Source of the DNA: Candidatus Bathyarchaeota archaeon
Lineage (GTDB): Archaea; Thermoproteota; Bathyarchaeia; Bathyarchaeales; Bathycorpusculaceae
NCBI GenBank assembly: GCA_022865455.1
Contig: JALHSY010000200.1
Span: 1-55,649, forward strand
Reading direction: 5' to 3'
Length of the DNA stretch: 55,649 nucleotides
Positions 1 to 55,649 of the stretch are shown in pieces. Every line of letters starts with the position of its first letter. Within the stretch, counting starts at the first letter, position 1. The position numbers were made by a program, and so were the translations under genes. The notes below the pieces were generated by a model. That model was not told the origin of the DNA. It saw only the letters and a program-made list of their open reading frames with translations, and ran no database searches.

Positions 1-757
1 CTTCGACGTCTTGCTCCTCTCCCAGATTCTCCAGAAGCTCTTCAAGCGGAGCATTCAAGTCCATTATCCAGTTGAGCAGAAACGCCTTCAGAAGAGACAT
101 GGACGGAACTCCAAGTGTCTGCTGGCCAACACGGTTTAAAGTGGATAGGAGGAAGTGGCTTGCAGCAATGCTTACCCCGAGTGAAAAGACGAAGTACAGC
201 AACATGTAAGCTGTAAGAGGATAAGGAATCGCTGCCCAGAACACCAGAAACGGAATCGCGCAGGCGAACGGCTGAAGCAGAGAAGCGATGAGGCGCCTCC
301 CGTAACTCTTGCTGGACGTAGAATCGAACACGATCAAACGTAGAATCACCACCGCTGCGAACCCTAAAAGGCAAAGCCTAACCCACCATCTTAACCCGAA
401 GGGTATGGCAGCGGCAACGCCCATGATAATGAAAATGAGCCACATCATCCAACAGAAAAGAGAAAGTGCAACAGTCCTTCTCAAATCATATATGGCGTCT
501 CCCCTCAAAACCAGCGTGCTTATGACATAACTCGACACTAAATTCAGAAGGAACAGAGAAGACCCGAGCAGCAACCCGCTGAGCAAGCCCTCTACAGAAG
601 GAAAAAGCGCCGCAGTAGAGATCAGCCCGCCGCCTATGCAGATCAAAGCCAAAAGCACGACGACTCTCGCATATGACGGAAGCTTGAATAATGATGAATA
701 CCGTTTGACCGCCCTGTCAATCGTTTGACTCAGTGAATCTTCTGTTGTCAGACCCAT
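1..757 (-). CDS. DUF2070-type archaeal membrane protein, 5' part
   Basis: The gene enters from the left edge on the minus strand, so only its first ~252 residues are visible. From the ATG at 757, preceded by an AGGTGG ribosome-binding site, translation begins MGLTTEDSLSQTID and gives six or seven hydrophobic segments, then a cytosolic-looking stretch with PLEELLENLGEE at the edge. That order of N-terminal membrane helices followed by a soluble domain matches the archaeal DUF2070 family as I know it (about 600 residues). Function of the family is unknown. The family call is from recalled sequence character, not a search. Confidence 0.65.
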   Translation of the reverse strand, partial: MGLTTEDSLSQTIDRAVKRYSSLFKLPSYARVVVLLALICIGGGLISTAALFPSVEGLLSGLLLGSSLFLLNLVSSYVISTLVLRGDAIYDLRRTVALSLFCWMMWLIFIIMGVAAAIPFGLRWWVRLCLLGFAAVVILRLIVFDSTSSKSYGRRLIASLLQPFACAIPFLVFWAAIPYPLTAYMLLYFVFSLGVSIAASHFLLSTLNRVGQQTLGVPSMSLLKAFLLNWIMDLNAPLEELLENLGEEQDVE

Positions 758-1012
758 CCACCTAAGTGAAGACTGAAAAAGAGAACATCAGGCATATTAA
801 AGTGTCGTGAATTTTGGAAAACACAATCATGAATTTGAAACATTCTCCGCATAATTATTACCACGAGTACCTCTGCGGTTTTGACATAAACACTGTAAAA
901 TGGCAGGCTATGAGCTGAACCACAGCCTTCAGTGCAACATGGCCTCAACAATACCTTAATAAGAGCAACTGTTTTATCTCTAAAACACCAGCTATAAGGT
1001 TTTGCGAACGTT

Positions 1013-1300
1013 ATGCCAGAGCCAAGCATCCCGCCCACGATATTTCACATGCTTGAGAAGAATCTGGAGAAGAAGATACGAGTGATCTTGGATCCTTCCT
1101 ATGGTTTTGAAGGGACATTGATGGCGGTGACGCGTGAACCGGCAGGAATATGGCTTTCAGACGCCGAAGCTGTGACGCTCCGAGCAACCATTGCTCAGCC
1201 CATACCTCAGGTCGCGAGCAGAGAAGACAGAAGTGAGATTTTCGTCCACCTTAACTCCGTTCAGCGGATAGAGGTTTTGCATCCCCCTGCTCGTCATTAA
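1013..1300 (+). CDS. Small Sm-like fold protein (putative)
   Basis: This 95-residue protein has alternating beta-strand character. KKIRVILDPSYGFEGTLMAV resembles the Sm1 strand-turn-strand, and EIFVHLNSVQRIEVL resembles the closing Sm2 strand. Sm/Lsm proteins form RNA-binding rings, so RNA binding is plausible but the fold assignment is inference. The ATG at 1013 is the only sensible start. The gene runs toward the sec61-beta gene and ends 11 bp from it, tail to tail. The 255 bp upstream separates it from the divergent DUF2070 gene and holds T/A-rich promoter-like sequence near 945-960. Confidence 0.5.
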   Translation: MPEPSIPPTIFHMLEKNLEKKIRVILDPSYGFEGTLMAVTREPAGIWLSDAEAVTLRATIAQPIPQVASREDRSEIFVHLNSVQRIEVLHPPARH

Positions 1301-1311
1301 AACTGTCGAGC

Positions 1312-1479
1312 TTAGAAGAAAATCTGTGCCAAGACACACACGATTATCAATACCACTGCGAAAACCACGAGCAATTCAGGCCTAACCTTGACGCCTTCGG
1401 TTTCTTCTTCAAAGAACCTGAGCAGTCCGGCGCTTGCAGCAGGCATCGGTGATGCCTTCTCTTTCTTTTTCTTGCTCAT
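1312..1479 (-). CDS. secG: Preprotein translocase subunit Sec61-beta
   Basis: This 55-residue protein has the exact archaeal Sec61-beta layout: a lysine-rich cytosolic start (MSKKKKEK), the conserved MPAASAGLLRFFEEE stretch before a KVRPE boundary, and a single C-terminal membrane helix (LLVVFAVVLIIVCVLAQIFF). It is the small tail-anchored subunit of the SecYEG/Sec61 channel. A longer upstream reading frame exists, but the ATG at 1479 starts at the conserved lysine cluster, so it was chosen. The gene stands alone between two plus-strand genes. Confidence 0.88.
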   Translation of the reverse strand: MSKKKKEKASPMPAASAGLLRFFEEETEGVKVRPELLVVFAVVLIIVCVLAQIFF

Positions 1480-1602
1480 GCCTGAACCTTCTCTTGCTCT
1501 TACCGCTTGAAGCGTAACGTTTCGTCCATTATTAATGTTGCGTTGTCCTAAAAGAGTTTTTATTTTCGAACGATGATAGTGTGATACAAGAAGGTGTTTA
1601 TC

Positions 1603-2919
1603 ATGCCGACTCCTAAAGATGAATATAACCACGTGTTTGACCTTCTCCAACAACATCATAAGTGGTTCCAGGAAAGCATCCCGCTCATTGCAAGTGAAAA
1701 CGTTCCAAGCCCAGCCGTCCGCGAAGCAATCATAACGGACTTCGGAAACCGCTACGCAGAGGGATGGCCCGGCGAACGAGTTTATGCTGGCTGCCGCTTC
1801 ATAGACCAAGTAGAATTCAAATGTATTGAACTTATGAAGAAACTGTTCAACGCCGAATTTGTCGATGTCAGACCGATATCAGGGGTCGTGGCAAATCTAG
1901 CGGTGTACACCGCCTTCACAGAGCCTGGAGACACTTTGCTGGCTTTATCCATTCCATGCGGCGGACACATCACCTCGGGAAAGAAAGAACTAGGAGGCAC
2001 AGCGGGTGCTGTCAAAGGCTTGATTGTTGAGTACTTGCCCCTAGATTACAAGGAGCTGAACGTAGACGTTGACAAGGCGAAAAACAAAATCCAAGAACTC
2101 GCCGCAAAAGGCAAACCGCCGAAATTTGTTATGTTCGGCGCAAGCGTCTTTCCGTTCCCACACCCAGTCAAGGAATTGGTTGAATCTATCCATTCGGTTG
2201 GTGCCACGGTCGGCTATGATGCTGCGCACGTGGCTGGCCTGATTGCAGGCGGGCAATTCCAAGATCCGCTCAGAGAAGGCGCAGACGTGGTAAGCCTAAG
2301 CACGCACAAAACGTTTTTCGGGCCCCAGCACGGTGGAATCCTGTCATGGGAGAAGAACGCTGAAAAGATAAAGAAGGCCACCTTCCCAGGAATGGTCAGC
2401 AACCACCACTTACACGCTGTTGCTGGACTCACGATTGCATGCGCTGAAATGCTCGAGTTCGGAAAGGAGTATGCAAGCCAGATAGTGAAAAATGCCAAAG
2501 CCCTAGCCCAAGCACTTTACGAAAAAGGCTTCAGCGTGCTGGCAGAACATAAGGGGTTCACACAGTCCCACGTGATCTTGATTGACATAACCAAGCAAGG
2601 CGACGGCGGAACAATTGAAGAAACATTGGAAAAAGCAAACATTATCATAAACAGAAACCTGTTGCCATGGGACATCAAAGAAGGAAGACACTTCATGCAC
2701 CCAGGCGGCATAAGGATGGGCGTTTCAGAAGTCACGAGGCTTGGAATGAAAGAGCCTGAAATGAGCGTGATAGCAGATTTCGTTAAGCGGGTCATAATTG
2801 GCAAGGAGCCGTTGGAGAAAGTAAGAGTCGACGTGACGGAATTCAGAAAAGACTACCAAAAGGTGCATTACTGCTTCGAGAACTCGACTGACGCCTACAA
2901 GTACATAAAAATCCGCTGA
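1603..2919 (+). CDS. glyA: Serine hydroxymethyltransferase
   Basis: PLP enzyme that interconverts serine and glycine with transfer of a C1 unit to a (tetrahydro)pterin carrier. The 438-residue product carries IPLIASENVPS near the N-terminus, the GYDAAHVAGL aspartate/histidine segment, and the PLP-lysine motif STHKTFFGPQHGG near residue 239. The length is normal. An in-frame GTG lies at 1594, but GAAGGTG just before the ATG at 1603 is a better ribosome-binding site. A T-rich TATA-like stretch (TTTTTATTTTCG) lies about 40 bp upstream. It stands 15 bp before the frameshifted reductase and may be co-transcribed with it. Confidence 0.93.
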   Translation: MPTPKDEYNHVFDLLQQHHKWFQESIPLIASENVPSPAVREAIITDFGNRYAEGWPGERVYAGCRFIDQVEFKCIELMKKLFNAEFVDVRPISGVVANLAVYTAFTEPGDTLLALSIPCGGHITSGKKELGGTAGAVKGLIVEYLPLDYKELNVDVDKAKNKIQELAAKGKPPKFVMFGASVFPFPHPVKELVESIHSVGATVGYDAAHVAGLIAGGQFQDPLREGADVVSLSTHKTFFGPQHGGILSWEKNAEKIKKATFPGMVSNHHLHAVAGLTIACAEMLEFGKEYASQIVKNAKALAQALYEKGFSVLAEHKGFTQSHVILIDITKQGDGGTIEETLEKANIIINRNLLPWDIKEGRHFMHPGGIRMGVSEVTRLGMKEPEMSVIADFVKRVIIGKEPLEKVRVDVTEFRKDYQKVHYCFENSTDAYKYIKIR

Positions 2920-2934
2920 AGCGATGGGAAGACA

Positions 2935-3536
2935 ATGAACGCTCTGGGCATTGCCTTCAGCGCAAGGAGAAAAGGCAACTGTCTAGACTGCGTTGAGTAC
3001 GTCCTGACGAAGCTTAGGGATCATGGATTCGAAACCAGCATTGTCAACGCTTATGAGTACAGCATTACGCCTTGCAGCCACTGCAACTACGAATGTTTTG
3101 CACGCAGCTTAAGAGGAGCAGACGAGAAATGCCCCATCCATGACGATGCCCCCAGATCTTCACCAAAATGAAGGAAGCAGACATCATCGTACTCACAGTT
3201 CCAACATACAGTGGAAAAGCCTCAGGCCTATACTGCGCCTTCACAGAAAGAGCCCAAGGCATAATTGAGAGCTACGAAGAATTCAAAGACAAAATTCTGA
3301 ACAAAATCATTGCACTGATTGTCATAGGAAATGTTCCAGCCGGCGGCGATCTTGCCTACCACGCCGTGATCTTAGACCATCGCGATAGCAAGTACCCGCC
3401 TCCATCAGCGTTGCTTCAGTCGACTGAGTACGGTCAAAGTTCCGTGCAAGGGACGCTGATCGAAGAAGAAAAGGTCAGAGACAGATTGGGCGGGCTTGTG
3501 AATCTGATACTCAGAGACTGGAAAAGCAAGCATTAA
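2935..3536 (+). pseudogene. Flavodoxin-fold NAD(P)H/FMN reductase, frameshifted
   Basis: Two overlapping frames together make one roughly 200-residue flavodoxin-fold reductase. The first (2935-3171) begins LGIAFSARRKGNCLDCVEYV, an FMN-binding P-loop-like start, and includes CSHCNYECF and KCPIHDDAP. It then runs out of frame into a stop. The second supplies QIFTKMKEADIIVLTVPTYS, which is the expected continuation. The break is at a run of five C (3149-3153), and one extra C would restore the frame. Iron-sulfur flavoproteins and NADPH-dependent FMN reductases share this architecture. It may be a real decayed gene or an assembly error. The C-terminal half has only an internal ATG at 3168. Confidence 0.75.
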
Positions 3537-3583
3537 GAATCACTGCAGACACATTCTTTCCTAACGCAGAGCGGTGAACAAAC

Positions 3584-3871
3584 ATGCACGTATGTGAATT
3601 TCAGCAAATGATGCGCCATTTGTACTTTCACAGAGACTCGAAACGCGGCACAGACGGGACGTATGATTGGTTTGTAGATGAAGTGAAGGAATTGGGTGAA
3701 GCGTTGCACGCCGGCGATAAGGTTTCGCTGGAGAATGAATTTGCGGATGTCATTGCATGGCTGGCCTCCCTTGCAAACGTCGTTGACATTAACTTGGAAA
3801 AAGCCGCGCTCAACAAGTACGACAACAAATGTCCAAAGTGCGGGCATTCCCCTTGCCGATGCACTTTCTAG
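3584..3871 (+). CDS. MazG-like nucleotide pyrophosphohydrolase
   Basis: This 95-residue helical protein carries the all-alpha NTP pyrophosphatase signature: WFVDEVKELGEAL, then ENEFADVIAWLASLANV (E-x-x-x-D metal ligands), as in MazG and phosphoribosyl-ATP pyrophosphatase relatives. These enzymes hydrolyse NTPs or dNTPs to NMP and pyrophosphate. The tail adds CPKCGHSPCRC, an archaeal zinc-knuckle extension. GGTGA six bases before the ATG supports the start. It is convergent with the winged-helix gene, whose stop overlaps by 4 bp. Confidence 0.75.
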   Translation: MHVCEFQQMMRHLYFHRDSKRGTDGTYDWFVDEVKELGEALHAGDKVSLENEFADVIAWLASLANVVDINLEKAALNKYDNKCPKCGHSPCRCTF

Positions 3872-4140
3872 CCTGAGTCTACCAGACGTTTTTGTCCTAG
3901 GCCCGTGAGCATCCAGACATAGGGTTTGTCGCCCTTTCGCTCAACTATTCCTTCTGACTTCAGAAGCTTCAAGTGGTGCATGGCAACTGCGTAAGGTATG
4001 CCTGCTTCGCCTCCAATGGTTTTGGCGTCAGCCGAATGTTGCTCCAGCGCGTTCAGCACTTGGGTTCTAGCCTTCAAACCGCGTTTGATGTTCTTTATGC
4101 TTGACAAGTAAGCCTTGGGATGATAGGTTTCTTTAACCAT
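3868..4140 (-). CDS. Winged-helix transcriptional regulator
   Basis: The 90-residue product has a compact winged-helix DNA-binding domain: KARTQVLNALEQHSADAKTI (helix 1), GIPYAVAMHHLKLLKSEGIV (helix-turn-helix) and KGDKPYVWMLTGLGQKRLV (wing). It resembles archaeal ArsR-like or MarR-like regulators with no sensor domain. The start at 4140 (MVKETYHPK) is preferred over 4188, whose extra 16 residues look non-homologous. No clear ribosome-binding site is seen. It lies just downstream of the PolD large-subunit gene on the same strand, so read-through is possible. Its target cannot be read from the sequence. Confidence 0.7.
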   Translation of the reverse strand: MVKETYHPKAYLSSIKNIKRGLKARTQVLNALEQHSADAKTIGGEAGIPYAVAMHHLKLLKSEGIVERKGDKPYVWMLTGLGQKRLVDSG

Positions 4141-4184
4141 GCTAACCAAGAGTACTTGTGATGGTTTACATAGAAAAGTCTTGT

Positions 4185-7100
4185 TCACGCAAAGTCTGTC
4201 AGACTGATTTGTTTCGGCTTCTTGCTCTCAAACAGGGCGTTGATTTCGTCTTTTATCAGCGAAATCCTCTGAGCATAGTAGTTGGGCAGATGATACTTTT
4301 CAACAAGCTGCTGCGCTACCTCCAAGTATTTTTCGATACCGCCTCGATAAACAGTCAACGTTAGCTGTCCACCGCATACTGGGCACTTGCCGCGGAGGGG
4401 CACACGACGGAAACGTTTGCTGCATGATTTGCACCTGAAACCCTGAGTTGAGAAAGCCCGCAAGTTTCCAGTGATGTCCCGCATAAAATGTGTGGTCAAG
4501 ACTTTCAAAGCAACCTTTCTAGCGTCCACAGCCTCAATCTTTTCCGCCAGCTCAAGTTGACCATTCATCTTCTCAACCATGGTCTTGAGGCGCTTGTAGG
4601 CGCTCTCAGCATTTCCACTATTGATGTCCGAGACCGGCGTGGTAAAGTTGAAACCCTCAAACTGTGCTTCAGTTCCAAGCCTGCAGCCAACAAGATCTAT
4701 CAGCGGGCTAACCTGTCTGGACTCCAGCCCTTCCCACGTCTTCTCATAGAACTCAACAGGGTAAGCGCTGGCAACATCAAAATCGTGCGCCTGCCGCTGC
4801 ACTTCTTTCGTGTTAACGACAGGTATCAAGAGCAACGGTGCATCCATTATCCCGCCAATCTGCGCCGGAAGGTACTCCCGAGAGAAATTAATCAGGGTAT
4901 CCAACGCAAGCATCAACGTATCCTCGTCACCGTCACAATCTCGCCGCTTAGCCGAATGCCAAACCGGATGCGCATAACACAGGCTTAGATTTGTAAACCC
5001 AATTATTCTGCCCAAAATGCCAGCGCATGTGTGGGGGGCTAGGCCAACAATCAAATGCCCAACAAGGTCGTCTATCCGCTTTACGCCGTAATACGGCGGA
5101 AGCCCATACACCTTGGTCAAGAGCTCATCCATGAAGCTTGCCACTTGTATTAAGTACTCTGCACTTTTCAGGGGAATGACGACGTCTTGAAGCTTCAGCT
5201 CACATATCTGCCTATCATCCGCTAAAGGCGTGCCATCCACAGCATAGACATAGCCAAGCTGCTTCAGCTTCTCAATCGAAACCCCGATTTCACAAGGTCT
5301 AAAATGGGTCAAAGGAGCGTTTGTAGCGTCAAAACGGATCGTCCCATCCTTATAGACAGACAGGTCATGCTTTGCACGCAAAACGCCCTTCTCAAAGATC
5401 TCCGGCGTCTTCGTCTGATTCGTTAAACCTTTGACACCTTTCAGGACCTTAGGCATGGAAACGCCCAAACGGCTGCTTGCGTTCTCGATGGCTTCTCTGA
5501 AATTGACAAGCTGCTTTTGGTAAGCGTTACCAGGAATCTTGCAGACTGGGCACACGTCTTCCTTCAGGCTCTTGCCGCACCTTGGGCAAGTCTTCTCCAA
5601 AACCGTTTCAGAACCGCAGGAGGGACACCTTATGCTGAGAGTTGAAGTCTTGCAGTTCGGACATTTACGTTTAACAACTTCCACGAAAGTCGACTCCTTC
5701 TTTGCCGCCTCCACCATGTCCCTGTGAGAGCCTCCCGCCAAACCCACTGGGAAAAGGACATGCACAAGCGGCTTCATCTCCCGCCTCTTGGCTTTTTCGG
5801 GTCTGCCCATCCGCGCACCCACAAACGTGGGAGCTTTCTCTCGGACTTGCACGCCTGAAAGCATGCAGACGGCATCCAGAGGCGACTTGGCTGAGTCAAG
5901 ATTCATATCATAAGTGTGCCCATGACCGAGGCAAAAGGCAAAGGCACAGGCAACTTCACCTTCGATCACGATCTTGCCGTCTAAGACTTTGTGAGGCAGG
6001 CACAATAATTCCAGATTCCGCTTTGTGGCTGTTTCATTCTCTCCTACAATCTTGCGTACGAAACCATTCTCCTCTTGCGTTGCAGACTTGAGCAGCCATT
6101 TTCTTAACAGCTTGATCTCTTCGGTTGACGCAAGATTTGGCCAGAAGAAGGTGAAGGCGGGGTGAAGGGGAACACGCAACGTCGATGACAGAGCTATGGA
6201 TTCTTCAATGCTTGGCTTCTCACTGAATGGTTTTTCCAACAGGCGCTTCAGTCTTTCGGCAGAAATCTTGACATTATCTGCTGTTTCTTCAAGATTCCCA
6301 CTAAACCTTTCTGCAAGAGCCTTCCGCAGGTTCTCAACCCACCATTCTTCAACATATGCAGAAGGTGGCAGGCTCTTGCTATTGTACAAGAAATCGCCAA
6401 AGCAAATCAAAATGTCGCCCAAGAACAGAATCCTTTCAATTGTGTCCTTTATTGTATCGAAAGTCTCCATGGAAACGCGGGTGACCGAGCCATCCTTCAA
6501 TCTGACGACTGGCGGCTCTATAGTGTCAACTGGCACAACAATCCCGCCTTTCCCAGGAAGCTCGAAGCGAAGCTGAGTACCGCCGGCCAGAAAGCCTTGA
6601 AGCACAAACATCGTAACTGGGTGAATCCCAACCGCGGATAAGCCAGTGTTTCTGGCTCTACCATACCTCAGGCGGAAGCCGCCGCGCCTCGACGGGAATG
6701 AAAAGATTGGACGGCCAGCGATGACGTCATCCATAAAACCTGCAGATTTCTTCTCAGACTTCTTGCGAAACTCCGCGAGCCAGTCCCATCCTTGAATGCC
6801 AAGCTTGTCTACAATTGCCAAGACTTTGGCTGATCGCCCGATGATGCCGTCATTCACGACTCTGAGAGCTCCACCTCGCACGCGGTTCGTCTCCACTCGA
6901 GGAAGGTTTCGGAAAGATGAAACCTCAACTGGGTCAGACTCGGGCCCTGTGACTTCGACCGGAAGCCATTGGAGCGCTTTTCTCAGTTCTTCGTCTGAAA
7001 CGTGATATTGGAACCGCGTCACAGACCGCTGATAAACCCGCAACTCTTCAATGAAACGTGATATTTCCTCTTCAGTAGGCTTGTAGCGATCAAGCCCCAG

Positions 7101-7589
7101 CAGCCGGCGCACGAAATCGCCAACTACCAATGTTAAAGCTTGATCTGTTCCGCCAGCTGAGCGCATGGGCCCTGCGAAATATATGGAAAGGTAACGCGTT
7201 CGATCATGATTGGTCTTAATCTTGACTTGAGCAATGCCCTGTAAAGGTGCCGCTGTCAGACCCTCTGTAAGGATGGCAAGTGCCGTCCGTATTGCTTGTT
7301 CGGCTGCAGGCTCCGGCTCCATGTGCCCGAATTTTCCGTAGACGATTTCTTCAGCGATTTTGAAGGCTAATTCCTCTCTGGGAAGCTTTGTGCTTAGCTC
7401 TCTTATGCTCAGGGCGACGCCCTTTGGTCCTACAAGGCCTTCCACAAGGTCTGCTAGGTCTTTTGCTATCTTGCATTCAGGTTTGAGAGACGGGTCCACC
7501 CCTTTCTCTCGAGCCTTCTCGCTCAAGCTATACAGCTGGGCGAGTCTGCTTTCTAGTCCTTCCACATATTGTCGATATGTTTCGCTCAT
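4185..7589 (-). CDS. polC: DNA polymerase D large (catalytic) subunit DP2
   Basis: Catalytic subunit of archaeal replicative polymerase D, about 1134 residues, the usual length and with no intein. The catalytic-site motif RRDCDGDEDTLML, near residue 885, contains the paired aspartates of the double-psi beta-barrel active site. Family landmarks include YFAGPMRSAGGTDQA and VRGGALRVVNDG near the N-terminus, two Zn clusters (CPNCKTSTLSIRCPSCG and CPRCG..CPVC), and a C-terminal zinc ribbon (CKSCSKRF..CPVCGG). An upstream TTG at 7601 is possible, and the ATG at 7589 was taken. It is the last gene of a minus operon with elf1, ggps and two small ORFs. The small subunit lies 11 kb away. Confidence 0.96.
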   Translation of the reverse strand: MSETYRQYVEGLESRLAQLYSLSEKAREKGVDPSLKPECKIAKDLADLVEGLVGPKGVALSIRELSTKLPREELAFKIAEEIVYGKFGHMEPEPAAEQAIRTALAILTEGLTAAPLQGIAQVKIKTNHDRTRYLSIYFAGPMRSAGGTDQALTLVVGDFVRRLLGLDRYKPTEEEISRFIEELRVYQRSVTRFQYHVSDEELRKALQWLPVEVTGPESDPVEVSSFRNLPRVETNRVRGGALRVVNDGIIGRSAKVLAIVDKLGIQGWDWLAEFRKKSEKKSAGFMDDVIAGRPIFSFPSRRGGFRLRYGRARNTGLSAVGIHPVTMFVLQGFLAGGTQLRFELPGKGGIVVPVDTIEPPVVRLKDGSVTRVSMETFDTIKDTIERILFLGDILICFGDFLYNSKSLPPSAYVEEWWVENLRKALAERFSGNLEETADNVKISAERLKRLLEKPFSEKPSIEESIALSSTLRVPLHPAFTFFWPNLASTEEIKLLRKWLLKSATQEENGFVRKIVGENETATKRNLELLCLPHKVLDGKIVIEGEVACAFAFCLGHGHTYDMNLDSAKSPLDAVCMLSGVQVREKAPTFVGARMGRPEKAKRREMKPLVHVLFPVGLAGGSHRDMVEAAKKESTFVEVVKRKCPNCKTSTLSIRCPSCGSETVLEKTCPRCGKSLKEDVCPVCKIPGNAYQKQLVNFREAIENASSRLGVSMPKVLKGVKGLTNQTKTPEIFEKGVLRAKHDLSVYKDGTIRFDATNAPLTHFRPCEIGVSIEKLKQLGYVYAVDGTPLADDRQICELKLQDVVIPLKSAEYLIQVASFMDELLTKVYGLPPYYGVKRIDDLVGHLIVGLAPHTCAGILGRIIGFTNLSLCYAHPVWHSAKRRDCDGDEDTLMLALDTLINFSREYLPAQIGGIMDAPLLLIPVVNTKEVQRQAHDFDVASAYPVEFYEKTWEGLESRQVSPLIDLVGCRLGTEAQFEGFNFTTPVSDINSGNAESAYKRLKTMVEKMNGQLELAEKIEAVDARKVALKVLTTHFMRDITGNLRAFSTQGFRCKSCSKRFRRVPLRGKCPVCGGQLTLTVYRGGIEKYLEVAQQLVEKYHLPNYYAQRISLIKDEINALFESKKPKQISLTDFA

Positions 7590-7695
7590 TTCACTGTTCA
7601 AATTCTCTGCCTTTCTCCCGAAGGCGCTAGTGTTTGTGTTAGTTTATTTCTGTTTTCTGACATGGAAAAATCAAAAACTGATAGTACAGTGCCGT

Positions 7696-7887
7696 CTATT
7701 TCGTGTGAATTTTACACAAAAACAGTGTAAGCCACTTCTCCTTCAAATGGCCTGTTGCCTTCTGATATGCTTCTTTGGCAATATTGCCTCTCTTCTCTAC
7801 ACATTCTTTACAGCGCGCATGTCTTAGGTTAGATGGGCCGTCACATATGCCGCAATTGAGTATCAGAACTTCACCCAGACCCCTCAA
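7696..7887 (-). CDS. Small CxxC zinc protein, unknown function
   Basis: This 63-residue frame contains two cysteine pairs, NCGICDG and HARCKECVEKRG, arranged like a small zinc knuckle, followed by a basic helical tail. The only usable start is a TTG at 7887 with no obvious ribosome-binding site. That start lies 7 bp after the stop of the preceding small ORF, which suggests translational coupling in the elf1-ggps-polC operon. I do not recognise a family. The paired cysteines and operon position argue that it is real. It could extend no further upstream because a stop intervenes. Confidence 0.5.
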   Translation of the reverse strand: MRGLGEVLILNCGICDGPSNLRHARCKECVEKRGNIAKEAYQKATGHLKEKWLTLFLCKIHTK

Positions 7888-7893
7888 TGTCGT

Positions 7894-8019
7894 CTAGGCA
7901 TATTCATGTTCATCAAACTGCGGCTCAAAATCTGGCCAAACATCATAGACCATATCATTTCCCAAGACCTTTTTCAAAGCATTGAAATAGTTTTCAAAAG
8001 CCGTCAAAAGGCGCTTCAC
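7894..8019 (-). CDS. 41-residue ORF coupled to GGGP synthase
   Basis: This very short frame opens with a GTG that overlaps the stop codon of the GGGP synthase gene (GTGA) and encodes an amphipathic, acidic-tailed peptide: [18 protein letters not shown], then DMVYDVWPDFEPQFDEHEYA. The stop-start overlap, the absence of frame breaks and a protein-like composition support it as a real small gene. I know no family for it. The downstream small zinc ORF begins 7 bp after its stop, so both may be translated by coupling from ggps. Confidence 0.5.
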   Translation of the reverse strand: MKRLLTAFENYFNALKKVLGNDMVYDVWPDFEPQFDEHEYA

Positions 8020-8786
8020 GTCCTGCCGTGCTTGATACCTTCAACGATTTCCGAGACTTTCTGGGATACTTCAGTGTTTTCAACAACATTACCTGTGACA
8101 ATTACGTCAGCCCCGGCAGACGCTGTAGCCACTGCCTGTTCTCTGGTCTTTATACCACCGCCAACGACAAGTGGGACATCAATGTAATGCTTGACAGCGC
8201 GAATCATTTCCGGAGGAACAGGTCTTTTCACGCCAGAGCCTCCCTCCAAATATATGAAGCGCATGCCCAGATACTGACCTGCCAAGGCGTGAGCAGCTGC
8301 AAGCTCAGGTTTGTCGTATGGAACTGGAACTGCCCTGCCGACGACACCTGCGGTGCCACCTTCTCCAACGATTATGTAACCGAGAGAAAGCGGTTCAAGA
8401 TGATATTTCTTGACGAGCGGTGCCCCGAGCACTTGGGCGCCGATCAAGAAGTAAGGATCAACCGAGTTCAGAAGAGACATGAACCATATGGCATCAGCAA
8501 AGCGGCTTATGCCAGTTACGTTGTTCGGGAAAAGGATCACCGGAATCTTCACCGTGTGTTTCACGGCCTTGACCACATCGTCCAAGTGGGCACCTGACAC
8601 AAATGTTGAACCACCAATCATTATGGCCGAGGTCCCGCTTACCTTTGCCTTGCCTGCAACCCTTGAAGCTTGTGGAGGCGTCACTTTTTCAGGGTCAATC
8701 AGAGTCACATGAATGGAACCTTCAGACTTTATTCCTTCAAGTAGATATTTCTCAATACGACCCACCATAAAGACCAGCCTAGTCAT
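8016..8786 (-). CDS. ggps: Geranylgeranylglyceryl phosphate synthase
   Basis: This TIM-barrel prenyltransferase makes the first ether bond of archaeal membrane lipids, joining geranylgeranyl diphosphate to sn-glycerol-1-phosphate. The 256-residue protein shows HVTLIDPEK at the Mg/phosphate site, [23 protein letters not shown] and the phosphate-binding [12 protein letters not shown], then [11 protein letters not shown]. Its ATG overlaps the stop of the Elf1-like gene (ATGA), and its stop overlaps the GTG of a 41-residue ORF. This is a tightly coupled operon ending with the PolD large subunit. The enzyme is diagnostic for archaea. Confidence 0.95.
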
Positions 8787-9052
8787 GCACTCTTTATCTC
8801 TGCCTGCGCGGATGGCTTTCTGGAACTTCCATAGGTTTTGTCGGTGAACATGCAGTAAACATCAATCTCAGCTTGTGCAGGTTTAATCTGGAACTCTTCC
8901 TTCAAGCCGCAACTGCTGCAGCCTACAACGGCCCGGCCCTGCTCACGAAAGATTTCAACCCTGACTGTTTCTTTCCCACACTTTGGACAAGCGAAAAATT
9001 TGGGTAAATGCTTCTTGGGGATGCGAACAACCTTTCTCCTTCTTCGCCCCAT
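8783..9052 (-). CDS. Elf1-like zinc-ribbon transcription elongation factor
   Basis: This 89-residue basic zinc-ribbon protein begins [20 protein letters not shown], followed by CPKCG and, 20 residues later, [10 protein letters not shown]. That is the archaeal homologue pattern of eukaryotic Elf1, a chromatin-linked RNA polymerase II elongation factor. The ATG at 9052 was chosen over a TTG at 9058 because family proteins start with the basic run. It heads the operon with GGGP synthase and PolD. A shared A/T-rich promoter zone near 9100 separates it from nadE. Confidence 0.75.
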
Positions 9053-9150
9053 TCCCAAATCCTTCTGTTCCTTGAGGTTCTCACAGTTCCATATTCATGT
9101 TTGTCCTTAAATACTTGCCTACAACCATAGAACACTGAGGATGCCCCCGC

Positions 9151-9993
9151 TTGGAGCTGACATCTTCCGCTTTGGAACTAGATTGGCAAGAAGCGCAAGC
9201 GAGAATAGAGCGATTCATCAAGGACTACGTCAAAAAGTCTGGAGCAAAGGGGATAGTGCTCGGATTGTCAGGCGGCATTGACAGCTGTACAGTCGCAGCA
9301 CTCTCCGCCCTAGCAATAGGCGGAAAGAAGGTCCTCGGCCTCCAGCTCCCCGAAAAGGAAACCCGTAACGCTACGGACATCAAGCACTCCATCTTCGTTG
9401 CGAAGAAGTTTGGGTTCAAAACAGAAACAATAGACATCACGCCTGCCCTGCAAGCTTTTTACAAATCATTTTCCACCTTCGACTCATCAGACAAAGTGTG
9501 CAACGGCAACGTCAAGGCGCGCATGCGCATGATTTACATTTACTACCACGCGAACAAACTGAACATGCTGGTCTGCGGAAGCTCAGACAAATCCGAAACG
9601 ATGATGGGTTATTTCACCAAATGGGGAGACGTTGCAGCCGACATATCACCCTTAATGGATCTGTACAAGACACAAGTGCGAAAGCTCGCAAGATACATAG
9701 GAATCCCGAAAGAGATAATCGCAAAGCCGTCTACGCCAGCCCTGTGGCGTGGGCAACTTGCCGAGAAGGAACTGGGCATAGAATACGAGCAACTCGACCT
9801 GATCCTTAATGGGCTGGAGCATTTCATGAAAACAGAAGAAATAGCAAAACAGTTGCACGTCGATAGTGCATTGGTGGACAAGGTCAAACGTAGATGGCTC
9901 TCCGCAGAACACAAAAGGCGAATGCTATTAACGGCAAAGATTGAATATCGAACAGTTGGAATGGATTTCAGGCTTCCGCGGGATCCGTTTTGA
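9151..9993 (+). CDS. nadE: NAD+ synthetase, NH3-dependent type
   Basis: Adenylates nicotinic acid adenine dinucleotide and amidates it to NAD+, the last step of NAD synthesis. The 280-residue protein carries the N-type ATP pyrophosphatase loop SGGIDS at residues 40-45, CGSSDKSETMMGYFTKWGD and KPSTPALWRGQ. It lacks the N-terminal glutaminase domain found in glutamine-dependent forms. The start is TTG at 9151 with GAGG ten bases upstream, and no in-frame ATG fits. The nitrilase-superfamily gene 22 bp downstream could supply ammonia. Confidence 0.93.
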   Translation: MELTSSALELDWQEAQARIERFIKDYVKKSGAKGIVLGLSGGIDSCTVAALSALAIGGKKVLGLQLPEKETRNATDIKHSIFVAKKFGFKTETIDITPALQAFYKSFSTFDSSDKVCNGNVKARMRMIYIYYHANKLNMLVCGSSDKSETMMGYFTKWGDVAADISPLMDLYKTQVRKLARYIGIPKEIIAKPSTPALWRGQLAEKELGIEYEQLDLILNGLEHFMKTEEIAKQLHVDSALVDKVKRRWLSAEHKRRMLLTAKIEYRTVGMDFRLPRDPF

Positions 9994-10015
9994 ACTGTTT
10001 GGAGAGGAATGATTC

Positions 10016-10849
10016 ATGAAAGGAGATTTCAAGATTGCCCTTGCGCAGATAGAGTGCAAAAGAGCAGACAAGACTGACAACATAAGAAAAATAGAGCAGA
10101 CTACCCAGCATGCAAGAAAACAAGGCGCTGAACTCATAGTTTTTCCTGAACTATCATTGACTGGTTATGTTGTAAGAGACGAAATATACGAACTGGCAGA
10201 GCCGATACCAGGACCAGCAACCGAAGCAGTTGAAAAGATTGCACAAAAGACGAAAACGTACATCGTCTTTGGCATGCCGGAACTGAGCGAAAAAGCTCAA
10301 GCCACAATCCACAACACAGCTGTCCTCGTAGGTCCAGAAGGGCTGATCGGGAAATATCAGAAAATGTACCTCCCAACCCACAGCGTCTTCGAAGAGAAAA
10401 GATACTTCCGCCCGGGATATCAAGCAGCAGCCTTCGACACGAAACTCGGAAAGATCGGGCTAATCATATGTTACGACATCTTCTTCCCCGAAGTAAGCCG
10501 ACTAACCCGTTTGGAAGGAGCCCAACTAATAGTCTGCATTTCCGCGTCACCGGCGATTCGAAGGATGTTCTTCGAAACATTGACAGTCGCAAGAGCCTTA
10601 GAAAACACGGCTTTCCTCGCTTACGTGAACCTGGTTGGGATTGAAGACGGCCTGCAATTCTGTGGAGGAAGCAAGCTGGTCGGGCCCAACGGCAGAATTC
10701 TGGCCAAGGCAAAATATGACAAAGAAGACATGATAATGGGCACGGTCAACTATGCTGACATAAGGCCTGTTGAAGCGTTTGTTCCGACCCTTCGGGACTT
10801 GCGTCCTGAACTGTTTGACAAGCTGAAGGAAAATGCAGAGAAACTGTGA
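10016..10849 (+). CDS. Carbon-nitrogen hydrolase (nitrilase superfamily)
   Basis: This 277-residue amidase has the complete nitrilase triad: Glu45 in IVFPELSLTGY, Lys116 in YQKMYLP and Cys152 in LIICYDIFFPE. Its length equals a single catalytic domain. GGAGAGG just before the ATG is a strong ribosome-binding site. It directly follows nadE, and glutamine-dependent NAD synthetases carry exactly this kind of domain fused at the N-terminus. A role as a detached glutaminase partner is therefore an attractive inference. Other superfamily members cleave omega-amides or N-carbamoyl compounds, which cannot be excluded. Confidence 0.85.
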   Translation: MKGDFKIALAQIECKRADKTDNIRKIEQTTQHARKQGAELIVFPELSLTGYVVRDEIYELAEPIPGPATEAVEKIAQKTKTYIVFGMPELSEKAQATIHNTAVLVGPEGLIGKYQKMYLPTHSVFEEKRYFRPGYQAAAFDTKLGKIGLIICYDIFFPEVSRLTRLEGAQLIVCISASPAIRRMFFETLTVARALENTAFLAYVNLVGIEDGLQFCGGSKLVGPNGRILAKAKYDKEDMIMGTVNYADIRPVEAFVPTLRDLRPELFDKLKENAEKL

Positions 10850-10854
10850 CATAG

Positions 10855-12063
10855 TTATCTGAGCTTTTTGACTGCCTTCTCCACGCGCTCCAGCGCTTCC
10901 TCCAGCTGTTCATAAGCGGCTGCGTAGGAGATTCTAATGTAGCCTTCTCCACGACTTCCGAATGCCGATCCGGGAACCACAATGACACGGGCTTCCCTTG
11001 ACAGGAAGTCTGCAAAGTCTTCCGAAGACATGCCGAAACTCTTTATGTTTGGGAAGGCGTAGAAAGCTCCTTTCGGAAGTGGACACCTGAAGCCGTCAAT
11101 CTCGTTGAGTCTCTTGTAAACCAGCATGCGGCGCCTATCGAATTCCTTAACCATGTCTTGCACGAAGTTCTGAGGGCCCTTGAGTGCGCCTAGTGCAACG
11201 TACTGCATCAGGCTGTCTACGCATGCAACAGTGTATTGATGGACGAGCCAAAGAGGTGCCATAAGCTCTTTAGGCCCGTAGACATATCCAGCTCGCAAAC
11301 CGGTCATTGCATAACTCTTTGAGAAGGAATTCGCAATCAGCGTGCGCTCGCGCATACCTGGGAAGGCCGCAATGCAATAGTGCTTGGCAGAATCATAAAT
11401 TATCTTCTCATAGACCTCGTCTGAAATCACAAGCAGGTCACGTTCAACAGCCACCTTTGCCAAAGCAGCAACTTCATCATGCGAAAGAATGGCGCCAGTC
11501 GGGTTATTTGGGTAATTCAGTATCATCACACGTGACCTGTCCGTGATAAGTGATGTCACGTCATCAACCGACGGCTTGAACTCGTTCTCTTCCAGCAAAG
11601 GAACAGAAACTGGAACTCCATCAGTCAATACAACACCTGGCTCGTACAACACGAATCCTGGGTTTGGAATCAGCACCTCATCACCCGGGTTCACAAATGC
11701 CTCCAGCGCGAGGAAAATTGCTTCCGTCGCACCAACAGTAACCAGAATCTCGCTATCTGGATCATACCTCAGGTTGTAGTCACTGCCCGCTTTCCGTGTC
11801 AGAGCCTCACGAAGTTCTGGAATGCCATTTGTAGGGGCGTAGTGTGTCTTGCCTGCCTGCGCTGCCTGCCAGCCTAGATTCAGAGCTTCCCTAGGGGGTG
11901 TAAAATCGGGGTCGCCGACGCTCAAATTGATGGCGTCAGGCATTGTCTGGGCCAAATTGAAAAAGCGGCGTATTCCAGAGGGCTTTATCCGTTTAAGGCG
12001 CTCTGCGGGCGTAAAATTTGGAGCCACGAAGCACTCCTCACTATGCATTGCTCCATCCAGCAT
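10855..12063 (-). CDS. Class I/II aminotransferase (aspartate-type)
   Basis: Fold-type I PLP aminotransferase of 402 residues. Motifs in order are THYAPTNGIPELR, PNPGFVLYEP, ILNYPNNPTGA, VISDEVYEKIIYD, the Schiff-base lysine in ANSFSKSYAMTGLRAGY (Lys249) and the substrate arginine region YIRISYA. The overall form resembles archaeal aspartate/aromatic aminotransferases. Substrate cannot be fixed from sequence. Two starts are possible, the ATG at 12063 and an ATG at 12048 preceded by GGAG. The gene is convergent with the nitrilase gene, 5 bp apart, and divergent from the next. Confidence 0.88.
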   Translation of the reverse strand: MLDGAMHSEECFVAPNFTPAERLKRIKPSGIRRFFNLAQTMPDAINLSVGDPDFTPPREALNLGWQAAQAGKTHYAPTNGIPELREALTRKAGSDYNLRYDPDSEILVTVGATEAIFLALEAFVNPGDEVLIPNPGFVLYEPGVVLTDGVPVSVPLLEENEFKPSVDDVTSLITDRSRVMILNYPNNPTGAILSHDEVAALAKVAVERDLLVISDEVYEKIIYDSAKHYCIAAFPGMRERTLIANSFSKSYAMTGLRAGYVYGPKELMAPLWLVHQYTVACVDSLMQYVALGALKGPQNFVQDMVKEFDRRRMLVYKRLNEIDGFRCPLPKGAFYAFPNIKSFGMSSEDFADFLSREARVIVVPGSAFGSRGEGYIRISYAAAYEQLEEALERVEKAVKKLR

Positions 12064-12175
12064 AAAATGCTATCGTTCCCGAAACTATCGACAGGCGCAG
12101 CAAACCCAACAGACTTAAAAGCAGAGCTTGTATACGAAAGTGTATCCAATACGCAGAACACACGGGTGCAGAAAA

Positions 12176-12655
12176 ATGAAGTTGAAAGAGGGCATACAAG
12201 CGTGGCTAATGGGCTCCCTGAATGACCCCATTGTCAAAATCCTCGCGAAAAACAGTCATCTGACGACAACGCAGCTCGAAACACTTCTCATTGACATTTT
12301 ATCTGAAAATGCTGCGGGAAAACCGCTGAAATACGACGAAAAAGCCAGATTGCGGCTAACAAAGGCAAAAATAAGCCGCGGAGCGTTTAACAGGACGCTA
12401 AGACAGTCCAAAGAAAATGTGATAAAATCCATCTACACAGTGCTGCTCTTAGGCTACTTAGGAATCTTCGAAAGCACAACTTTGGACCCATACCTTGAGG
12501 TAGCGAACAAACTGAAGGAATACTTAGAGGCCTACAAGGACATGCCAAACCAAGCAAGCGACCTAGGTCAACGCCTGAAGGTCATAGGAATGATCAGAGA
12601 GGAGCTCGAAACAAGCCTAAAACAGCTCTCAAATCCATCAGAAGGCATGACGTGA
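12176..12655 (+). CDS. Hypothetical helical protein
   Basis: The 159-residue product is soluble and mostly helical: MKLKEGIQAWLMGSLNDPIV, then a basic KARLRLTKAKISRGAFNRTL segment that could be a DNA-binding helix pair, then YTVLLLGYLGIFE and a charged C-terminus. I do not recognise a characterised family. GGGTG eight bases before the ATG at 12176 makes this start better than the 12128 alternative. A TATA-like CTTAAAAGC lies about 60 bp upstream. The stop lies inside a GTGACGTCAC palindrome. Confidence 0.6.
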   Translation: MKLKEGIQAWLMGSLNDPIVKILAKNSHLTTTQLETLLIDILSENAAGKPLKYDEKARLRLTKAKISRGAFNRTLRQSKENVIKSIYTVLLLGYLGIFESTTLDPYLEVANKLKEYLEAYKDMPNQASDLGQRLKVIGMIREELETSLKQLSNPSEGMT

Positions 12656-12918
12656 CGTCACAAATCACACCCAGAAACACTGCCAAACCATGGTGCCAGA
12701 AAGGGCACGCCAATTGCGGCCAGGATAGGGCAGAATCCCAGGAAAGAGTCAAAAACGCGGCTCCTTCCAAGCGGCAAGGTAAAGCAAAGAACAACTGGCC
12801 AAGAATGCATAAACTGTGACGTGTGACGTCATCGGACAGCCAATCTATGTCGGATACCATAATCTTTAAATGCAAAATGGTAGAAGTGTGATGTGTGACG
12901 CAACGTGATTGAATCACG
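12652..12918. promoter_or_regulatory. Operator-rich promoter with repeated GTGACGTCA-type palindromes
   Basis: The ~295-bp space between two plus-strand genes holds no ORF, but several related palindromic words are present. There is GTGACGTCAC at 12652-12661, GTGACG repeated directly before TGACGTCA at 12824-12831, GTGTGACG near 12893, and the 15-bp palindrome CGTGATTGAATCACG at 12904-12918. A TATA-like TTTAAATG (about 12865-12872) places transcription start near 12895, so the last two words sit at the start site and the middle one just upstream of the TATA. This geometry suits repression of the winged-helix gene at 12951, perhaps by itself. Confidence 0.55.
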
Positions 12919-12950
12919 CATGATCACATGTGCATCACATGGTGTAGCGA

Positions 12951-13664
12951 ATGCCTGACCCATTGCTTGTTATTACAAGTGTCTTGCTTGTGGTGACCCT
13001 AGGCGCGGCGGTCGAGTACTACAGGCAACTCCGCAAAGCCCAAAGGGAGTATGAGAAGGCGAGGGGTGCCGTTGAAGATGTCGTTTTGAGTTTCAACAGG
13101 CAACTCAAGCGTGAGACTGAGAAGGTCGAGCTTATCGGATACAAGTTGGAGTCAAATTCTTCGAAGAGCGACAGGGCGTTGAACAAGAGTGAAGGGGCTG
13201 AAAAGCAGTTAGCCGATTTAGAGCCCAAGATCGCTGCAATGTTGCAAGACAAGGAGAAGCTGCTGGTGAGGCTTGAGGAGGTCGACAAGAAGGTGGCTGA
13301 TGCTGTTGCGTCACAAGGAGCGTTGACCGCCAAGATCTCAAACATGGAGGAGCAAGTACGGCAAGTCCCTATGGCACCTGAATTGAACATCGGTGCAGTC
13401 ATTCCGATAAAAAGGGAGAAAGCGTTGGCACAATTGACAGAAACGGAGTTATCCGCACTGGAGTTTCTTGCCCAAGAGGGCCCAAAGACGGCACCAGAGA
13501 TCAAGGACAAGATCAGACTCAGCCGAGAGCATACTGCAAGATTGATGAAGAAGCTCTACGAAGAAGGCTATTTGGAAAGGGACACGGGCAAGATTCCGTT
13601 CAAATACTGCGTCAAGAAAGAAATGGAGAAGCTCTTGAAGAAGACAGAAAACCAAGCTGCCTGA
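12951..13664 (+). CDS. Membrane-anchored coiled-coil winged-helix protein
   Basis: Three parts are visible in the 237 residues. A single N-terminal membrane helix (LLVITSVLLVVTLGAAVEYY) is followed by a long heptad-rich coiled coil (about 25-135, rich in K/E/L) and a C-terminal MarR/ArsR-like winged helix (LTETELSALEFLAQEGPKTA, KIRLSREHTARLMKKLYEEG, YLERDTGKIPFKYCVKKE). Such proteins place a DNA-binding domain at the membrane surface. The function is unknown, and chromosome tethering or signal-responsive transcription are options. Its promoter carries several palindromes that could be its own binding sites. It is convergent with the HerA-like gene, 1 bp apart. Confidence 0.65.
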   Translation: MPDPLLVITSVLLVVTLGAAVEYYRQLRKAQREYEKARGAVEDVVLSFNRQLKRETEKVELIGYKLESNSSKSDRALNKSEGAEKQLADLEPKIAAMLQDKEKLLVRLEEVDKKVADAVASQGALTAKISNMEEQVRQVPMAPELNIGAVIPIKREKALAQLTETELSALEFLAQEGPKTAPEIKDKIRLSREHTARLMKKLYEEGYLERDTGKIPFKYCVKKEMEKLLKKTENQAA

Positions 13665-13665
13665 T

Positions 13666-15191
13666 TCATTGCAGAGAAACTGACTTTTGAGCGCTCAGCT
13701 GTTTGAGGCGCTTGTCCATGTCTGAGAGCTTCCCTGATTCTTGCAGACCATACTCTGCTTTCCCCCTCGTCTCCAAGTATTCTGGGTAGTGTGTGACCTT
13801 TATTGGCACGGCAAACCTGATTTTGGGCTCAGATATTAGCAGAGCCTCGCCAACGTCGAGCATCTTTATCTCCGTGCCACTGTATTCCAGATAGGGCGTG
13901 TTTTCTGTCAGGTACGCTCTATCCTTACGAAGCTCGGTTTTCATGATGACTTTCGTCCACAGTTCTGCGAGAACGTCAAAGTTTATCCTTGATGGCCTCG
14001 GTGTCACAGCGTTGAGCCCAACGCGGTATTTGCGATATGTTAGAGCGATGTCAGAGAATATTGTTCGCGGTTTGTTGGGGTCAAGAAATTCATGTGCTTC
14101 TTCCAGAGTTGTGAGGAGGGTGGGGAGTTTCTGCCACTCTTCGTAGTTTTCTTCCCACAAGCGTTTGTAGTGTTCAGCCACGGTGGATGCTAGAGGCAGA
14201 CAATCCTGGTTTGGTCGTCTGAACGCAGACCAGAAATGTCGATTAAGCAGGTTATCCCTTGGCAGACGTTTTGCGTAATGCTGTCGACAAAGGTATAGCC
14301 AGAAGCGGGGAAAAGGTCGTGCGGTAATGAAGACAATTTTTGCATGAGCACCTCGACGACAGACTTGTGTGCTCGCACTGCCACGTTTCCTTCAGCTCTG
14401 TAGGTTTCAAGCGAACTCTCTATCCATTGTTTGCCAAGCTTTCTGTACAGTGCCCAAGCAAGCCTTCTTTGAGGGGGTTGAGTGTCTGCGAAAAGAGTTC
14501 CAAGCTTCTCTGGGGTTATCGTGTGCAGGCCCACGGCCATTTTCTTATCCTTGGCTGAGTAGTATCTGACCTTGCTGTGAAACAGAGCGTGGTCCTTCAA
14601 GCCCTTTTGCGGTTTCATTCCTTTTCCATCCAGCAGTTGCCCGGCAAAATCAAAGAGTATGGTGACAGTCTCAGGGCTGCGATCTATTATTTGGGCATTC
14701 AGCACTAATTCAGTGTTCGTTTTTCCCGAGCCTGTCATGCCAAACATGCCCATCATGAGAGGTATGGCTTCAACACTTATGCCGGCAGATCCCAGCAGTT
14801 GCTCTCCAGAGAGGAGGCGCCCTAACTCAAGCTCCCCTGAGAGGTTGAGGACCGAGCAATCTTCTTCGCTGGTGCTGTACACTCGGTCCTTGTAGTTCGG
14901 GTTGAAGGTTGGAGAACGCGCTTTGGCGGCTCTTTTCTCCAAGAACAGTATAGCCTCGACGCTTCTGTAGGCTGAGTATGGACCGTATGCTTCCCTCCCT
15001 TCTGCTTCCCGCAGCTGCTCGATGATGTCAAGGGTAGAGCTACTCTCGGCGTTCACAACTCTCGCGTAGAAGCTTCTTTCACCTGAGTCTATGCGGACAA
15101 TTTGCCCAAAAGAAAGGTTGACTTCCTTGTTGAGAAAGAACGCCACTGAATCTCCTTTCGTTCCGCGCACAAACCCTATTGATTCAGACAT
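13666..15191 (-). pseudogene. herA: HerA-like hexameric DNA helicase/translocase, frameshifted
   Basis: The N-terminal part (15191-14190, ~333 residues) has a HAS-barrel start (SIGFVRGTKGDSVAF), Walker A GMFGMTGSGKTN and LFDFAGQLLDG. It ends DDQTRIVCL at a TAG. The remaining ~170 residues, frame-shifted, continue with TVAEHYKRLWEENY, the Walker B-like LLTTLEEAHEFL, then TYRKYRVGLNAVTPRPSRI and a HerA C-terminus. One extra base near 14190-14193 would join them. Walker A and B fall in different frames, so neither half alone can be an ATPase. HerA with NurA resects DNA ends. Its start overlaps the NurA-like stop by 8 bp, showing one ancestral operon. Confidence 0.8.
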
Positions 15192-16209
15192 AATCGCCAA
15201 CCATCTCTCGTTTGAAGGGATATTTCACGCCGTGCAGTTCATCTGCAAAGCTGGACGAGCGTTCCTCCTCCCGCAGTATACCCATTATTCCAGCATCTAC
15301 TAGTGTTTTTTCCACTTGGTCAAGGTACTGAAGTAATTTGGCGTCGGCTGGTGCAGAGAAATCATGAGCAAGCCACAAGGGGATGGGATACCCCAAGCAC
15401 CGGGGGTCTTCCGCCACTGAGGTCAAAGGAGCAAGCAACGCGCCTATTTGCTGGTTTGTCAGGTACCCATAATGTCACAACGGAAAACACGTGAGCTTCC
15501 TTCGCACAATTTGACGAGTGAGATATCCCCGTACAGACTCATGTCTTTGTCAGCTTCTCTGATTGGGTGATAAACCCAGATGCCGTGAGAAGAGAGCATA
15601 CTCGTAGTAGCTATGAAGTCCCTTCCTTTTTCGTCATGAAGTGACGGCGAATTCTTACTGATAGCCAAGAGGTTGACTCCGTCTTTTTCACATCTCTCGT
15701 AGAGCGAGACGCGGAACTTTCTCTCTCCGCCGAAATATCCGCCCCCATCGAGCAGGAGGTAGTTACTACGAGGAGAAGTATGCTCGTAGTAAAGTGGGCT
15801 GTTCCTGTCTTGAAGAAGACCTAACGCCATCTGGCTTTCCAGCTCAATTCTCACATCTGTCAGGAAATTACTACGAGTACGTGCGTCCCCAACCACCGTA
15901 CACAATCTTTCCAGGTGCCCCCAGTCAACCTCGCGCTCTTTAACGAAGGCGTAGGCGGCACGCATCAAGTAGACCCCCCCAATTGTCGGCCCTCTTAAGC
16001 GTCCTCGTCGAGCAGTCAACAGCAACGAAAACCCCGCAGAAACTACTGCCCTTTTCCAATGGCTTTATCCTGAATATTTCAGGTTTGACGGATATTGCCG
16101 GCTCTTCTCTCACTTCAACTGCGCCTGGAACCCTTCCTTTGTCTACGTAGAGTTTGAGTTTCTTCTCCATATCGGTGAAGTCTGCTCCTATTTCGTCGCT
16201 TATGTGCAC
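15184..16209 (-). pseudogene. nurA: NurA-like nuclease, two frameshifts
   Basis: Three frames together give a ~340-residue NurA-domain 5'-3' nuclease. Segment one starts at the GTG at 16209 and contains the catalytic-site VFVAVDCSTRTLKRADNW. It breaks at a seven-base C run (15974-15980, G on the coding strand). Segment two continues VYLMRAAYAFVKEREVDW, YLLLDGGGYFGGE, LLAISKNS and CDIMG, and breaks at 15466-15468. Segment three is YLTNQQIGALLAPLTS, then GYPIPLWLAHDFSAP. One G too many and one G too few explain the two breaks. Both lie in short homopolymers, so decay and assembly error are both possible. Confidence 0.75.
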
Positions 16210-16329
16210 GCCACCCTCTCTTCAACTCGGAACGTAGAAAACCTCCTTTAAGACTGCCGCGCGTTTGCTTATTATCTTTTGTTGAGTACAGGAAATCAGT
16301 CCGTGTCTAGTGGCGCTCAGCAATTCCTT

Positions 16330-16761
16330 CTACGGCATATGCTGTTTGGGCATGACTTGCGGTACGTTTGGAGCCAACTTGTATTTTAGGCTGTTAGAGG
16401 CCCCTGTCTTGAGTAGGTGTCCTCTGTTCACCATTCTAGCCAAATAGGTTGCCGCGGTGCTGAGGCTAAGAGGTTCCTTAAACTCCTGCTCGTAAACCGC
16501 TTGGACTTCCCGCGAAGAGAACCAAACCAGCGGGAAATGTTCCCGGGCAGTCATGCGGACCTTGTCGTATTTGGAGAGACCGCTCTTTGCCTCTTCAGGG
16601 TTAGCCGCTGCACTGTTGCCTCCAGGCGGTGCTCCCCCCAAAAGTTCCACTAAGTCCAAGAGGTGTAAAGCCTTCTCACGCGTTATCTGCCCTTCGAAGG
16701 CCACAGTATATCGATTGCCTTCACTATCGAACAGTTCAATACGCATTCTTCTCGCAGGCAT
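16330..16761 (-). CDS. Hypothetical protein with C-terminal winged helix
   Basis: This 143-residue protein has an N-terminal beta-rich half (MRIELFDSEGNRYTVAFEGQ, then a helix ITREKALHLLDLVELL), a low-complexity glycine/alanine linker (GGAPPGGNSAAANPEEA), and a C-terminal region resembling a winged helix (FSSREVQAVYEQEFKEPLSL, STAATYLARMVNRGHLLK). It lies upstream of the nurA-herA genes on the same strand, 120 bp away, and opens away from the origin region. Starts at 16761 and 16746 are both plausible, the latter following GCGAGAAGA. No named family is recognised. A regulatory role is inference. Confidence 0.55.
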   Translation of the reverse strand: MPARRMRIELFDSEGNRYTVAFEGQITREKALHLLDLVELLGGAPPGGNSAAANPEEAKSGLSKYDKVRMTAREHFPLVWFSSREVQAVYEQEFKEPLSLSTAATYLARMVNRGHLLKTGASNSLKYKLAPNVPQVMPKQHMP

Positions 16762-16960
16762 TAACGGTGTACACCTTCAGCAGGTGCTTCACAAGTTTAC
16801 AGTTCACACGTTATAGGCGTTATGGTTAACGTGGAAAAGCAGAGAGGGCCCACAGTAGCCCAATTACCTGAAAGGACCGACCGCGCTGCCGCTTTCGCCG
16901 CCACAGTGTTCACATGCCCTGAAAAAGCGAGAAGAGGAAAGGGGAAGCTCTAGGCGCGAA

Positions 16961-16985
16961 GTTGCAGTGGAAGCGTAGGGGTGTC
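16961..16985 (+). other. ORB-like Orc1/Cdc6 binding element 1
   Basis: The sequence TTGCAGTGGAAGCGTAGGGG followed by TGTC closely matches the archaeal origin recognition box as I recall it, a TTCCAGTGGAAAC core followed by a GGGGT string. Core and G-string spacing agree with that consensus. It points right, toward the AT-rich core. Confidence 0.7.
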
Positions 16986-17218
16986 ATATTCACAGAAAAG
17001 AAACAAGAAACAGTCAATACGACCGAAAACAAGGTCAAAAAAGAACCACACATGAGTCAACTTCACAAGGTATTCGTAAAAAGTGAAGCGATTGGACAGC
17101 TCGAACTGGCTTGCGGCACTAGAAACTTGGGAAAGTGATGTAATAGCTCCGCAAGGCTGTTGGGCATTCAATGCTACGACGTAGGATTGTGTCGTAATTT
17201 GCACATGATGAAGAGACC

Positions 17219-17243
17219 ACACCCCTCGATTTCCATTGGAGAC
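17219..17243 (-). other. ORB-like element 2
   Basis: Read on the minus strand, this is TCTCCAATGGAAATCGAGGG followed by GTGT. It shares CA.TGGAA....AGGGGTGT with element 1, and the core is preserved with the same core-to-G-string spacing. Its orientation is opposite to element 1, giving the inverted arrangement seen in other archaeal origins. Confidence 0.7.
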
Positions 17244-17403
17244 GCTTGGTCAACGAGTTACAGAAGGGTGTCGGCTGAGAAAGTTTTCTGGAATTGTCTA
17301 AAAACTTTAACAATAATGATTATAATCAATCTTGCACACTTACCGTCCAGAGTATACTTCTTTAAGCAAGGAAGTCAACTCTTATTTTAAAAATAGGTAG
17401 AGA

Positions 17404-17427
17404 CTTCCACCAGAAACTCTGGGGTCT
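17404..17427 (+). other. ORB-like element 3
   Basis: CTTCCACCAGAAACTCTGGG followed by GTCT keeps the TTCCA...GAAAC half-sites and a GGGGTC string at the ORB spacing, with a changed core centre. It lies immediately right of the A/T-rich stretch ending in TTATTTTAAAAATA. Confidence 0.55.
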
Positions 17428-17520
17428 GTCTGTCATGGGTTTTGGGGTTGTGATGTAACCTGTTGGGTTCTTTTAGGATTCTGGTGTCTCACATTTAGTT
17501 TTCTGTACGGCAGAGCTTAT

Positions 17521-17545
17521 GTTTCCACACGAAAGAGAGGCGTTA
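17521..17545 (+). other. Weak ORB-like element 4
   Basis: GTTTCCACACGAAAGAGAGG followed by CGTTA resembles the ORB core and G-string with more mismatches (GGCG instead of GGGG). It lies about 30 bp before the orc1/cdc6 start, so it could also serve autoregulation of that gene. Low-confidence site. Confidence 0.35.
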
Positions 17546-17571
17546 CCTCTGTAACTGAGCGGGGAGTAACA

Positions 17572-18813
17572 ATGGGGAGTCCTAGTATACTTGATGAAGT
17601 GTTCGATAGATTCGTGAGTAACGCGAGGGTGTTCAAGGACAGAGAGGTTCTTAGGCATGATTACCTTCCGGACAGGTTGCCTCACCGAGAGGAACAGATC
17701 AGGCTGCTGGGAGAGACGGTCGCCCCTGCATTGAAAGGTGCCAGAAGCTCTAACATATTCATCTATGGAAAAACCGGAACCGGGAAGACGGCTGTCGCAA
17801 AGTACGTTTTAAGCTACCTTGAAGTTAAAGCTAAACAGTTTAACGCGCCCGTAAGGTTCTGCTACGTAAACTGCCAAATGGCAGCGTCAGAATATCGTGT
17901 TTTTGCTGGCTTGTGCCAAAGTGTAGGCGTGGCGGTTCCGTTCACAGGCCTGTCGGTCGGTGAAGTCTTCGACAGGCTTCGGACAGGTTTGGACGCTGCC
18001 AAAATAATATTCATAGTTGTTCTGGACGAAGTAGATTCTCTCATAAAGGCACGCGGCGACGGTCTACTCTACGAACTGACAAGGATAAACGAGACATTAA
18101 CGAAGAGCAAGGTTGCCCTCATCGGTATTTCAAACGACCTGCGGCTCAAAGAGTTTCTCGACCCCCGCGTTCTCAGCTCGCTTAGTGAAGAAGAAATCGT
18201 TTTCAGGCCCTATGACGCTAGTGAACTGAAGAGCATTTTGCTTGAACGTGCACGGTCAGCGTTTTGCGACAATGCCCTGTCCGATTGTGCATTAAGCCTT
18301 TGCGCTGCTCTGGCTGCTGCCGAGCACGGAGATGCACGAAGGGCCTTGGATCTCCTGCGCGTGGCGGGTGAGGTTGCCGAGCGGAAGGGCGCGACCATCG
18401 TGGTGGAAGAGCATGTGCGAGACGCGGAGAAACACATTGAACACGACCGCGTTATTGAGGCTCTCCAGAACCTGACCTTACACTCAAAACTTGTCGTCTT
18501 GAGCGTTTACCACCTGAACAGGGCACATGTCTATAGCGCCATCACAGGTGAGATTTTCGACGTTTACAATGAACTGTGCGGCGAGTTGGGGGTCACACCC
18601 TTGACGCAGCGCCGCCTGAGTACTTTGGTGAATGAGCTTGATTCGATGGGTTTGTTGAATGCGAAGGTCGTGAGCATGGGAAGGTATGGACGGACGAAAA
18701 AAATCATGTTGGAGCTGTCCCGCACTCTTGTTCGAGATGTCTTCGGTGGCGATGCACGGCTTGGGCGCTTGGTCGGCCATGAGCCCAAATGTCTGCGAAA
18801 ACACGCAAGCTGA
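17572..18813 (+). CDS. cdc6: Orc1/Cdc6 replication initiator
   Basis: AAA+ initiator of 413 residues that binds origin recognition boxes and helps load MCM. Walker A is GKTGTGKT (66-73), Walker B is IVVLDEVDSL (around 148-157), sensor 1 is ALIGISNDL, and sensor 2 lies in HGDARRALDLLRVAGEVAE. A C-terminal winged helix occupies roughly residues 300-400. GGGGAG six bases before the ATG is the ribosome-binding site. The upstream spacer has ORB-like sites, arguing that this is the cognate initiator of an active origin. It converges on the PolD small-subunit gene, 60 bp apart. Confidence 0.94.
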   Translation: MGSPSILDEVFDRFVSNARVFKDREVLRHDYLPDRLPHREEQIRLLGETVAPALKGARSSNIFIYGKTGTGKTAVAKYVLSYLEVKAKQFNAPVRFCYVNCQMAASEYRVFAGLCQSVGVAVPFTGLSVGEVFDRLRTGLDAAKIIFIVVLDEVDSLIKARGDGLLYELTRINETLTKSKVALIGISNDLRLKEFLDPRVLSSLSEEEIVFRPYDASELKSILLERARSAFCDNALSDCALSLCAALAAAEHGDARRALDLLRVAGEVAERKGATIVVEEHVRDAEKHIEHDRVIEALQNLTLHSKLVVLSVYHLNRAHVYSAITGEIFDVYNELCGELGVTPLTQRRLSTLVNELDSMGLLNAKVVSMGRYGRTKKIMLELSRTLVRDVFGGDARLGRLVGHEPKCLRKHAS

Positions 18814-18873
18814 AGATGATGCCAGAGAGCAGATGGCAGCAAATAGCCTCAGAATGAACTGTACTCAGCAGGC

Positions 18874-20436
18874 CTAGCTGAACGGAACGACCGTGACTTC
18901 TAACGTTTCAAGATTCACGACTGGAACTTTCCCAGGAGTCGGCATAAACCCGTTTCTGCGCATATAATCAGTCTGCTCTTGCCAGCATCCAGAGTTTACG
19001 ACCAACACGCCGCGGTAGTTGCCGTACTCTAATGCGTGCACATGACCAGCGTGGAAAATGTCTGGGACACGCTCTATCACAAGCGAGTCTCTGTTCTCAG
19101 GTGACAATGGAGTCTTCCCGCCGTACAGTGGTGCCAAATGCCGACCCTGTAATAGCAGCCTCATTGCCTTTTCAGGGTGGCTGTAGGTCATGTCAGGAAC
19201 TGTTGAGATGATGTCATCTAAGCTGCGGCCGTGAAACATTAGCACTTCAACGCCGTGAAGGCTGAGGAAGCAGGGGTCTCCGAGGGAATGGATCTTCCTT
19301 GATTCCTGTAACGTTTCGAGGAAGACGCTCGATATTGGTGGTTGAGGCAGGGCCTTTCGTGGGGCATCGTGGTTTCCTGGGGTGATTACAACCTCTACAT
19401 AATCAGGTATCTGTTCAAGATATCTTGCTGCCAGTCTGTACTGCTTGTGGACATCTTTAACGGCCAGCTCTTTCACTTGGTTAGGGTAAACTCCTATTCC
19501 GTCAACTATGTCTCCTGCTATGAGAACGTATTTCACCCTGCTTGCTATTTCTTTCATCTCTTCATTCCCGTATTTGCCGTTAAGCCAGAGTATGAAACGG
19601 TTAAACGCCTCTCGCGTGAATTTTGTGCTGCCAACATGCATGTCTGAAGTGAGCACAGCATAAACTGGCTCAGAGGCCTTGTGCTGGGTTCTCTGGGCCA
19701 CATCAGGCAGAATGACGTCTTCCGCTATCAGGAGGCTGGTTCTCGTTTTCACAACGCCCAAACATATAACTTGGTCAGGCAGAAGCGAACGTGCCCTCTT
19801 CTGGACCTCTTGAGGAGCGTTTTGCGGGACAAGAACCGTTGCCGCTGCATACAGATCTTCAACAGTCAAGATTGTCCTTTGTTTTGACTCCCTCTTCTCT
19901 GTTATCATGCCGATTATTTTGAGCCTCGTGTTTGCAGGGGCCTTAAATGCGTCAATTATTGACGCTGCACTTTTCACATCGATTCTCTGCCTTAAGAGCT
20001 TCTCCAGACGCTTGTACCTGTCTCGGAAGTATTCTAAGAAGCCCTCCACCGTCGCCTTTGAATCCAGCTTGGCGCCGGGATCCTCGATTATGTTGATCCT
20101 TGCCTCGACTTCCTTCGAGTACGGACGGAAGGGCTTCTTCGCTTCAGTTATCATCGGCTGTGGTTTAGTCAATTCTTGAGTTGGTTCTTCAGGTGGCTGG
20201 ATGACAATCTCTTTGGCCTGCTCTGGTCCTTTCAGAAGCTGCTCAAGGAACTTTCTGTCTATAAACATTGGTTTGTCTGACAGATCAGCTATCACTCTTA
20301 TCGCCTTGTTCATGACCTCTGTTGGATCTTCTGTTGCGGCTACTGTGCTTAGGAAGTCGAAGGCTTCTTTGTCGAGTTGATATCCTGACGCGATTGTCAG
20401 TTCCACGGCTTTCTGCAGTTTTCCGTTCTCGCTCAT
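18874..20436 (-). CDS. polB: DNA polymerase D small subunit DP1 (3'-5' exonuclease)
   Basis: This 520-residue proofreading subunit of PolD combines an N-terminal helical region, a disordered P/E/K-rich linker (80-105), an OB fold (about 170-245) and a calcineurin-like phosphoesterase domain. All metal-binding motifs are intact: SDMHVGS (264-270), AGDIVDG (307-313), GNHD (354-357), FHGRS (401-405) and GHVH (near 465). DP1 therefore looks catalytically active. Its ATG overlaps the stop of the DUF429-like gene by 4 bp. DP1 next to orc1/cdc6 is a recurrent archaeal arrangement. Confidence 0.95.
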   Translation of the reverse strand: MSENGKLQKAVELTIASGYQLDKEAFDFLSTVAATEDPTEVMNKAIRVIADLSDKPMFIDRKFLEQLLKGPEQAKEIVIQPPEEPTQELTKPQPMITEAKKPFRPYSKEVEARINIIEDPGAKLDSKATVEGFLEYFRDRYKRLEKLLRQRIDVKSAASIIDAFKAPANTRLKIIGMITEKRESKQRTILTVEDLYAAATVLVPQNAPQEVQKRARSLLPDQVICLGVVKTRTSLLIAEDVILPDVAQRTQHKASEPVYAVLTSDMHVGSTKFTREAFNRFILWLNGKYGNEEMKEIASRVKYVLIAGDIVDGIGVYPNQVKELAVKDVHKQYRLAARYLEQIPDYVEVVITPGNHDAPRKALPQPPISSVFLETLQESRKIHSLGDPCFLSLHGVEVLMFHGRSLDDIISTVPDMTYSHPEKAMRLLLQGRHLAPLYGGKTPLSPENRDSLVIERVPDIFHAGHVHALEYGNYRGVLVVNSGCWQEQTDYMRRNGFMPTPGKVPVVNLETLEVTVVPFS

Positions 20437-20822
20437 ACCTTGAGGTTTCTCCAGTACTGTTTCTTGGGAAGCACTATGTAGCCTTCTGCTTCATCTCCTG
20501 CAGACTCTGTTTGACTGCGCAGGTACAGATACGCTGTTAGAGCAGCCATCACCACATCAATTTCATGTGACACTAGTCTGCGGGGTCTGAGGTCTCTCCT
20601 CAAACCTATACCTGTCAGGGTGGTTTGAATCTTTCTCCAGTCTTTCAAGGGCATGTTCGGTGCCCTGCGTGTTGGCGTCTGATGCACCTCCATCGCCTTG
20701 TAACCTTTCCTCACCACTAACCTGTTTAGCTTCGCGGCTCGTAGCGCAAGTTCTCTGGCTTTCTCCAACCCAAGTCTATGCTGATAGTAACTTTGTATCC
20801 TGATTCTAATACTGACGTTCAA
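20433..20822 (-). CDS. DUF429-like protein, N-terminally truncated
   Basis: The 129 residues match only the C-terminal half of what I recall of DUF429 (RNase H-fold) proteins: KAMEVHQTPTRRAPNMPLKD, then VSHEIDVVMAALTAYLYL and GYIVLPKKQ. The N-terminal half that carries the fold's first acidic residues is absent. A TATA box (GATATATAAAC, about 20825-20835) lies only ~10 bp upstream of the TTG at 20822, so transcription probably starts inside the annotated frame. The true start may be a TTG near 20766. It is translationally coupled to DP1 (ATGA). Confidence 0.55.
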   Translation of the reverse strand: MNVSIRIRIQSYYQHRLGLEKARELALRAAKLNRLVVRKGYKAMEVHQTPTRRAPNMPLKDWRKIQTTLTGIGLRRDLRPRRLVSHEIDVVMAALTAYLYLRSQTESAGDEAEGYIVLPKKQYWRNLKV

Positions 20823-20897
20823 GTTTATATATCGGGTTTTTGTTTAGATTCGTTAATATTCTGGTTCCGGACATCATCTCACTGCATGGTGGTTTGA

Positions 20898-21881
20898 ATG
20901 AGTGAAGTTCGCAGGGTGCAATGCACTCCGGGCGGGACGTTCTTTGTGTCTTTACCTAAGTCTTGGGCTCAGCAGCATGGTCTGGAGCGGGGAGCCGTTG
21001 TGGCCGTCCGCATAACCGATGATGGGAAACTTCTGATCGACCCGAAGTACGATGTTGAGCCCTCTCCGAGTACGATTACTTTGAAGCCAGGCTCTTATTT
21101 AGGTCGCGAAATCATTGGCAAGTATTTGCTGGGCTTCGACATTATCCGCGTCGAGTCAAAGGAACGTCTTGGTCCTGAAGTGCGAGACACGATAAAGAAG
21201 ACTGTCAGCCGTTTGGTTGGCTTGGAGATCGTTGAAGAGGACTATTCTGGAATTGTTTTGCAGTGCCTTTTAGAGCCCTCAGGTTTTCCGCCGGAAAAGA
21301 TACTGAGACGGGGCTATACGATCGCAGCTGGCATGCATCGTGACGTTGTCAACGCTCTGGTAGATGGAGATTTGCGCTTAGCGAGGAGTGTCATAGATCG
21401 CGACGATGAGGTCAACAGACTCTACTTCCTTTCGGTTCGCATCCTACGGACAATAACCCAGAACCCCGGACTGAGCGAGAAACTAGGTGTTCGCCAGATT
21501 GAGTGCTTGGACTACCGTCTTGCTGCAAGCTTAGTGGAGGCGATAGGCGACGAGTGCGTACATGCAGCCCAAAAAGTTGAGGAACTGAAGGGCGTGAAGC
21601 TCGCGGTGGACTTGAAGAAGACGTTGGTCAATTTTCACTCTGTTTGTTTTGAGGCTCATGAGAACGCGGTGAAAGCCTTTCTTACAGGCGACATAGGTCA
21701 AGCCGAGGGCGTGCGAAACATGAGGGGAAAGGTTGAAAAGATTTTTGCTGACATCGAGAAAATCGCAAGGGCACAATCGCTTGAAGTGATGCCGCAGATT
21801 CTGGCATTTGCTTCTACTCTGAGACAGATTTACGAGCACAGTGTTGACATATCGGACTTGGTGATGCCTAAAAAGGTCTAG
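20898..21881 (+). CDS. AbrB-PhoU domain phosphate regulator
   Basis: This 327-residue protein has an N-terminal SpoVT/AbrB swapped-hairpin DNA-binding domain (VQCTPGGTFFVSLPKSWAQQ..GAVVAVRITDDGKLLI). It is followed by two PhoU-like three-helix repeats (about 110-215 and 220-325, e.g. MHRDVVNALVDGDLRLARSV with E/D-rich helices). Archaeal members of this class are thought to control phosphate uptake transcriptionally. No pst genes are in the window. GGTGGTTTGA precedes the ATG. It is divergent from the DUF429-like/DP1 operon across 75 bp containing back-to-back promoters. Confidence 0.82.
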   Translation: MSEVRRVQCTPGGTFFVSLPKSWAQQHGLERGAVVAVRITDDGKLLIDPKYDVEPSPSTITLKPGSYLGREIIGKYLLGFDIIRVESKERLGPEVRDTIKKTVSRLVGLEIVEEDYSGIVLQCLLEPSGFPPEKILRRGYTIAAGMHRDVVNALVDGDLRLARSVIDRDDEVNRLYFLSVRILRTITQNPGLSEKLGVRQIECLDYRLAASLVEAIGDECVHAAQKVEELKGVKLAVDLKKTLVNFHSVCFEAHENAVKAFLTGDIGQAEGVRNMRGKVEKIFADIEKIARAQSLEVMPQILAFASTLRQIYEHSVDISDLVMPKKV

Positions 21882-21890
21882 TCTCTATGC

Positions 21891-23111
21891 TTAGATTGGC
21901 AGCCTATCCACTTTTCGGGGTTCCTTAGCGAGTAAAGCGCGTTCCTCTAGTCTCAACTCGTTTGTGTATTGGACTTCACCGCTTACGTGACAGTGGGATT
22001 CTATCGTTATGATTTCTCCATAGACGTTTTCCGCACGGGCACCACTCTCCAGTACTACCCTCTTGCCATGTATATTCTCCACATGCGCATCTCTGCCAAC
22101 TATGACCTCTTCCGCCCTCAAAGGTCCGTGGGCCTCGCCTCTTCTTCCTATTTCAATGAATCTTGCAGCAACACCGTCGCCTGTGGCAATTGAACCGCCA
22201 ACCTCCACGCGTTCTTCTGCCGTGGCTTTTTGTGCACGAAGTGACCCGCCGACATCAATGTCTTTCGCGACGATCTCACCTCTGACATCGACTTTCCCAC
22301 CAACGTCCAAAGTCCCTGAAAGCTTCAGAGATCTGTCAATGTCCACTCTTCCTCCTACATCTAGGCTGCGTCCTTGTGCTTGGCCTGTTATCTCTACTGT
22401 CCCTCCGACGTCGATGTTGCTGAACTCTAGGTCACCTTCGACTTTAAGTGATCCGCCAACGTCTATGTCGCCGCCCTTACTCTTATTTTCAAGGTGAACG
22501 GCGCCGCCGACATCAATGCTCTCAAATTCGAGGGGGCCTTTGGATTCAAAGGTTCCACCGACGTCTATGTGGCTGATCTTGCCGCCGTTGACTTTGGCAG
22601 TGCCTCCGACATCCAGCGTTCTGATGTCAACTCTTGATTCGGCTGAGAGGCTTCCCCCTACGTCAATTTCCTCTGCTGCTACTTCGCCTTTTGCTTCAAG
22701 CGTTCCGCCTACGTCTATTCTTTCGGCCTTTATGTTTCCGCCTGCTTTTAGGCTTCCTCCTACGTCAGCTTCGCCGACGGTGAGGTTCTTGCTGATGTAT
22801 AGGGTGTCATCTACGTCTGCGTCTTTTGCAATCATTTCTCCGTAGACTTCGAGGCTGCCGTCTTCAACTTCAACAGCATCCTCTACCTGAAGGTTTCCGC
22901 GGATTACTATTGAGCCTTCGGCTTCGAGGTTTTCGGTCAACAATGTGCATTCAAAGGTGTTGTCTCCTTCACAGTGAACAGTCCCTGAAACTTTCAACGT
23001 AGCGGAGGTTCCATGTGCATTAACAACGGTGTGTCTGCCTATTTCTAAGTCTCCATTGACAGCATCTAACGTCACTGTGGTTCTTGACGGGATGGACGTC
23101 TTGTTGCTCAT
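21891..23111 (-). CDS. Bactofilin-like DVGG-repeat beta-helix protein
   Basis: The 406-residue protein is built almost entirely of short beta repeats. Around a dozen copies of (I/L)DVGG(S/T/K) recur at about 18-20 residues (e.g. ERIDVGGTLEAKGEVAAEE, then IDVGGSLSAESRVDIRT), with flanking weaker repeats at both ends. This predicts a regular right-handed beta-helix, like bactofilins and polymer-forming cytoskeletal proteins. No signal peptide or membrane helix is seen, so a cytoplasmic filament or scaffold is the best inference. It ends 9 bp from the convergent AbrB-PhoU gene. Confidence 0.65.
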   Translation of the reverse strand: MSNKTSIPSRTTVTLDAVNGDLEIGRHTVVNAHGTSATLKVSGTVHCEGDNTFECTLLTENLEAEGSIVIRGNLQVEDAVEVEDGSLEVYGEMIAKDADVDDTLYISKNLTVGEADVGGSLKAGGNIKAERIDVGGTLEAKGEVAAEEIDVGGSLSAESRVDIRTLDVGGTAKVNGGKISHIDVGGTFESKGPLEFESIDVGGAVHLENKSKGGDIDVGGSLKVEGDLEFSNIDVGGTVEITGQAQGRSLDVGGRVDIDRSLKLSGTLDVGGKVDVRGEIVAKDIDVGGSLRAQKATAEERVEVGGSIATGDGVAARFIEIGRRGEAHGPLRAEEVIVGRDAHVENIHGKRVVLESGARAENVYGEIITIESHCHVSGEVQYTNELRLEERALLAKEPRKVDRLPI

Positions 23112-23183
23112 TACTCACTCCTCTAGTTCTATGTCTTTCCGTGGTGTTATAAGAGATACTCACATTTGGTGACTAGTGCTGCT

Positions 23184-23426
23184 TTACTGAAGTGCCCGCA
23201 CTCTTCTGAGTAGCATCTCTGCGACTGCCTTAGTTGCTTCCAAATCCTGCTTCTCTCTTAGGTTCCTTGGGTTTTCTCCGGCGATTTGCAGCGGGATTGC
23301 TGTGGGTGCCTTTGAAGCCTGTAATGTGCAGGTGTTTCTGATGATACCAAGAATTCTTGTTGCAGATGCGTTTTTCCCTTTCTCTTCCTGTTTCAAACTC
23401 AATTCACTTTTGATTTGATGTGCCAT
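23184..23426 (-). CDS. Small hypothetical protein
   Basis: This 80-residue, highly basic helical protein (MAHQIKSELSLKQEEKGKNA..QDLEATKAVAEMLLRRVRAL) has no recognised domain. Its reality is supported by an excellent ribosome-binding site, GAGGTGAT, six bases before the ATG. It is the gene upstream of the DVGG-repeat protein on the same strand, 72 bp away, so the two may be co-transcribed. An inverted repeat TCATC-TTTTT-GATGA lies just upstream of the start (around 23438-23452). Confidence 0.55.
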   Translation of the reverse strand: MAHQIKSELSLKQEEKGKNASATRILGIIRNTCTLQASKAPTAIPLQIAGENPRNLREKQDLEATKAVAEMLLRRVRALQ

Positions 23427-23533
23427 TTCTTATCACCTCATCTTTTTGATGAGAATGACTGAGCCGTTGCATCCCTTAAAAGGCGACGCACATGACGAGA
23501 ACACGTTTTGTAGTCACAAGTTGTGACGACTTT

Positions 23534-23809
23534 CTATTCCTCTAAGGCGGCGAAGAACTTCCGCATGCGCTTGAACGTTTCCAAGTATTCCAGTCCCCAT
23601 TTTGTGGCTCTGTACTTCTTTGCGTCTCCGAGTGCTACTTCGTTGATGAAGCCGTGTGAGATGAGGAAGGTCAATTCTTTCTTTGTGCGGTCTACTGGCA
23701 TGTTGGCTCCGTATGAGACTCTTGTCAGTGAACATAGGCCTTTTCTGACGACCATCTCTATTATGTCGGCGTAGATGTCGTACTTTGTTCTTCTTCGTTC
23801 ACTGGGCAA
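23534..23809 (-). CDS. ArnR1/HTH_45-type winged-helix protein
   Basis: The 91-residue single winged-helix domain reads RTKYDIYADIIEMVVRKGLC, then LTRVSYGANMPVDRTKKELT, FLISHGFINEV, KKYRATKWGLEYLETFKRM. This is the archaeal stand-alone wHTH class (HTH_45/ArnR1-like) often found as local regulators. It starts with ATG at 23809. Stop and start spacing (107 bp) from the small basic-protein gene downstream leaves co-transcription open. Target unknown. Confidence 0.75.
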   Translation of the reverse strand: MPSERRRTKYDIYADIIEMVVRKGLCSLTRVSYGANMPVDRTKKELTFLISHGFINEVALGDAKKYRATKWGLEYLETFKRMRKFFAALEE

Positions 23810-23966
23810 GATGGGCAGTCTCCAGAGTAGATTATTATTGAATGCTGATGCTTAAGCTTAATCGTGGCAGAGAATGGCCTCCAATTGTCAGTTTCAAGCA
23901 CAATGCCTCTGCATTTCTCTCATGTGGATAAAGCTAAAAGCCACAACGCCAAGAATCCTAGACAGT

Positions 23967-24102
23967 GCCGGGGTGGCGGAGTGGTTATCGCGCTGGCCTC
24001 GAGATCGTGCTCTGAAAAGCAAGAGGGCCTAGAAATGGAAGAGGACAAGTAAGCCAGTGGGCCTTTGGGCTCGCGGGGGTTCGAGTCCCTTCCCCGGCGC
24101 CA
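23967..24102 (+). tRNA. tRNA-Ser(CGA) with intron
   Basis: The gene is a class II tRNA with acceptor GCCGGGG/CCCCGGC, discriminator G and an encoded CCA. Its anticodon stem CTGGC (23993-23997) pairs with GCCAG (24053-24057), and a long variable arm GGGCC/GGCTC and a T loop TTCGAGT follow. The anticodon CGA is at 24000-24002. A ~48-nt intron (about 24004-24051, boundaries uncertain by a base) interrupts the loop after position 37, the canonical archaeal site. CCTC/GAGG complementarity across the junction is consistent with a bulge-helix-bulge. The 3' end doubles as an attachment site. Confidence 0.9.
24004..24051 (+). other. tRNA-Ser intron at position 37/38
   Basis: About 48 bases lie between G37 and A38 of the anticodon loop and have no counterpart in a mature tRNA. 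The position is the standard one for archaeal splicing endonuclease. The exact cut sites were inferred from restoring a 7-base loop. Confidence 0.75.
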
Positions 24103-24105
24103 TTT
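24086..24105 (+). repeat. attL-like direct repeat (tRNA-Ser 3' end)
   Basis: TCCCTTCCCCGGCGCCATTT covers the 3' side of the T stem, the acceptor strand, CCA and three further bases of the tRNA-Ser gene. It is identical to the copy at 25266-25285. Confidence 0.75.
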
Positions 24106-24219
24106 TGCCAATTAGGGCTCGTTTCTGGATTATCTTTGACAACCAAGTTCAATTAGAGCCTTGCCAATTGAGGTTGAACTTCTGAACAGTACAAATAAAA
24201 ACCAAAACGAAAGTGCGTG

Positions 24220-25095
24220 TTAGGAGACCGACATTCGTTTCCTGTTGACATCAGCGAAGGTGGGTTGTTCTTTCAACATCCGTCTTACTAATGAGAAGTC
24301 TTTGTCCTGAGAAAATATCAACCTCGTCGACCACAACACTTGCATAGAGTTTTGGAAGATTACATTGTCAACATTCTTTGTCGTCATCTTATCTGGATAC
24401 CGATGATAATGGAATGGGTCGCAAAAACAAAGTGCAAGTAAAGGGGTCAAAGGATAGAATATTTGAATGCCTTCACAGAGAATACCAAGATTGCCGAGAG
24501 GACTTTTGTCTACAGGGTTGTATCTGGTTACTGGCTGGTCAGAAGTCCAGAAGAGCATTTGAGTTCCATTTTCAATCAGAATCCATTTTGTACCAAGCAT
24601 CATCTCTACGAATTCTCCGAGGTATCTGGACATCATGCCTAACTGCATCTCTTTGGGATACTCCTCTCTTGTGACATCTTCCAACTCTTCTTTCAGTTTA
24701 TCGGACATCTTATATTTTGACAATCTTTCATTAAGTTGCTTGACCAAGTCTCGCAAAGTTTCTCTCCATTCCCTAGTCCTCAGTTCTTGAAGTACGATAA
24801 AAGTCGCTATATTTTTGACTTCATCAAGTTTCAATTCTCTTAAGTCTCGTTCGATAATTAACTTGTTATAGGCTACACTGAAATCGGCTTCGATCTTGGA
24901 GAGAAAATTCTCAACAGATTGTTCACTCGGTTCTGCGTCATAAAAGTGTTTTCCGCAAGCTACATTTTTAGGTGTCGATATGAACTCTTTCAAGGTGGCT
25001 TTATCGAAACAGTGCAAGGTCTTCCCTTTGCCACCGATGGTAAAATTCTTGAGGTAGAATTGAGGAACATAATGTTCTGATTTGCCCCTGACCAT
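24220..25095 (-). CDS. DUF4238 domain protein, island cargo
   Basis: This 291-residue protein begins with the DUF4238 signature SEHYVPQFYLKNFTI and continues with HCFDKATLKEF, NVACGKHFYD and FWTSDQPVTRYNP. The catalytic activity, if any, is unknown. Members occur sporadically in bacteria and archaea and, as I recall, frequently in mobile or defence contexts. The codon usage is A/T-richer than in neighbouring genes, fitting transfer. It is the only gene between the duplicated tRNA-Ser ends. There is no toxin partner, integrase or methylase beside it. The start ATG at 25095 precedes the conserved motif by six residues. Confidence 0.8.
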   Translation of the reverse strand: MVRGKSEHYVPQFYLKNFTIGGKGKTLHCFDKATLKEFISTPKNVACGKHFYDAEPSEQSVENFLSKIEADFSVAYNKLIIERDLRELKLDEVKNIATFIVLQELRTREWRETLRDLVKQLNERLSKYKMSDKLKEELEDVTREEYPKEMQLGMMSRYLGEFVEMMLGTKWILIENGTQMLFWTSDQPVTRYNPVDKSPLGNLGILCEGIQIFYPLTPLLALCFCDPFHYHRYPDKMTTKNVDNVIFQNSMQVLWSTRLIFSQDKDFSLVRRMLKEQPTFADVNRKRMSVS

Positions 25096-25265
25096 AATTA
25101 GGGAGAAGTCATTGTCTAAAATAAATCTATCAGTTGCCGCACTCAGTGTATTGGTGTTTCACCTAGAGAGGCACGCATGTGAAATCAACAGCAGCACGCA
25201 AGAGGAATTCTGACTCTCGCTGCGCATAAAGAGGACAATCTTTTACTGGTAAATTGGTGCTGAAA

Positions 25266-25285
25266 TCCCTTCCCCGGCGCCATTT
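25266..25285 (+). repeat. attR-like direct repeat
   Basis: Exact second copy of TCCCTTCCCCGGCGCCATTT. It is preceded by unrelated sequence (no T-loop or anticodon arm), so it is a fragment of the tRNA end, not a second tRNA gene. Confidence 0.75.
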
Positions 25286-25355
25286 GTTCTCCTAATGTCC
25301 ACTGTGCCAGCAAACTCCAAAGTCGGCGCGGAAAAATGGCAGGTTGTCATGTTGG

Positions 25356-25550
25356 TTATCGTTTTATCGTTGCCAGTGCTCGCATCTGATTCCTTTTCTC
25401 AGGCACCGACACGATTTTCATTTGCATGCTGTTCAGAAAGCCCTCCGCTGCCCTTCTTGCTTCCCTTCGAGTTTGATAGGCTCCTTTGAGCTCAATCCAT
25501 GGCAGGGTTTCGTCAACTTTGATCCATACAGCGTACAAGTCTTTCACCAT
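25356..25550 (-). CDS. Small hypothetical protein
   Basis: The 64-residue product MVKDLYAVWIKVDETLPWIE, then LKGAYQTRREARRAAEGFLN and a KIVSVPEKRNQMRALATIKR tail has the look of a compact alpha/beta protein. A WIEL strand precedes an arginine-rich helix. AAGGAA precedes the ATG, and the following GTG is an alternative start with better spacing. It is the first gene outside the tRNA-Ser island. The opposite-strand frame at the same place is low in protein character and was not called. No family recognised. Confidence 0.5.
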   Translation of the reverse strand: MVKDLYAVWIKVDETLPWIELKGAYQTRREARRAAEGFLNSMQMKIVSVPEKRNQMRALATIKR

Positions 25551-25636
25551 TTCCTTGGTGATGGAAGCAGTTGACCGTGAATAATTAAAACAGTTATGAA
25601 TTCAGAATAATGATTCAGGTTAAGCCGCGTTTTGGA

Positions 25637-25918
25637 AACTTATTTAAACCGTGCTGTAACATCCATTACGGTTCGGAAGCAAGCAGGGCAGCCGTGCTTA
25701 AGGCTTGCTCTGGGACTCTGTTGAAGCGGTGCCTATGAATGGGCAGAGAAAAGGAAGACTTTGAAGATGTGCAAGACGAAGGAAGGCAACACGCTGCTAC
25801 GCGTTTACGGAAGTGCCATGCCAACGGAGTTCATAATGCGGAAACACCACAAGCCTTCAGCCAGCAGTTTGTACATGCTTGCTGCCTGTTCTAGATCCTG
25901 TTTTACGGAGGCTGCTGA
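25637..25918 (+). promoter_or_regulatory. Promoter and long structured leader of the MgtE gene
   Basis: A TATA box (CTTATTTAAACC, about 25640-25651) puts transcription start near 25670, leaving ~250 nt before the MgtE ATG, unusually long for archaea. The leader can form several stems: CCGT/ACGG around 25652-25674, GCAAGC/GCTTGC around 25680-25711, and TGCC/GGCA around 25732-25746. It matches no riboswitch class I can recall. A short ORF in its 3' part overlaps the transporter start. Metal-responsive control is an inference from the downstream gene. Confidence 0.45.
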
Positions 25919-25925
25919 ATGGTGA
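25767..25925 (+). CDS. Possible 52-residue upstream ORF in the MgtE leader
   Basis: An ATG at 25767 opens a frame of 52 residues (MCKTKEGNTLLRVYGSAMPT..) that ends seven bases inside the MgtE coding sequence, so its stop overlaps the transporter start. The peptide is basic and cysteine-containing and resembles nothing known to me. It may be a translated leader peptide coupling or competing with MgtE initiation. It could equally be a chance frame, and there is only a weak GAAG before the ATG. Confidence 0.3.
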   Translation: MCKTKEGNTLLRVYGSAMPTEFIMRKHHKPSASSLYMLAACSRSCFTEAAEW

Positions 25926-27124
25926 CTTACGCTGCGAGTTCGAAGGTTTTCTTTAGAGCGTTCAAGGAGACTCTTGCTGGTCATTTGGCTGGCGTCAGTG
26001 GCATGCTGGCGGGTTTCATAATTGTTTGGCAGCTTGACCTGTTTCATCAGTCTGCATGGGCTGTTGCTGTTTACCCCACCGTTCTGACAGTCATGAGTGT
26101 GATAAGCGGCTTGTTCAGTGGACGTTTGAACACTGCGCTGCACATCGGCACAGTTTACCCTAGATTCTCAGGAAACATTGGAACTTTCTATAACCTGTTT
26201 CAACCTGTACTCGCTACGACCTTGGCTGCGAGCATCATAATGAGTGTTTTTTCCATGCTTTTTGGCAGTCTGTTCTGGGGACTGACATTTGCGAATTTCG
26301 CCGAGATTCTGATTATTGTTGTGGCAACCATGAGTCTAGGGCTAATCGTTTATCCCTTTGTCCTAGCCATAACTTTCACCGTCTTCAAGAAAGGCTTGGA
26401 CTTAGACAGTGTAGCGTACCCAATAATAACTACGATTGCGGACCTTCTGGTAACAATCTGTTACGTGCTGAGTCTGATCTTGTTCTTCGACCTAGGTGTC
26501 TCGGGAAGATACCTTGTTTCTTTCCTTGCAATTCTTCCGGCAATCCTAGTCCTTTTCACATTGCCCAGAAACATCCACAAAAAGGAATTCACGAAACCCA
26601 TTGTTGAATCCCTCTTAGCATTGACTCTTGTGGCGTTCATCGCCAACATCACAGGATCTGTTTTGCAGAGAATAAGCGCTGCTGCAAATGGCCGGAAAGA
26701 AGTCCTGATAGCTTATCCTGCTATGATCGAAGTGGTGGGAGACGTGGGGTTGGTTGTCAGCTCCACAGCCACGACAAGGCTCGCTCTTGGGCTGCTTAAA
26801 CCGTCATTCTCGGCCATAAGAAAGCATGTTGCGCCAACTTGGGGAGCATGGGCGGCTTCAGCGTTCATGTTCATCTACTTTTCTGCGTTTTCACTGGCGC
26901 TGACAGGCGCTTTTTCGCTATACACATTCTCATTTTTCGTTTGGATGATGCTAGTGTCAAACGTGATCGCTGTCCCTGTGATTGTTCTGATTTCCTATGC
27001 TCTTGCGATCCTGACTTTTCAGAAAGGCTTAGACGCTGATCATTTCGTGATTCCAGTCGAAAGTTCGCTTGCCGGCGTCACAACGTCAATTGCCCTGCTT
27101 GCGGCTCTGTTGTTGATAGGCTGA
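25919..27124 (+). CDS. MgtE/SLC41-type divalent cation transporter
   Basis: This 401-residue polytopic membrane protein is made of two homologous MgtE membrane repeats. The signature halves are KKGLDLDSVAYPIITTIADL in the first and QKGLDADHFVIPVESSLAGV in the second, both with the conserved acidic/Pro pattern around the ion pore. There is no cytosolic CBS or N domain, as in SLC41-like archaeal forms. GGAGG seven bases upstream supports the ATG. The next gene encodes a PhoU-TrkA-C protein, a common partner of these transporters in archaea. Mg2+ is the likely substrate. Confidence 0.8.
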   Translation: MVTYAASSKVFFRAFKETLAGHLAGVSGMLAGFIIVWQLDLFHQSAWAVAVYPTVLTVMSVISGLFSGRLNTALHIGTVYPRFSGNIGTFYNLFQPVLATTLAASIIMSVFSMLFGSLFWGLTFANFAEILIIVVATMSLGLIVYPFVLAITFTVFKKGLDLDSVAYPIITTIADLLVTICYVLSLILFFDLGVSGRYLVSFLAILPAILVLFTLPRNIHKKEFTKPIVESLLALTLVAFIANITGSVLQRISAAANGRKEVLIAYPAMIEVVGDVGLVVSSTATTRLALGLLKPSFSAIRKHVAPTWGAWAASAFMFIYFSAFSLALTGAFSLYTFSFFVWMMLVSNVIAVPVIVLISYALAILTFQKGLDADHFVIPVESSLAGVTTSIALLAALLLIG

Positions 27125-27187
27125 TTTGGGATAGCGTTAAAATATTCCCTGCGTTCTATTGTTCCAGACGGAGCGAACCTCAGCAAT

Positions 27188-28378
27188 ATGCCCCCGCTAG
27201 AAAAGGTGAAGTACAAGCCCATACCTGTCAGAGAACTATTTCTGGAAATGAAGAACCTTTCCGAGTTGATGATTGACCTAGCCTATTCAGCTGCATTGTT
27301 CAATGACAGAGAATTGGCTGAGGACGTTTTGGAACTTGAGAACCGCGTTGACACCTTGGGTTATCAGCTGGAAATGACAATAATGATCGCGGCAAGAGAC
27401 GCTCAAGACGCCGAAGCGCTGACAGGAGTATCCACAGTGGCTTCTGCGGCGGACAAAATTTCAGATGCGGCAGCGGACATAGCTGCAATCGTGACGCAGA
27501 GCATTGGCGTGCACCCGATTGTAACCAAGGTTTTCGAGAGGGTTGAAGAACGTCTGATGCAAGCTAAGGTGGAGAAAGTTTCAAAAATAGTTGGGAAACG
27601 CGTGTCGGACTTGGATCTAGCAGCGAAAATGGGCGTCAACATAATTGCCATTCGCCGGGGCAAGGATTGGATAATAAACCCGAAGAAGACTGCAGAAATA
27701 CAGGCAGGTGACGTGCTGATCACTCGCGGCACAGCTTGGGGGACTGAAGAGTTCAAGGAGCTTGTTGAAGGAAAACCTTCGGAACCGAAGAGCGGGAGGC
27801 CAGAACACGTTAATGAGAAACAGTTTGAGGAGATTGTTGAAAGCTTCGTTGAGCTTAAAGATACTTCTGAGTTGATGATCGACTTAAGTTACTCCTCTCT
27901 ACTGATGAACAGCAAGGAGTTGGCTGATGAAGTGCAAAGACTTGAGGAGTACGTTGACAAGTTGCACACGGATTTTGAGCTGCTGGTTTTGAAGAGCGAG
28001 TTCAAGAAGGAAGAGGCGAAAGGTCTTCTCGGACTGATACGACTGGGCGTTGCAACCGAAAAAATAGCGGACGCAGCGGCGCAGATATCTGAGGTTGTTT
28101 TGAGAGGGATAGAGCCACATCCTGTGCTGAAGCTCACGATAGAGCAGGCTGAAGAAACGGTCACCTACGCGCAGGTAGCTCAGAATTCTTCCTTGGTGAA
28201 CAAGACGTTGCGGGAAGCTCGAATCCCTGAGGAAACTGGCATGTGGGCCCTTGCCATAAAACGCGGAGACAAATGCGTGAGACCCAAGCCCGAGTCCAAG
28301 ATTGAGGCAGGCGACATCATAATTGCCTCGGGCTATGCTGAGGGAGAAGAGAGCCTCAGAAGATTGGCATCTCCATAG
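27188..28378 (+). CDS. PhoU/TrkA-C tandem regulatory protein
   Basis: The 396 residues fold into two copies of one module. Each copy has a PhoU-like helical domain (ELFLEMKNLSELMIDLAYSA; VESFVELKDTSELMIDLSYS) followed by a TrkA-C/RCK_C ligand-binding domain (LAAKMGVNIIAIRRGKDWII..AGDVLI; EETGMWALAIKRGDKCVRPK..AGDIII). Such proteins bind small ligands and gate or assemble with membrane ion transporters. It lies 63 bp downstream of the MgtE gene on the same strand, so a regulatory subunit of that transporter is the natural reading. Confidence 0.82.
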   Translation: MPPLEKVKYKPIPVRELFLEMKNLSELMIDLAYSAALFNDRELAEDVLELENRVDTLGYQLEMTIMIAARDAQDAEALTGVSTVASAADKISDAAADIAAIVTQSIGVHPIVTKVFERVEERLMQAKVEKVSKIVGKRVSDLDLAAKMGVNIIAIRRGKDWIINPKKTAEIQAGDVLITRGTAWGTEEFKELVEGKPSEPKSGRPEHVNEKQFEEIVESFVELKDTSELMIDLSYSSLLMNSKELADEVQRLEEYVDKLHTDFELLVLKSEFKKEEAKGLLGLIRLGVATEKIADAAAQISEVVLRGIEPHPVLKLTIEQAEETVTYAQVAQNSSLVNKTLREARIPEETGMWALAIKRGDKCVRPKPESKIEAGDIIIASGYAEGEESLRRLASP

Positions 28379-28397
28379 CTCGTCGGTCAACGAGTAC

Positions 28398-28865
28398 TTG
28401 GGATACTTATTTTGGATTCATCAATACTATAAACTCGGACTCCGATTCTATGATAACGGAGGGTTATCCATCATAAGAAAGAAGGGATCTAGCGGGGAAA
28501 ATCGAAGTTTGACCTGTCCAAACCCCTCATGCGGCAGAGCTTTCGACAACCCCATAAAGGCTGAGAACCACAGCGCAAAGAAGACTGAACGTTACGAGGC
28601 TTGCCCTTACTGCCTAACTGACATTACGGTCGTGACTACCTCTGAACCCTTTGAAGACAGACCGGAATCAGAGGTAAGCAAAGTGAAAAGTGAACCACAG
28701 ATCATCCAGCATCCTGAAAGAAAGCCGCCTGAGTCTCCTGCGAAAGTGAAGTGCACACACCAATTTGGATACTTGAGCAAACGTGACTCAAAAGAGAAAA
28801 TACCTGAAGAGTGCATGATGTGCGAAAGCATAGTGCAGTGTATGCTTAAGGCCATAACTGGCTAG
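28398..28865 (+). CDS. Cysteine-rich zinc protein, uncertain start
   Basis: The recognisable protein begins around LSIIRKKGSSGENRSLTCPN and contains a zinc-ribbon (CPNPSCGRAF..CPYC), a P/E/K-rich linker, and a C-terminal cysteine cluster (CTHQFGYL..CMMCESIVQC). A good GGAGG lies at about 28459-28464, but the codon at the expected spacing is not ATG/GTG/TTG. The first in-frame canonical start after the previous gene's stop is TTG at 28398, which adds ~24 residues with no homologous look. Start mutation or a non-canonical start are both possible. Function unknown. Confidence 0.55.
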   Translation: MGYLFWIHQYYKLGLRFYDNGGLSIIRKKGSSGENRSLTCPNPSCGRAFDNPIKAENHSAKKTERYEACPYCLTDITVVTTSEPFEDRPESEVSKVKSEPQIIQHPERKPPESPAKVKCTHQFGYLSKRDSKEKIPEECMMCESIVQCMLKAITG

Positions 28866-28939
28866 GTTGGTCACCGATGATACGCACATGCTCTTTTAAG
28901 CTGCTCAGATTTTCTGAGAATGGACAGGAGACAGTATAG

Positions 28940-29314
28940 TTGTCTGCGACCTTGCAGAAGAGAGCTCCTGGGGTCATTACGTCAGCCACTCCTCAGACTA
29001 GGGAATTGAACGCTGAGACAGTGACAACTATCGCAACTGGTTTTCTGAAGCGAATTGGACACAAGGGCAGTTTGAAAGCCAAACGAGTGTCGCTGGAAGA
29101 AACTACATATACTGTTGAGGTTGAAATGAAGAAGCTTATGGCCATCGTTCAGGTTGACGCGAAAACGCATGAGATCAAGTCCTATGAGATACAGCCCAAG
29201 GGTGAAGAGGCTTCTTCAGCGTCGTTTTCGCCGAAAATCATCATAGTAATGCTCGGAGTCTCTGCAGCCGTCTACGTTGGACTTTATTTTGCGTTCAAGA
29301 TGTTCGGACTGTAA
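28940..29314 (+). CDS. C-terminally membrane-anchored small protein
   Basis: This 124-residue protein starts with TTG, preceded by AGGAG at suitable spacing. A soluble alpha/beta domain (VTTIATGFLKRIGHKGSLKA, ETTYTVEVEMKKLMAIVQVD, EIKSYEIQPKG) resembles a PepSY-like strand arrangement. It is followed by a linker and one membrane helix (KIIIVMLGVSAAVYVGLYFA). The topology predicts a tail-anchored cytosolic domain. Function and family are unknown. It sits 75 bp after the zinc protein on the same strand and converges on a two-helix membrane protein. Confidence 0.6.
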   Translation: MSATLQKRAPGVITSATPQTRELNAETVTTIATGFLKRIGHKGSLKAKRVSLEETTYTVEVEMKKLMAIVQVDAKTHEIKSYEIQPKGEEASSASFSPKIIIVMLGVSAAVYVGLYFAFKMFGL

Positions 29315-29389
29315 GGCTTTCTGTTGGTCTTCTGCATAAAATATGAATGGAAATAGCTTCATTGTTGAATGAAGCTTTCAGAAGGATTG

Positions 29390-29749
29390 CTAGACTTCGG
29401 TCTTCTTTTTCTTTTCGGGTTTCTTCTCTTCCTTAGGCTCCTCTGCTGGTTTTGCTTCTTCTTCAACGACTGTTGTTTTCTCCTCGATCTCCGTTGTGAT
29501 CTCTTCTATTGGCTTTGGCGGTGGGGTCGTGGCCATTGTCCAGCCTATCCATGCGCCTATGCCCATTATGGCGACGAAGGCTATGAAAACGGGTACAGCT
29601 ATTATCCAGAATTGAACAGCGCCGGCGTCGCTTGCCCATCTTAGGTCTACTATCCATTTCGGATAGAAGAGCGTTACAACGTAGAGTACGGCGACTACTG
29701 CGCAGACGAGGAATATTATTCCGCCGATTGATTGATCTTTGCTAACCAT
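29390..29749 (-). CDS. Two-helix membrane protein with charged tail
   Basis: The 119-residue product has two membrane helices (GGIIFLVCAVVAVLYVVTLF and WIIAVPVFIAFVAIMGIGAW) and a long E/K/P-rich cytosolic tail (KPIEEITTEIEEKTTVVEEE onward). Low-complexity tails of this type often mediate protein contacts. GGTGAT eight bases before the ATG supports the start. It lies just downstream of nothing obvious: the following gene on its strand, ahcY, is upstream of it by 79 bp. No family recognised. Confidence 0.6.
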   Translation of the reverse strand: MVSKDQSIGGIIFLVCAVVAVLYVVTLFYPKWIVDLRWASDAGAVQFWIIAVPVFIAFVAIMGIGAWIGWTMATTPPPKPIEEITTEIEEKTTVVEEEAKPAEEPKEEKKPEKKKKTEV

Positions 29750-29828
29750 TTTTGTATATCACCACATGTAAACCATGTTTACATCTTTATACCTTTTAAG
29801 TTTTACCGTGGTTTTCGGGTTTTCTCTG

Positions 29829-31112
29829 CTAGATTGTTCCCGCTTCCCAGGTTCCCAGATATTTCTTCTGCTCATCTGTGAGCTCGTCAATGTCTACTTT
29901 CATGGCTTTGAGTTTCAGTTTCGCGACGGTTTCGTCTATTTCCTTGGGCACTGGGTAAACCTTAGGCGGCTTTTTCTTGGTTTTTGCCAGATTCTCGGTG
30001 CAGAGGGCTTGGTTTGCGAAGGACATATCCATGACCTCGGACGGGTGTCCTTCTGCTGATGCCAAGTTCACGAGTCTTCCGTCTGCCAAGAGGTATAGTC
30101 TTCTGCCGTCTTTAAGCGTGTACTCTTCAAGGTTTGGTCTGATGGTTCTTCTTGACTTGGCGAGTTCTTCTAGGTCTTTCATGTTTATTTCCACGTTGAA
30201 GTGTCCGCTGTTGGCAAGGATTGTGCCATCTTTCATCTTTTGCATGTGTTCTTTTCTTATGACGCTTGTGTCGCCTGTGGCGGTCACGAATATGTCGCCT
30301 ACTGCTGCGGCTTCGGCTGTTGGCATTACTCGGAAACCGTTCATTGCAGCTTCGAGGGCTCTGAGCGGGTTTACTTCGGTTACGATTACGTTTGCTCCCA
30401 TCCCTTGGGCTCTCATGGCTATTCCTTTTCCGCACCATCCGTAGCCGCAGACCACGAAGTTTTTGCCTGCGAAGAGGATGTTTGTGGCTCTCATGATGCC
30501 ATCTAGGGTGCTTTGGCCTGTTCCGTAGCGGTTGTCAAACAGGTATTTCGTGTAGGCGTCATTAACGGCTATAATGGCATATTTCAGTGCTCCCTTCTGT
30601 TCCATGGCTCTCAGCCGCAGGACGCCTGTTGTTGTTTCTTCGGTTCCGCCTTTGATGTTTTTCAATGCCTCTGTCCTTTTGCTGTGCACCGTGCCGACGA
30701 GATCCGCGCCGTCGTCAAGTGTTATCGCGGGTCTGTGGTCTATTGCTCGCTCCACACACCAGTAGTATTCATCTGTGGTCTGTTCTCGCCAAGCAAACAC
30801 GTGAACGCCCTTCTCCGCCAGAGCTGCTGCCACGTCGTCCTGCGTGGAAAGCGGGTTGGAACCGCACAATGCAACTTTCGCGCCGCCAGCGAGGAAGGTT
30901 TCAATGAGGACACCTGTTTCTTTCGTCACGTGCAAGCATGCGCCTATGGTCAGGTCTTTCAGCGGTTTTTCCTTGCTGAATCTCTCTTTTATCTGGTTGA
31001 GAACGGGCATGTGTTTTGAAGCCCATTCTATCTGTAAATGCCCCTTAGGTGCGAGGGAAGAGTCTTTCACCTTGAAGCTTTCCACTTTAGTTTTCCCTTC
31101 TCGTATGCTCAT
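29829..31112 (-). CDS. ahcY: Adenosylhomocysteinase
   Basis: Hydrolyses S-adenosylhomocysteine to adenosine and homocysteine, relieving product inhibition of methyltransferases. The 427-residue protein contains [20 protein letters not shown], the lysine segment [37 protein letters not shown], the NAD-binding [20 protein letters not shown] and GHFNVEI. The length is that of archaeal enzymes. It follows the SAH/MTA deaminase gene after 9 bp on the same strand, so the two SAH-consuming enzymes are co-transcribed and share the promoter at about 32545. Confidence 0.95.
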
Positions 31113-31121
31113 TCATACTGA

Positions 31122-32477
31122 CTATTTAATGTTGGCGTTAAGCTTGTCAAGAAGGCCTGCCTTCGCTTTCTCGGCTGCTGCCATGACTTTTCGAGTGCTG
31201 AGTGTTGTTAGCTTTCTGTTTTCCATGGCGATTTTGCCGTTTATTATTACGGTTTCAACGTCAGACCCTTTCGCCGCGTAGACTAGATGACTTGTCGCAT
31301 TGTACAGCGGGCACAGGTGTGGTTCTGCAAGGCTTATCACTGCCAAGTCCGCTTTTTTGCCCGTTTCGATTGAACCTATTTCGTTCTCCCATGACAGGGC
31401 CTTTGCGCCTTCGGTTGTGGCCATTTCCAAGACTGTTTCGGCAGGCATTAATGTGGGGTTCTTGTTTGTTCCCTTGTGTAGAATAGCAGCGGTTTTCATG
31501 ATTTCGAACATGTCTGCGGTGTTGTTTGAGCATGGGCTGTCGGTTCCAAGCGAGACGGTTATGCCTTTCTTGAACATTTTTGGAACTGGGCTTATGCCTG
31601 ACGCGAGTTTCAGGTTTGAGATCGGGTTATGCGAAACTTTGACATTGCGCTCTTTCATTACCATTATGTCTCTGTTCGTGAGTGCCACGCAATGGGCAGC
31701 GACTACATGCCTGTCTAAAACGCCTAAACCAGCCAAGTACTCCATCAGTCCGCCTTTCACGCGGATGTTGAAGGCTTTTCGAAGTTTGTCTTTTTCGTCG
31801 TTTGTTTCGGCTACGTGGATGTGGCCTATTATCGGCGCTTTTTTGGAGCCGTATTTTTTGTTCAGTTCGGTTCTGATTTGCGTCAGTTCTTTCATGTATT
31901 CTGGGTCGACAGTGTACGGCGCATGGGGGTCGACGCTTGCTCGGATCAGTCCGTCAGCCTTGTTATGCCAGTTCCTAGCCAAGTCCAAAAGTGCTTTCTT
32001 GTCCTCTTTTTTTCTCCGTGAGAAGCAAACGTGGCCGACTACTCCTCTTAGGCCTGCGTCTGCGAAGGCTTTTGCCTCGTTTTCTTCTGGCGTGTAGTGG
32101 TACATTGTGTTGACGGTTGTGGTTCCGCTCATTATGGATTCTGCGGCTGTCAGTTGGGCTCCGACGTAGATGTCATGCGGTGTCATATGTTTTTCTATGG
32201 GCCAAATCCATCTTTCCAGCCATTCCTGAAGCGGCAGGTCGTCTGCGTATCCTCGTAGTAAACTCATCGCTGCATGCTGATGCGTGTTTATGAGGCCCGG
32301 TGTTATGACTTTGCCTTTCGCGTCTATTCTCTCGTAGCCTCTTCCGTACTTACGTTTCAGCTCATGTGCTTTTCCAACGTCGACTATGGCTTTGTCTTCT
32401 ATGACAACAGCGCCTTGGTGGATTACCTTCCGATTCCGCATTGTGACTATCGTGCCGTTTTGGATGATGATGTTCAT
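31122..32477 (-). CDS. SAH/MTA/5'-deoxyadenosine deaminase (amidohydrolase)
   Basis: Metal-dependent amidohydrolase of 451 residues. It has the first metal site GLINTHQHAAMSLLRGYADD, then DPHAPYTV, IGHIHVAETNDE, AAHCVALTNRD and the final ligand LGTDSPCSNN. The closest described enzymes deaminate S-adenosylhomocysteine, 5'-methylthioadenosine or 5'-deoxyadenosine. Position 9 bp upstream of ahcY favours SAH or its adenosyl products. The promoter region carries a perfect inverted repeat between TATA and start, suggesting repression. Confidence 0.88.
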   Translation of the reverse strand: MNIIIQNGTIVTMRNRKVIHQGAVVIEDKAIVDVGKAHELKRKYGRGYERIDAKGKVITPGLINTHQHAAMSLLRGYADDLPLQEWLERWIWPIEKHMTPHDIYVGAQLTAAESIMSGTTTVNTMYHYTPEENEAKAFADAGLRGVVGHVCFSRRKKEDKKALLDLARNWHNKADGLIRASVDPHAPYTVDPEYMKELTQIRTELNKKYGSKKAPIIGHIHVAETNDEKDKLRKAFNIRVKGGLMEYLAGLGVLDRHVVAAHCVALTNRDIMVMKERNVKVSHNPISNLKLASGISPVPKMFKKGITVSLGTDSPCSNNTADMFEIMKTAAILHKGTNKNPTLMPAETVLEMATTEGAKALSWENEIGSIETGKKADLAVISLAEPHLCPLYNATSHLVYAAKGSDVETVIINGKIAMENRKLTTLSTRKVMAAAEKAKAGLLDKLNANIK

Positions 32478-32524
32478 GCTTGTGCCCTCTCCTCTTGCCC
32501 TGATATGTGTACTTGTTGGGGAAT

Positions 32525-32555
32525 GTTACTGTTTGTAGTAACGGTATATTTTTAA
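32525..32555 (-). promoter_or_regulatory. Promoter and operator of the SAH deaminase-ahcY operon
   Basis: On the minus strand a TATA box (TTAAAAATATACC, about 32543-32555) is followed at once by the perfect inverted repeat GTTACT-ACAAAC-AGTAAC (32525-32542). The repeat occupies the space between TATA and the predicted start, an ideal repressor position. The start codon of the deaminase is ~48 bp further on. Confidence 0.5.
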
Positions 32556-32760
32556 CCTCTGACTGATACGCTTTGACTCCGGGTGAACATTCTTGGCGGA
32601 ACTGAAAACTGAACAGCGCCCACGGCCGGAATTTCAGGTTGAAGTGTCCAGTCTTACGTTGAATAGCGTAGCGTGAACGATGGGCTTATGATGAACCTGA
32701 GTATCGGTTGACAGATGAAAGGATAAATAGGGTTTCAGGCTAAAGGTTCTATTGGGTCTG

Positions 32761-32889
32761 GTGTCCGACTTGGGTGTTGAATCTCTTGATGACTTGAAAA
32801 GGGCGTTGAAAGAGACCGGCTACTCGGAAAAGGCCGTCAGTGAAATACTGAAGTGGTACAAGGACAACAATTCCAATAGGAGAGCCTGA
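32761..32889 (+). CDS. 42-residue small protein, probably leaderless
   Basis: This short frame encodes MSDLGVESLDDLKRALKETG, then YSEKAVSEILKWYKDNN, a clear two-helix amphipathic pattern with a plausible helix-hairpin-helix-like turn. A TATA box (ATAAATA at 32723-32729) sits 25-30 bp before the TTG (32752) and GTG (32761) codons, which are in frame, so a leaderless transcript beginning at one of them is likely. I believe similar short proteins exist in related archaea, but cannot name a family. An inverted repeat follows the stop. Confidence 0.5.
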   Translation: MSDLGVESLDDLKRALKETGYSEKAVSEILKWYKDNNSNRRA

Positions 32890-32890
32890 A

Positions 32891-32949
32891 AGGCACCTGC
32901 GCCCCGGTAATCTCGGTAGGCAAACGCATCGCCACTGTGATTGGTGCCT
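32891..32949 (+). other. Inverted-repeat structure of unknown role
   Basis: AGGCACC (32891-32897) pairs perfectly with GGTGCCT (32943-32949) and encloses smaller stems such as CCG/CGG. It follows the stop of the 42-residue gene and precedes the P-loop kinase by ~150 bp. It may be a 3' structure or a small RNA. There is no ACA or K-turn signature strong enough to name it. The rest of the interval to 33098 shows nothing recognisable. Confidence 0.25.
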
Positions 32950-33098
32950 GCTTTGAGCTTCTCAATCAGAAGGGCATTCATGCGCGACTGTTATCTTTGC
33001 TCCGCGAAGGCTGTGGCTCCAAAACCTGCCTACTTGAGAAGCGCGGCGTAAAGGTTTAATCTTGTTCTGTCTCAACTTAACTACAAAGGTGTGTCCAG

Positions 33099-33704
33099 TT
33101 GAGGGAACCTTTTGCCGAGTTTGTCAAAACTGAGTTAGGGTCGGGGACGCTACTGATTACCTGTGGGCTCCCAGGAACTTGGAAAACGGAGACCTCAGAG
33201 GAGACCTCGAAAATCAAGGGATACCCCGTCCTTCGAAGCGATTTGATTAGGTTAGAGGTTCTCAGGAATGAAGATGTCTTTGACGAGAAGGTTGCGTCAA
33301 ATATGAGCAAGCGGCTGTCTGTTTACGATGAGTTGTTTCGCCGAGCAGAGGATCTTGTACAGAAGAGCAGGAAAGGCGTAATTCTGGATGCTACGTTTGT
33401 CACGCAGGAACTGCGAAGGCGTGCCGCTGAGATTGCTGCAAAGCACGACATGGCTTTTGTCATACTTCAAACTCACTGCTCTGAGGAAGCGTCATTCGCG
33501 AGGATTTTGAGGAGAACTAAAGAGAATTATGAGTCAAACGCCTTAACCAAGGAAGCTTACCTTAGCAACAAGAAAAAGTTTGAACCTGTTGACTTGGGCG
33601 ACTTAGAAAAGAGGTATCCGCAGCTCAAAATGATGCACTTGACAGTCGACACAGAGCATGATGCTCCTGAGGATTGGTACATAATCGAGATGGAAAAAAG
33701 GTAG
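33099..33704 (+). CDS. P-loop kinase (COG0645/zeta-like AAA domain)
   Basis: This 201-residue nucleotide-binding protein begins with ITCGLPGTWKT (residues 20-30), a Walker A of the GLPGxGK(T/S) small-molecule kinase type in which the usual second glycine is tryptophan. It continues with VLRSDLIRLE, GVILDATFVTQELRRRAAEI and RILRRTKENY (lid-like basic region). In bacteria this domain is often fused to an APH-like kinase of the kind encoded at 34610-35617. The start is TTG with GGTG eight bases upstream. It overlaps the region just before the PHP gene, 17 bp apart. Confidence 0.7.
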   Translation: MREPFAEFVKTELGSGTLLITCGLPGTWKTETSEETSKIKGYPVLRSDLIRLEVLRNEDVFDEKVASNMSKRLSVYDELFRRAEDLVQKSRKGVILDATFVTQELRRRAAEIAAKHDMAFVILQTHCSEEASFARILRRTKENYESNALTKEAYLSNKKKFEPVDLGDLEKRYPQLKMMHLTVDTEHDAPEDWYIIEMEKR

Positions 33705-33721
33705 CTGGGCACTGTTTTGTC

Positions 33722-34594
33722 ATGATAATAGATTTGCATATTCATTCAAAGAGTTGTTCTGACGGAAACTTGACAGTTGAGGAAATCGTTAGAGAAGCCA
33801 AGACTAGAGGAATTGGGTTAATGTCGATTACAGATCACGATTCAATTGGCTGTCAAGAGCAAGCTGTGGCTTTGGCAAGGCAAAATGGAATCCGCTATAT
33901 TTCCGGGGTTGAGTTGAACGTAACCTTTTCGCATCCCAGATGTCGCGAGGGCAAATCAATATCGCTGGATTTCTTGGGTTATCAGTTTGACGTAAAGAAC
34001 AGGGGGTTAAAGGACAAACTTCAACAAATGGCGAAGTACCGAGAGGAAAGAGCAGCAAAGATCTTGGATAAAATTAATGCAGAATTTGAAAAAGAAGAAA
34101 TCGAAAAGCTAACGAAGAATGATATGAAGAAGATTCAGGATTCCGCTGACGGAGTGCTTGGAAGACCTCACATAGCAGACTATTTGGTGAAAAAAGGAAT
34201 TGTCAGAACCAAGCAGGAAGCTTTTGATAAGTATCTTGTGAAATGTGATGTGCCCAAATATCCGCTTTACATTGAAGAGGCGTCGAGACTGGTGAGAAAT
34301 GCTGGAGGGATAATAGTCTTTGCTCATCCTAACGATCCTCACGGGACCTCACTTGTTAGTCTAACTAAATCGCTGCCTGAACAGACAGAGATGATCGAGG
34401 AATCATTTTTAAGATACATTGACGGCGTAGAGTGTTGGCACTCCAGAAATGACCTCCAAACAACGAAGCATTATGTGGAGTTCGCAGAAAAACATGAACT
34501 GATCATGACTGGGGGAAGCGATTGCCATCAGAAGCCGATCCTCATGGGAGCGGTGAAGGTCCCCGAGTATGTAGCTAAGCAATTCAAACTTTGA
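33722..34594 (+). CDS. PHP-domain metal-dependent phosphoesterase
   Basis: The 290-residue protein is a TIM-barrel-like PHP phosphoesterase. Motifs are DLHIHSKSCSDG (I), SITDHDSIG (II), GVELNV, IVFAHPND (III) and TGGSDCH (IV), so all metal ligands are present. Stand-alone members include nucleoside 3',5'-bisphosphate phosphatases and RNase AM-like enzymes. Substrate cannot be decided here. An insert of about 70 charged residues (KDKLQQMAKYREERAAKILD onward) is typical. The ATG at 33722 directly precedes the motif, so the longer frame from 33674 was rejected. Confidence 0.85.
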   Translation: MIIDLHIHSKSCSDGNLTVEEIVREAKTRGIGLMSITDHDSIGCQEQAVALARQNGIRYISGVELNVTFSHPRCREGKSISLDFLGYQFDVKNRGLKDKLQQMAKYREERAAKILDKINAEFEKEEIEKLTKNDMKKIQDSADGVLGRPHIADYLVKKGIVRTKQEAFDKYLVKCDVPKYPLYIEEASRLVRNAGGIIVFAHPNDPHGTSLVSLTKSLPEQTEMIEESFLRYIDGVECWHSRNDLQTTKHYVEFAEKHELIMTGGSDCHQKPILMGAVKVPEYVAKQFKL

Positions 34595-34609
34595 ATGAAT
34601 CTTTCCTGA

Positions 34610-35617
34610 TCAAAGAGTCTTCGCGTATGTGGAGGCTAGTTTGAAGTATGCTTTTGCCTCTGTCATCGCTGCGCTCTTTTCCTCACTGCCTTCGCTAGGA
34701 TCTTCAAGTTTGAAGCTGGTGACTTTTCCACGTACGTAGGCTCGGTAGCATTTGTAGAAAGGAAGAAGTTCCGCCGCCTCTTGGTCTCCAGAATATTTAA
34801 CATATCTATCGACAAAGAAACTAGACAGGTCGGTTCGTTCTTTGAAGTCTAAGTCCATGGCTAAGAAGGCAATGTCGGAGGCAACGTCAGAATACCTGAA
34901 TCTTTCGTTGAATTCTATTGCGTCGAAAATGTAGATTCGGTCTGCAACAAATATGTTACCCGAATGAATGTCTCCGTGACAATCTCTGACTCGGCCCTCC
35001 GCCATCCTCTTCTCAAAAAAGGACACATTTCTCCTCATGAAATCGTCGATTCTTTCTCGGATTAGCTTGAAATCCTTCATTGATATGGTTTTGCCGACAA
35101 ACTCCCTGGTCTGGTCGAAATTCTCGTTCCAATTGGTTTCCAATATCGCCAAGGAGCCGAACTCGCTTATCCTCCGGTTCGTTTCCGCCTTTGAATGGAA
35201 TTCCGCGATGATCTTCGCTATTTCGTCAATGAGCTTGCTGTCCACCTTGTTCTCTTCGAGGAGGTTGGTCATTATCTTTTCCTGAGGCATTCTCTTCATC
35301 TTCACAGCGTACTCAACGGTTCGTCCTTTGCCTTTTACCTTGAAAACGTTTGATCTGTTGATGGGAACAACCTCGAGGTACATGTCTCCGCACAGTCGTC
35401 TGTTGAGTTCTAACTCTTTTTCGCAGAAGAAACGTCTCTTTTCGAGGGTTGTGAAATCCAGAAACCCGAGGTCTACAGCCTTCTTCACCTTGTAGACAAA
35501 GTTTCTGGTCAGAAAGACGAAGGATATGTGGGTCTGAGTCAGTTCAATTCTGCCTGTTTCCTCGTCATAGGCTTCAGGCTTCATTAGAGCTTCCACGACT
35601 TGCTTCTGAACCGACAT
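34610..35617 (-). CDS. APH-like kinase (COG2187 family)
   Basis: This 335-residue protein has a protein-kinase-like fold of the aminoglycoside phosphotransferase type. It shows VYKVKKAVDLGFLDFTTLEK with KRRFFCEKELELNRRL (ATP-binding lysine region), the catalytic RVRDCHGDIHSGNIFVADR and the metal-binding IYIFDAIEFNERFRY. These features are characteristic of COG2187, usually fused to or adjacent to a P-loop kinase like the one at 33099. It converges on the PHP gene with a 15-bp gap. The substrate is unknown. The name 'aminoglycoside' reflects fold only. Confidence 0.82.
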   Translation of the reverse strand: MSVQKQVVEALMKPEAYDEETGRIELTQTHISFVFLTRNFVYKVKKAVDLGFLDFTTLEKRRFFCEKELELNRRLCGDMYLEVVPINRSNVFKVKGKGRTVEYAVKMKRMPQEKIMTNLLEENKVDSKLIDEIAKIIAEFHSKAETNRRISEFGSLAILETNWNENFDQTREFVGKTISMKDFKLIRERIDDFMRRNVSFFEKRMAEGRVRDCHGDIHSGNIFVADRIYIFDAIEFNERFRYSDVASDIAFLAMDLDFKERTDLSSFFVDRYVKYSGDQEAAELLPFYKCYRAYVRGKVTSFKLEDPSEGSEEKSAAMTEAKAYFKLASTYAKTL

Positions 35618-35732
35618 TTATCGAATCTGCTTCCTTCAGAGCGCTCGGCAGCTTTCTGTTATGGATGGAACTTCAATGAGCAATTTAGAGATATCCCTGC
35701 GAGGAACCCCAAACCCTAGGGTAATCGTGGAC

Positions 35733-36371
35733 TCAGACAGACTGAGTGTCTTCCTCTTTGAACCTTCTGATGTAATCCAAAACGGCATGGGCTTGCTCCT
35801 TGGAGATTAGCTTGCTTTGCAGCAGACGGTCAACTAATTCGGAGATCTTGGCTAGTGCGTGGACTTTGTAGCCTAGCCGTTCAAGGTTTTCTCTGCCGCC
35901 CTGCTCCCTGTCCACGACAACCATGATATGCGCGACATCGGCCCCAAGCTGTTCTAAGGATCTTATTCCTTCAAGCTTGGACAGTCCTTCGCTGACGACG
36001 TCGTCAAAGAAAAGTATGTGCTCACCCTTGGCCACTTCCGCGCCGGCGATTCTGCCAGTCACGCCGTAAGCCTTCTCTTCCTTCCTCACCACAACACACG
36101 GCAGATTCACTTCGCAGCCTATGCTGGGCAAGATCAGCACACCTTTCAACTCAATCGAAGCCAACTTGTCTATCCTCTCAACTGCCATGAGGTTCTTTAT
36201 TTCGCAAGCAGCGATCTCCGCAATCTTGCATAGTTCCTTCGGGGAAGAAAGCAGACAAGCAAGATCAATGTAATACGGACTCAAAGCCCCGGACTTGATG
36301 CGGAAACTCCCAAACTTCAAACAACCAGAACGGTAGAGCGCACTCGCAACCTCAGATACAATGTCACCCAT
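35733..36371 (-). CDS. pyrE: Orotate phosphoribosyltransferase
   Basis: Makes OMP from orotate and PRPP in pyrimidine synthesis. The 212-residue protein has GSFRIKSGALSPYYIDLA near the N-terminus, the VVRKEEKAYGVTGRIAG catalytic-loop region and a PRPP motif ILFFDDVVSEGLSK, slightly unusual in having SEG where TTG is common. An upstream in-frame TTG (36383) is less likely than the ATG at 36371, which follows GGGGTTTGAA. A TATA-like GTTAAATTTCG lies ~30 bp upstream. A short inverted repeat (ACTCAG/CTGAGT, 35731-35747) spans its stop codon. Confidence 0.85.
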   Translation of the reverse strand: MGDIVSEVASALYRSGCLKFGSFRIKSGALSPYYIDLACLLSSPKELCKIAEIAACEIKNLMAVERIDKLASIELKGVLILPSIGCEVNLPCVVVRKEEKAYGVTGRIAGAEVAKGEHILFFDDVVSEGLSKLEGIRSLEQLGADVAHIMVVVDREQGGRENLERLGYKVHALAKISELVDRLLQSKLISKEQAHAVLDYIRRFKEEDTQSV

Positions 36372-36497
36372 TTCAAACCCCAAAATGACTATGCTTTTCG
36401 AAATTTAACACTTGCCAGAGACAAATCGCAAACTGGACAAGCCTGTGCCGTCACTCCCGAAGTTCAATCTATATATAGAGGAGGGGTGGGTGTCTCC

Positions 36498-36620
36498 GAG
36501 ACGCGTAGGGACAACATCAGCTGGCTGTGGGGACCTAGAAGAGGCGAGCCCCGAAAACCTATCGAAAACGATGGAATGATTAGCAGCCACAGTTACAGGT
36601 TGAGCCGAAAAAGCGACGGT
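36498..36620 (+). ncRNA. Candidate structured RNA upstream of ribosomal protein L3
   Basis: A strong TATA box (TCTATATATAGA, 36468-36479) is followed by ~120 bases with nested pairing. CTGTGG (36525-36530) pairs with CCACAG (36587-36592). Inside are GGGG (36529-36532)/CCCC (36549-36552), which overlaps the outer stem by two bases so both cannot form fully, and the hairpin ATCG-AAAA-CGAT (36561-36572). A further GTCT-CCG-AGAC hairpin lies at about 36492-36502. L3 has its own TATA-like TTTATAACTTA (36625-36635), so this looks like a separate transcript rather than only a leader. It matches no RNA class I know. Confidence 0.4.
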
Positions 36621-36672
36621 AACGTTTATAACTTATTGTTCTCATTCCTAGAAGACACGAAGCGGAAAAACG

Positions 36673-37686
36673 ATGGGACATCGCAAAACCCACGCACCTA
36701 GACATGGTTCTCTCGCATACTTACCTAGGAAACGCTCCACACACTTACTGGCCAGAATACGCTTTTGGCCGAAAATACAGGCAGAAACGCCTCGGCTTCT
36801 CGGCTTCGTGGGCTTCAAGGCCGGCATGACCCACGTATTCACGATTGAGGATAGAAAACGTTCACCAGACTTCGGCAAAGAAGTCGTACGACCGGCCACA
36901 GTTTTGGAAACACCCCCAATCCTCGTGTGTGCCGTGAAAGCTTACACAAAGAACGCTTACGGCATGCGCACCCTGAACGAGGCATGGATGAAAGACCCGC
37001 CAGACGACCTAGAACGGGTGTTCACTCTTCCAGAAAACTTCAACACGGAAGAGGCCCTCAAGAAAATCGAGGAGAACCTGCCTAAAACAGTGAAAATCCG
37101 CGTCATCGCCATCAACCAACCCAGACAAACTAGTCTGTCAAGGAAAAAACCTGACATGACCGAAATAGAATTGGGCGGCGGCACAATCCAACAGCAACTC
37201 GAATACGCCAAAAACCTGCTGGGAAAAACCATAGCGCTCCCAGAAATCTTCAAGGAAGGCCAGTTCGTGGACGTAGCCTCCATATCAACTGGAAAAGGCT
37301 TCCAAGGACCAGTGAAACGCTGGGGAGTAACCATTCTTCAAGCCAAAGGAAGAAAGACCAAAAGAGGCGTTGCCACCCTAGGCCCGTGGAACCCGCACCA
37401 CGTGATGTACAGCGTACCAAGAGCTGGACAAATGGGCTACCACCAAAGAACAGAATACAACAAACGCATCCTCAAAATGGGTGCAGACGGCAAAGAAATC
37501 ACACCGAAAGGAGGCTTCATAAGATACGGCGAAATCCGCGGATCATACGCGCTTCTGGCAGGCAGCATAGCAGGGACGGAAAAGCGCCCAATCCGGCTGC
37601 GTTATCCGGCACGCTCACCGAGAGATGTCGCTGAAGAACCTCCGCAGATCACGCAGATATCTCTCGAATCGCCGCAGGGAAGGTAA
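36673..37686 (+). CDS. rpl3: 50S ribosomal protein L3
   Basis: The 337-residue archaeal/eukaryal-type L3 opens GHRKTHAPRHGSLAYLPRKR and shows LLGFVGFKAGMTHVF, VDVASISTGKGFQGPVKRWG and the loop GPWNPHHVMYSVPRAGQMGY that reaches the peptidyl transferase centre. It is the first gene of the L3-L4-L23-L2-S19 operon, with L4 14 bp downstream. The ATG at 36673 follows GAAGCGGAAAAACG. A TATA-like element ends ~38 bp upstream. Confidence 0.96.
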   Translation: MGHRKTHAPRHGSLAYLPRKRSTHLLARIRFWPKIQAETPRLLGFVGFKAGMTHVFTIEDRKRSPDFGKEVVRPATVLETPPILVCAVKAYTKNAYGMRTLNEAWMKDPPDDLERVFTLPENFNTEEALKKIEENLPKTVKIRVIAINQPRQTSLSRKKPDMTEIELGGGTIQQQLEYAKNLLGKTIALPEIFKEGQFVDVASISTGKGFQGPVKRWGVTILQAKGRKTKRGVATLGPWNPHHVMYSVPRAGQMGYHQRTEYNKRILKMGADGKEITPKGGFIRYGEIRGSYALLAGSIAGTEKRPIRLRYPARSPRDVAEEPPQITQISLESPQGR

Positions 37687-37699
37687 TCGGTGAAGGCAG

Positions 37700-38491
37700 A
37701 TGGCTAAGAAAACAGTGAAAGTCTTCAACCTCGAAGGAAAATCAACCCGCAAGATAGAACTGCCGCCTGTTTTCGCCACGCCACTAAGACCAGACGTCAT
37801 AAAGCGAGCCGTTCTGGCAATACAATCATCCAGATTCCAGCCGCAGGGAAGGGACCCGATGGCTGGAAAAAGAACCTCAGCCGAATCCAGAGGCACAGGC
37901 TTCGCCATGGCCAGAATACCCAGATTGAAAGGGCAATCAGGACGAGCAGCGTTCGCACCTGGAACAGTCGGCGGCAGACAATCACATCCGCCAGTTTCTG
38001 AAAAGAGAATAGTCAAACGAATCCCGAAGAAAGAAAAACGCTTAGCCCTGCTTTCAGCGATAGCTGCTACCGCCTCGAAAGAAGTCGTAGCTGCAAGGGG
38101 CCACTCAGTTGTTGACGTTCTCGAAATCCCCTTGGTAGTAACCAACGACTTGGAAGGATTAAAGAAGACAAGAGAAGTTGAAGAGACCCTCATACGTTTA
38201 GGCGTTTTGTCCGACATCTACCGAGTGGAAGGAAGCAGAAAAGTCCGCGCTGGAAAAGGCAAGAGCCGAGGCAGAAAAATGAAACAGTCAGTCGGCCCGC
38301 TCATAGTCGTGGCCGAAGACAAAGGAATAATGGAGGCCGCAAGAAACATACCCGGCGTAAATGTTGCCCGCGTCAGCAGTTTGAACGCTGAAATGCTTGC
38401 TCCCGGTACGCATCCTGGAAGATTGACAATCTGGACAGACAGCGCCCTTGAAAGGCTGAATGAACTCTACGGCGGGGGAAAACAGGCATAA
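37700..38491 (+). CDS. rpl4: 50S ribosomal protein L4
   Basis: 263-residue archaeal L4 (L4/L1e type), starting AKKTVKVFNLEGKSTRKIEL. It has the long tunnel-lining loop of basic and glycine residues (GRDPMAGKRTSAESRGTGFA..GGRQSHPPV) and the C-terminal globular domain (GPLIVVAEDKGIMEAARNIP, GVNVARVSSLNAEMLAPGTH). Gene order after L3 is standard. Its stop codon shares one base with the L23 start, so the two are translationally coupled. Confidence 0.96.
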   Translation: MAKKTVKVFNLEGKSTRKIELPPVFATPLRPDVIKRAVLAIQSSRFQPQGRDPMAGKRTSAESRGTGFAMARIPRLKGQSGRAAFAPGTVGGRQSHPPVSEKRIVKRIPKKEKRLALLSAIAATASKEVVAARGHSVVDVLEIPLVVTNDLEGLKKTREVEETLIRLGVLSDIYRVEGSRKVRAGKGKSRGRKMKQSVGPLIVVAEDKGIMEAARNIPGVNVARVSSLNAEMLAPGTHPGRLTIWTDSALERLNELYGGGKQA

Positions 38492-38751
38492 TGGACCCTT
38501 ATGATGTTATCCTTTATCCCTTGATGACTGAGGCGGCAAGCCTCATGGTTGAAAAGGAAAACAAACTGGTCTTCATGGTCAGCTTGAAAGCGGCAAAAAG
38601 CGACGTGAAGAAAGCGGTTGAAGAGCTGTACGAGGTTAAGGTGGAGAAAGTCAACCTTCTAGTTACACCTCAAGGAGAAAAGAAAGCCTTCGTCACACTC
38701 CACCCAGACTTCAAGGCAGCTGACGTCGCAATCAAACTTGGGATGCTGTAG
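38491..38751 (+). CDS. rpl23: 50S ribosomal protein L23
   Basis: The 86-residue protein has the compact L23 fold (YDVILYPLMTEAASLMVEKE, NKLVFMVSLKAAKSDVKKAV, EELYEVKVEKVNLLVTPQGE, KKAFVTLHPDF). It lies at the peptide tunnel exit and serves as docking site for SRP. The start overlaps the L4 stop by one base. L2 follows after 23 bp with its own ribosome-binding site GAGGAATAG. Confidence 0.95.
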   Translation: MDPYDVILYPLMTEAASLMVEKENKLVFMVSLKAAKSDVKKAVEELYEVKVEKVNLLVTPQGEKKAFVTLHPDFKAADVAIKLGML

Positions 38752-38774
38752 AATCATCGAAAGAGGAATAGTCA

Positions 38775-39539
38775 ATGGGAAAGCGAATTCGTGTTCAAAG
38801 ACGCGGGCGCGGCGCCCCCACATTCCGAGCCTCAACCAACAAACGCGTAGCCCCCTCCCGGTACCCCTTATCAGCTACAACGAAGGAATATCTTGAAAAA
38901 GCAGTCAACGGCGTTGTTGAAGACCTCGTTCATGACCCTGGACGAGGGGCTCCACTTGCTTTGATAAAATTCGAAAACGGAAAAACATGCTACACCGTTG
39001 TTCCCGAAGGAATATGCTCAGGCCAGCAAATCCAGATAGGCGGAAAAGCCTCAGTGGAAATCGGCAACATCCTCCCACTCGGCAAAATCCCCGAAGGCAC
39101 CATGGTCTGCAACATAGAGCTCCAACCTGGAGACGGTGGCAAAATCGCGAGAAGCTCAGGAGCCTACGCCACCGTTGTCGGACACACCCCTCAAGGAACA
39201 ATCATCAAGCTTCCGTCAAAGAAGAAGAAATACATAGCTGACAACTGCAAAGCGACAATAGGCGTTGTCTCAGGAGCAGGCAGAACCGACAAACCCATGC
39301 TGAAAGCCGGCTCCATGTTCCATCTCATGAAAGCAAAAGGCCACAAATACCCGAGAACCCGCGGAAGAGCAATGGGCGCTTATGTGCATCCTTACGGCAG
39401 CAGCAAGAGAAGCGCCCGAAGAGGCACTACCACATCGCACGGTGCGCCGCCTGGGCAGAAGGTCGGATTGATCGCCGCCAGAGGTGCAGGTCGAAAGGGG
39501 AAAAGTGCACGCTCCGCCGCCATAGCAGAAGGTTTATAG
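38775..39539 (+). CDS. rpl2: 50S ribosomal protein L2
   Basis: 254-residue archaeal L2. It begins GKRIRVQRRGRGAPTFRAST, has the OB and SH3-like domains (DPGRGAPLALIKFENGKTCY; GTMVCNIELQPGDGGKIARS) and the conserved C-terminal HPYGSSKRSARRGTTTSHGA with the AAR-type tail. L2 is required for subunit association and peptide bond formation. It lies in standard order between L23 and S19. Confidence 0.96.
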   Translation: MGKRIRVQRRGRGAPTFRASTNKRVAPSRYPLSATTKEYLEKAVNGVVEDLVHDPGRGAPLALIKFENGKTCYTVVPEGICSGQQIQIGGKASVEIGNILPLGKIPEGTMVCNIELQPGDGGKIARSSGAYATVVGHTPQGTIIKLPSKKKKYIADNCKATIGVVSGAGRTDKPMLKAGSMFHLMKAKGHKYPRTRGRAMGAYVHPYGSSKRSARRGTTTSHGAPPGQKVGLIAARGAGRKGKSARSAAIAEGL

Positions 39540-39569
39540 CATTTCAAGTTAGCAGTAGGGTGAGGGAAA

Positions 39570-39974
39570 ATGCCAAAGGAATTCGCTTACCGTGGATATT
39601 CGCTTGAACAACTGCAAGGCATGTCCATGGACGAGTTCATCAACCTGCTTCCGTCAAGACAGAGAAGAACGCTTCACCGCGGCTTGAAATCCGACCAGAG
39701 AATACTTCTGGAAAATCTTAGAAAGGCAAGAGAAGCTCTCAGAAGCGGAGGCGACGCCTCAGTTAAGACACATGTTCGCAACATGATCATCCTCCCCGAA
39801 ATGGTAGGCATCAAAATCCTCATCCACAACGGGAAGGAGTTTGTGGCTGTGGAAATGAAGGCTGAAATGATCGGGCACTCTCTCGGCGAGTTTGCAATCA
39901 CAAACAAACCTGTAAGGCATGGCACTCCAGGCATCGGCGCCTCTCGTTCTTCAATGTACGTACCATTAAAGTAG
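39570..39974 (+). CDS. rps19: 30S ribosomal protein S19
   Basis: 134-residue archaeal S19 (S15e type). The N-terminal extension EFAYRGYSLEQLQGMSMDEF is typical of archaea, followed by LLPSRQRRTLHRGL and the conserved core KTHVRNMIILPEMVGIKI, VAVEMKAEMIGHSLGEFAIT and C-terminal RHGTPGIGASRSSMYVPLK. GGGTGAGG before the ATG is a strong ribosome-binding site. It is the last gene of the operon here: L22 and S3, which normally follow, are absent, and a minus-strand gene comes next. Confidence 0.95.
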   Translation: MPKEFAYRGYSLEQLQGMSMDEFINLLPSRQRRTLHRGLKSDQRILLENLRKAREALRSGGDASVKTHVRNMIILPEMVGIKILIHNGKEFVAVEMKAEMIGHSLGEFAITNKPVRHGTPGIGASRSSMYVPLK

Positions 39975-39993
39975 CTCGCTTTCCAAACCAGTC

Positions 39994-40422
39994 TTAGGCG
40001 CTGTAATCCATACCTGCAGGTTTCTTGTCGGTTGGTTTACCTGCCTCTGGTATCTGCGGCAGAGGAATCGGGGGCGGAATGTTCAGCGTTCTGGAAATCA
40101 GAACAGATTCGATGAAGGCAATATTTGACACTGACTGCACTATGATAGGTGGCGGCGGCTTCTTCTCCTCGTAATCCTTGTAAACCTTGTCAGTCTCGCC
40201 TTTCTCACCAACCACAAAAGCCCTTCCCTTCATGCTTATCTGCGCTATGGAAGGGTTGTAGCTAATCGTCAAAACAAACGGAACTTCCAAGGAATCATCC
40301 GGCTTCTTTTCCATACCTGTCAAGTTGAGGTTAGTGTTTATCTGAATCGGCGGAATGGGCTTCCTAAAATCCAAGTAACGCTCAGCAGAAACACTAGAAA
40401 TAGAAACATTAACCCTTATCAT
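39994..40422 (-). CDS. Conserved-looking hypothetical, possible SecB-like fold
   Basis: This 142-residue protein is rich in beta strands (IRVNVSISSVSAERYLDFRK, IQINTNLNLTGMEKK, LEVPFVLTISYNPSIAQISM, KGRAFVVGEKGE). It has an interrupted helix region and a C-terminal proline motif SRTLNIPPPIPLPQIPEAGK. The order of long antiparallel strands followed by a helix recalls SecB-like chaperones, but this is only a fold impression. It is the last gene of the minus-strand cluster that begins with S6e, 45 bp after S27ae, and converges on S19 with a 19-bp gap. Confidence 0.5.
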   Translation of the reverse strand: MIRVNVSISSVSAERYLDFRKPIPPIQINTNLNLTGMEKKPDDSLEVPFVLTISYNPSIAQISMKGRAFVVGEKGETDKVYKDYEEKKPPPPIIVQSVSNIAFIESVLISRTLNIPPPIPLPQIPEAGKPTDKKPAGMDYSA

Positions 40423-40467
40423 TCAAACCATCAGAAAGCATCTAAGCGTTGCCCAATTTAAAGCTGC

Positions 40468-40779
40468 TCATTTCTCAGCAGGCTTGTACCGCGTGAAACC
40501 ACAGTGCCCACAAGTGTATCTGTTGCCGTGGTCTGCCATGAAATATCCAGGTCCGCAACGCTCACAAACCGGGCGCAGCCTCTGAACCTTGTCGTTTTCC
40601 AGCTTGTACAACGTGTGGATGCGTTTTTCTTTCTTCTTTTTCTTCTCAGGTTTCGGAGCCTTCTGAGCCTTCTCAGGCTTTGCCTCTTCCGCAGGCGCCT
40701 CTTTCGGTGCCTCTCCTACCTTCTCACCTTTCTTCAACTCTTTCTTCGGCGGTTCTGCCTCTTTTGCTTTCTTAGACAT
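40468..40779 (-). CDS. rps27ae: 30S ribosomal protein S27ae
   Basis: The last ~50 residues are the S27ae zinc ribbon: KRIHTLYKLENDKVQRLRPV, then CERCGPGYFMADHGNRYTCG with a second CGHCG pair. The first ~50 residues form an unusual K/E/A/P low-complexity extension (KKAKEAEPPKKELKKGEKVG..) where eukaryotes carry ubiquitin. Start ATG at 40779, 3 bp after S24e. S24e-S27ae order is standard in archaea. Confidence 0.9.
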   Translation of the reverse strand: MSKKAKEAEPPKKELKKGEKVGEAPKEAPAEEAKPEKAQKAPKPEKKKKKEKRIHTLYKLENDKVQRLRPVCERCGPGYFMADHGNRYTCGHCGFTRYKPAEK

Positions 40780-40782
40780 TGC

Positions 40783-41115
40783 CTACTTCTGCTCCTTTGC
40801 TTCTTCTTTGGGCTTTTCAGGCGGGATGTTTCTCTTGACGATGTATTCGGGTTCAATACGCTTGGCTTGCTCAACAGAATCGTAAACATGGGCTATTCCC
40901 GAGGCAGAGTGAGTTCCTGTCTTAGTTGCAAACCTCTTAAGAAAAACCAAGTTTGCATCCGCTTTCAGCGCGGTGGCAACTGCTTTTCTAACCTCTAACC
41001 TTGGCGGTGTGCTCCCTGCTTGGGCATGTTCCAGCTCGAACTGGACCTCGGTACGTCTGAGTAGTGGGTTTTTCGTCTCTGATACCACTTTGACTTCCAT
41101 GACGTTTCCCTGCAT
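40783..41115 (-). CDS. rps24e: 30S ribosomal protein S24e
   Basis: The 110-residue product has the S24e alpha/beta core: MEVKVVSETKNPLLRRTEVQ, AVATALKADANLVFLKRFAT, GTHSASGIAHVYDSVEQAKR and IEPEYIVKRN. The frame could begin three residues earlier than MEVKV. The C-terminus has a short E/K-rich tail. It stands between the dephospho-CoA kinase and S27ae in a conserved archaeal transcription-translation operon. Confidence 0.92.
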   Translation of the reverse strand: MQGNVMEVKVVSETKNPLLRRTEVQFELEHAQAGSTPPRLEVRKAVATALKADANLVFLKRFATKTGTHSASGIAHVYDSVEQAKRIEPEYIVKRNIPPEKPKEEAKEQK

Positions 41116-41142
41116 GCGGTGTTGACTTGATACAATGCCTTC

Positions 41143-41676
41143 CTATTTAGCTTTTCGAGCATCTTCCATAGCTTTGAGAATTTCAGCAATCTTTGCCCTT
41201 TTCTCGGGCGTGACCTTGACGACAACGATGCCCTCATACGGCTGTCCATACAGGACAAAGGAGTTTTCTGGCGCATACATCACAGCGATGAGCGTTAAGA
41301 GGTCTTCTTCTCCATCAACAACTATTTTGACGCTGCCACTGCTCCTTAGAGAATCTTGGATTGCCTTGATGGCCTCTTCTGTTATCGTTGCTTGCGGATT
41401 CTCGACATGAACAGTTCTGTCCGTCGCAAGGTCGACGGGCTGCGTACTTTTTCTCATGCATTTGTTGTCCACTATTGACAGTTGGGGAGGCATGCGACTT
41501 TTGGTAAGGTTCCTTGTGACTGTATCGCCGACAGCGATTATTCGAGGTGGTTTTTCCCTCTCCATCATTTGCCTAAACCTGTTCATCGTGTCGATAAATG
41601 AGCCTTGAATAAGCGTGCCGATGGGTTCCTTCAGTCTTGCTCGCAGTTCGGGCGTGAGACGGTAGGCGATGCCCAT
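41143..41676 (-). CDS. GTP-dependent dephospho-CoA kinase (DUF359)
   Basis: The 177-residue protein is of the archaeal DUF359 family, shown to phosphorylate dephospho-CoA with GTP as the final step of CoA synthesis. Signatures include LTPELRARLKEPIGTLIQGS, IIAVGDTVTRNLTKSRMPPQ, LSIVDNKCMRKST, the HVENPQATITEEAIKAI region and IVVDGEEDLLTLIAVMYAPE. It lies 1 bp after spt4 and upstream of S24e, the usual position for this family. Confidence 0.88.
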   Translation of the reverse strand: MGIAYRLTPELRARLKEPIGTLIQGSFIDTMNRFRQMMEREKPPRIIAVGDTVTRNLTKSRMPPQLSIVDNKCMRKSTQPVDLATDRTVHVENPQATITEEAIKAIQDSLRSSGSVKIVVDGEEDLLTLIAVMYAPENSFVLYGQPYEGIVVVKVTPEKRAKIAEILKAMEDARKAK

Positions 41677-41677
41677 G

Positions 41678-41863
41678 CTATCTGACCTTTAGTGCGTACC
41701 GTCCTTTCTCTTTGATGTTCATCGTTTTCGCGATGGCTGAACCTTCAGGGTCAAAAACTATCAGTATCCCACTGAAATCGTCACTCAAACTTGATGTTTT
41801 ACATTTTGGGCAAACATTTTCCTTTGTTATGAAGTGACACGTTGAGCAAGCTTTCTCAATCAT
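41678..41863 (-). CDS. spt4: Spt4 / RNA polymerase subunit E''
   Basis: The 61-residue zinc protein MIEKACSTCHFITKENVCPK, then CKTSSLSDDFSGILIVFDPE, GSAIAKTMNIKEKGRYALKV, is archaeal Spt4. It binds Spt5 and RNA polymerase as a processivity factor. Four cysteines in two pairs are intact. It sits 11 bp after the Rpo7 gene. Confidence 0.92.
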   Translation of the reverse strand: MIEKACSTCHFITKENVCPKCKTSSLSDDFSGILIVFDPEGSAIAKTMNIKEKGRYALKVR

Positions 41864-41874
41864 CTAATCACCGT

Positions 41875-42474
41875 CTATTTCTTGGCTGCCTCCGCTTTCT
41901 CAAGCGGTTTCTTTTCGCTTGCCTCTTTAAGTTTCTGTACGTCGTGATCGATCCATTCCAGCTTGCCTAGGAAAGGCTGTCTGGCGGTTACTCCTATTTT
42001 CCCCGAGCTTCCTGCCCTTCCGAGCGAGACTGCTGTGATTCTGACGCGCACTTGGTCTCCACTCATCAGCTTCTTTTTTGTTTCTTTTCCCAACAAAACG
42101 CCCTGCTTCTCGTCATAAGAGATGAAATCGTCTATGAGCTGAGAGACATGAAGCAAAGCGTCAATGGGTCCTATGCGCACGAAGGCTCCGAAGTCGGCGA
42201 TTTCAACGACTTCACCTTCTACTATTTCCTGGATTTTAGGATAGAACGCTAACAGAGAGAAAGCTACCTTGTGGTAGGTGGCTCCGTCGCCTGGAATTAT
42301 CTTTCCAATCTGGCTCACATTTACCTTGGTCACAGCTATAACGTACCCGAGTTCTTCGTCAACAACGCCTTCGTATTTCGCCTTGACCTGCTCGAGACCT
42401 ACCGCCTCTAAGGGTTTGCCGAAAGTCTCAGGTGGAATGCGAATCGTGTCCTCCAGAGTTATAAGCTTAAACAA
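41875..42474 (-). CDS. rpo7: RNA polymerase subunit Rpo7 (E')
   Basis: The 199-residue stalk subunit combines an N-terminal RNP-like tip domain (MFKLITLEDTIRIPPETFGK, ..YEGVVDEELGYVIAVTKV) with an S1 RNA-binding domain (EGEVVEIADFGAFVRIGPID, ALLHVSQLIDDFI). It has an alanine/lysine-rich C-terminal tail. The start is a TTG preceded by GGGAGG. It lies between the PIN-domain gene (3 bp) and spt4. Confidence 0.94.
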   Translation of the reverse strand: MFKLITLEDTIRIPPETFGKPLEAVGLEQVKAKYEGVVDEELGYVIAVTKVNVSQIGKIIPGDGATYHKVAFSLLAFYPKIQEIVEGEVVEIADFGAFVRIGPIDALLHVSQLIDDFISYDEKQGVLLGKETKKKLMSGDQVRVRITAVSLGRAGSSGKIGVTARQPFLGKLEWIDHDVQKLKEASEKKPLEKAEAAKK

Positions 42475-42477
42475 AGA

Positions 42478-42903
42478 TTACAGCCTCCCGTCAACCTCTA
42501 GGCGTGACTTTTGTCTCACATAAATCACTGGCACATTTATATCTCTTAGCCTCTTTCTAAGCTGCCTATCATTCGTAAAGACAGGGCAGCCCCATTTGCG
42601 GGCCACTTCCACAATGACGTCGTCGGGAAGAACCCCCTGCTCTTCTTCAATCTCGACCAACCTGCATTTCTCGACTAGCTTTAGGGCGTACGACGCATTT
42701 CTCTTGACTTGTGGTGAGGCTTCTGTTGCAAGCCTCTCAATTTCTTGGCGAACTGGTGAAAGCAAAACTGGCTCAAACTTAGCATTTAGAAGTTTGCCCA
42801 GTTCTTCGAAAATGTCTATTTTGAACTGAAGCGGAACAAACAAAGCGTTTGAGTCCAATACTATTTTCATCGCTTTCTTCGTTTGATTGGGCTCTTCTTT
42901 CAT
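42478..42903 (-). CDS. PIN-domain protein (Fcf1/Utp24-like)
   Basis: The 141-residue single PIN domain shows the first acidic site KIVLDSNALFVPLQFKID, a central SPVRQEIERLATEA and the closing acidic site VARKWGCPVFTNDRQLRKRL. Stand-alone PIN proteins in this aIF2-gamma/Rpo7 operon are conserved in archaea and related to rRNA-processing endonucleases. They are distinct from toxin VapC, and no antitoxin is next to it. The ATG at 42903 follows GGAATGATAAG. An internal ATG at 42870 is an alternative nearer the conserved domain. Confidence 0.85.
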   Translation of the reverse strand: MKEEPNQTKKAMKIVLDSNALFVPLQFKIDIFEELGKLLNAKFEPVLLSPVRQEIERLATEASPQVKRNASYALKLVEKCRLVEIEEEQGVLPDDVIVEVARKWGCPVFTNDRQLRKRLRDINVPVIYVRQKSRLEVDGRL

Positions 42904-42904
42904 C

Positions 42905-44155
42905 TTATCTTATCATTCCGTATCCTATGAGTCTCCATCTTCCAGCCAATTTTCTGCTCAACGCGACTCTTGAACCTGCTTGTGCACAGACAGGTCGGGT
43001 GAGCTTCAATGTGACCTTGTCTTTTCTTACTGAAGAGACTTTTCCGACAGTTATTGCTGCACCCGCGTGCAATAGCAGAGTCTCGTTCATGCTGACTTCC
43101 TCGATTTGAGCAAGTTCTTTCGTACCTACTGCCCGGTCAAGAATCTGCGTTTCCAACGTCAACTCCGATAGTGTTGGCGGAAGCATGCCTGCTTTTCCAA
43201 TAATGTTCCCCGTTAGACCATCCGCTTTTGAATATGACGGGTCTAAGAGTGTTCCTATCCCTACAAGCCCGCCACAATACGCTTCGTCCACTTTTCGTCC
43301 GCCTGCTTGCAGGCTGGCAACTTCACTGAACAGAGGATTGTAGGCGTTTCTTCCCTCTTTCTCTATAGCTATTCCGGGGCGGATTTCCAGTTCCTCGCCG
43401 ACTTCGAACTTGCCCTGCAGTATTGTGCCTCCGATAACGCCTCCTTCCATTTTCTCGATAAGAGTGCCTGGTTTGTTAACGTCAAATGAACGTACCACGT
43501 ACATCAACGGCGGCTTGGTTTCATCTCTCTTCGGCGTCGGTATGAATTCTTCCATTGCTTGGAGAAGTACGTCAATGTTTACTCCGTGCTGTGCGGACAC
43601 AGGTATTATGGGTGCGTCTTCGGCGACGGTTCCCTTGACAAAATTCTTTATCTCCTCGTAGCTTTTGCGTGCCCTCTTCTCGTCAACGATGTCGATTTTG
43701 TTCTGAACGACAATAATGTTCTTTATGCCAATGACGTCTGCCGCTGCCAAATGCTCCCTTGTTTGTGGTTGCGGACACAACTCATCTGCTGCTATCACAA
43801 GGATTGCGCCGTCCATTATGGCGGCTCCTGAAAGCATAGTGGCCATCAAGGCTTCGTGGCCTGGAGCGTCCACAAAACTGACTGCTCGGACGAAAGTTGC
43901 TTTTGACCCGCAGCTTGGGCAGGTTGGTTGTGTGGAGTAGTTCTTCGGAGGTTCGCACTTGGGACACTTGTAAATGGCCATGTCCGCGTAGCCCAGCTTT
44001 ATTGTTATGCCTCTTTTCAGCTCTTCGCTATGTCTTGACGCCCAAACGCCAGTCAGCGCCTGCACTAACGTTGTCTTTCCATGGTCAACGTGGCCAATGG
44101 TTCCAATGTTTACTTCAGGTTGTTTCGGTAAAGGTGCGCTTTTCTCGCTGCTCAT
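42905..44155 (-). CDS. eif2g: Translation initiation factor aIF2 subunit gamma
   Basis: The 416-residue GTPase carries initiator Met-tRNA to the small subunit. G motifs are GHVDHGKTTL (G1), RGITIKLGY (switch 1), FVDAPGHEALM (G3), VQNKIDIV (G4) and PVSAQHGVN (G5). The eIF2-gamma-specific zinc knuckle CPKCEPPKNYSTQPTCPSCG is intact. Domains II and III follow to the C-terminus. It starts with ATG at 44155, 74 bp after S6e on the same strand. Confidence 0.96.
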   Translation of the reverse strand: MSSEKSAPLPKQPEVNIGTIGHVDHGKTTLVQALTGVWASRHSEELKRGITIKLGYADMAIYKCPKCEPPKNYSTQPTCPSCGSKATFVRAVSFVDAPGHEALMATMLSGAAIMDGAILVIAADELCPQPQTREHLAAADVIGIKNIIVVQNKIDIVDEKRARKSYEEIKNFVKGTVAEDAPIIPVSAQHGVNIDVLLQAMEEFIPTPKRDETKPPLMYVVRSFDVNKPGTLIEKMEGGVIGGTILQGKFEVGEELEIRPGIAIEKEGRNAYNPLFSEVASLQAGGRKVDEAYCGGLVGIGTLLDPSYSKADGLTGNIIGKAGMLPPTLSELTLETQILDRAVGTKELAQIEEVSMNETLLLHAGAAITVGKVSSVRKDKVTLKLTRPVCAQAGSRVALSRKLAGRWRLIGYGMIR

Positions 44156-44229
44156 TTTTCCTTTTTCCCATAACTAGTTTACAAATTATTGAAGGATTAA
44201 ATTATGCGAGTTAATAAATCTTAAGTCCT

Positions 44230-44679
44230 TCATTCCTCTTCGCTGGCTGGCGGTTGAGCTTCTGCGCCGGCTTCTTTTTGAGGCTTTTCCTTTTTCTTTT
44301 CTTTCGTCTTCTTGGCTTCTTTCGCTCCTTTTGGTTTCTCCACGATTTTCATGTTCACTTGGACTATTTCATCCGTTATCACGTTTCCGCGGATTGTCTT
44401 GCGTCTCCTCATTCCCTCGTTCTGAGGTCTATATCCTACTCCCATGCTTAACACGACTCTCCGCCTCACTCCACCGTGAACACTTGGACGCATTGGAAAA
44501 CCATCCTTGTCTGAGCCACCCGTTATCTGCGCCTTGTGGCCAGGCAGGTTCACTATCGACCCCTCTATTGTTTCGCCTATTCTCTTTCCGATTAACGGGG
44601 CGGCGCGGGCTTCTTCAAGCTCAACTATGCTTGAAGTCCCGGTTTCTGGGTCTGAAACGATTATCTTGAACTTAGCCAT
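44230..44679 (-). CDS. rps6e: 30S ribosomal protein S6e
   Basis: 149 residues of the S6e beta-barrel: AKFKIIVSDPETGTSSIVEL, GKRIGETIEGSIVNLPGHKA, QITGGSDKDGFPMRPSVHGG, VRRRVVLSMGVGYRP and NEGMRRRKTIRGNVITDEIV. The C-terminal tail is E/K/P-rich low complexity. It heads the minus-strand cluster in the order typical of archaea (S6e, aIF2-gamma, PIN, Rpo7, Spt4). Confidence 0.95.
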   Translation of the reverse strand: MAKFKIIVSDPETGTSSIVELEEARAAPLIGKRIGETIEGSIVNLPGHKAQITGGSDKDGFPMRPSVHGGVRRRVVLSMGVGYRPQNEGMRRRKTIRGNVITDEIVQVNMKIVEKPKGAKEAKKTKEKKKEKPQKEAGAEAQPPASEEE

Positions 44680-44757
44680 TGACGGTGGACTCTCCAGCAG
44701 TGGTATGAAAGTTGAATCTCTCTCTATTAAGGATTTACGAGATGTTCATGAGGGCTA

Positions 44758-46005
44758 GTGCGGGTAAAAGTTTTAATTCCACCTCTAAAACGTTCTCTAG
44801 CCATGTGGCGACTGGGGTTCTTCTTCCACGAAATGGGCTTCGGGTTGCTGTCCATTTTCCTGCCGCTATACTTGTATTCGATCGACTCCACCAACGGGCT
44901 GTTCTACGTTGGATTGATGACAGCCATCGCCCTATTTGCGGCTATCCCCGCCTCTTTCTTCTGGGGTTACTTGTGCGACAAAACACGGCACTACAAACGC
45001 TACATTCTACTCGCATTCCTCGGCTCAACCGTCATGCTTTGCCTCTTCACGTTCACTGCGAATATAGCTTTATTGATTACAATCTACGCGATAATGTCGA
45101 TTCTCCACGTGGCTCATGAGGCTCCAAAGAACGTTCTAATTTCTGAACTGTATTCTCATCAGGATTGGAAGAAGAACTTCGCCTTCTACGAGGGTTTCAC
45201 GGAAGTCGGGTCGCTAATCGGCCTGTTGTTGGGCTTCTTTGCTTCAAGCTATGGTTTCGGCCCAGCGAGCACGTTGTTTCTGGTCGCAGGACTAAACTTC
45301 ATGGCGTTTGTTCTTTCCGCAATACTCGTGGTAGACCCATCCATGATATTTGAAAGGGGCCTTGTAACCCTTGAGAAGACGGTGGACTTCGCGTCTCGCG
45401 GCATTTTCTTGGCCTCCAAGATGATGGACGGCATCGGACTGGATGAGAGCCTAAAAAGAGAGAACGTCACGGCCTTCTGCTGTGGACTGGTACTGTTCTC
45501 ATTGGCCACAAGCATACTCTTTACGCCCATGCCGATTTTTGTCTCTAACATCGTCAGCGAGGCAGGTCTGCCTGCTAGTCTTGTCTTTGCGATCTTCGTT
45601 CTGAATTCGGCTGGAGGGGTTGGAGGATACTTCTTGGCAGGCAGCAGGTCAACCCGGTCAACTGGAAAGATTGGCCTAGGCAAGATCGTGATGTTTCGAA
45701 GTTTGCTCGCTTTCTTGCTGATTGCAGGGTTGGAAATGCCTTCGTACAATGTGATATTGGCAACTACGATTTTGGTACTGCTCGGGTTTGCCAATGCCAT
45801 GTTCCTCGTTTATGCGCTTTCACTGTCTATGGAGCTCATCCCTGCGGGAAAAGCAGGCATGTTCAACGTTCTAATCGGCGTGGGCGGAGCTTTTGGCTCT
45901 TTCGTCGGTTCATTCATCGCGCAGACGTTCGGCTTTCTCCACGTGTTTGCGGCTGCAGGCATAATTTTCTGCTTAGCGTATGTCGCCTTCAAGTTTTTTG
46001 CTTGA
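44758..46005 (+). CDS. MFS transporter
   Basis: The 415-residue protein has 12 predicted membrane helices in two bundles. The cytoplasmic motif-A-like loop is FFWGYLCDKTRHYKRYILLA, and a long central loop lies around residues 195-230. No substrate signature is recognisable. The start GTG at 44758 follows GAGGG. The N-terminal KVLIPPLKRSLAMWRLGFF places a short cytosolic segment before helix 1, and later starts are possible. It is divergent from S6e, 78 bp away, and converges on fae-hps. Confidence 0.8.
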   Translation: MRVKVLIPPLKRSLAMWRLGFFFHEMGFGLLSIFLPLYLYSIDSTNGLFYVGLMTAIALFAAIPASFFWGYLCDKTRHYKRYILLAFLGSTVMLCLFTFTANIALLITIYAIMSILHVAHEAPKNVLISELYSHQDWKKNFAFYEGFTEVGSLIGLLLGFFASSYGFGPASTLFLVAGLNFMAFVLSAILVVDPSMIFERGLVTLEKTVDFASRGIFLASKMMDGIGLDESLKRENVTAFCCGLVLFSLATSILFTPMPIFVSNIVSEAGLPASLVFAIFVLNSAGGVGGYFLAGSRSTRSTGKIGLGKIVMFRSLLAFLLIAGLEMPSYNVILATTILVLLGFANAMFLVYALSLSMELIPAGKAGMFNVLIGVGGAFGSFVGSFIAQTFGFLHVFAAAGIIFCLAYVAFKFFA

Positions 46006-46045
46006 AAGAAAATGGGGGCCCGTGGAGGCGGGCGTTTCGAACTTG

Positions 46046-47503
46046 CTATTCTACGTGCACTCTGAACAGGTCTATGTCTTCTCGCATTTCAGGCGTTGAT
46101 TCGAGGAAGTCTCTGACTGCGCGTTCAACGTCTTTTGACTGTGTTACGTATCTTCCTACGATGATTATGTTAGCTCCTTTTGAGAGGGCTTCTTTTGCTG
46201 TTTCGGGCACTATGCCGCCTGCGACTGCGATCAGGAAACGCTTGTCGCTGAAGGTCTGTCTTATCTGCTGTATAAGTTCTAATCCGAGCGATCTTCCAGT
46301 TTCTTGGTCTATTCCTCTGTGCAAGATGACGATGTCTGGGAACTCTTTGATTGATTTGAGTTTCTTTATGGGGTCTTCGACGTTCAGCATGTCCACGGCG
46401 GCGTATATTGCGAGTCTTTTTGCTTCGTTGATAAAAGAGTCGAGTGTCTCGGCAGGCGCCAGCCCAGCGGCGACAACAGCGTCTGCGGTTTCTTCGTAGG
46501 CTAGGTCAACTTCTACTTTTCCAACGTCCAAGGTCTTGAGGTCTGCGACAAAGAATATGTCTTTGGCCACCTGTCTCAGATCGTTTATTATCCTTGTCCC
46601 ATACCTTTTGATGAGTGGTGTGCCTACTTCGAGGATTATTCTGTCGCTGCCTGGAAGTTGAGATATGATTTTCTTTGTTCTCTCCAGTTCTGGCACGTCA
46701 AGCGAAATCTGCAGGTATGGCGGTCTCCACAGGCGGGGTACTTTGAATCCCATTATTGGGTGTTTGGCTCTGTCCTTGTCGTAGAAGATTTTCTCCAGTG
46801 TCGGATACTTCGCGAGGGCTCTTTTCAACGCCAGCTTGGTCGCGCTGTAATTGTAGTGATATATTTTGCGGAAGTCCGTTGCTTGCGGATGCACAAAGAC
46901 GCTGGCGATTATCACCCACTCGTCCGCTTTCTCTTTTGGAATGATTCCTTCTTCTACTGCATCTGCGACAGCCTTTGCCACTGCGGCTTGAGCGGGTCCG
47001 AAGATTTTTCCGATGTCTTCGGTGTTCTTGATAGTGACTTTTGGCACAAGCAATGTGTGGGGCTTGGGTGGAAGATTAGGCCTTATCACAGCCAACAACG
47101 GCGTGTGGCCGACGGAAAGGTTGGACATGCCGGAGGCGAAAGCCTCTCCGACAGGGCCGTTCTTGTCGCCGATCAGCAGGTCTATGTGGGCAACTTCATT
47201 TCCCTCTCCCACGAGCGCCTCGCCGATCATGTATGCGGGTTTTCCACAGGTATCGACAGTTTCTGCCGCGTAGGCCGTCGGTATGGCGTCGGCTATTTCC
47301 TTGAAATCGACATTGAACTCTTTCAGCCATGTGTACAGCGTGTCTCTATGTATGTTTAGAAGAGCGGCTGTTCCTGAGACTGTCGGCTTTGTCGGTCGTC
47401 TCGTTAGGCGATTGCGGGTTTCAGCCTCTTTTTCAGCAGCATCCGTCACTGCTTTGACGAGTTCTTCTCTCGTTGCAGGTCTCTTTGCTTCTTGTTCCGA
47501 CAT
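46046..47503 (-). CDS. fae-hps: HTH-Fae-Hps fusion (formaldehyde-activating enzyme/hexulose-6-P synthase)
   Basis: Three domains occupy 485 residues. Residues ~40-70 are a helix-turn-helix of Fis/HTH_8 type ([20 protein letters not shown], then KEFNV), absent from ordinary Fae. Residues ~92-250 are Fae ([20 protein letters not shown] with the catalytic His106), which condenses formaldehyde with tetrahydromethanopterin. Residues ~265-485 are Hps, a TIM-barrel aldolase ([43 protein letters not shown]), which interconverts hexulose-6-phosphate with ribulose-5-phosphate plus formaldehyde. In archaea this pair makes ribulose-5-phosphate. A TATA (47540-47550) lies ~12 bp before the expected start of transcription. 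Confidence 0.93.
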
Positions 47504-47535
47504 TTCGTATCACTAGTAGAAGTCTGATAGACAAG

Positions 47536-47550
47536 CTTGTATATAAAAAT
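47536..47550 (-). promoter_or_regulatory. TATA box of fae-hps
   Basis: ATTTTTATATACAAG on the minus strand lies ~35 bp before the ATG at 47503, implying a leader of only ~12 nt with GTGAT as a possible ribosome-binding site. Confidence 0.5.
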
Positions 47551-47826
47551 GTCGGAGCATGGCAACAGAGGACAAGATGGGGCAGCAAGGTGGGGCACAT
47601 ATTGTCGGTCCTGCGACTGCGCTTAGCACAAGCCTTTTCCAGTTCGTGCTTCTTTTGTCGGCATTGATGGGAAGGCTAATCGGGCCGAGCGCTGAGACGA
47701 CACTTTGCCGTCGGTGGCAGGGGAAGGTGAGGTCTTGTTCCATCGGAGCGGTGATTGCTTATGGCGAGAACAATTATATACATGGCAGGTTCCAAAGGTT
47801 TAGAACTGGGTGTGGGAGTCTTTTCT
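47551..47826. other. Gene-free interval between fae-hps and the two-helix gene
   Basis: No convincing ORF, RNA gene or repeat was found in this ~275-bp, fairly G/C-rich stretch. The only recognisable element is a TATA-like AATTATATACATG at about 47769-47781 pointing right, suitable for the gene at 47827. A plus-strand frame crosses the interval but has weak protein character. Confidence 0.4.
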
Positions 47827-48051
47827 ATGCACTTGAGGGACATCGTTCTCCTATGCGTCATGCTCGCAGGCTTGATCCTCTTCCTGTACGGCGCCAATTA
47901 CTGTGATGCCCTATCAGGCTGGATTGGCGTGTGTCTGGTTGCAGGCGGTTTTCTTGCCGAAGTGCTTCTGAGAGTGTTCAAGAGGGCAAGAAAAAAGGGA
48001 GATGGATTAGAAGCCGTAAAGCTTGGAGAACTTTCCATTCAGGTAGTTTAA
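47827..48051 (+). CDS. Two-helix membrane protein
   Basis: The 74-residue protein has two membrane helices (DIVLLCVMLAGLILFLYGAN and WIGVCLVAGGFLAEVLLRVF) and a basic C-terminus. GGGAG precedes the ATG at 47827, so this start was taken over an upstream ATG at 47755. Its last 45 bases overlap the end of the convergent M32 carboxypeptidase gene, an unusual tail-to-tail overlap that suggests its C-terminal ~15 residues may have been gained by stop-codon loss. Function unknown. Confidence 0.6.
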   Translation: MHLRDIVLLCVMLAGLILFLYGANYCDALSGWIGVCLVAGGFLAEVLLRVFKRARKKGDGLEAVKLGELSIQVV

Positions 48052-49542
48052 GTATGGTTTGACTGTCAATTCCTTTCCTGTGATTCTTTTGATGAGGTCG
48101 GCTGGGTCGTAGAGGTTTCCTTGGGCGTGAACGTTTTTGGCTAGCCACTGTTTTGTTTCGGTGAAGCTGCCTTTTGCGAGTTGTTTGCGCCAGTTTGGCA
48201 GGTCTTTTTCCATCGTTTCAAGTATTTGTCCGCTGTAGATGTTTCCCAGTGCGTAGCTTGGGAAGTATCCGTAGTAGCCGCTTGCCCAGTGCGTGTCTTG
48301 CATTACGCCTTCAGAGTCATTTTCAATCTTGATGCCGAGATAGTCCTTGTAGCTTTGGTTCCATATTTCCGGCAGTTCCTTCACCGTTATCTTGTCGGCA
48401 AACAGGTCTCTTTCAATGTTGAGTCGTACAATGATATGAAGTCCATACGTAACCTCGTCTGCTTCGACACGGATTTTTGAGGGTTTGACTTGGTTGATTG
48501 CGTGAACGAACTTGTCCAGATCCGCATCTGCGAGGGCTTTTCCCGTGAGTTCCTTCAGTTTCGGCAGGAAGTGTACCCAGAATTCTCGTGACCTTCCAAT
48601 GATGTTCTCCACTGTGCGCGATTGGGATTCGTGAAAGCCTGAAGAGCAGCCTGTGCCGACTGGTTGATACATCCATTCTGGATTCAAGTCTTGCTCGTAC
48701 ATGGCGTGTCCAGCTTCGTGTAGCACTGAGAACACGGATGAGGCAAACATGTCTTCGTAGTAGTGTGTTGTAATCCGCACGTCGTCATAATAGCCGTTCG
48801 TGAACGGATGCTCAGTCTCGTCAATCCTTCCACCGGCATTCTTCGATGTTACATCGTATCCCACTGCTTCGGTGAGGGCTATGGCGATCTTGCGTTGTAC
48901 GTCTATTGGGGTCTTGCGGCTGAGAAGACTTGTGTCTGGCTGTTTTGGAGCGTGCTCACACTTTCTCAATAGCGAAACCAAGCCTTCTCTTAGTTCGTCG
49001 AATACTTTCGTGATTTCCTTGGCAGTCATTTTGGGTTCGAAAATATCTATCAACGCATCGTAAGGTGTGGCTGTTTTCTTTACTTTCATCAGGATTTCCG
49101 CGGCCTTCTTTGCTAATTCGATGTTCTTCTCAAGTTCAGGTTTGAACATGGCAAAGTTCTTGGCTGCCTTAGCCTTCTTCCAGACGTCCACTGCAATGGC
49201 ACGCTGTTTTGCAATTGCCACGACAAGCTCTTCAGGAAGCTTCGTTTGCTCATCATAGTTTTTTCTGATTAGGTATATGTTTCGCTTTTGAACCGCGTCC
49301 AACTTGCCGTAATCCGGGTGTTTCTCGATGCTTTCTAGCAGTTTCCCTATTTCCGGGCTGGTTTCCATCTTGTGCTGCATACCGCTCATCAGGGCAAGTT
49401 GCTGGCTTCGCAGTCCGATGGCTTTTGGCGGCATCATCGTTTCCATGTCCCATTGAATGACAGCTTGAGCCGAGTTGAAAATGATAGTCTCTTTGATTTT
49501 CTCCATCAGTCTCTTGTAGTTTGAAAGCAAGTTTTCCGTCAT
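48007..49542 (-). CDS. M32 family carboxypeptidase (Taq type)
   Basis: This ~511-residue zinc metallocarboxypeptidase releases C-terminal residues, broad specificity in the family. The zinc-binding motif is in VLHEAGHAMYEQ (HExxH). Further M32 landmarks are QWDMETMMPPKAIGLRSQQL, EHPFTNGYYDDVRITTHYYE, HESQSRTVENIIGRSREFW and ADEVTYGLHIIVRLNIERDL (third zinc ligand region). Residues before MTENLLSNYK in the longer frame look non-homologous, so the ATG at 49542 was chosen. It is cytosolic, with no signal peptide. Confidence 0.92.
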   Translation of the reverse strand: MTENLLSNYKRLMEKIKETIIFNSAQAVIQWDMETMMPPKAIGLRSQQLALMSGMQHKMETSPEIGKLLESIEKHPDYGKLDAVQKRNIYLIRKNYDEQTKLPEELVVAIAKQRAIAVDVWKKAKAAKNFAMFKPELEKNIELAKKAAEILMKVKKTATPYDALIDIFEPKMTAKEITKVFDELREGLVSLLRKCEHAPKQPDTSLLSRKTPIDVQRKIAIALTEAVGYDVTSKNAGGRIDETEHPFTNGYYDDVRITTHYYEDMFASSVFSVLHEAGHAMYEQDLNPEWMYQPVGTGCSSGFHESQSRTVENIIGRSREFWVHFLPKLKELTGKALADADLDKFVHAINQVKPSKIRVEADEVTYGLHIIVRLNIERDLFADKITVKELPEIWNQSYKDYLGIKIENDSEGVMQDTHWASGYYGYFPSYALGNIYSGQILETMEKDLPNWRKQLAKGSFTETKQWLAKNVHAQGNLYDPADLIKRITGKELTVKPYLNYLNGKFSKLYGF

Positions 49543-49626
49543 TTTCAATCGCCTTATGCTTTGAAGACTATTCCATAGAAGCTGCATGTATATGAGTCTT
49601 TACGGGAGCAAAATTGTCTTCTGAAA

Positions 49627-49704
49627 TGGTGCTCCGGCCGGGATTTGGACCCGGGTCTCCGACTCGAAAGGCCGGAATACTTAACCGGGCTATACTACCG
49701 GAGC
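49627..49704 (-). tRNA. tRNA-Glu(TTC)
   Basis: Minus-strand cloverleaf with acceptor GCTCCGG/CCGGAGC, discriminator A and encoded CCA. The anticodon stem CCGGC/GTCGG carries loop CTTTCGA with anticodon TTC, and the T loop is GTCCAAAT in a CCGGG/CCCGG stem. No intron. It sits between the carboxypeptidase start and the phosphomevalonate dehydratase large subunit. The sequence closely matches archaeal tRNA-Glu. Confidence 0.92.
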
Positions 49705-49752
49705 CCCCCTTAACCCGGCATCATGCAGATTATGCCTTCATTCGAATAAACC

Positions 49753-50925
49753 TTATCCCTTGAAAGCTGTCTTCAAACACTCTTCACGAGGCGCAAGTAT
49801 AGTTGCTGCCTTATTCAGTGTAGGCGCGTAATATGCTGTCTTTGCAGAGTTTGTCATAATCGTCCTTATTCCAAGCGTCTCTGTCCATGAAACGATCGTG
49901 CACATGTCCGCAAGCACGTGGGCTCCGGTTCTCTCAATAGTCTTGACGTAGTCTGCAGCTTTCTCCATATTGTGCCGCGAAGTGCAAACCCAGCACTCTG
50001 TTCTCTGCTTCACTTTCTTCCCTTCAACATGCCCCGCGATGTGTCTGATTTCGTCTAGTGAACAGTGAGGGCAACCTATGAAGACCAAGTCCGGTTCATG
50101 ACGCGCTGCCGTTGACAGGCCTTCAATCGTGCGTTTTATGTCCTCGGCTTCCACGCTCACCTTTTCGATTCCCCTTTTTTCCGAGCTGGCGTCTCGGCGG
50201 AACATGTTAGTCATACCTGTCGTGGCGAGCGCCGCACCTAATTGTTTCAAGCTGTCTTCGGACGCATTTTTCAAGCCATTAATCAACGGGATTTTGTTCC
50301 CCAGAATCTTGCCAAGATGGATTCCTAATGCACCAAACTCTGTCTCATTCTGCAACGGCTTCTCGACGTTGACCAAGATGGTTGGCTCTCGATTTCCCGC
50401 CATGTGCATCCCATAGTCAGGTGTTTTCCCGATTATCGCAGCTGCAAGAGCACTTGGTCCGCCCTCACGGTTTGTCCACGCGCCAAGTACAGAGTTGGCA
50501 TAGACTACAGCTGAAGACTCTGCCCACGCGAGATGCGAGCCAGCTTCCGGCCTGTGCAAGTAGTAAGGTGTGCACGTTAAAGAGCATGTGAAGCCCATTC
50601 TTTCGAACTGTTCAAGAATGGTGAACTGTTTCTCGCGGATGTTTTTTGGCAGTTTCTTGCCCAGGTATTCAGGAGAGAAGCTTTGCGGGTTCAGGGTGGC
50701 TTTGACTTTTGCCTTTCCATCAGCATCAGCCATGTTTTTCAAGAATTCTATTGGCGCGTCTCCCAAGGTCTTGTATGAAACTCCAGAAATATGCGCTGAG
50801 CTTATCGGGATTAGTCTTGTAGCGTTGAACAGTTCGCCTAGGCGGACCAAAATTTTCATGCAGACTTGGTTTGCCCAGCCGAACTCGCCATCGTAGATTT
50901 GCTCTTCCTCTCGCGTCAAATGCAA
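49753..50925 (-). CDS. Phosphomevalonate dehydratase large subunit (AcnX)
   Basis: Large subunit of aconitase X-type dehydratase, which converts mevalonate-5-phosphate to trans-anhydromevalonate-5-phosphate in the archaeal mevalonate pathway. The ~390-residue protein begins LHLTREEEQIYDGEFGWANQ and carries CSLTCTPYYLHRPEAGSHLA, FIGCPHCSLDEI and CTSRHNMEKAADYVKTIE. These three contain the cysteines suited to the Fe-S cluster. The start is probably a TTG at 50925, just after the small-subunit stop, and a longer frame overlapping that gene was rejected. Together with GGGP synthase it serves membrane lipid synthesis. Confidence 0.88.
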   Translation of the reverse strand: MHLTREEEQIYDGEFGWANQVCMKILVRLGELFNATRLIPISSAHISGVSYKTLGDAPIEFLKNMADADGKAKVKATLNPQSFSPEYLGKKLPKNIREKQFTILEQFERMGFTCSLTCTPYYLHRPEAGSHLAWAESSAVVYANSVLGAWTNREGGPSALAAAIIGKTPDYGMHMAGNREPTILVNVEKPLQNETEFGALGIHLGKILGNKIPLINGLKNASEDSLKQLGAALATTGMTNMFRRDASSEKRGIEKVSVEAEDIKRTIEGLSTAARHEPDLVFIGCPHCSLDEIRHIAGHVEGKKVKQRTECWVCTSRHNMEKAADYVKTIERTGAHVLADMCTIVSWTETLGIRTIMTNSAKTAYYAPTLNKAATILAPREECLKTAFKG

Positions 50926-50932
50926 CTTCTTT

Positions 50933-51346
50933 TCAGCTCTTCTCTTTTTTCGAAACCCTGACACAACCGCTGGAGCCATCGACCTCGACAAGGTCGCCAG
51001 TGTTGATCTGATCAATGTCAACTTGGGTGACCATTGGGATGTTGGCTATTATTGCTCCAACTACTACGACAGGGTCAGCTGTCTGGTTGAGTATCGCTTT
51101 CGGCGCCGAGTTCCTCTTCGCAAGAGAATAGAGTACGTAGCTGCCGACTGTTGAGCCGTGTCCGTGGGGAAAACACAGAATCTTGTCCTTTATGCATTCT
51201 CCGTACAAGTCGTGGTTTTTCTCGATGATCTTGCCGTCGGCAGGGTCTACTCCCCCTAGAAAGCTTATGGGCTTTGAAGACACCAGCGCTTCAGCTTTGC
51301 AGTGCCCTTCAACGATGCCTCGTCCTTTTAACGTTAATCCTGTCAT
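50933..51346 (-). CDS. Phosphomevalonate dehydratase small subunit (AcnX swivel)
   Basis: The 137-residue swivelling domain partner has LKGRGIVEGHCKAEALVSSK, SFLGGVDPADGKIIEKNHDL, ILCFPHGHGSTVGSYVLYSL and IPMVTQVDIDQINTGDLVEV. These are hallmark segments of the AcnX small subunit. It stands 7 bp upstream of the large subunit and 12 bp after the HD-phosphohydrolase gene, so all three form one operon. Separate large and small genes are the archaeal norm. Confidence 0.88.
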   Translation of the reverse strand: MTGLTLKGRGIVEGHCKAEALVSSKPISFLGGVDPADGKIIEKNHDLYGECIKDKILCFPHGHGSTVGSYVLYSLAKRNSAPKAILNQTADPVVVVGAIIANIPMVTQVDIDQINTGDLVEVDGSSGCVRVSKKEKS

Positions 51347-51358
51347 CTTGCTAGCACT

Positions 51359-52639
51359 CTAATAGGATATTTTCGTTGCCGAGGGAATCTTGCCCAAGAT
51401 CTTTGAAGCTGCACTGCTTACTTTTTCCCTGTTTTCTTCGTCGGTGTAGATGCGCAGAATGTTTATGAAGCCTTTGAGAGTTTCAAAAATCTTCGAAATG
51501 TCACTCAGACGCTGAGGAACCTTCTTGTCTCCCTGCGTCTTGAAGAACACTGGGATTTCCATGCTTTCCATGAGAACCGAGTGGTGGTATGGAACAGAAG
51601 GCACGGTTGGCACGTCAATTATCACGGCTTCAGATTCCACATGTGCCTCCTTTGCTATGTCGGTCTGAAGCTGATTCCTGTATGTTTCTCGGCTGAATAT
51701 GTTAGAGACCATGGTGTCCTTTTCGTAGAAAGTCCTTTCATAGGCGCATTTGAGCAGTCTTCTTCTTTCCAAATCCCCTATTATGTCGCTGGATTTCTTG
51801 CAGTTTTTCAGCATTGTCCAGACTGTGTAGTCATCCATAGCCAGATACTCTTCTGGAGTTTTGAACTGCGTCAGGCCGAGTTCTTCGTTTGCTTTTTCCA
51901 TGGCTATGGCCAGCATTATCTGAGCTGCTCTGCCCACGCGGTGGAAGTATATGCTTTTGAAGGATTCTATTCTGGCTATTATCAAGGATTCCAAAGCTGA
52001 AAGCGCCCCCAAATCGACCGCCAGATTGTCGTTCAGTATATCCAGAGCGTGGATTAGGCGGAAGACATCGATATAGCCGTACTCGGCGCCTGTGTGATGC
52101 GTGTCCCGGACGATGAAGTCAAGCTTGTCCACATCGACGGCGCTGCTTATTATCTGATCCAAAAAAGTCTTCTTTGGCTTGTGAAGCGTGCCCACCGCCA
52201 ATCTCCCAACATCTTCAGGCTTGTATCCAGCTTTGCAGAGCATATCCTTCAGCTCGCCTTTCTGGATTATCCAAGACGTAATGTCTTCATGCGTCTTGTC
52301 CAGTTCCTTGATAAGCAAATGCTCAAAAACATGTGAGAACGGTCCATGCCCAACGTCATGAAGCAAGGCTGCAATCTTGACCATTTGCGCTTCCTCATGG
52401 CTTAGGTGTTCAGAAATGTTCGGGTTTTCAGTTACTCTGCCAGCCAAGTACATGACGCCGACTGAGTGTTCAAAACGTGTGTGGTTTGCGCCTGGATAAA
52501 CGTATTCTGTCCCTGCCAGTTGGCGCAGTCTGCGCAACCTCTGAACAGGGAAGGAGTCTATGATTTCCTTCTCCTCTTCAGTTATGTACACGTATCCGTG
52601 CACGGGGTCTTTTATCTCGCCCCAATGACTTCTCGCCAT
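51359..52639 (-). CDS. HD-domain phosphohydrolase (COG1078/dNTPase-like)
   Basis: The 426-residue protein has an intact HD metal site: GANHTRFEHSVGVMYLAGR (first His), ALLHDVGHGPFSHVFEHLL (HD) and VDVDKLDFIVRDTHHTGAE (late Asp). It opens IKDPVHGYVYITEEEKEIID, typical of SAMHD1/dGTPase-related proteins that cleave dNTPs or other nucleotides. It heads the operon with the phosphomevalonate dehydratase pair, no functional link to which is evident. It is divergent from thymidylate kinase, 90 bp away, so a role in nucleotide pools is reasonable inference. Confidence 0.85.
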   Translation of the reverse strand: MARSHWGEIKDPVHGYVYITEEEKEIIDSFPVQRLRRLRQLAGTEYVYPGANHTRFEHSVGVMYLAGRVTENPNISEHLSHEEAQMVKIAALLHDVGHGPFSHVFEHLLIKELDKTHEDITSWIIQKGELKDMLCKAGYKPEDVGRLAVGTLHKPKKTFLDQIISSAVDVDKLDFIVRDTHHTGAEYGYIDVFRLIHALDILNDNLAVDLGALSALESLIIARIESFKSIYFHRVGRAAQIMLAIAMEKANEELGLTQFKTPEEYLAMDDYTVWTMLKNCKKSSDIIGDLERRRLLKCAYERTFYEKDTMVSNIFSRETYRNQLQTDIAKEAHVESEAVIIDVPTVPSVPYHHSVLMESMEIPVFFKTQGDKKVPQRLSDISKIFETLKGFINILRIYTDEENREKVSSAASKILGKIPSATKISY

Positions 52640-52729
52640 GAAACCTTTTCCCCGATTTTTGTTAAAGAATTATTAATGCATCTCCACTCTTATAATGCCT
52701 GATGTTGAAAGCCAAAGGAGACAGGGAAA

Positions 52730-53332
52730 GTGGGTGCGAGAGGCTTTTTCATTTGTGTTGAGGGCTTGGATGGTTGCGGGAAGACAACCCAGACTAAACT
52801 TCTCGTCAGGAGGCTGAGAAGGAAGCGTTACGACGCTATTTACACTGCTGAGCCAAGTCGGGGAAAGATTGGGAAGTTCATCAAGAGGCATTGTCTGCAC
52901 GGTGAAAAACGTGTTTCGAGCATCATTGAAGCGTTGTTGTTTGCGGCTGACCGCTTCGAGCATGTGGAAGACGTGATCGTTCCCGCCATTGGAAAGGGGA
53001 AAATTGTGGTTTCCGATCGCTATGTTTACTCCTCTCTGGCTTATCAGGGTGCAGCTGGGCTTGACTTAGAGTGGATTGAGAAGGTGAACGAGCACGCGAT
53101 ACATCCAGACTTGGCATTTTTCATCGATGTCAAACCCGAAATCGTCGTCAAAAGGCTGAAACCCAAGAAGTCGGTGATGGAGAATCTGCAGACGCAACAG
53201 AAGGTTCGAGAAGTCTATATGAAGTTTGTTGAAAACGGAGAGCTTGTCAAGATTGACGGAAACGGGTCCGTGCAAGAAGTGGCGGAGAGCATTTTGAAAG
53301 CTGCCTTAAAGGGCTTTGGCAAAGCCGTCTAA
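52730..53332 (+). CDS. tmk: Thymidylate kinase
   Basis: The 200-residue NMP kinase phosphorylates dTMP. It has P-loop FICVEGLDGCGKTTQTKLLV, the DR(Y/H) motif VVSDRYVYSSLAYQGAAGLD, HPDLAFFIDVKPEIVVKRLK and a short lid. The start is GTG preceded by AGGGAAA. An ATG is not available near the conserved strand. It converges on a hypothetical gene with a 4-bp overlap of stops. Confidence 0.92.
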   Translation: MGARGFFICVEGLDGCGKTTQTKLLVRRLRRKRYDAIYTAEPSRGKIGKFIKRHCLHGEKRVSSIIEALLFAADRFEHVEDVIVPAIGKGKIVVSDRYVYSSLAYQGAAGLDLEWIEKVNEHAIHPDLAFFIDVKPEIVVKRLKPKKSVMENLQTQQKVREVYMKFVENGELVKIDGNGSVQEVAESILKAALKGFGKAV

Positions 53333-53832
53333 GAGGCCTCAAGGGGTTTCAGTATTCCTTTTGAGACTGTCTCGTTGATTCTTTCTACCACAAAGTCGGA
53401 AATCTCTTCTGGCAGCATGCGCATGGGTCCTTTTTCGTGAAAAACCCGAATCTCCACATGTCTGTCGAATATGAAGCGAAGCATGTAGTAGTCAAACCTC
53501 AAGGGTCTTCTCTTCTGTTCCTGCGTCTTGTAGTATCGTGTGACCAGAAGGAAATCCAAGATTGGGAAAGGTTTCCGGTTGATGTTATTCATCACTCTAC
53601 TTACTTCTTCGTCATCCAAATAGTTGAAATCGCTACCCTCAGCTATTCCAAACTCAAAAATGACCGCGCATTGCGACATTGCCGAATCCGCAGTGCCATC
53701 CAAACTGGCGGCCTCATTCAGTTTGCGCAACGTCTGAATCAGAGTTTGTTGCAGCTTCTTGGTTGGAGTTAACGCTGCAAAATCGGCTATCTTGTGAACA
53801 TTTTCCGGAAAACTCTCATAGACCCCGAGCAT
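53329..53832 (-). CDS. Conserved-looking archaeal hypothetical
   Basis: This 167-residue protein has an N-terminal helical half (HKIADFAALTPTKKLQQTLI, QTLRKLNEAASLDG) and a beta-rich C-terminal half (CAVIFEFGIAEGSDFNYLDD, FPILDFLLVTRYYKTQEQKR, RFDYYMLRFIFDRHVEIRVF). No membrane segment or catalytic motif is visible. It follows the zinc-ribbon SSSCA1-like gene by 14 bp on the same strand. I do not recognise a characterised family. Confidence 0.6.
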   Translation of the reverse strand: MLGVYESFPENVHKIADFAALTPTKKLQQTLIQTLRKLNEAASLDGTADSAMSQCAVIFEFGIAEGSDFNYLDDEEVSRVMNNINRKPFPILDFLLVTRYYKTQEQKRRPLRFDYYMLRFIFDRHVEIRVFHEKGPMRMLPEEISDFVVERINETVSKGILKPLEAS

Positions 53833-53846
53833 TTGAAAACTTACGC

Positions 53847-54212
53847 CTACGCCTTTTTCGCTCTTCTCAATTTCTCAAGGTTTTCAAGCAGTCCGGACAA
53901 CGCTATACCAAGTTTCTGCAGATCATCCACGTTTTGCTCCTGCTCCATCTTACCCTGAATCTCCTGAATCTTGGACAGAAGTGTCGTTTCAAGTTTCTCC
54001 AGAGCCATCGAACTAGTTATTTTCGTCGTGTCTTCCCCTTCCCTCACCATGACAACTCTCTTTTCGCACTTGGCACACCACAATTCTCCGTTCTTGAGCC
54101 TGAAAAGCGGTGAAGCACATGCTGGGCACGCGTGCTCGGTCAGCGTTGAACCTTGCCGCAGAAGGTCAGCCATGCGTTTGATGTCCTGTTCTTCAGGTTC
54201 TTTGCGGGGCAA
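53847..54212 (-). CDS. SSSCA1/UPF0148-type zinc-ribbon protein
   Basis: The 121-residue protein starts with a short helix RMADLLRQGSTLTEHACPAC, then a zinc ribbon CPAC..CAKC (ASPLFRLKNGELWCAKCEKR), then a C-terminal coiled coil (LEKLETTLLSKIQEIQGKME, LQKLGIALSGLLENLEKLRR). This is the archaeal homologue of Sjogren syndrome/scleroderma autoantigen 1, of uncertain function. The start TTG at 54212 follows GAGG, and an ATG at 54173 is a shorter alternative. Confidence 0.8.
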   Translation of the reverse strand: MPRKEPEEQDIKRMADLLRQGSTLTEHACPACASPLFRLKNGELWCAKCEKRVVMVREGEDTTKITSSMALEKLETTLLSKIQEIQGKMEQEQNVDDLQKLGIALSGLLENLEKLRRAKKA

Positions 54213-54279
54213 GTTTTAAAACCTCAAACTAAATAGGTATGAGAGCCTATATAACAAGGTTATCGCGAAATCTGCGGGG

Positions 54280-54567
54280 GTGGCAAACACGGTCAGGAAG
54301 AAGAAGATGGAAGAATATGAGGAAAGGATGAAGCAGGCGTTGGTCGTGCTTGGAGAAGTTTCTGAGGACACCACCACGCCGAGAAACATCAGAAGAGCGG
54401 CTAAAGACTCTGTGAACGCTCTTCAAACAACAGAGTACACGCCGGCCGTCAGAGCCGCAAACGCCATATCAAACTTGGACGAGATCTTGCAGGATCCAAA
54501 CATGCCGCCTTACACTCGCGTGAAACTGTGGAACATTATGAGTCTGCTTGAAGCAATAAGAGATTAG
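54280..54567 (+). CDS. UPF0147 family protein
   Basis: The 95-residue all-helical archaeal protein contains LVVLGEVSEDTTTPRNIRRA, AKDSVNALQ and PAVRAANAISNLDEILQDPN, PPYTRVKLWNIMSLLEAIRD, exactly the UPF0147 pattern. The family is archaea-specific, with no assigned function. Start GTG at 54280 within GGGGGTGG. It is divergent from the SSSCA1-like gene by ~67 bp. Confidence 0.9.
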   Translation: MANTVRKKKMEEYEERMKQALVVLGEVSEDTTTPRNIRRAAKDSVNALQTTEYTPAVRAANAISNLDEILQDPNMPPYTRVKLWNIMSLLEAIRD

Positions 54568-54623
54568 ACTGCTCGAAACGCTGTATTCTGCAACCACTCT
54601 GCTTGTCGCACCTCGCTAAATCT

Positions 54624-55649
54624 ATGTTTCAGTTCACCCTAATCACACTCCGCAGTAGATGCCAGCTCTTGAGAAAGGAGGCAAGCGTTACACTGAATTG
54701 CAGATTCAGGGCCGACGAGGCTTTTGCACGCAAGCTAGATTCAGAAGACCCTCTCGCGAAATTCCGCCAGAGATTTTACATCCCAAAAGGAACAACATAC
54801 TTGGACGGAAACTCCCTCGGCCTGCTATCCAAAGACTCTGAAAGTTCAGTTCTCAGGACATTAGACGAATGGAAGGCTCTTGGGATAAGGGGCTGGCTTG
54901 AAGCGAAAACCCCATGGTTCTATCTCGCCGAGCAGCTTGGCGCGAAGTGCGCAAAACTCGTCGGGGCAGAACCAGAAGAGGTCGTGCTTACGGGTGCAAC
55001 GACGGTGAACATACACTCGCTTGTGCACACTTTCTATCGGCCCAATGGAAAAAGGAAGAAGATACTCGCAGACGAGCTTAATTTTCCAACAGACATCTAC
55101 GCTTTAAAGAGCGCAATAAGACTCAGAGGCTTAGACCCCCAAAAGAATCTCGTTCTTGCTCCAAGTGCGGACGGCCGATTCTTGAAGGAAAGCGAAATCG
55201 CTGAATTGATGAGCGATGAGGTTGCCCTTGTTTTTCTTCCATCAGTTCTGTATCGCAGTGGGCAGCTGCTTGACATGCGGTATCTAACGAAGGAAGCGCA
55301 CGATAGGGGAATACCCATCGGGTTTGACTGTTCTCATTCTGTTGGCACGGTGCCGCATTACTTTGGCAAGTGGGATGTGGACTTTGCCCTTTGGTGCAGT
55401 TACAAATACCTTAATGGCGGCCCTGGAGGCACGGCTTTTCTATACGTGAACAAGAAACACTTTGGACGAGAGCCGGCGCTCGCGGGGTGGTTTGGGTGCG
55501 TCAAAGAGAAACAGTTTGGCATGTCTTTGGATTTTGAGCATTCCAGGAGCGCGGCGGGATGGCAAATATCTTCTCCCGCGATTTTCAGTTCGGCTCCAGT
55601 TGAAGGTTCTTTGAACATTATCCTTGAAGCTGGGATAGATAGGATAAGA
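54624..55649 (+). CDS. kynU: Kynureninase, 3' end beyond the window
   Basis: PLP enzyme cleaving kynurenine or 3-hydroxykynurenine to (hydroxy)anthranilate and alanine. Visible motifs are RADEAFARKLDSEDPLAKF, TTYLDGNSLGLLSKDSESS, the phosphate-binding GATTVNIHSLVHTFY, FDCSHSVGTVPHYFGKWDVD and the lysine segment WCSYKYLNGGPGG. The family-like part begins near 54708. Possible starts are ATG 54624, TTG 54669, or a non-canonical CTG near 54693 that follows an AAAGGAGG sequence. The gene is open at the right edge, with ~340 codons visible. Confidence 0.85.
   Translation, partial: MFQFTLITLRSRCQLLRKEASVTLNCRFRADEAFARKLDSEDPLAKFRQRFYIPKGTTYLDGNSLGLLSKDSESSVLRTLDEWKALGIRGWLEAKTPWFYLAEQLGAKCAKLVGAEPEEVVLTGATTVNIHSLVHTFYRPNGKRKKILADELNFPTDIYALKSAIRLRGLDPQKNLVLAPSADGRFLKESEIAELMSDEVALVFLPSVLYRSGQLLDMRYLTKEAHDRGIPIGFDCSHSVGTVPHYFGKWDVDFALWCSYKYLNGGPGGTAFLYVNKKHFGREPALAGWFGCVKEKQFGMSLDFEHSRSAAGWQISSPAIFSSAPVEGSLNIILEAGIDRIR

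What the first reader, a model, noticed from the sequence alone, without database searches (positions are those of the whole stretch)
13666..16209. HerA-NurA operon broken by three single-base indels
NurA is split at a G7 run (15974-15980) and at 15466-15468, and HerA is split at about 14190. Each break is repaired by one base, and the protein remains otherwise well conserved. Three indels in 2.5 kb with no other decay suggest either recent inactivation, possibly a second HerA-NurA copy, or homopolymer assembly error. Phase-variable slippage at G7 is conceivable.
Basis: partly seen in the sequence, partly recalled or inferred. Interest (0 to 1): 0.5.

Follow-up and report, generated by a model that had tools for sequence, protein, structure and literature searches.

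The report
Dying spare copy of DNA-repair genes
In an uncultured archaeon (a Bathyarchaeon), a third, apparently dispensable copy of the DNA-end-trimming gene pair nurA-herA has recently been knocked out by small mutations while two other copies stay whole, and relatives have broken or deleted the same spare copy on their own; it looks like ordinary gene decay rather than a sequencing artefact or a switch.

Summary
In detail: at 13666-16209 (minus strand) nurA and herA are split by three one-base frame changes, at the C7/G7 run 15974-15980, near 15466 and near 14192, without in-frame stops and with 70%/78% identity to an intact relative. The draft genome (Bathyarchaeia) has two other intact nurA-herA pairs, one in a nurA-herA-mre11-rad50 operon, so this is a third paralogue. 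The sister species has the same genes broken by different lesions, stops included; two more genomes of the family and one more named MAG carry others. In the same assemblies the three flanking genes are broken in 1 of 146 copies, this pair in 6-7 of 52. In 23 of 50 genomes the pair is missing between the same two genes. dN/dS between the two broken copies is 0.15-0.17, within the neighbours' range, so the breaks are recent. Best reading: parallel, recent inactivation and loss of an accessory NurA-HerA pair. Assembly error is unlikely but not excluded without reads. Phase variation at G7 is not supported: the other 24 of 25 copies read have 3-5 G. Novelty is modest.

The parts
15940..16209 (-). 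NurA (third paralogue), N-terminal piece
   Evidence: ORF; aligned to G007 NurA up to the first frame change
15974..15980 (-). break 1: +1 frame change in a run of seven C (+ strand)
15459..16025 (-). NurA middle piece
15465..15468 (-). break 2: -1 frame change in NurA
15184..15438 (-). NurA C-terminal piece
14190..15200 (-). HerA N-terminal piece with Walker A; Pfam DUF87 36.6 bits (cut-off 23.2)
14189..14193 (-). break 3: -1 frame change in HerA
13666..14181 (-). HerA C-terminal piece with the LEEAHEF (Walker B-like) stretch
16330..16761 (-). flanking 143-aa conserved protein (no Pfam match), neighbour in filled and empty sites
12951..13664 (+). flanking 237-aa protein with a winged-helix (MarR/TrmB) domain, neighbour on the other side in filled and empty sites
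17572..18813 (+). Orc1/Cdc6-type initiator, intact

Best explanation
The locus is a recently inactivated third NurA-HerA pair (nuclease plus HerA-type DNA translocase). When whole, such a pair most likely trims or degrades DNA ends (inferred from the family). Here the frame changes truncate both proteins: NurA after about residue 74, HerA after about residue 345, before its Walker B-like stretch (shown by sequence; loss of function inferred). Loss is tolerated because two other intact pairs, one in an operon with mre11 and rad50, remain (presence shown; tolerance inferred). The same pair is broken by other mutations in at least four other MAGs and is absent from the same site in 23 of 50 genomes, so this accessory pair is lost again and again in Bathyarchaeia.
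For: Three frame changes confirmed. In the same genome a second pair of 361+484 aa is intact, and a nurA-herA-mre11-rad50 run of 442, 542, 408 and 915 aa is intact (Mre11 and Rad50 named from best NCBIfam matches, below equivalog cut-offs). No second copy of this paralogue. Sister species G001 (92.5% DNA identity over the 20.5-kb stretch with the pair): NurA with a TAG at a place that also lacks three bases against intact relatives (I read the deletion as making the stop), HerA with a -1 change and a TAG, none shared with the window. G023: NurA frame change and internal stop, HerA frame change; G032: three NurA frame changes, HerA whole. L069 (PKYH01000109.1): HerA frame change. Of 35 named loci 4 are broken. 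Control in the same 50 genomes: cdc6 1 of 47, 143-aa 0 of 50, 237-aa 0 of 49 broken, against NurA 4 of 26 and HerA 2 of 26 by the same rule, 3 of 26 with G023; Fisher p 0.0004 (7 of 52) and 0.0015 (6 of 52). Site filled 26, empty 23, other 1 of 50. dN/dS window-G001 0.174 (NurA) and 0.148 (HerA), 15 neighbours 0.036-0.276. NurA fold model: best match Sulfolobus NurA 2ygk, Z 15.9.
Against: No reads, so an assembly origin of the window's own three changes is not formally excluded. Leaving the window's genome out, the excess over flanks is weaker: 5 of 50 against 1 of 143 (p 0.005), by the one rule 4 of 50 (p 0.017), by genome 3 of 25 against 1 of 49 (p 0.11). dN/dS shows no relaxation beyond that of the neighbours, so several lesions in each of two species have come with little missense change. 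Other genes of the two contigs are broken too: FMN reductase in both, further frame breaks in G001. In three genes the lesions of the two species lie close together, which is not explained.
Confidence: 0.8

Rival explanations
1. Assembly or consensus error: the pair is whole in the cell and the three frame changes are mistakes of the draft genome.
For: One break lies in the only G/C run of seven or more in the window; no relaxation of selection is visible; a fourth frame change exists in the same contig; no reads were available.
Against: Only one of the three breaks is in a run of seven or more; the accepted frame changes fall together in one pair among 47 gene places; other genomes have their own lesions, stops among them, in the same pair, while flanking genes in the same genomes are nearly all whole.
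Confidence: 0.13
2. Phase-variable switch: slippage at the G7 run turns NurA on and off.
For: A run of seven G is present in the coding strand.
Against: Of 25 copies in which the site was found (of 26 filled genomes) only the window has more than 5 G; a second NurA change and a HerA change would keep the pair off.
Confidence: 0.02
3. The pieces are still made and work together (split proteins, re-initiation, programmed frameshifting), or stops are read through.
For: dN/dS stays low; HerA's second ORF has a GTG start within about ten bases of the first one's stop; the three in-frame stops seen in G001 (NurA, HerA, FMN reductase) are all TAG.
Against: Break points differ in each species; G001 HerA also has a frame change; TAG ends 4 of 16 ORFs of 200 aa or more on the G001 contig and 11 of 34 in the window, so it looks like a normal stop; no pyrrolysyl-tRNA synthetase reaches its cut-off in 6 of 6 genomes searched, G000, G001, G023 and G032 among them.
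Confidence: 0.05

Closest known systems
nurA-herA paralogue pairs of Pyrobaculum and other Thermoproteales (PMC3396285, passages read)
   Same: Three or more nurA-herA pairs in most genomes of the genus, with parallel phylogenies of the two genes; one pair missing in one species (P. islandicum).
   Different: There the extra pair sits with csm6 beside a CRISPR array; here it sits between two small conserved genes near orc1/cdc6 and the DNA polymerase D subunits, and decay in progress is seen.
NurA-HerA-Mre11-Rad50 end-resection operon of thermophilic archaea
   Same: Nuclease fold (2ygk, Z 15.9) and HerA sequence (4d2i, E 7.3e-16).
   Different: No mre11 or rad50 beside it in the window; the genome has another pair in such an operon.
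Pseudogenes in MAGs of sediment lineages, Bathyarchaeia among them (PMC13288992, passages read)
   Same: 125-527 pseudogenes per high-quality MAG reported across the lineages studied.
   Different: This gene pair is not mentioned in the passages read.

Membership tests
HerA | HerA central ATPase domain above the Pfam cut-off | tested here: met
   window N-piece 36.6 bits, cut-off 23.2; intact relatives 44.1 and 33.2
HerA | Walker A and Walker B motifs in one polypeptide | tested here: not met
   for the window's copy: the motifs, conserved in the 20 intact relatives aligned, fall on two pieces either side of break 3. Motif names recalled. The intact relatives meet it.
HerA (curated DSB-repair equivalogs) | NCBIfam equivalog cut-off | tested here: not met
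   intact G007 copy: CedD 64.8 of 600, HerA_Thermprot 62.3 of 800, helicase_HerA 45.8 of 970 bits
NurA | NurA domain by sequence (Pfam PF09376 cut-off) | tested here: inconclusive
   0 families for the window pieces and for two intact copies; over the cut-off at this locus in G048, G031, G045, G041 and, with neighbours in frame, G011
NurA | NurA (RNase H-like) fold | tested here: met
   model from 25 intact relatives, pLDDT 68.4, pTM 0.72; best match 2ygk NurA Z 15.9, 233 aligned, rmsd 3.5, Foldseek E 1.6e-7
NurA-HerA pair | adjacent nurA and herA on one strand | tested here: met
   26 of 26 genomes with the paralogue have both on one contig and strand
Pseudogene | disabling lesions in otherwise homologous sequence with intact relatives | tested here: met
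Pseudogene | no functional product | not testable with these tools
   needs transcripts, peptides or assays
Phase-variable (contingency) gene | conserved long repeat of variable length at the switch site | tested here: not met
   1 of 25 copies read has more than 5 G

The most novel reading that the evidence does not exclude
The third NurA-HerA pair is not a repair spare but an accessory module in conflict with something in the cell (for example a guard against invading DNA that is costly when unneeded), held at one fixed site in the replication-gene neighbourhood and selected to be lost and regained; parallel knock-outs in sister species are snapshots of that turnover. The HerA tree hints at exchange between families (family f1 is one clade in the flank tree at 100/100 but needs 3 changes in the HerA tree), but the AU test does not reject one clade (p 0.121).
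Probability: 0.2. Interest if true: 0.5.

Novelty: new member of a known kind. Interest (0 to 1): 0.3.

Why it matters
It turns three odd frame changes into a recent evolutionary event: a repair-type gene pair that was under normal selection until recently has been knocked out independently in two sister species, and is missing from the same site in many relatives. HerA-NurA is essential in Sulfolobus islandicus (title of a paper seen only in a reference list), so a lineage with three pairs, one of them shed repeatedly, is a natural test of what the extra pair is for.

Tried and rejected
Second copy of the same paralogue in the genome: none. Phase variation: rejected. TAG read as a residue: no PylS over cut-off in 6 of 6 genomes searched; weaker matches also ring in 13 of 14 control genomes; TAG is an ordinary terminator here. 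While checking this report I found that I had taken the HerA stop of G001 for TAA, whose TAAs lie elsewhere; it is TAG. Defence system by PADLOC: intact HerA copies score at best 41.7 and 41.6 bits on a generic HerA model, the two NurA copies nothing. PDB sequence search with the NurA profile: 0 hits at E 1, hence the fold model. Remnants of the pair in the 23 empty sites and G039: none at E 1e-3. Rows set aside: L084 NurA (run of N); L073 and L094, stops only at reference residues 6 and 8; L065, L076, L088 and L096 are cut by contig ends; 10 of 60 genomes without flank matches. In one search two flagged places were set aside on inspection. Lateral exchange: suggested by 2 of 15 starred splits in conflict on quick trees, not shown. 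Papers, listings only: HerA+NurA+Bathyarchaeota 1 paper, HerA+NurA+archaea+paralog 27 (15 listed), HerA+NurA+pseudogene+archaea 3, HerA+NurA+defense+'gene loss' 2, Bathyarchaeia+pseudogene 4. Passages read: PMC3396285, PMC9905601, PMC13288992.

Full report
The observation. On the minus strand at 13666-16209 the window holds a nurA-herA pair in five pieces. Aligned with frame changes allowed to the intact proteins of a relative (G007), NurA shows a +1 change in the C7/G7 run at 15974-15980 and a -1 change near 15466, HerA a -1 change near 14192, and there are no in-frame stops; identity is 70.4% and 78.1%. The window holds one further broken gene, a small FMN reductase at 2920-3533.

The genome. 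The window is one whole contig (C123) of a 2.01-Mb, 257-contig draft genome, 95% complete. Besides the broken pair the genome has an intact NurA-HerA pair of 361 and 484 aa on C85 and an intact run NurA-HerA-Mre11-Rad50 of 442, 542, 408 and 915 aa on C137. The C85 NurA itself has no Pfam match and is named from its place beside HerA and from relatives that do match. A DNA search and a protein search of the own genome found no other copy of the broken paralogue.

What the pair is. The HerA piece passes Pfam's HerA cut-off, and a profile of 20 intact relatives finds HerA 4d2i at E 7.3e-16; the intact G007 copy does not reach any NCBIfam HerA equivalog cut-off, the best score being for CedD, 64.8 of 600 bits. 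NurA is too divergent for Pfam in the window pieces and in two intact copies tested, but five relatives at this locus pass, and a model built from 25 intact copies (pLDDT 68.4, pTM 0.72) matches NurA structures best (2ygk Z 15.9). Intact copies keep strongly conserved motifs.

Real or artefact. The sister species has both genes broken as well: in NurA a TAG at a place that lacks three bases, in HerA a -1 change and a TAG; none is shared with the window. G023 and G032, of the same family, have further lesions. Among 35 named loci, 4 are broken (L068 = G032, L069, L093 = G001, L096 = G023); L073 and L094 have a stop only at the very start of the alignment, L084's NurA was set aside because of a run of N, and four loci are cut by contig ends. 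In the same 50 genomes cdc6 is broken in 1 of 47, the 143-aa neighbour in 0 of 50 and the 237-aa neighbour in 0 of 49, against NurA 4 of 26 and HerA 2 of 26 by the same rule, or 3 of 26 if G023 is added; Fisher p 0.0004 for 7 of 52 against 1 of 146, 0.0015 for 6 of 52. The window prompted the question; without its genome the figures are 5 of 50 against 1 of 143 (p 0.005), 4 of 50 by the one rule (p 0.017), and by genome 3 of 25 against 1 of 49 (p 0.11). In 47 gene places of the window's genome, 29 of them in the window, the frame changes accepted all lie in this pair. So error is unlikely, though only reads would settle the window's own three sites.

How old. Between window and sister species dN/dS is 0.174 (NurA) and 0.148 (HerA); 15 neighbouring genes range from 0.036 to 0.276. 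Two species pairs with an intact pair give 0.105 and 0.081 (G007-G035) and 0.079 and 0.067 (G005-G034); eight neighbours in G007-G035 give 0.022-0.127, and 6 of these 8 are higher between window and sister species too. The rise is thus not special to the pair. Selection kept the pair until recently in both species, and both lost it separately.

Recoding. The three in-frame stops seen in G001 (NurA, HerA, FMN reductase) are all TAG, but TAG ends 4 of 16 ORFs of 200 aa or more on that contig and 11 of 34 in the window, and no pyrrolysyl-tRNA synthetase reaches its cut-off in 6 of 6 genomes searched. I take TAG as an ordinary stop.

Loss across relatives. Where both flanks are on one contig the pair lies between the 143-aa and the 237-aa gene (22 of 26 filled genomes, 2.6-2.9 kb between the matched parts; in the other four the flanks are not on one stretch). 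Of 60 genomes searched, 50 had flank matches: 26 filled, 23 empty with 10-297 bases between the matched parts, and G039 with 1,299 bases of something else. On a quick tree of cdc6 and the two flanks the filled/empty rows take at least 13 changes, at least 7 forced by starred branches, or 15 losses if the pair was present at the drawn root; the root is not inferred. The HerA tree places some f1 copies with other families, while f1 is one clade in the flank tree, but the AU test does not reject one f1 clade (p 0.121). Repeated loss is well supported, exchange only hinted.

What is known. Extra nurA-herA pairs are known in Pyrobaculum, three or more in most species, one tied to CRISPR and missing in P. 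islandicum (PMC3396285, passages read). Pseudogenes are common in MAGs of sediment lineages, Bathyarchaeia among them (PMC13288992, passages read). My paper searches (listings only) showed none evidently on this locus.

Verdict. A real, recent and parallel inactivation of a third, accessory NurA-HerA pair; function when intact inferred to be DNA-end processing. Modest interest, chiefly as a marker of repeated loss at one site.

Noticed in passing
window 2920-3533 (+): FMN reductase gene with a frame change at about 3150; in the sister species (G001 C160:3541) the same gene has an in-frame TAG within about ten bases of that place; G022, G017 and G020 have it open over 257, 203 and 201 aa, while G013's copy has a TAG inside.
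   Followed up: partly
window 15974-15980, 14192 and about 3150 against G001 C160: In three genes a lesion of the window lies near a different lesion of the sister species: within about 10 bases in NurA and FMN reductase, 47 in HerA. Chance, mutational hot spots or a hidden shared first step are not told apart.
   Followed up: no
G001 C160 NurA 16358, HerA 14534, FMN reductase 3541: All three in-frame stops seen in the sister species are TAG, although TAG is an ordinary terminator there.
   Followed up: partly
G001 C160 about 26274 and 27400-28400 (L099): Further frame breaks in the sister species, e.g. in the counterpart of window 28940-29311.
   Followed up: no
window 4188-7643 and 18874-20436, with 17572-18813: Both DNA polymerase D subunits (DP2 and, by a subunit-B domain, DP1) and an Orc1/Cdc6 lie within about 16 kb, the broken pair between them.
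   Followed up: no
window 24223-25158 (-): DUF4238 protein in a stretch that the sister species lacks at this place; the pairwise match breaks between 24105 and 25266.
   Followed up: no
G031 C42 and C50: Two NurA pieces of different identity (57% and 63%) on two contigs of one genome, perhaps two copies or a strain mixture.
   Followed up: no
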